From a virus: 22,603 nucleotides of DNA. The translations under genes and the position numbers were made by a program. Shown here one piece after another: positions 1 to 22,603 of the stretch (its first letter is position 1; the number at the start of each line of letters is the position of its first letter). Under the pieces are notes generated by a model. The model made no database searches, had not been told where the DNA came from, and worked only from the letters and a program-made list of their open reading frames with translations. Where the stretch lies: IMG/VR virus record IMGVR_UViG_3300025282_000269, positions 1 to 22,603 of that record. One strand, 5' to 3'.

Positions 1-2
1 CT

Positions 3-2060
3 TTGCTTGATTGTTCCTTGTCTGGACTTGGATTTAATACAGTATGCGAGGTAGAGCCTGAGGAAGAAAAAGAAATTATACGATTGGTGTATGGCCCCCC
101 TGTAGCTAAAGAAGGTCAATTCATTATTTCTAATGATGGGTTGTATTATGATTCACAAACTCCTCAGGCCAGTGGTGTTGTACAGGTTCTTGAGCATTTA
201 AATAAAAGCAAATCCAATGTTCCTATTGAGGATAGATGGAGGTTTGAGCATGATGCTAACTTAGGAGGCAAGGGAGTTCCAATGTCTTCTAAGTCGGTTA
301 GATACTATGTAGATACTTTATTTGATCCTACAATTATAGATGAGACTGGCGCTCTAAGGGCTTATTACGAAAAAGACCATTATTTGAAGACATTAGAATC
401 TCAAAAAACAAAAAGGGTTTATGACCTTTCTTCTCATATTGAGGAATTTGAACAGGGTGGAGCGTCCACTGCAATAATACAAAATACAAAACAAAGCGTA
501 TACTCAGAAATATCTTTATTTACACATAGAATAAATAAACGAAAAAAACAAATAGAGTTAGCAGTTAAAATGCCAACTATCTATGGAAGTGGGCCTTTGT
601 TTAGTCCAGGCGAAGTTCCAGTTAATGATTTTTCATATTTACAACAATTTAATTTTGCTAATGATATCCATAAACAAAAAGCTTTGGTTTTGGATCAAGC
701 AGATGTTACTGGTGTAGTTAGTCCTATTGTCCCTAAGTATGTTGTAAGTAAACAAAAGGATGAAGTTGAGAATATGGAGCATTTATTTGTTGCTGATATA
801 GGGAGAGGAGAAATTTTATATTCTAATTCTGCATCTAGCACAGTGGCTCCGAAGCTACATCTTACAAGTAGGATATCTACCAATGGTTTATTTGCAGTAT
901 ATAATTTCCTTGAGTCTAATATAGTCGCGACTTCTTCTAGCGAATTTAATGTTACTAATTGTGCGGTAGAAGAGGTTTATAATAATGCTCAACTTTTAGG
1001 TAATCATACTTCTTCTGTATTTGTGTCAGGTCTAAGTATTCCATATTTAAGAGGCGTAACACAACAAATAGAAGAGCATCCTTTTTATGCATCTAGTCTA
1101 GGTAGCGTAGTTAGATTACCGGAAACTCAAGAGTTTGATGATTTAACATATAAAATAGAAGGATTTACTTTTGAATCATGGATGTATGTTCCTGATTTAA
1201 CTAATGTGAGTAGAGGATGGACGGATAATTCGGCATCTTCATTATATCGTTTAGTATTAGCTAATGAGAATACAGGTTTAGATCCAGGGATTACAGCCCA
1301 AACAGACCCAGAACGTATAGATATAGATTTAGGAGATGCGGCAACTAAGGGGATGATAATGGGTTTCACTAGAGATAGGCGGCTCACCAAAAGTTTAGAG
1401 TATTCTATTAATAATCACGATAATCTTCCTACTTCTAGTTTAGCGTTTTTTGCTGCCCCAACGCAAGCTATTAATAATGCTTCGGCTGCACTTATTCATA
1501 ATGGATGCTCTCATGATGTTACTCCAAATTGGTATTCTTTTACTGTAGATGCGAGTACTGTAAATTCTAAGGGACAAGCTCTTTTATTGTCTGGTACTAA
1601 TCAATTTATTTTAGCGTCTTTAGTTGTTGAGCCTGTAAAAGATAAAATAAGTTTATATGTAAATGGAGATCTCCTTACGACTTCTTCTCTAGAATCTTCT
1701 TACGGTAGAGATAAATATAATACGCCTTCCGTCCCTTCGTTTAAAAAAGCAACTAGCTTTAGTTATTCAGGAACTAATGTAGGGACTTCCGCTACGGCAG
1801 AAATAACTGAAGGTCCTAGATTAGGATCCTATTTTACTCCTACGTTACTAGGAGGAGGCTATACTGATGGTATCGCTGGGACGGGCTTTATGGGCAATGA
1901 AACTTTTGGAGCTATCAGTGGCTTAAGAGGATACTTAGGAAGTGTAAAATTTTATGATAGAGCTTTAACGGATGGAGAAGTGGAAACTAATTATAATGCT
2001 CAAAAAGAGGTATTTGAAAATATAAGTACACCCAGCACGTATACGGAGGATGGATCATAA
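3..2060 (+). CDS. Large virion protein with C-terminal LamG/concanavalin A-like domain (5' partial)
   Basis: The open frame runs in from the left edge. The first usable codon in the window is a TTG at position 3 with no visible ribosome binding site, so the true start is probably upstream and this is the C-terminal 685 residues. Residues 1-360 match no family I recognise. From about residue 365 to 670 the pattern is that of a LamG/ConA-like beta-sandwich: GFTFESWMYVPDL near 386, ISLYVNGDLL near 550, and the closing strand GLRGYLGSVKFYDRALTDGE near 640, which is the usual end of LamG_3-type lectin domains. Such domains in phage virions usually bind glycans or decorate tail or baseplate structures. 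The gene ends in TAATG, sharing one base with the start of the gp25-like gene, which suggests co-translation with the baseplate operon. The LamG call is firm at motif level; virion location is inferred from context. Confidence 0.8.
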   Translation: MLDCSLSGLGFNTVCEVEPEEEKEIIRLVYGPPVAKEGQFIISNDGLYYDSQTPQASGVVQVLEHLNKSKSNVPIEDRWRFEHDANLGGKGVPMSSKSVRYYVDTLFDPTIIDETGALRAYYEKDHYLKTLESQKTKRVYDLSSHIEEFEQGGASTAIIQNTKQSVYSEISLFTHRINKRKKQIELAVKMPTIYGSGPLFSPGEVPVNDFSYLQQFNFANDIHKQKALVLDQADVTGVVSPIVPKYVVSKQKDEVENMEHLFVADIGRGEILYSNSASSTVAPKLHLTSRISTNGLFAVYNFLESNIVATSSSEFNVTNCAVEEVYNNAQLLGNHTSSVFVSGLSIPYLRGVTQQIEEHPFYASSLGSVVRLPETQEFDDLTYKIEGFTFESWMYVPDLTNVSRGWTDNSASSLYRLVLANENTGLDPGITAQTDPERIDIDLGDAATKGMIMGFTRDRRLTKSLEYSINNHDNLPTSSLAFFAAPTQAINNASAALIHNGCSHDVTPNWYSFTVDASTVNSKGQALLLSGTNQFILASLVVEPVKDKISLYVNGDLLTTSSLESSYGRDKYNTPSVPSFKKATSFSYSGTNVGTSATAEITEGPRLGSYFTPTLLGGGYTDGIAGTGFMGNETFGAISGLRGYLGSVKFYDRALTDGEVETNYNAQKEVFENISTPSTYTEDGS
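2045..2050 (+). promoter_or_regulatory. Ribosome binding site of the gp25-like gene
   Basis: GGAGGA lies nine bases before the ATG at 2060, inside the end of the upstream gene. It is the strongest Shine-Dalgarno sequence in the tail part of the window and supports the ATG at 2060 as the start. Confidence 0.7.
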
Positions 2061-2524
2061 TGGCTTTAAATACAGATACTACAGTGTATGGAGTACATCC
2101 TCCTATAGATATAAGAAAAAAGGCTGCCGCTAGTACCAAGAGAGTGTATGGATTATCGTATCCTCTGACTGCTAACTTGAATGCAGGGTATTTTAGTAAA
2201 GAGACAGGTAAGTCTTTAGTTAGAAATAATTTAACGCAATTATTAACTACCAATCTAGGAGAGCGGATATTACTTCCAGGATATGGGGTAAATTTAAGGA
2301 AGTATTTATTTCAGCCTATGGATGAGACTTTATTTGAAGCTATTAAAAACGAAATATTAGCTGCCATAGCTAAATATGCTACGAACGTTAAAGTTATAAA
2401 AATAGGAGTATATTCATTAGATGAGTATGGTGTTGAAGGCTTGCAAGCTATGCAAATAAAATTAAGTGTACAAATTAAAGAATCTGAAAACACTACATTT
2501 GAAGTTGGAGTTAAAATAGGATAA
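2060..2524 (+). CDS. gp25: Baseplate wedge protein, gp25-like (GPW/gp25 family)
   Basis: This 154-aa protein carries the hallmark of the gp25/gpW family: TTNLGERILLPGYGVNLR at residues 63-80 followed by KYLFQPMDE, equivalent to the conserved NPGER-x-pdfG-xxLrrlLFeP segment. In T4 gp25 and P2 gpW this small protein sits in the baseplate wedge next to the gp6/gpJ dimer and helps start sheath assembly. The length is slightly above the usual 130 or so because of a 30-residue N-terminal extension. The start overlaps the upstream stop by one base, and the stop overlaps the gp6-like start by one base, so it is probably translationally coupled on both sides. The gp25-then-gp6/J order is typical of contractile-tail phages. 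The family assignment is confident. Confidence 0.93.
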   Translation: MALNTDTTVYGVHPPIDIRKKAAASTKRVYGLSYPLTANLNAGYFSKETGKSLVRNNLTQLLTTNLGERILLPGYGVNLRKYLFQPMDETLFEAIKNEILAAIAKYATNVKVIKIGVYSLDEYGVEGLQAMQIKLSVQIKESENTTFEVGVKIG

Positions 2525-4143
2525 TGGCATTTACAGGCGAAGTGAAATCTGATTTTATGAAGGATGTGATAATTCCTTTAGAGAAACGACCATCAGTAAT
2601 AAATTATGCAGCTACTGATTTCTTATCAGTAAGGGATTCTTTAATTGATTATATTAAAGCTGTATATCCTTTAGAGTATGAGAACTTTTCTGAATCTGAT
2701 TTAGGGGTTATGTTGATAGAGATTGTTGCTTATATGGGTTCTGTGTTTTCTTTAAAGGCTGATATGTTAGCAAACGAAAATTATTTACAAACTGCCAAGC
2801 TAAGAAAAAATGTTAAAAAGTTATTAGAGTTGATAGGAGTAAGGATGAAAGGTCCAATTTCTGCTGCTGCTAATGCAAAAATTACGTGGCCTTGGGAGCC
2901 TGGAGGGACCGCTCCTTATGTACCTACTCCTGGAACCCTTCACGATATAATTGTACCTCCACACAGCAGAGTTATTACTATCACATCCCCTGAGGATGGA
3001 TCGCAGATTTCTTATACGTTATATAAAGTTTTACCCAATGGTAAAGTTGATAATGCTAATACTAATGGTAATATGACCATAACAGGTGCAGAGGCTGAAG
3101 GATCTGTGAGTGGGATACACACTAACTTAGTTTTCTTAGAAGGGTCGTTAGTATCACAAGCTGGCGGATTTACCTCTACGGAAAAGTCTAAAGTAATTTC
3201 TTTAGCTAATAGCCCAATTGTAGAAGGAAGTATTAATGTTTTTGTAGAAGGAGACTCGACTACAAGTGGAACTTATAGATATGTTGATAATTTGTTTTCA
3301 GCCTCGGGTGATGGGGATAAAGTATTTCAGATAAGTACAGATGATGAGTTTAAAGCCAATGTAATATTTGGAGATAATACAGTTGGGCAATCTCCAAATA
3401 TGGGGGATACTTATTTTGTAACGTATAGAGTAGGGGGAGGCTCTAGAGGGAATATTAGAAATGGAGTTATTAATACGCAGGTTGTAGGTACTGTAAATGA
3501 GGTATTGTATACAGGACAGCTTACTAATATTTCAATAGGTACGGGTGGAGCCGACGCAGAAACTGTAGCACATGCTAAGAGATATGCTCCTCTTACTTTT
3601 AGACGCCAAGATAGGTTAGTTACTTTGCCAGATTTTGAATCTTTCGCTAATACGTATATTAGTCCTTATGGATCCGTAGGTAAGGCAACAGTTGTAACTA
3701 GAGAAGGTTTCAGTTCTGCAAATATAATTGATGTTTACATATTGGAGAAGGCTAGTGATTTACAACTAAGAAGAGCAACTCCTGAGTTTAAAACCTCTAT
3801 ACTTACTGCTATGAATCAAAAGAAGATGTTGACTGATGAATTGGTGATCGTTGATGGTCTGATAAGAACTCTTGATTTAGTTATGACTATAAGAATTGAA
3901 CAAGAACTTAAACGTCAAGAGCCTGATATTTTGGCATTAGTGCGTGGTAAAGTGTTTGATTATTTCTTTGTTGATAATAGAGAATTCGGTCAAAACTTTA
4001 TATTACAGGATTTGGTTAGGTCTGTTCATGATATTGATTTGGTTAGGTTTGCTACCATAGATAATTTAAGTGAAGATGTAAGTATTGAACATAATGAAGT
4101 TATTCAATTGAATAATTTAACAATTAATGTTGTGACAATATAA
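2524..4143 (+). CDS. gp6: Baseplate wedge protein, gp6/gpJ-like (baseplate J family)
   Basis: A 539-aa protein of the baseplate J/T4 gp6 family, which forms the dimeric wedge ring holding the baseplate together around the hub. The N-terminal part has the typical gp6 pattern: a short helix then YPLEYENFSESDLGVMLIE (residues 48-66), IVAYMGSVFSLKADML and ANENYLQTAKLRKNVKKL, close in character to the T4 gp6 start. The C-terminal J-like domain starts about residue 339 with GTGGADAETVAHAKRYAP, then RRQDRLVTLPDFESFA (about 361-375), the typical entry to the conserved core. It is shorter than T4 gp6 (about 660 aa) but longer than P2 gpJ. The ATG overlaps the gp25-like stop by one base. The ribosome binding site is weak (GGAG 2507-2510, 13 bases away), so expression probably depends on coupling. 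Confidence 0.92.
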   Translation: MAFTGEVKSDFMKDVIIPLEKRPSVINYAATDFLSVRDSLIDYIKAVYPLEYENFSESDLGVMLIEIVAYMGSVFSLKADMLANENYLQTAKLRKNVKKLLELIGVRMKGPISAAANAKITWPWEPGGTAPYVPTPGTLHDIIVPPHSRVITITSPEDGSQISYTLYKVLPNGKVDNANTNGNMTITGAEAEGSVSGIHTNLVFLEGSLVSQAGGFTSTEKSKVISLANSPIVEGSINVFVEGDSTTSGTYRYVDNLFSASGDGDKVFQISTDDEFKANVIFGDNTVGQSPNMGDTYFVTYRVGGGSRGNIRNGVINTQVVGTVNEVLYTGQLTNISIGTGGADAETVAHAKRYAPLTFRRQDRLVTLPDFESFANTYISPYGSVGKATVVTREGFSSANIIDVYILEKASDLQLRRATPEFKTSILTAMNQKKMLTDELVIVDGLIRTLDLVMTIRIEQELKRQEPDILALVRGKVFDYFFVDNREFGQNFILQDLVRSVHDIDLVRFATIDNLSEDVSIEHNEVIQLNNLTINVVTI

Positions 4144-7100
4144 ATGGTATCCCAAGGTATTAATCCTAATAGCCCTAATAGTCGTAATTTCTATAAAAGA
4201 AATTATGTAGACGCTGTGGAATTAATCACTCCTGATATCTATATCCAGGCTGATATTGATGCTAGTGGATATGAGACTAATGTAACAGATGTAGTTATTA
4301 ATTCTCATTTAAAAGTTGCTAATTATATGTCCTCTCCAGTAAGTGGACTAAATGTGTCAGCAATTCCTGATTCTTCTTATTCCGCCCTAGACAATATTTC
4401 AGGGTTATCGCAATATTTTGTACAACGAAATAATTTAACAAAGATCACTCCTCAAAGTTTTGAGAGGGATTTATTGCAACCTCTTGGCAAATCTCTGTTA
4501 GATTTTAATACAAGTTCTGATTTTTATAATTATTTATCTTCAACATTATTACCTCTAGTAAGTAATTATGATCCTCCTAACATTCTTGATAGGACAGTAA
4601 GTGCTTATTCTAATACTGCTTCTGGAACTCATATACACTTTATAAATTCTTTATCTTGGTTGTACTTTCTTAATTTAAGTGGCGACGGTAGAGGTTTTAC
4701 ATATGAGCCTTCTTCCATTGTTGCAAGTGCCCTAACAGATATGACTTATAAGGGCAAGGATATAAATTTAAATGATGGCATAAAAGCTCTTACTGATTTT
4801 ATATTCTTGAATTATGAAACTTGTGCAGCTTGGCAATCTCATAAGTTAATTCCAGATGATTTTCTTCCTTCGGGACTTATGGCTTCTTCACTATCCGGTC
4901 CGGGGACTAGCGGTTTACAACAATTAGAAAAATTAAAAACTATTGTTGATGTTATTTATTCTCCTTATTACAGCAACAGGCAAGACACTAAGGTAAGCGA
5001 AGCATTTGATAGTTATATTAGTGATGAAACTTTATTAACTTCTTTGGAGGTTAAGGGGCCTTTTCACAGATTGTTAAAAGCTTTTTCTTATTCTATGTTT
5101 GATAGACTAGAAGAAGCAGAGGTTATAAATTTATTATATGATATTGATGAGTGTCCTCGGGAGTTTCTTCCACATATAGGTAAATTGATAGGATGGAAAA
5201 TATATGGTACTGATGAGGTTAGGCAGAGGCTACAACTTAAAAATGCGGTTAATATATATAAGCAAACAGGAACTAAAGAATCCATACAGAGAGCAGTAAA
5301 TTCCTTATTTTCAGAAGAGGTTTTTGATGTTTCAGCAAATATTCATGAGTTATGGGAATCCTATATTCCTAATCTCATATATTATGCTTTATCAACTGAG
5401 TCCCCATTATTTAAAGACTTTACTACTTGGACACATGAAGTAGCTACAGAAAAAGGAGTTACAGTTAACGGAAGAACAACATACTCTACAAGTAGTATGG
5501 ATGATAATGTAAGGGCAGCGGTTGACAATATATTATTATATTTGGTTTGTCTACATCCTGAAGTTTTTAGATTAGGAGGAGAGAAATTTCCTTTACTTGT
5601 ATTATCTGGTAATATTGCTACCCCACCTGTGAGAGGTCCGTTAAAATTACCTATGCAGGCGGGTCCGTTGATTCCAGGAGTAAGTGTCTTTGTAGAGGAT
5701 CCAAATTTTTCGTTTAATTACAGAAATAGAATTTTCCCAATCCCTCCTTGGGAGAAAATTAGTTATTATACTCAATGTGAGGTTACTAATAATTTCCTTG
5801 ATGACTTATATGATTTCTTAATTTGCTTTGGGGTTCCTGAAAGTTTTTCTAATAAAGTTACAGAATATATTAAAAATAATACGCTAAGATCTTTTGATAG
5901 TTTTAGAGATGATAATGGGTGGCTGATGTTTACCTCTGGAGTTAACGATCCTCCTAATTTGGCGACTCTTCTACAAGATCCAACTTCATATAAAATTGAT
6001 ATGCTAAGTTTGTGGAGTGGTAAATCATCCCACTTTAAGTTTATAATGGAGGCAGATAGTTTTGATTTTTCAAAAAGTACATTTACTCATGATGGAAAAT
6101 GGGCTCCCGCTTATGCAGCTAGGGTGACTAAGGATTTCGCTCCCGCACACTCTATACCCTTATCAAGACTTGAAGCTTCTGGAATAGATGACTATATAAC
6201 AAGTTCTACTGCTAAATGGATTATTAACCCCAGTAAGGCAGAAAGCTATGAAGGATCTGGATTTACACTAATAGAAAGTCCAACGGGAGGATTAGACAAA
6301 AGTGCTTATCCATACGCTTTAGCGGCTGCGGCGGTTTCGGCAGTGCATATTGATGGATGGAGAAGAGGAGGACGAAATGCCGCCGGAAGGCAAATATTGC
6401 GTAGTGATGTTAATAAAGTACATTTAATTCATAGTGGCATAGTACGAGAGCCTGCCGTTTCGGAAAATGCTAATGGGGTTGGAGGAGTGGTTGAGGTTGG
6501 CAGAAATACGATAAGAAGGCGCAATTATAAAAATCTGTTACCTACAAAAGGGTATTATGATCGTACTGGTTTTAATATGCCTATATCTTGGGACTCCTCC
6601 ACCATTGAATATAGTTATTTAGGTGGCGGTAATCATGATACTGATATCACTGGATCGGGTTTTGGATTTTTACCTTTAGGGCTAATAGCATCGGCTGGGT
6701 ATTACGCTCCTATTGATGATTATATGAATTTACCATTGGTGTACAAGAAATGTGAACATTTAAATTCTCCAAATATTTTTAGCGGTGTTGTAACTTCATC
6801 AACTTTCCCCTGTAGAGGATTAAGTGCGTTAGGGGCGGATGGAAAACATACGCAATATAGAACATCTCCTGCAAATTATGTAGATAGAGGTCAAACCTCG
6901 GATATTGTGGCTACTATGCACGCTATCCAAGAAAGGCGTAAATTAGAAAAAGCCAGATATTACGTTAGTTCTAATTTTGATTCTTTTTCTAATAACTATG
7001 ATCAATTTAATCCTGAATTAAGTTTTTCCAATAGCTCTACAGAGTCTGACGGGTGGTTCCCAGATGCAATAAGTGATTACCATAATTATGAATTCGGAAG

Positions 7101-8589
7101 AGGATTACATCAAGTATATGATTTTTATACTGATAATTTTAATCGTCACGGTATAAATTTAATTAATGCAGATCAAGAAGGTGGTCCTTTAATTCATGCA
7201 CATTTATATGGTAATGGGTTATTTAATGGAAACTTTGAAGTTACAGGACCTTATAGTACCCTACATGGAAATCCATTAATTGCTTCCTCTATTCCTGAAG
7301 TATCTTCTCTTAATTTATCACATCCTATGTTTTCTGGAGTATCTTCTAATGGGGAATGGACGGGATCTTTTTACGGAAGTCATATTGTTTCGGCTGGTAG
7401 TTTAATAGCATCTTCTACGTCTCAGAGGAGGATGCAGGCTGAAATACGTAATAAAAATATTTTAAGTGGAGTAGAGTTAATTCATGTTAGTGGCGCAGAT
7501 ACTAGAAATAGCTTTGAACTTTATAACATAGCTCCTTCTTTGTATAGAAATAATAGGGGAAAAAATTATTATATTTCTAATACTTTAATAAAATTAAAAT
7601 CAATTAAAGGTTTATCACGTTTACGGTTGTCTGTTAAGGAAGCTAGTGGGTTAGGGGCTTATTCTTCCTATTACCCTAGAAATGATAATGTGCTGTCTCC
7701 TGACCATAAGTACAGATTGAACATTCGTTATCTAGGCGGCACTGAGGATGGAAGAATCTTTGGGGGTGTCAAGGTAGGAGCTTGGATACATACGGAAATT
7801 GAAAATGACACTTTTTGGTCGTATACCCGTGCTAACAAGTGGGAGAAAGCTGATACAAGTTCTATTAGTGAGGATTATATACTAAACAATTCTTATTATC
7901 ATATACAGCCGACTACTAAACATACTCAAGTATTAGGAAGATGTGGTAAGGTTAGTTTGTTAAATTCTACTACTTCTAGTAATCCCTCAATAATTTCTGA
8001 ATTTATTGAGGATGATTATTCTACTTTGGAAGTTGAATTTCATACGTTTAATAAGGGTCTTCAGAGGCGTGAATTAGGAGATGAGCCATATGGTATTCAT
8101 TTTTCCGAAAGACCAAAATCTATTAGTGAAGATTTAAAGCAAAGACAGAAAACTATAGGAGACTTACACACAGAAAATCAAAATTATGTAATTGAATTTT
8201 TTATGGTTCCTGATAATGATCTTACTAAGTTTGTTCTTGTGGATCATATTGGTCTATTAGATAGAACATTAAGTGAGAAAATAACATATGATGTTAGTGG
8301 TGATTGGCATCCTGCTCCATTCTCTATTCTAAGGCGAGGGAATAAATATTTAAATCCTACGGAGGATACCTATACTCCTGAGGATATTAGAACTATATTT
8401 AATTTCTTTAACTCTACCGTAGGAGCAAATCATTTTTCTCCTTATGCATCAAGGGTAGCATTAGAAACTAGTGGAACATATGGCACAAGTGGAGGTGGTA
8501 GATTGAGTTATAGACAGCAACCTGAATATTATACATATACTAAGGATACCACCTATAATAACTTTACTGAATTAAAGATAGAAGACTAA
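4144..8589 (+). CDS. Giant gpI/gp7-like baseplate protein with long C-terminal extension
   Basis: At 1481 aa this is the longest protein in the window. Residues about 310-400 match the P2 gpI-type tail protein pattern (TIGR02242-like): LKAFSYSMFDRLEEAE, then DECPREFLPHIGKLIGWKI, then RQRLQLKNAVNIYKQTGTKE and SIQRAVNSLF. That domain joins the wedge (gp6/J) to the fibre apparatus and is regarded as the counterpart of part of T4 gp7. P2 gpI is under 200 aa and T4 gp7 about 1030, so the roughly 1080 residues after the domain are extra. They contain RRRNYKNLLPTKGYYDRTGF (starting about residue 796), a predicted helix SDIVATMHAIQERRKLEKAR (about 919-938), and late beta-rich segments such as YRLNIRYLGGTEDGRIFGG (about 1189) that could be carbohydrate-binding-like folds. 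I recognise no enzyme motif. The ATG directly follows the gp6-like stop (TAAATG) with no clear Shine-Dalgarno. The gpI-like domain is confident; the function of the rest is unknown. Confidence 0.85.
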   Translation: MVSQGINPNSPNSRNFYKRNYVDAVELITPDIYIQADIDASGYETNVTDVVINSHLKVANYMSSPVSGLNVSAIPDSSYSALDNISGLSQYFVQRNNLTKITPQSFERDLLQPLGKSLLDFNTSSDFYNYLSSTLLPLVSNYDPPNILDRTVSAYSNTASGTHIHFINSLSWLYFLNLSGDGRGFTYEPSSIVASALTDMTYKGKDINLNDGIKALTDFIFLNYETCAAWQSHKLIPDDFLPSGLMASSLSGPGTSGLQQLEKLKTIVDVIYSPYYSNRQDTKVSEAFDSYISDETLLTSLEVKGPFHRLLKAFSYSMFDRLEEAEVINLLYDIDECPREFLPHIGKLIGWKIYGTDEVRQRLQLKNAVNIYKQTGTKESIQRAVNSLFSEEVFDVSANIHELWESYIPNLIYYALSTESPLFKDFTTWTHEVATEKGVTVNGRTTYSTSSMDDNVRAAVDNILLYLVCLHPEVFRLGGEKFPLLVLSGNIATPPVRGPLKLPMQAGPLIPGVSVFVEDPNFSFNYRNRIFPIPPWEKISYYTQCEVTNNFLDDLYDFLICFGVPESFSNKVTEYIKNNTLRSFDSFRDDNGWLMFTSGVNDPPNLATLLQDPTSYKIDMLSLWSGKSSHFKFIMEADSFDFSKSTFTHDGKWAPAYAARVTKDFAPAHSIPLSRLEASGIDDYITSSTAKWIINPSKAESYEGSGFTLIESPTGGLDKSAYPYALAAAAVSAVHIDGWRRGGRNAAGRQILRSDVNKVHLIHSGIVREPAVSENANGVGGVVEVGRNTIRRRNYKNLLPTKGYYDRTGFNMPISWDSSTIEYSYLGGGNHDTDITGSGFGFLPLGLIASAGYYAPIDDYMNLPLVYKKCEHLNSPNIFSGVVTSSTFPCRGLSALGADGKHTQYRTSPANYVDRGQTSDIVATMHAIQERRKLEKARYYVSSNFDSFSNNYDQFNPELSFSNSSTESDGWFPDAISDYHNYEFGRGLHQVYDFYTDNFNRHGINLINADQEGGPLIHAHLYGNGLFNGNFEVTGPYSTLHGNPLIASSIPEVSSLNLSHPMFSGVSSNGEWTGSFYGSHIVSAGSLIASSTSQRRMQAEIRNKNILSGVELIHVSGADTRNSFELYNIAPSLYRNNRGKNYYISNTLIKLKSIKGLSRLRLSVKEASGLGAYSSYYPRNDNVLSPDHKYRLNIRYLGGTEDGRIFGGVKVGAWIHTEIENDTFWSYTRANKWEKADTSSISEDYILNNSYYHIQPTTKHTQVLGRCGKVSLLNSTTSSNPSIISEFIEDDYSTLEVEFHTFNKGLQRRELGDEPYGIHFSERPKSISEDLKQRQKTIGDLHTENQNYVIEFFMVPDNDLTKFVLVDHIGLLDRTLSEKITYDVSGDWHPAPFSILRRGNKYLNPTEDTYTPEDIRTIFNFFNSTVGANHFSPYASRVALETSGTYGTSGGGRLSYRQQPEYYTYTKDTTYNNFTELKIED

Positions 8590-9839
8590 TGAAAATCAGA
8601 GGAAAAGTAGAAGTATACACAGACTATGGTACTAAAGACCAGAAACTTGTGTCTGAAGATAATAATGTCGTAGTAGATGGGGCTGGCGAGATCATTGTTG
8701 ATATGCTAACCACGACTCCTAGTTTGTCTGGCATACCTTCTGCTTCTGCTATTCTTGATACTTCTAACTATACTATTCAAGCTATGACTTTCGGTAAAGA
8801 TGAAGAAGGGTATAAACGTCATGCTCATACTGATACTTGGAGCGGGATTGATTATTCGTTTTCTAAAGGATTTTCAGGAAGTTACCCTGCTGGCGGATCA
8901 CTTTATAAACCTTATCTTTTTTCAGGAGCAATGGTGTTTGTTTCTGCTAATGATAATCCAGGAGGAGGGGTGAGTAGTTATTTTCCAAGTGGTTCTAGGT
9001 ATAACATACTTCCAAGGGCTCCTGTCCCTACTGATACAAAGTTAGAATTAAATTCTAATCCTATATGGGCAGAAACTTATATATCTGCAAATAATTATTA
9101 TGCTGATTCATGGCCGCGTAATGTCCCTGGATTTACAGCTTTTGGAGGACCTTCTATAAATAAAGGACATAATGTAAATGCTTTGTTAAATGAAGCCTCG
9201 GCAGGGTTTTGGCCTTACAACGCTGTTGCGACGGCTGAGTCTGTTCAAGGAGTAGGGTTATTAATGGGGGCATATCCTAGAGGAGTTCAACATGGTGGAA
9301 CTCCTGGAGGTATTTTTAAAGATGTAAGTCAGCTAACTACTGGAGTTGCTCCAAAAGACATTACCGCAGGGGACATAGGGTGTAGTGCTAATTTTATAGG
9401 TACTTTTAATACTGTTAGCTCAATGGATCTTCTAGGACATATAGGACAAGTTTATAATGAGTATGGAGTAGTGGGTTCTGGTTTCTCTTTTGCAACTAAT
9501 CCTAATATTTATTCTTCAGGATTAGTAGTATCTGCAAATACGGATTTTTCATCAACGGGTGAGGTCATTTATCAGACTGTAATAGCATCAGGAGATTTAG
9601 GTTTTACTAATTTCTATGGAGGTATATATAATATAGGATTGTGGGCTTTAGATACTAAGAGAACTTTAGGAAGTGCAAGCCCTCCATTTGTTTGGAATCC
9701 TATTACTAATTTAAGAAAGTATAAGTTGTTTTCTAAAAAATCGTTTACAAAGAATTTAGCATATATACAAGACAGTGGGGTTGTTGCAGGAATGAAGCAT
9801 TATAAAGATTTAACGCTTATCTGGAGATTATATTTCTAA
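8589..9839 (+). CDS. Putative baseplate/fibre-connector protein, paralogue of the next gene
   Basis: A 416-aa protein with no family I can name. Its N-terminus, IRGKVEVYTDY then SEDNNVVVDGAGEIIVDML (about residues 3-40), resembles the start of the following 202-aa protein (VRGYLQIAKVY, then FDDHNVIVSGMSVGLSHFF). The ends also correspond: GGIYNIGLWALD, RKYKLFSKKSFTKN and DLTLIWRLYF here against LSLTEIGLFMKN, VAYRKFNQILKTS and DFALVFRWTINF there. The middle holds an extra segment of roughly 200 residues rich in Gly, Ser, Asn and aromatic residues. Both ends look beta-rich and no membrane segment or coiled coil is visible. Position directly after the gpI-like gene is where P2-type phages carry fibre or fibre-attachment proteins, so a connector role is inferred. 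Start and stop both overlap neighbouring genes by one base. Confidence 0.75.
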   Translation: MKIRGKVEVYTDYGTKDQKLVSEDNNVVVDGAGEIIVDMLTTTPSLSGIPSASAILDTSNYTIQAMTFGKDEEGYKRHAHTDTWSGIDYSFSKGFSGSYPAGGSLYKPYLFSGAMVFVSANDNPGGGVSSYFPSGSRYNILPRAPVPTDTKLELNSNPIWAETYISANNYYADSWPRNVPGFTAFGGPSINKGHNVNALLNEASAGFWPYNAVATAESVQGVGLLMGAYPRGVQHGGTPGGIFKDVSQLTTGVAPKDITAGDIGCSANFIGTFNTVSSMDLLGHIGQVYNEYGVVGSGFSFATNPNIYSSGLVVSANTDFSSTGEVIYQTVIASGDLGFTNFYGGIYNIGLWALDTKRTLGSASPPFVWNPITNLRKYKLFSKKSFTKNLAYIQDSGVVAGMKHYKDLTLIWRLYF

Positions 9840-10447
9840 TGAATTTTATTGAAGATCTAGGAGTTAGAGGATACTTACAAATTGCAAAGGTTTATAAAGA
9901 TAAGCCTGAGGAGATTGTATTTGATGACCACAACGTAATTGTCTCTGGTATGAGCGTTGGGTTATCTCATTTCTTTACTGGTTCGGGTTCTGAAACTGTA
10001 ACTGATTATCACAATGATAGATTTCAAGTAGGAGTGTCTGGTAACGATACCGCAGGAAGTGCAATTTACCAGCTAAGTGGTCCTCTGTCTAGTATAGCAG
10101 AATATGGAATTGCAACTAATTTTGCAGTTGTTAGTGGATATTTAATTGAAAATGGAGTTGTTTCTCCTACTAAAGATAATGTATTTGGTCTTACTCCTTT
10201 TAAGAATGTTACGAGAATAAATGAAACGTCGGTTAGATATACTATTGTATTAGATGAAGATACAGGTAATTATACTAATTATTTAAGAGGGTCTTCTGGG
10301 TTAAGCCTAACTGAAATTGGATTGTTCATGAAAAACCCGAGAGGGCTTGCTAGTGATGCATCCATACTTGTTGCCTATAGAAAGTTTAATCAAATTTTAA
10401 AGACTAGTGATTTTGCACTAGTTTTCCGTTGGACTATTAATTTTTAA
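9839..10447 (+). CDS. Putative small baseplate/fibre-connector protein, paralogue of the previous gene
   Basis: A 202-aa protein that appears to be the compact form of the 416-aa protein just upstream: the same opening (RG...VY...D..NV.V.G) and the same closing blocks (IGLF/IGLW, K.F..K.F.K/RKFNQILKT, W..NF/W.LYF). The segment LSLTEIGLFMKNPRG followed by ILVAYRKFNQILKTSDFALV is reminiscent of the C-terminal part of tail-fibre or collar-like phage proteins, where an E-I-G-L-F turn precedes a final beta strand ending in W-x-I-x-F. I cannot assign a precise family. A GGAG lies at 9823-9826, 12 bases before the ATG, and the start overlaps the previous stop by one base. Virion role inferred from context and paralogy. 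Confidence 0.75.
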   Translation: MNFIEDLGVRGYLQIAKVYKDKPEEIVFDDHNVIVSGMSVGLSHFFTGSGSETVTDYHNDRFQVGVSGNDTAGSAIYQLSGPLSSIAEYGIATNFAVVSGYLIENGVVSPTKDNVFGLTPFKNVTRINETSVRYTIVLDEDTGNYTNYLRGSSGLSLTEIGLFMKNPRGLASDASILVAYRKFNQILKTSDFALVFRWTINF

Positions 10448-10450
10448 GAT

Positions 10451-13400
10451 ATGCCTTTTCAACCTTACGATATTTATACTGCTAGCGGGTCCGCTTCTTT
10501 ATTTAATAGTTGGACAACTCCTGTAACTAAATTTGATCCTAGTTCTTTCTATAACTGGGAGCAAGATAATGAACCTATTCATGATCTAGAAGAAAGAACT
10601 TATATGAATTGGGAACATGCTGGATTCCATACTTCAACTGTACCTGGGATGGTGTTCACGGTTTCTGCTGATGCTACGGCTGCGACTCTAACGGCAAATT
10701 CTAACATTTTTACATCGGTTAGTGCAGCCGTTGAAGCTTTACCTTCGGATATTAGATTTCCAATATTAATGGAAATTGCAAATTATGGTAGTTTAGAAGA
10801 ATTAAATCTCAAGAATATTAATATAGGGTATGGAGGTTCTTTAGAGATAATTAATAGAAACTTTGTGAAGGCGTATGCAATGTCAGGAGGCCCTTCGGAT
10901 CCTTCGGGCACTACCAAGATAGATGATTTATCGGATTCAGACGCTGCATTAGTTCAATATAAAATGATTAACTCTGTTAGTAGTCTTGATATTAGCTCTA
11001 TTTGGACAGAGGCTAAAGCAGTACATATTGATTCTTTAGTAATGAGTTCAGTTGATGATCGTCGTTTATATGATGATACAGTTATTAATAGTGTTTTCCA
11101 ACCTTTTGCTTCCGGGGTGTATGCAGGGAATGATCAATCTCGATTATCCGTAGGTATAAACGGAGTTCCAGCAGCCGATAATAAATATACTTTAACTATT
11201 TTTGAAGAGGGGGCTGCTTCTAGGGGTACTCCTCATCACATATTAACTTATGATGTAAGTGCTAAAGATTCCACCTTTCGTGAATTATTAATGACTAGTG
11301 GCATTACCAAAACCGCAGCTACTAAAGTTCAAGGAATGCTGTATGGTAATCACGTAACAAAACTTAGGGTTCATAATTGTAATGGACCAATATATATTCG
11401 TAATTTCTTTATTAATTCAAGTGATCATGATATAGACGGAGTTCAGGTTTTTGATTCTAATGATATTTGGATTGAGAATTGTGCTTCTATTAATAATAAA
11501 GTAGGGTTTAATTTTAATAATTCCAAGGTTCGTATTAATAGAGGTATAGCGGCATATAGAAATTATGGCATAGATGAGGATGGGTATAGGAAAACCAGAG
11601 AATGGAGCGAGGTTAGTGGAGCAGGACATACATTATTAGATGATGGTGCAGGGATTAAAGCGTTAAATTCAGAAATTGTATTTAATAATGCAAGTTCCAT
11701 ATATGGTCGAGAAGGGTCTGATAAGACTACTTCAGGTGCTTTTGAGAATGAAGTATTTCCTTCTGAATTTTTAATAAACTTTTCCAGGAACTCTAATGGG
11801 ATAATTTTAGATAACTCTGTTTTGCGTGGGGGATGGGCTGGAACTAATACTAATTATTTTAGTGGGACCATTTATAATGTAGAACTTAGTAATGAGTATG
11901 GGATACTTTCAAGAAATTCTACAATTGATTTAGATGGTAGATTGAAAGTTTATTCTAACAAAAGAGGAATGTTACTAGAGAACAGTAAGGCTGTTTTAAA
12001 TGAATGTGTGTTTAAAGGTAATCAACACGAAGGGCTACAGGCTGTAAATTCTACTATTCAATATAATAAGAATTTACAAAGAATAACAAATATAGGCTCT
12101 CCAAACAATAATGAGTATCAGTTTGATTTCTCAGGCAATGGTAGGCATTTAGTTCTAGACCAAGGATCAACTTTTGTCCCAACCTTAACTTCTTCCATGG
12201 GCTCACATTACGGTCAGATGAGGTTTAAGGATCATCATGGTACTACTCTAAGTAGTATCGTTCCCAAAGGATCAAAGTTATTATCTCCTGTTGAAGTTAC
12301 TAATAATTCTAAAGCTACTTTCGTTCACCCTATTGTTAAATCGTTTGCTAATGCAGAAGGTATACAAGCTAGCCTCGTCACCCCTACTCGTTCTTATCTA
12401 GGAGAATGTTTATCTATCACAAATAATTCTAAGGCATTATTACAAGGATCTAAAAATGGTGCATCGGTAATTTATGGATCTATAGAGGGCTTCACAAATT
12501 CATTAGGGTACAAGGCTCATAGTAAATCAGCAGGCGTGTATGTAGGAAATAATTCCGAACTCGAATGCAATGGTCCTACTGTAATGTTTAACTTTGCAGT
12601 TGATGCCCTCGCTGAAAATAATTCAGTTCTTAATTTTAATCCTCCAAAAACGTATGAGACTGGGGGGTTGGATGTTAGTGGTTGGGATTTGGATGATTCA
12701 AGTAACCATACCTCTGTTGAGCTTCATAGCGTTAATAGTTGTTTAGTAGCAAAGAATAACTCTACTATTAATATGAAAGATTTAGGAGACTACCATGCTT
12801 ATTGGACTACTGCAAATGCCTCTGCTGCTGATTATGATACTGGCGTTGGTGGGTTCGATATTTCTTCTTTTGTGAGTGGAGGGTCGATGCAATTTTATCC
12901 AAATCCAGTTGGAGAAACTTATTACGACAACATGCCTCAAGCTGAGACTAAACCAACAGCAGCTATTATAAATGAAAGAACGGATTATACTTTTAATACT
13001 ATTGCTAATGAGGCTACGGCTAACCCTGCAACTAGGGCGGCGAACCGTAATTATTATTTAGAATCTAAACCGTTTGAGACAGATCCTCTGAATGTATCCT
13101 CCACAGCAGGAGGTAATTGCTTAAGAGCTTTAGGAGGTAGTCAGGTTAATGTTCTAAATGTTAATTTCCCTGCTGGGTGGTGGAATGCTTCTGGTTTAAT
13201 TTATGATGTTAGTGGTGCGGAAAAAGGGGCTATTGCTACTTTATGTAATCAGTTGTTTATTTGGAATATTGCTGATAATTCTAGATTAAATGCTGCTTTC
13301 TGTTCTGTAAGTGGGTTAGATCCAAGATCAGCAGGATATAATGGTCCATCTGCAACTTATTCAGGTACCGTTGCTCAACATACAGTTCTTCAAGGAACAA

Positions 13401-14095
13401 CGTCAGCAGTGTATGGTGCTCCATCAAGTACTCCTGATACAAGTTCTTTGTCTATTTTGGATTTTTATGGACAAGGCCAAACAGGTATTTGGCCTATTGC
13501 TCAATTTTCTTCTGTTAATCATCATGGAGGAAATGGGTTTATACCTACGCAGCTTTCAACTCCTCTAGCTTATAGGTCGTATGGAACTACAGGTACTTCG
13601 TTACAAAATAGAGGTCCATTCAGGCTGTATGTATCTGTAGATCCCTTAGCTAACTTTTTTAGTGGTATTAATTTAGTTACCGGACAAGTAACACAAGACG
13701 ATGGGTTTGCTAGACAATTATACGCTCAAGGATATAATCTGTCTGGAGATGTATCTGCTGGTGTGGATGCTGTAAGTGCGGTTTATGGACATGCTATACG
13801 AAATCCTCACTCTGTGACTACACACTCTTTAACAAGTGCTTTATCTGGATTTTTCTACAATAAGGAAATGGTAGATCCTACAACTTATAATAGAATTATA
13901 CTAGATGAGTCTGCTGCTCATATATTTGCAAATGCCAAAAACGGTGCTATGGGGACATCTAATAGAGCTAAAATATGTAAAATATATGTTTCTAGAACGG
14001 GGTTAAATTCTGAGGCTGCGTCACTAGTGGATCAAAAAGCATACGGTAGAGGATACACATCTCCTGATATATTTGATATTGAGCGAAGTGAGTAA
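10451..14095 (+). CDS. Right-handed parallel beta-helix tail fibre/spike-like protein
   Basis: A 1214-aa protein. Residues 33-49 contain FYNWEQDNEPIHDLEER, also present in altered form near the start of the next gene product, which suggests a shared baseplate attachment module. From about residue 87 (FTSVSAAVEALPSD, then ILMEIANYGSLEELNLKNI) the pattern is the entry of a pectin-lyase-like beta-helix. Coil repeats follow: the N/G-rich segment DGVQVFDSNDIWIENCASIN (starting about 340), then GIILDNS, GILSRNS, GMLLENS and GLQAVNS between about 448 and 535, then NNS turns near 618, 659, 700, 722 and 769. The rest is Gly/Ser/Asn-rich with no further family visible. Beta-helix proteins in tails usually bind or degrade surface polysaccharides, but I see no catalytic signature. 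The start lies three bases after the previous stop with no obvious Shine-Dalgarno. The fold is fairly sure; host-recognition role inferred. Confidence 0.82.
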   Translation: MPFQPYDIYTASGSASLFNSWTTPVTKFDPSSFYNWEQDNEPIHDLEERTYMNWEHAGFHTSTVPGMVFTVSADATAATLTANSNIFTSVSAAVEALPSDIRFPILMEIANYGSLEELNLKNINIGYGGSLEIINRNFVKAYAMSGGPSDPSGTTKIDDLSDSDAALVQYKMINSVSSLDISSIWTEAKAVHIDSLVMSSVDDRRLYDDTVINSVFQPFASGVYAGNDQSRLSVGINGVPAADNKYTLTIFEEGAASRGTPHHILTYDVSAKDSTFRELLMTSGITKTAATKVQGMLYGNHVTKLRVHNCNGPIYIRNFFINSSDHDIDGVQVFDSNDIWIENCASINNKVGFNFNNSKVRINRGIAAYRNYGIDEDGYRKTREWSEVSGAGHTLLDDGAGIKALNSEIVFNNASSIYGREGSDKTTSGAFENEVFPSEFLINFSRNSNGIILDNSVLRGGWAGTNTNYFSGTIYNVELSNEYGILSRNSTIDLDGRLKVYSNKRGMLLENSKAVLNECVFKGNQHEGLQAVNSTIQYNKNLQRITNIGSPNNNEYQFDFSGNGRHLVLDQGSTFVPTLTSSMGSHYGQMRFKDHHGTTLSSIVPKGSKLLSPVEVTNNSKATFVHPIVKSFANAEGIQASLVTPTRSYLGECLSITNNSKALLQGSKNGASVIYGSIEGFTNSLGYKAHSKSAGVYVGNNSELECNGPTVMFNFAVDALAENNSVLNFNPPKTYETGGLDVSGWDLDDSSNHTSVELHSVNSCLVAKNNSTINMKDLGDYHAYWTTANASAADYDTGVGGFDISSFVSGGSMQFYPNPVGETYYDNMPQAETKPTAAIINERTDYTFNTIANEATANPATRAANRNYYLESKPFETDPLNVSSTAGGNCLRALGGSQVNVLNVNFPAGWWNASGLIYDVSGAEKGAIATLCNQLFIWNIADNSRLNAAFCSVSGLDPRSAGYNGPSATYSGTVAQHTVLQGTTSAVYGAPSSTPDTSSLSILDFYGQGQTGIWPIAQFSSVNHHGGNGFIPTQLSTPLAYRSYGTTGTSLQNRGPFRLYVSVDPLANFFSGINLVTGQVTQDDGFARQLYAQGYNLSGDVSAGVDAVSAVYGHAIRNPHSVTTHSLTSALSGFFYNKEMVDPTTYNRIILDESAAHIFANAKNGAMGTSNRAKICKIYVSRTGLNSEAASLVDQKAYGRGYTSPDIFDIERSE

Positions 14096-14103
14096 ATAAT
14101 ATT

Positions 14104-16260
14104 ATGACAATTAAACTAAAAATAGGTGGGGCTACGACAGGTAGAAAATTTACGGACCCCATTCGATATTTCAAGGCTAATGATCCTTATTATTGGGAAG
14201 TAGATAATATTCCTTTAAAGCAACTTCAAGAAAATGTTAGATATGTAAACGACAGATTGAACACAGCTATAGTTTCTGGGACTTTAGATGTCTCTCGGCA
14301 GGATATTACTGAGTTGAAGCCTTGGGTTAATGGATCTGATAATAAAGTTAGAGTAAAAGGAGGACGTTACACGGCGAGAATTAATAACGCCCATGATATT
14401 GATCGCTTGGATAGTTTTGTTAGAAAGTCTAGTTCTGAGATTTTAGGTAATCATACTAATTATGCTTGGACATCCAATTCTTTTTTAGATAATCTACTTG
14501 CTAGGGCTCAATCAGCGGCAGGCGCTGCTGCTTTAAATTTAAATGGATTGTCTGAAAGAGTATTTGGTCAAATAGCAAGAAATCCTAATGAAGTAGTTGA
14601 TCCTATGGATGAAGATCCTCTATTTCCAAGAACACCTAGACCTTTACCGAGTACGGAAGCCCTCTTGGGACCCTCGGGAAAGGGAACCGGCGTCCATAGC
14701 TACTTTGGTGATGCTTTACCTATATCTGAGCATTTAAGTTTATTCCAAGTAATGCGAGCAGCACCGAACTTCAATAGCGGAACCACTGGAGCCTCGCTCT
14801 TTCTAACACCAACGCAAGCTAATGGAGATCCTAACAGGTTGCTGTTTTTACCTGTTTTAGAAAATGCTTTAATCAAGTATTGGAGAGGCACAGCCAGGAC
14901 TTCTATAGTAGATGTTCCTAATGGATTAGAAATTGCAATTCCTGATTTTGATGCTAGTATAGATTTTCCTGGTGTAGCAGGGGCTACATCGAGAATTGAT
15001 TTAGTGTTTATTTATTCAAAACCTATTGATACTAGTGCAGTAACCATTGGGAAATATACAGGAGGCACTACTGGTGCAAGTAGAACAAAAATTAGAGAGC
15101 CTATATTAGGTGTCTTACGTGGAGCAGGGATTGGTGTTTCTCCTACTCCGTCTTTAGGAGCAGAACCAGTAATAGACGTAAATGGCATTTCAAAAATGGT
15201 AGCTAGTGTAGCAGATCAAAGTAATACTGATAGTGGTTTTAAAGTTGGGGTTAACCAACCTAATCAAGCAATTCATGGATCTTTCCCGTCCCCTGAAGAT
15301 TTGTTAAATATTGCTCCCTTATTATCCGAACAATTACAAGAAGATAGTTGGTTCCTTACTGGACAAACTATATTTCCTGTGGCATATGTTAAAGTTAATG
15401 AAAATCCTGGAGTTAATGTTCAAGGAACTAGTGTTCTTACTGATGATGATATAGTAGATATTAGACCTTTGTTTAGGACAGCAGAGCTTACTTATAATGA
15501 GAGAGCAGGTATTGCAGCGGCTATGCCTTCTTTATCCCTAGCTAATAGGGCTGTAGGTAGGTATGAGCTAGAGCATGAACTTAATATGCAATATGAAAGT
15601 GTAGATGCCAGACTCATAGAATTAGAAAAAATTAAAAGTGCAACAGTTCCAATCGAGAAAACCGTGTTTTGGGAGCCAAGCCACGGAACGTCCATAAATA
15701 ATGTATGGGGTCAATCGGCAGCGCCAGGCTCCAGAAATAGTATAGTCCGTGCTTCAAGAGGCGATCATGTTAATGCTTTTGGCGGGGATCCGGCGAGTAA
15801 GGTTCAACACGAAGTTCAACATATGATACCCACGGCACATCGGCCTTTAGTAAAATATATCCATATTAGAGTATCCTCTTTTTGGAATTGGGGTTTTCAG
15901 GGAAGTAACCCCACTAAACCTACGACAGTCAACCTGCAACCTGCCGCATCTCACATACCAAAAATATGGGCAAAGGCCCCAAGTGAAAAGCGATATGCAC
16001 GTTTACTTTTGCGTCACAGTGTTATGTGGGTTGCTGGTTCATACTTCGGTAATTTAGAGCATGGTGGAGAGCCTGTGGTCATGATGCCTGTAGATTATGA
16101 CGCAACAGACGATTCATTAGTTTTTGAAACTCATATGACCCACTGGAAGGGTCCGGGTGGCGGGGGCAATACTATGAATTGGCCTACTCATCATCAACAT
16201 ACAGAATTAAAGTTTGAAGGATATACTTATCTTGATAACTATTCTGCATCCTTTGGTTAA
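14104..16260 (+). CDS. Fibre/baseplate structural protein with YxWExDNxP N-terminal module
   Basis: A 718-aa protein. Its N-terminal block RYFKANDPYYWEVDNIPLKQ (residues 21-40) then LQENVRYVNDRL aligns with the FYNWEQDNEPIHDLEER block of the beta-helix protein upstream, so the two probably dock onto the same partner. The centre (about 285-460) is beta-rich with RIDLVFIYSKPID, PVAYVKVNENPGVN, SVLTDDDIVDIRPLFRT and TYNERAGIAAAMPSLSLA, followed by a short predicted helix around LEHELNMQYESVDARLIELE. The last 60 residues are rich in His, Trp and Gly (THWKGPGGGGN, WPTHHQHTE). I do not recognise a named family. No enzyme motif, signal peptide or membrane segment is visible. The start follows the previous stop by eight bases, with only weak purine stretches upstream. 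A structural tail role is strongly suggested by context. Confidence 0.78.
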   Translation: MTIKLKIGGATTGRKFTDPIRYFKANDPYYWEVDNIPLKQLQENVRYVNDRLNTAIVSGTLDVSRQDITELKPWVNGSDNKVRVKGGRYTARINNAHDIDRLDSFVRKSSSEILGNHTNYAWTSNSFLDNLLARAQSAAGAAALNLNGLSERVFGQIARNPNEVVDPMDEDPLFPRTPRPLPSTEALLGPSGKGTGVHSYFGDALPISEHLSLFQVMRAAPNFNSGTTGASLFLTPTQANGDPNRLLFLPVLENALIKYWRGTARTSIVDVPNGLEIAIPDFDASIDFPGVAGATSRIDLVFIYSKPIDTSAVTIGKYTGGTTGASRTKIREPILGVLRGAGIGVSPTPSLGAEPVIDVNGISKMVASVADQSNTDSGFKVGVNQPNQAIHGSFPSPEDLLNIAPLLSEQLQEDSWFLTGQTIFPVAYVKVNENPGVNVQGTSVLTDDDIVDIRPLFRTAELTYNERAGIAAAMPSLSLANRAVGRYELEHELNMQYESVDARLIELEKIKSATVPIEKTVFWEPSHGTSINNVWGQSAAPGSRNSIVRASRGDHVNAFGGDPASKVQHEVQHMIPTAHRPLVKYIHIRVSSFWNWGFQGSNPTKPTTVNLQPAASHIPKIWAKAPSEKRYARLLLRHSVMWVAGSYFGNLEHGGEPVVMMPVDYDATDDSLVFETHMTHWKGPGGGGNTMNWPTHHQHTELKFEGYTYLDNYSASFG

Positions 16261-16266
16261 ACTATA

Positions 16267-19200
16267 ATGCCTTCCAATAGATTTGGATGTGGGGAAATTG
16301 CAACTGGATTTAAACCCGCAGGATTTCCCCCTGGCTTTTTTGTTTCTAGTAGAGTAATTCCTACAAATACGGGGGGAGGCGGCTCGGGAACCGGTGGCGG
16401 CATCATCGGCGGGCCAGATCCAACGTGGCGCTGCGAAGATATCAAAAAACTGCCGTGTGCAGATATTCCGAGACATAAAACATTAACTCCTGAGATCGTA
16501 ATAAGAGACTGTGTAAAAGACCTAACAGGTAATGCTCCTCATGCAACCAAAGAGATTTGCATGATCCAAACCCCGTGTCTTAGCGATGTATGTCAATACG
16601 AAGAAATAACTGAAACTCGGGATAGAGAACGTCCTCCTCCTACTGGTAGACCGGGAGTTACTACGCCTGGAGGAAGTCCAACGACCCCCACAGGCCCCAC
16701 CACAGGAGGACCAGGCCCTAGACCTGATGCTTGGTATTGTAAACAGACTCAGCCTCCTAATTGTAGTTTCTTTATTCCTCTGAATGAGGAATGTGAATGT
16801 ACTCCTTGTAAGTGTACCGTTGTTCAAAGTCCAGAAGGTAAAAATAAGTGGAGTTGTTCAGTTCCTGGAGGTGTTAATATTTGCGGAGGTGCTTCAACTT
16901 ACATTTGTAAGCCAAAAAATAAGTGTAAAGCGGGGTGTGCGGGCAAAAAATGTCCTCCTGTTGAAAGATGGAAATGTATTGAGAAGAGTAGGAGCCTTTG
17001 TGCGGGAAGTACACCCGGTATTGGAAGTCATGAGCCTGGGTTGTTAGGTGGTTTATTTGTTAAAATTGATAGAGAGTGTCAAAAATGTAGTGCGGAAGAA
17101 ATTGCAGCAGGCGGTCAAGGATGTATCTTTACGAATGATCTGTGTGTTAGTCTGGGGGTTGAAATGTGTAAGGATCAAGACTGCCCAGAGGATCCTCCTT
17201 TTGGAGGAGGACAGTGGACGGGTCCTTCTGCTGCTAGGGCACCTTCTAGAAGATACAGATGTATTGAAGCTAACCGTAGATCCTGTGGTGTAGGGTATGT
17301 GGGGAATTATATTACACGATTTTGTGAGGAGTGTTTGTGTTATAAGATCCCTGGAGTTATAGGGGAAAGGTGTTTTGATTTAAATAGTAACCCTGTGGAG
17401 AAGTCGGAATTTCCTTTTACGTCTCCTCAGGAATGTGAAAGTTCTTGTACGAATGAAAGATGTAGTCCTATCGGAATTCCTACTAAAACGTACGAATGTG
17501 ATTGTGCAAATAATCAACCGTGTACAGGATTTAATTCAGCGACAGGCTCTAATGTTCAGAGTCAGGTATGCAATTGTACTCAATGCTATTGTGATGATGA
17601 GGATGGAGTTAGAGTTTGTAGGAATTCTAAAGGAAAGATTATTGGAACAGGGGAAAAAGTTTGTACCAAGTCTTTAAATGATTGCCAAACATCTTGTAGT
17701 GATAGGGGTTGCCCTTCATGGTCTAAATGGGGTTGTTTAGAAACTAAGGGAAATAAATGCTTATCATCTCCTCCCGAAGAGGAGCTTATTACTGAATGTG
17801 TTGAGGCTACTTGTAAAGACGGAGTTAATGGAGTTGAATGTATTCCTTTGAATGTTCCTAAGGAGCAGAGAAGTAATATACGAAGGGGAGAATTTAGTTT
17901 CAACTCCAGAGGAGAGTGTGAAACAGATCGTCTATCTCCTTATGGAAGTTGTAAGAGCCAATTATGTGCAAATAGCACTACTAATATTCGTGGAGTTAGT
18001 TATACTATTGCATCAGCTTTTCAAGCTATCCCTCCTCCAAATTTAGGGATTAGAAAATATAAGGCTATTGATGTAAAACACTTAATGACATCTGAAGAGT
18101 CTGGAAGAAGTATTTACAATACTGATTTTAATTTTTCTAATCGTGGATTTTCTAGGGAGATTTCAGAACTAACGCGAGGTCATTCATATCCTAGAATATT
18201 TAATGAATATATTTCACCTATAGTTCAATATTTCTTAGTTCATAAAGGAGAAGGTTCCTGGGACGAAGTTTATGTGAATGAGTTAAGAAATAATATAAAT
18301 CATTTAATAAAAAGCTTAAATCCCAATTTAAATTTAATATTTAATAATCTTACATACCCTACTGGTAAGAAAGTAAACCCTAATCACATATATAATGGGC
18401 TAATCGAATTATTATTAACAGGTAAATTAGATGAATTTGATCCAGATTATTTTGACGGATTATATGGTGCTCAAAATAATATGGAGATTCTTGAATATAA
18501 GCCTTCATCAGATAAGGACGAAAATGATAAAGTTGCGTTGGGCATATTAGCGGATTCTATTGTTCCTGCTGATCCCAAAAAATATTCAGATAGGAATAGG
18601 GAATTTGATTTTATAGCAAATACTAAAGCTTTCCTTACGGATATCAAGGCTGAAGTTTCTGTTAAATTAGAGAGTGGAGATACTGTTCCGTTAGAAGTAT
18701 CAGATGAAGGGATTAAATTATATGATGCGGATGGAGACCCTGCAATACTGTCTTTAGGAACCGGATATGGATATTATTTCCCCATTACGGTAATAACTGA
18801 TGCACCCGATGTCCCAGCAGTTACCTACGCTTTAGAACCTGAGACGCAATTAGCTGATGCTTACTATACACCGATAGAGGCGGCCAGTCAGGCAGCAGAT
18901 TTATTAGGTAAAGATAGTTTTATGATGCTTAGTGTATCGTCTGTCAGTGGTCAAAGTGAGTTTGATGGTTCAGGATTTAGTTCTGTATCTTCGGCAAGTG
19001 CTACTTATTTTGCTCTTGACATATCAGCTATGTTTGGGAAAACGTCTCCTGATAATCCTATAGTACATGAGTTGAAATGTCCGTATAAAAAGATGACAGA
19101 TTTGGATGAAATAGACGCACATTCAATAGAAGCAGGAACACAAGTAACTGAAGTTTTCTTACACTATAATGATCCTATTAGGTCTTATCTTGAAGATTCT

Positions 19201-20034
19201 GAGTATTGTGATTTAGATTTAATAAATATTGATTTTTCTTCGTTTATAGATAATCGGGCTCCCTTAAGTAGAGAAATTATTGTTCGTGGTAATGTTCCTA
19301 GGGCTTTGGTATTTATTCCTGCCGTAGGAAGTAAGTATAATCCTTTTCATGCAAAATCAAAAGTGGACAAGGTATATCAAGATGAAGGAGGCAATGTACG
19401 AGTTTCTAGGGTTTGCGAATTAGCTCCTTACTTAGAAGGACCTGCAAATAAGATTAAACATGCATCAACAAGAAAATATACATTCCTTGAATATGGAACA
19501 TACGGTAGAGGAGTGTTAGGAATTAAACCAGAAAATCATCCAATGTCTGCAATTGATGTAGATGCATCATTCTTTAAATATGAACTGAGTGGGAAACAGG
19601 AGTATAATACCTTATTCTATTCAAATGGGTCTTACACTTCCGCTGTGCCTGATATTGTTGTTCCTCCTACTTCAAAAGTTATTGAAGTTATGGATAGTTT
19701 GAGGAGCAATTATAAGTATACACACTTTACTTGGTGGGACTTGTTTAGAAGACTTAAATTATTTGAATACGCAGGAATGAACTTAGAAATGACAGATGAA
19801 GTTTTAAAATCATTAGAAAATGGAGTAGTTACTGGAGGAGATCCAGTAACTATGGTGATGATAGGAAAAAATGAATCTAATACAGGAATGTTAGATCCCA
19901 AGGATATTACTAAATATTTAACAGAAGAGGACAGACTTTCTTTATTAGTTGAAGGTACAATTACAACGGATGATACATACCTATCAGAGTCTGATAGAAC
20001 AGGTATAGTTTCAGAAGGCTTTCCTGGAGGTTAA
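16267..20034 (+). CDS. Large virion-associated protein with six cysteine-rich tandem repeats
   Basis: A 1255-aa protein I cannot assign to a known family. Residues 36-49 are a Gly-rich linker. Residues 54-567 hold 55 cysteines arranged in six repeats, each starting [WY]xC-x7-C and ending C-x4-C. Residues 121-152 between repeats 1 and 2 form a Pro/Thr/Gly linker. Residues about 568-1255 contain only three cysteines and look like a globular virion protein: mixed helix and strand, e.g. IFNEYISPIVQYFLVHKGEG, a Ser/Ala-rich part near 905-930, and FTWWDLFRRLKLFEYAGMN near 1158. The C-terminus is acidic (TEEDRLSLLVEG). There is no N-terminal signal peptide, so the cysteines would be made in the reducing cytoplasm. 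They may bind metal or form disulfides after lysis. It is the last gene of the tail block, followed by the only substantial gap, so a baseplate or tail-tip role is inferred. The start lies six bases after the previous stop and has no clear Shine-Dalgarno. Confidence 0.8.
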   Translation: MPSNRFGCGEIATGFKPAGFPPGFFVSSRVIPTNTGGGGSGTGGGIIGGPDPTWRCEDIKKLPCADIPRHKTLTPEIVIRDCVKDLTGNAPHATKEICMIQTPCLSDVCQYEEITETRDRERPPPTGRPGVTTPGGSPTTPTGPTTGGPGPRPDAWYCKQTQPPNCSFFIPLNEECECTPCKCTVVQSPEGKNKWSCSVPGGVNICGGASTYICKPKNKCKAGCAGKKCPPVERWKCIEKSRSLCAGSTPGIGSHEPGLLGGLFVKIDRECQKCSAEEIAAGGQGCIFTNDLCVSLGVEMCKDQDCPEDPPFGGGQWTGPSAARAPSRRYRCIEANRRSCGVGYVGNYITRFCEECLCYKIPGVIGERCFDLNSNPVEKSEFPFTSPQECESSCTNERCSPIGIPTKTYECDCANNQPCTGFNSATGSNVQSQVCNCTQCYCDDEDGVRVCRNSKGKIIGTGEKVCTKSLNDCQTSCSDRGCPSWSKWGCLETKGNKCLSSPPEEELITECVEATCKDGVNGVECIPLNVPKEQRSNIRRGEFSFNSRGECETDRLSPYGSCKSQLCANSTTNIRGVSYTIASAFQAIPPPNLGIRKYKAIDVKHLMTSEESGRSIYNTDFNFSNRGFSREISELTRGHSYPRIFNEYISPIVQYFLVHKGEGSWDEVYVNELRNNINHLIKSLNPNLNLIFNNLTYPTGKKVNPNHIYNGLIELLLTGKLDEFDPDYFDGLYGAQNNMEILEYKPSSDKDENDKVALGILADSIVPADPKKYSDRNREFDFIANTKAFLTDIKAEVSVKLESGDTVPLEVSDEGIKLYDADGDPAILSLGTGYGYYFPITVITDAPDVPAVTYALEPETQLADAYYTPIEAASQAADLLGKDSFMMLSVSSVSGQSEFDGSGFSSVSSASATYFALDISAMFGKTSPDNPIVHELKCPYKKMTDLDEIDAHSIEAGTQVTEVFLHYNDPIRSYLEDSEYCDLDLINIDFSSFIDNRAPLSREIIVRGNVPRALVFIPAVGSKYNPFHAKSKVDKVYQDEGGNVRVSRVCELAPYLEGPANKIKHASTRKYTFLEYGTYGRGVLGIKPENHPMSAIDVDASFFKYELSGKQEYNTLFYSNGSYTSAVPDIVVPPTSKVIEVMDSLRSNYKYTHFTWWDLFRRLKLFEYAGMNLEMTDEVLKSLENGVVTGGDPVTMVMIGKNESNTGMLDPKDITKYLTEEDRLSLLVEGTITTDDTYLSESDRTGIVSEGFPGG
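16426..17967 (+). repeat. Six tandem cysteine-rich protein repeats (79-residue basic period)
   Basis: Within the 1255-aa protein, units begin at residues 54, 156, 235, 330, 409 and 488 (nt 16426, 16732, 16969, 17254, 17491, 17728). Every unit opens with an aromatic residue, any residue, Cys, seven residues, Cys: C56/C64, C158/C166, C237/C245, C332/C340, C411/C419, C490/C498. Every unit closes with Cys, four residues, Cys: C104/C109, C224/C229, C301/C306, C394/C399, C477/C482, C562/C567. Units 2, 4 and 5 have C-x3-C-x4-C at the end and C-x2-C-x-C in the middle. Unit-to-unit spacing is exactly 79 residues for 2-3, 4-5 and 5-6; unit 1 is longer because of a Pro/Gly linker and unit 3 because of a roughly 16-residue insert. 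Similarity is at protein level; I do not see long DNA identity, so the duplication is old. Confidence 0.85.
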
Positions 20035-20048
20035 GGGTAATTAGTTTT

Positions 20049-20065
20049 ACAAAAATTAAAAAAAG
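20049..20065 (+). promoter_or_regulatory. AT-rich intergenic box, copy 1
   Basis: ACAAAAATTAAAAAAAG lies 14 bases after the stop of the cysteine-rich gene. The same string with one additional A occurs just after the protease stop at 22586-22603. Two near-identical copies, each in a gap after a transcription-unit end, suggest a functional element such as a promoter-upstream element or a processing/termination signal. AT-richness alone makes chance similarity possible. Confidence 0.45.
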
Positions 20066-20088
20066 TTATATTTTGTCGGGTAAAAAAC

Positions 20089-20095
20089 CTAAATA
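20089..20095 (+). promoter_or_regulatory. Candidate late promoter element CTAAATA
   Basis: CCTAAATA matches the T4 late promoter consensus TATAAATA at six of eight positions and lies about 50 bases before the ATG of the acidic 116-aa gene, in the only sizeable gap of the window. A TTGTCG at 20073-20078 could be a weak sigma70-type -35, but no well-spaced -10 goes with it. A promoter here would let the head-core genes be transcribed independently of the tail genes. Confidence 0.35.
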
Positions 20096-20101
20096 TTAAA
20101 T

Positions 20102-20124
20102 GAGGCAGTATCTATGCCTTTTCT
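20102..20124 (+). terminator. Weak terminator-like hairpin
   Basis: AGGCA (20103-20107) and TGCCT (20115-20119) can pair around a seven-base loop, followed by TTTTCT. The five-base stem is short for an efficient intrinsic terminator. It sits downstream of the candidate promoter, so it may instead be a 5'-leader hairpin that stabilises the mRNA of the next gene. Confidence 0.3.
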
Positions 20125-20132
20125 ATAGAAAA

Positions 20133-20137
20133 CGGAG
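20133..20137 (+). promoter_or_regulatory. Ribosome binding site of the acidic 116-aa gene
   Basis: CGGAG, eight bases before the ATG at 20146, is a good Shine-Dalgarno sequence and fixes this start. It contrasts with the weak or missing sites of most tail genes upstream. Confidence 0.65.
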
Positions 20138-20145
20138 AAATAATT

Positions 20146-20496
20146 ATGAGTAATACTGATGTTCATGGTGATATTGCCAAGGCCCTTTTAGAGGGTTCGA
20201 ATTGGGCGACTGCTGGCCTGAAGCTTACCGAGAAGGACGCGAAGCCTGAAATGGTTGAAGAGTCTTCGGAAGAGACTATTCAAGAGGCAGAGGAAGTTCA
20301 TTCTTGCCCGTTGTGCCTGACTGAGCTTAATGAGCCCATCTCGGATGAGCAGATTGTTGAGCACCTTGATAATGTTCTTACGATTATGGATGTAATTGAA
20401 GAGAACATGGAAGAGGGTGGACACCCAGGAGGTCCTGGTGGAGCCGACGACGAGGACGAGGACGACGCAGCTAGCGACTCTGACGAAAAAGAGTAA
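20146..20496 (+). CDS. Acidic protein with CPLC motif, possible prohead-core component
   Basis: A 116-aa very acidic protein, especially in the C-terminal tail (ADDEDEDDAASDSDEKE, residues 100-116), with a Gly/Pro stretch before it (GGHPGGPGG). The middle has H52-S-C54-P-L-C57 and a further His at 73, which could form a small zinc site, followed by a helix EHLDNVLTIMDVIEENMEE. In T4-like phages a short, strongly acidic prohead-core protein (gp67) lies near the gp21 protease, so a core or internal head role is plausible, but I see no sequence match that proves it. It is the first gene after the gap and has its own good ribosome binding site. Codon choice is richer in G and C than in neighbouring genes (GAG, GAC, AAG, CTG), as in highly expressed phage genes. 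Confidence 0.7.
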   Translation: MSNTDVHGDIAKALLEGSNWATAGLKLTEKDAKPEMVEESSEETIQEAEEVHSCPLCLTELNEPISDEQIVEHLDNVLTIMDVIEENMEEGGHPGGPGGADDEDEDDAASDSDEKE

Positions 20497-20502
20497 TTTT
20501 TG

Positions 20503-21021
20503 ATGTCTGATTCTCTTCCAAATATTTCTATTGGGGAGTTTGCCGAGTCTTTGTTAAATAGCAATGCTATTCCTCCGTTACATGAGGCTCAAGCTCCCTC
20601 TGTGGCTAGCGTTCCAGGGAGTGCCAATCAATTAGATATTACTAATGTGGAAGTTCCTGATGATTTTGTAAATTCTGTGTTGGGAGGAAAAGAGACAAAT
20701 ACTTATCTTAATTCCATACTTGAAGGGGCTGGCCCTCGTCCAAGTACTTCGAGGCCAAAAGAGCTTCCTATTAAAGAGAAGGTAGTTAATCAAACAGATA
20801 GACTGTCTGCTTTGTTAGAACAGTTGTGTGCAATTTTATCAGAGACTAAACAACTTATTAGTGAGATGGCTATAGGCCCAGGCACTACAACAGCAGGCAT
20901 GATTGGCACTGGATATTCAGGTCCTTCTAAAAAGAAGAAAAAGAAAAAGAAATCAATTAAAGAGACAGTTGAATCTGTTTTAAGGGAAATGCAATATGAA
21001 CGTAGAGAAGATATTATCTGA
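20503..21021 (+). CDS. Putative prohead-core/scaffold-associated protein with poly-lysine tract
   Basis: A 172-aa protein counted from the ATG at 20503; a TTG just before it at 20500 is a less likely start. The N-terminal region is Pro/Ser-rich with short helices (IGEFAESLLNS, VPDDFVNSVLGG). A helical stretch follows (TDRLSALLEQLCAILSETKQ then LISEMA), then a Gly/Thr linker, eight lysines in a row (nt 20929-20952), and a charged terminal helix (IKETVESVLREMQYERRED). I do not recognise a family. Position between the acidic gene and the gp21-like protease is where T4-like phages carry small core proteins (gp67, gp68), so a head-core role is inferred. It starts six bases after the upstream stop, with only AAGAG-type purines as ribosome binding site, and overlaps the next gene by 26 bases. 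Confidence 0.7.
   Translation: MSDSLPNISIGEFAESLLNSNAIPPLHEAQAPSVASVPGSANQLDITNVEVPDDFVNSVLGGKETNTYLNSILEGAGPRPSTSRPKELPIKEKVVNQTDRLSALLEQLCAILSETKQLISEMAIGPGTTTAGMIGTGYSGPSKKKKKKKKSIKETVESVLREMQYERREDII
20929..20952 (+). repeat. Eight-lysine codon tract (AAA/AAG)
   Basis: Eight successive lysine codons mixing AAA and AAG make a 24-base purine run. It encodes a strongly basic patch just before the terminal helix of the 172-aa protein. Such A-rich runs are potential slippage sites, but no alternative downstream frame of interest is seen here. Confidence 0.75.
20983..20986 (+). promoter_or_regulatory. Ribosome binding site of the basic 125-aa gene
   Basis: AGGG within TAAGGGAAA, nine bases before the ATG at 20996. 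It lies inside the upstream coding sequence and supports a 26-base overlap between the two genes. Confidence 0.5.
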
Positions 21022-21373
21022 GGCTAATAAAAAACTTAGAAGTGAGAAGAAAGTAGCTAAGGCTAGTAAGTCTAGGGTTAAAGTTTATGATTCAATTAAA
21101 CAAGCCTTAGAACAGGGCTCTATGGGACAAATATTTTCAACGGATAAAGCAGATCGTATGTATGTCTTAACGAAGCATAAATGGGGAAAGAGTGGACAAC
21201 AGACTGTAGGAGGCAAGACAGCAAAGGGATTTACTCCTGGATCTGCAACTCCTGGTGCTAGTTGGAAGGATATTAAAGGTTACGCGGTTCGTACCATGGC
21301 GAAACATGGAGGCAAACAATTGAAATCAATTAGCGGTGGACGCTACACTAAAAAGAAAAAAGGAGCTAAGTAA
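20996..21373 (+). CDS. Small basic protein, possible internal head/core protein
   Basis: A 125-aa strongly basic protein of unknown family. It opens with MNVEKILSEANKKLRSEKK; the ILSE-A sequence fits the (L/I)-x-E site used by T4-type prohead proteases, so the first nine residues could be removed during head maturation. The middle has a helix SRVKVYDSIKQALEQG and KADRMYVLTKHKWGKSG. The C-terminal half is Gly/Lys-rich (TVGGKTAKGFTPGSATPG, then KHGGKQLKSISGGRYTKKKK). The composition suggests DNA contact or packing against an acidic core partner. The start is inside the end of the previous gene and the stop overlaps the protease start by one base, so this is one tightly coupled cluster. A head role is inferred from position. 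Confidence 0.72.
   Translation: MNVEKILSEANKKLRSEKKVAKASKSRVKVYDSIKQALEQGSMGQIFSTDKADRMYVLTKHKWGKSGQQTVGGKTAKGFTPGSATPGASWKDIKGYAVRTMAKHGGKQLKSISGGRYTKKKKGAK
21361..21365 (+). promoter_or_regulatory. Ribosome binding site of the prohead protease gene
   Basis: AGGAG seven bases before the ATG at 21373, within the last codons of the preceding gene. A strong, well-spaced Shine-Dalgarno that fixes the start. Confidence 0.65.
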
Positions 21374-22584
21374 TGTTACTTAACGATGTACGTATATTAG
21401 AAAACATTGAAATTTTATCAGAAGCAAAGTCTCCTCAAGGAATGAAGATTAGAGGTTTATTCCAAAGAGCAGATGAACAGAATAATAATAATCGCGTTTA
21501 CCCTAAAACGGTCTTAGAGTCTCAGGTCAAAGGTCTTCAGGACATGATTAATGAGAATCGCCTATGTGGAGAACTCGATCATCCTAGTCATGACATTGTT
21601 AAACTGTCTAATGCTTCCCACCTCATCACGGGCCTGTATATGAAGGGCAATGATGTGATCGGTGAGGCAAAGGTTTTAGATACACCCGCAGGCAAAGTTG
21701 CTCAGGCTCTTATTGAAGGTGGAGTTAAGATTGGTATTTCAAGTAGAGGAGTTGGAACTCTGTCTGAGGATACAATGAGAAAAGTGAAGTATGTAAACGA
21801 AGATTACAAATTAGTAACCTTTGATCTTGTCGCAGACCCGTCTACTAAAGGTGCTTTCCCTTCTCTTTCTGAGTCTACTGAAAGCTGTAAAAAAACTCGC
21901 AAGATTGTAAATGATACTTACAAGAAAGCACTAGGGGAGAAGGTTTTTGTTACTATGCTAAAAGAAAGTTTTAAGAATTCTTTGGAGGAAGCTGATAAGC
22001 CATACGAGAGTGATAAATTATCGTATGATGAAGTTATGAAAATGCGAGGTTATCCCTCGGTGGAGGAAATTATGAGTAGAGGTGATGTAAAGGAAGATCC
22101 TTTTTATAAGGCAATGATGGCAGCAGTTAAGGGAGCTACTCCTGTTAAGGCTAAAGAAAGCAAAACTCCCAATCGAGCGGATCGTGCGAAACATAAAGCC
22201 GAGGGCCTTGGGAAATTCTTTGGCCCGGTGGCGGCAACTGGTGACGAGGCACAGAAAGCACTCGACGCCACATCGCAGGCTCAGAAACGATTTAAAAAGC
22301 AAAGAGCAAAGAAAAGAGCAGAGAATGCAAACACTCAACCAACCTACAATAAAATGGTTGAATTCTTAGCCGAGGCTCAGAAGAAGAAGAAGGCTCGCCA
22401 ATTGGAACTGCCTTTCCCAGGTCGTAGACCTCTTGCGGATTTCCTTGAAAAAGAGATTAAATCTGGTCGTGCCCAAAGCAAGATTAAAAAGAAGGTAGAT
22501 CCTAAGGGTGGGCAACATGATATTGAAGCAGAAGATAGACAAGATGCGGCAGATGCTGCTAGAGATCTTCATCAAGATAGATAA
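21373..22584 (+). CDS. gp21: Prohead core protease, T4 gp21-like, with long basic C-terminal extension
   Basis: A 403-aa protein whose first 170 residues carry the signatures of T4-type prohead serine proteases: RGLFQRADEQNNNNRVYPKT (27-46), the His motif CGELDHPSHDIV (65-76; catalytic His probably H70), the Ser motif KIGISSRGVG (119-128; catalytic Ser probably S124), and TFDLVADPSTKGAFPS (149-164). In T4 the enzyme cleaves core and capsid proteins after (L/I)-x-E during prohead maturation and processes itself. T4 gp21 is about 212 aa; here roughly 230 residues follow the catalytic domain, Lys/Ala-rich, with a helical scaffold-like look (EAQKALDATSQAQKRFKKQR, AEAQKKKKARQLELPFPG). Candidate self-cleavage sites are ILSE17-A18, LEE206-A207 and LAE334-A335. 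The start is coupled to the previous stop. Protease identity is confident; the extension as a fused core/scaffold segment is inferred. Confidence 0.92.
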   Translation: MLLNDVRILENIEILSEAKSPQGMKIRGLFQRADEQNNNNRVYPKTVLESQVKGLQDMINENRLCGELDHPSHDIVKLSNASHLITGLYMKGNDVIGEAKVLDTPAGKVAQALIEGGVKIGISSRGVGTLSEDTMRKVKYVNEDYKLVTFDLVADPSTKGAFPSLSESTESCKKTRKIVNDTYKKALGEKVFVTMLKESFKNSLEEADKPYESDKLSYDEVMKMRGYPSVEEIMSRGDVKEDPFYKAMMAAVKGATPVKAKESKTPNRADRAKHKAEGLGKFFGPVAATGDEAQKALDATSQAQKRFKKQRAKKRAENANTQPTYNKMVEFLAEAQKKKKARQLELPFPGRRPLADFLEKEIKSGRAQSKIKKKVDPKGGQHDIEAEDRQDAADAARDLHQDR

Positions 22585-22585
22585 A

Positions 22586-22603
22586 ACAAAAATTAAAAAA
22601 AAG
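22586..22603 (+). promoter_or_regulatory. AT-rich intergenic box, copy 2 (at window edge)
   Basis: ACAAAAATTAAAAAAAAG directly after the protease stop, nearly identical to the box at 20049-20065. The window ends here, so whether a promoter-like element, hairpin and head gene follow as in copy 1 cannot be seen. Confidence 0.45.

Follow-up and report, generated by a model that had tools for sequence, protein, structure and literature searches.

Variable arrays of cysteine modules with even cysteine counts in a tail-cluster protein family of uncultured T4-like viruses

The window analysed here, a virus record of 22.6 kb taken in its entirety, contains a gene for a cysteine-rich protein of 1255 amino acids within a T4-like tail gene cluster (Table 1). 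Upstream of it lie gp25-type and gp6-type baseplate wedge proteins, a tail protein of 1481 aa and four more ORFs (416, 202, 1214 and 718 aa), and downstream are three small ORFs followed by a prohead protease of the T4 gp21 type. This gene order places the protein in a tail/baseplate cluster, and from gene context we infer that it is a virion component of the tail or baseplate, in line with the original prediction of a phage virion protein. Among 19 relatives, 13 carry the major capsid gene gp23 on the same contig, and a virus-encoded thioredoxin was absent from the contigs of 19 relatives. The 1214-aa and 718-aa proteins start alike (FYNWEQDNEPIHDLEE, window 10451-10600, versus YYWEVDNIPLKQLQEN, window 14104-14220), and these similar starts are perhaps a shared baseplate-docking segment.

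Table 1. Positions of the cysteine-rich protein, its parts and marker genes in the window
Feature	Position	Strand	Basis
Baseplate wedge genes gp25 and gp6	2060..4143	+	Tail/baseplate context
Upstream partner gene, 718 aa, no Cys, conserved N-terminal FTDPIRYFKANDPYYWEVDNIPLKQLQEN	14104..16260	+	Syntenic marker, >100 contigs
Whole ORF: N-terminal tag, Cys-module array and C-terminal domain	16267..20034	+	ORF, 1255 aa; L002 copy
N-terminal tag MPSNRFGCGEIATGFKPAG, window version of FxCGxxxPG, conserved single Cys8	16267..16323	+	Family motif
Cys unit 1, residues 54-111, 6 Cys	16426..16599	+	Cys spacing
Cys unit 2, residues 156-231, 12 Cys	16732..16959	+	Cys spacing
Cys unit 3, residues 235-308, 8 Cys	16969..17190	+	AlphaFold2 model
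Cys unit 4, residues 330-401, 9 Cys	17254..17469	+	Cys spacing
Cys unit 5, residues 409-484, 12 Cys	17491..17718	+	Cys spacing
Cys unit 6, residues 488-569, 8 Cys	17728..17973	+	Cys spacing
Conserved Cys-poor C-terminal domain, 3 Cys	18130..19974	+	Family profile E about 4e-151; AlphaFold2
Prohead protease, T4 gp21 type, Peptidase_S77	21373..22584	+	T4-like context

The cysteine-rich stretch noted originally (16426-17967) is only the N-terminal half of this ORF, the remainder of which includes a C-terminal domain of about 600 residues. Recounting gave the same 55 cysteines as first reported, within residues 54-567 (514 residues, 10.7%), and 59 in the whole protein. The six predicted units with invariant opening and closing spacings were all recovered: there are exactly six [WY]xC-x7-C openings, at residues 54, 156, 235, 330, 409 and 488, and one C-x4-C closing per unit, at residues 104, 224, 301, 394, 477 and 562. 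Opening-to-opening steps measure 102, 79, 95, 79 and 79 residues, in agreement with the claimed exact 79-residue period for three steps. When the cysteine region was shuffled 20,000 times, the mean number of opening motifs was 0.19 and the maximum three, with none of the 20,000 shuffles reaching six. Phage structural proteins, folded in a reducing cytoplasm, usually contain little cysteine; the other proteins of the window contain 0-1.7% cysteine, with none at all in gp25, gp6 or the upstream partner. Because the six openings far exceed the shuffles and the other window proteins are cysteine-poor, the observation is confirmed as real.

The units are nevertheless unequal in cysteine number (Table 1), and a reading as six equal repeats was dropped after unit-by-unit comparison, in which both cysteine numbers and similarity differed. 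Beyond the cysteines, only two pairs of units are clearly similar in sequence, 4 and 6 (z 5.5, cysteine positions kept) and 3 and 4 (z 4.0); units 2 and 5 are weakly so, and unit 1 shows no similarity. The C-x3-C pairs described at the unit ends stand directly ahead of the closing C-x4-C pair in three units and are missing from the other three. At the DNA level, no tandem repeat is left in the window.

As a query, the window protein reached only one near-identical contig (L002 of IMG/VR, with an identical copy of residues 1-649), and the neighbouring upstream gene was therefore used to find the family. This gene is well conserved, with 46 and then 144 IMG/VR relatives (80 of the 144 were kept) and one contig from a Prochlorococcus single-cell genome. 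In some 80 contigs, the gene directly behind its homologue matches one C-terminal profile of about 600 residues. Of about 100 uncultured viral contigs reached through the upstream gene, at least 70 share one architecture in this downstream gene: a short FxCGxxxPG tag at the N-terminus (present in nearly all members, typically as [ST]FGCGxFLPGxGPxN), Gly/Pro-rich linkers, 0-100 cysteines in modules and a cysteine-poor C-terminal domain with 0-7 cysteines, mostly one. The region ahead of the C-terminal domain ranges from 33 to 1230 aa, and the cysteines between tag and C-terminal domain number 0, 4, 6, 8, 10 and so on, up to 100 (L021). Four members have zero (L016, L073, L076 and L033, the last also lacking the tag) and three have four (L014, L057 and L059). 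The family hallmark is thus a variable array of differing cysteine modules before a conserved C-terminal domain, while the exact [WY]xC-x7-C and 79-residue pattern proved peculiar to the window member and does not extend to the family as a general feature. Since the window's units went unrecognised by a profile of the modules of other members, homology of the modules across the family is traced by the cysteine pattern only.

The N regions of five members (L020, L022, L030, L034 and L039) have extra cysteine-poor inserts of roughly 80-150 residues between the cysteine modules, which look beta-rich and give no match in Pfam. Long Thr-rich, mucin-like TTTTTTPTTTT linkers precede the cysteine modules in L024 (10404-11960) and L113 (2677-4660). 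A collagen-like G-x-y stalk was also considered and rejected, only one run of at least 24 residues being found.

With the tag cysteine left out, the cysteine count is even in 56 of the 64 non-redundant members that have any (binomial p = 6e-10, for members that share ancestry and whose parities are not independent draws). The fraction is conservative because L042 and L110, for which the tag cysteine was set too far downstream in the count, are both even once it is placed by eye. No comparable parity bias was found for 17 other residue types in the same regions, the strongest being Arg (p = 0.007). On account of the shared ancestry, changes were counted on a tree of the C-terminal domain, which answers the dependence in part: the cysteine count changed at least 50 times versus 6 changes of parity, about 25 parity changes being expected if unconstrained (P = 1.6e-8 for at most 6 odd changes in 50). 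One member, L111, was entered in the tree as 0, its array being a separate gene (28 cysteines after the tag, also even). The window member is itself among the few odd ones, with 55 cysteines, nine of them in unit 4.

Of the 56 even counts, 26 are multiples of four and the other 30 are not (2 mod 4). Given the parity and this balance, cysteines are gained and lost in twos and not in fours, which fits the disulfide prediction, unlike Cys4 metal sites. The pattern favours paired disulfides over four-cysteine metal sites: cysteines that are present and change in pairs, as disulfide modules should have them, are what both the family counts and the tree give, and the cysteines and histidines in fours of zinc modules are not seen in the counts, histidine being rare, although this is indirect evidence from sequence. 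Of the two options left by the original prediction, the disulfide knots are accordingly favoured, and the zinc or iron modules are not supported, the C-x2-C-x-C motif cited for them being no feature of the family.

Comparison of close relatives reveals how the array changes. L010 carries a tandem array, about 3.9 copies of an 8-cysteine unit of 276 bp, that is missing from L008; their totals of 40 and 16 cysteines differ by exactly three 8-cysteine units, and their neighbour genes are 97.8% identical (as measured on L009, which shares its N region with L010). The modules expand by tandem duplication. In all 15 close pairs compared, conservation is higher in the C-terminal domain and the neighbour gene than in the N region; between L089 and L090, for example, identity is 41% in the N region versus 83% in the C-terminal domain and 85% in the neighbour gene. 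In L111 (4446-7898), the tag and array (29 cysteines, 1+28) form a gene of their own, and the C-terminal domain is encoded behind it by a second gene that has its own ATG. From this natural split it follows that array and C-terminal domain are separable, probably with both on the same structure. Architecture, spread, even cysteine counts, tandem expansion, fast divergence and gene splitting are all direct results of the computation; duplication, fast divergence and separability are hallmarks of an exposed, exchangeable part. In L068 (11460-13214), the C-domain gene lies in three ORF pieces in different frames, from decay or assembly errors.

AlphaFold2 with 25 sequences produced a fairly confident model of the C-terminal domain (mixed alpha/beta, pTM 0.76, most pLDDT 80-93), for which Foldseek found no match in PDB or BFVD. 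The original prediction had proposed modelling a single unit; unit 3, modelled with 21 other modules, gave two strands forming a hairpin and a C-terminal helix, at modest confidence (pLDDT 73, pTM 0.51) and with no Foldseek match in PDB. Sequence profiles found nothing significant among PDB sequences, and the window protein matched 0 Pfam or PHROGs families at E<=1. Pfam searches with the N regions of 26 members gave scattered single-member hits only (best E 0.003), as did those with 25 C-terminal domains (all E>0.01). The profile search proposed at the outset thus reached no well-described domain family in Pfam or PDB sequences, and the statement that no named family has such a pattern still stands, with Pfam, PHROGs, PDB, Foldseek and INPHARED all without a relative. 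Among the 50,697 phage records of INPHARED, neither the window protein nor, by tblastn, six members from distinct branches and the upstream gene had a match. The family is broad, statistically strong and without a described relative; with its cysteine-free upstream gene conserved in at least 144 IMG/VR contigs and without a relative in those phage records, the whole T4-like lineage appears to be without isolates.

We read the window protein as a baseplate-cluster appendage displaying disulfide-stabilised mini-domains, probably for surface binding, and give this reading a probability of roughly 0.6; its virion location, its redox state, with disulfide formation and its timing, and its ligand and adhesion function are what we infer. 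In this reading a T4-like virus would carry a modular appendage in its tail/baseplate region, with six modules here, fixed to the particle by the C-terminal domain and the FxCGxxxPG tag. Between these two, Gly/Pro-rich flexible linkers would string small disulfide-bonded modules, whose intrachain disulfides would pair up most likely once lysis frees the particle into oxidising water. The disulfides would render beads of about 60-80 residues compact and resistant to proteases with no need of a large hydrophobic core, and the beads may either adhere to cell surfaces or particles or protect the tail. Since they are freely gained, lost and duplicated and diverge fast, adhesion is the probable function and not an essential assembly step.

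The same cysteines might instead toughen the structure, with interchain disulfides tying appendage subunits together or to the baseplate against premature contraction or shear, as in Agrobacterium phage Milano, where disulfides within and between chains hold the sheath, baseplate and fibres and have to be reduced before contraction (PMC10811340). The conserved unpaired tag cysteine would suit one interchain bond, much as Cys38 of the Milano fibre bonds to BW2 (PMC10811340). However, the even count per array suggests closure within the chain, the adjacent gp25, gp6 and upstream partner offer no cysteine, and a load-bearing lock would hardly permit a range of 0-100 cysteines with the array lost in L016, L033, L073 and L076, so that we hold toughening to be rather unlikely. 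Metal-binding modules working in the cytoplasm during assembly, whether zinc or iron clusters or metallothionein-like sequestration, would explain how a fold is maintained in the reducing host cytoplasm, and C-x2-C pairs do recur in many modules, with C-x2-C-x-C occurring three times in the window protein. Yet even counts fall on 2 mod 4 no less often than on 0 mod 4, histidine has a median of 1 per N region, Pfam scans of 26 members returned no recurring zinc-finger or metal-binding family, and the cysteine spacings (7, 12-25 and 20-36) are typical of disulfide mini-domains, all of which makes this explanation improbable.

We regard as very improbable that the beads are protease-inhibitor-like or otherwise enzyme-blocking, with a Kunitz-like hairpin and C-x3-C helix that would shield the particle or block a host surface enzyme. 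The hairpin and helix of the unit 3 model are in line with it, many modules end in [YF]-x-[ST]-x3-C-x3-C, reminiscent of the end of a Kunitz domain, and a PDB profile search lists the Kunitz protein Ixolaris, but at E=10, which is chance level. Against it, Pfam finds no Kunitz domain in 26 members, Foldseek finds no Kunitz structure for the module, whose model is of modest confidence, and the cysteine order is unlike Kunitz.

If the appendage of disulfide-stabilised mini-domains is the correct reading, phages use the oxidising exterior to finish folding exposed parts. The evidence points to the cysteine arrays as exchangeable surface parts that these viruses gain and lose, with a single tail-cluster protein reaching 100 cysteines, in a count shifting almost only by twos, in a common virus lineage. 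Only tentatively do we extend this to a general proposal, that a widespread, uncultured T4-like aquatic lineage shows hypervariable, bead-like disulfide mini-domain arrays on its tail as a tandem-duplicated, exchanged, surface-binding repertoire, a display strategy undescribed in tailed phages. The family carries a defined, testable prediction and may be a source of small disulfide binding scaffolds, and it marks out a T4-like lineage that has no isolate among the 50,697 phage records. Prochlorococcus is a possible host lead, from a T4-like viral contig (L049/L045, QCKN01000003.1, 130,604 bp) in the assembly of single-cell genome AG-409-P03, which carries the C-domain gene without any cysteine array. 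The cyanophage marker psbA was absent from the contigs of 18 relatives, and therefore gives no host assignment.

Among known systems, the baseplate cluster of T4 and marine cyanomyoviruses (gp25-gp6-gp7-gp8, e.g. Prochlorococcus phage P-HM2) has gp25 and gp6 in the same order as the window, as do the clusters of DSL-LC02 and vB_OspM_OC, and the gp21-type protease here and gp23 in relatives add to the T4-like likeness; in none of the three phage regions can a homologue of the C-terminal domain, of the upstream partner or of the modules be recognised. Kunitz (BPTI) and other small disulfide-rich extracellular domains share with the modules a small size, disulfide-like spacing, a predicted hairpin and helix and a C-x3-C near the end, but differ in cysteine number and order, which vary here, and are not matched in Pfam, PDB sequences or Foldseek. 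Phage Milano, whose structural proteins average 2.1% cysteine (PMC10811340), is the nearest functional analogue, being a contractile-tailed phage with disulfides in its particle proteins despite cytoplasmic assembly (PMC10811340), as is predicted here. Milano differs in having scattered single bonds between or within ordinary folds, where the window protein has tandem mini-domains, variable in number across the family, at 10.7% cysteine over 514 residues, and the two are unrelated in sequence, the window protein matching no phage record. The general kind, a disulfide-stabilised part of a phage particle, is therefore already known, whereas, judged by the collections searched, novelty lies in the tandem, paired format with its variable number and in the two protein domains.
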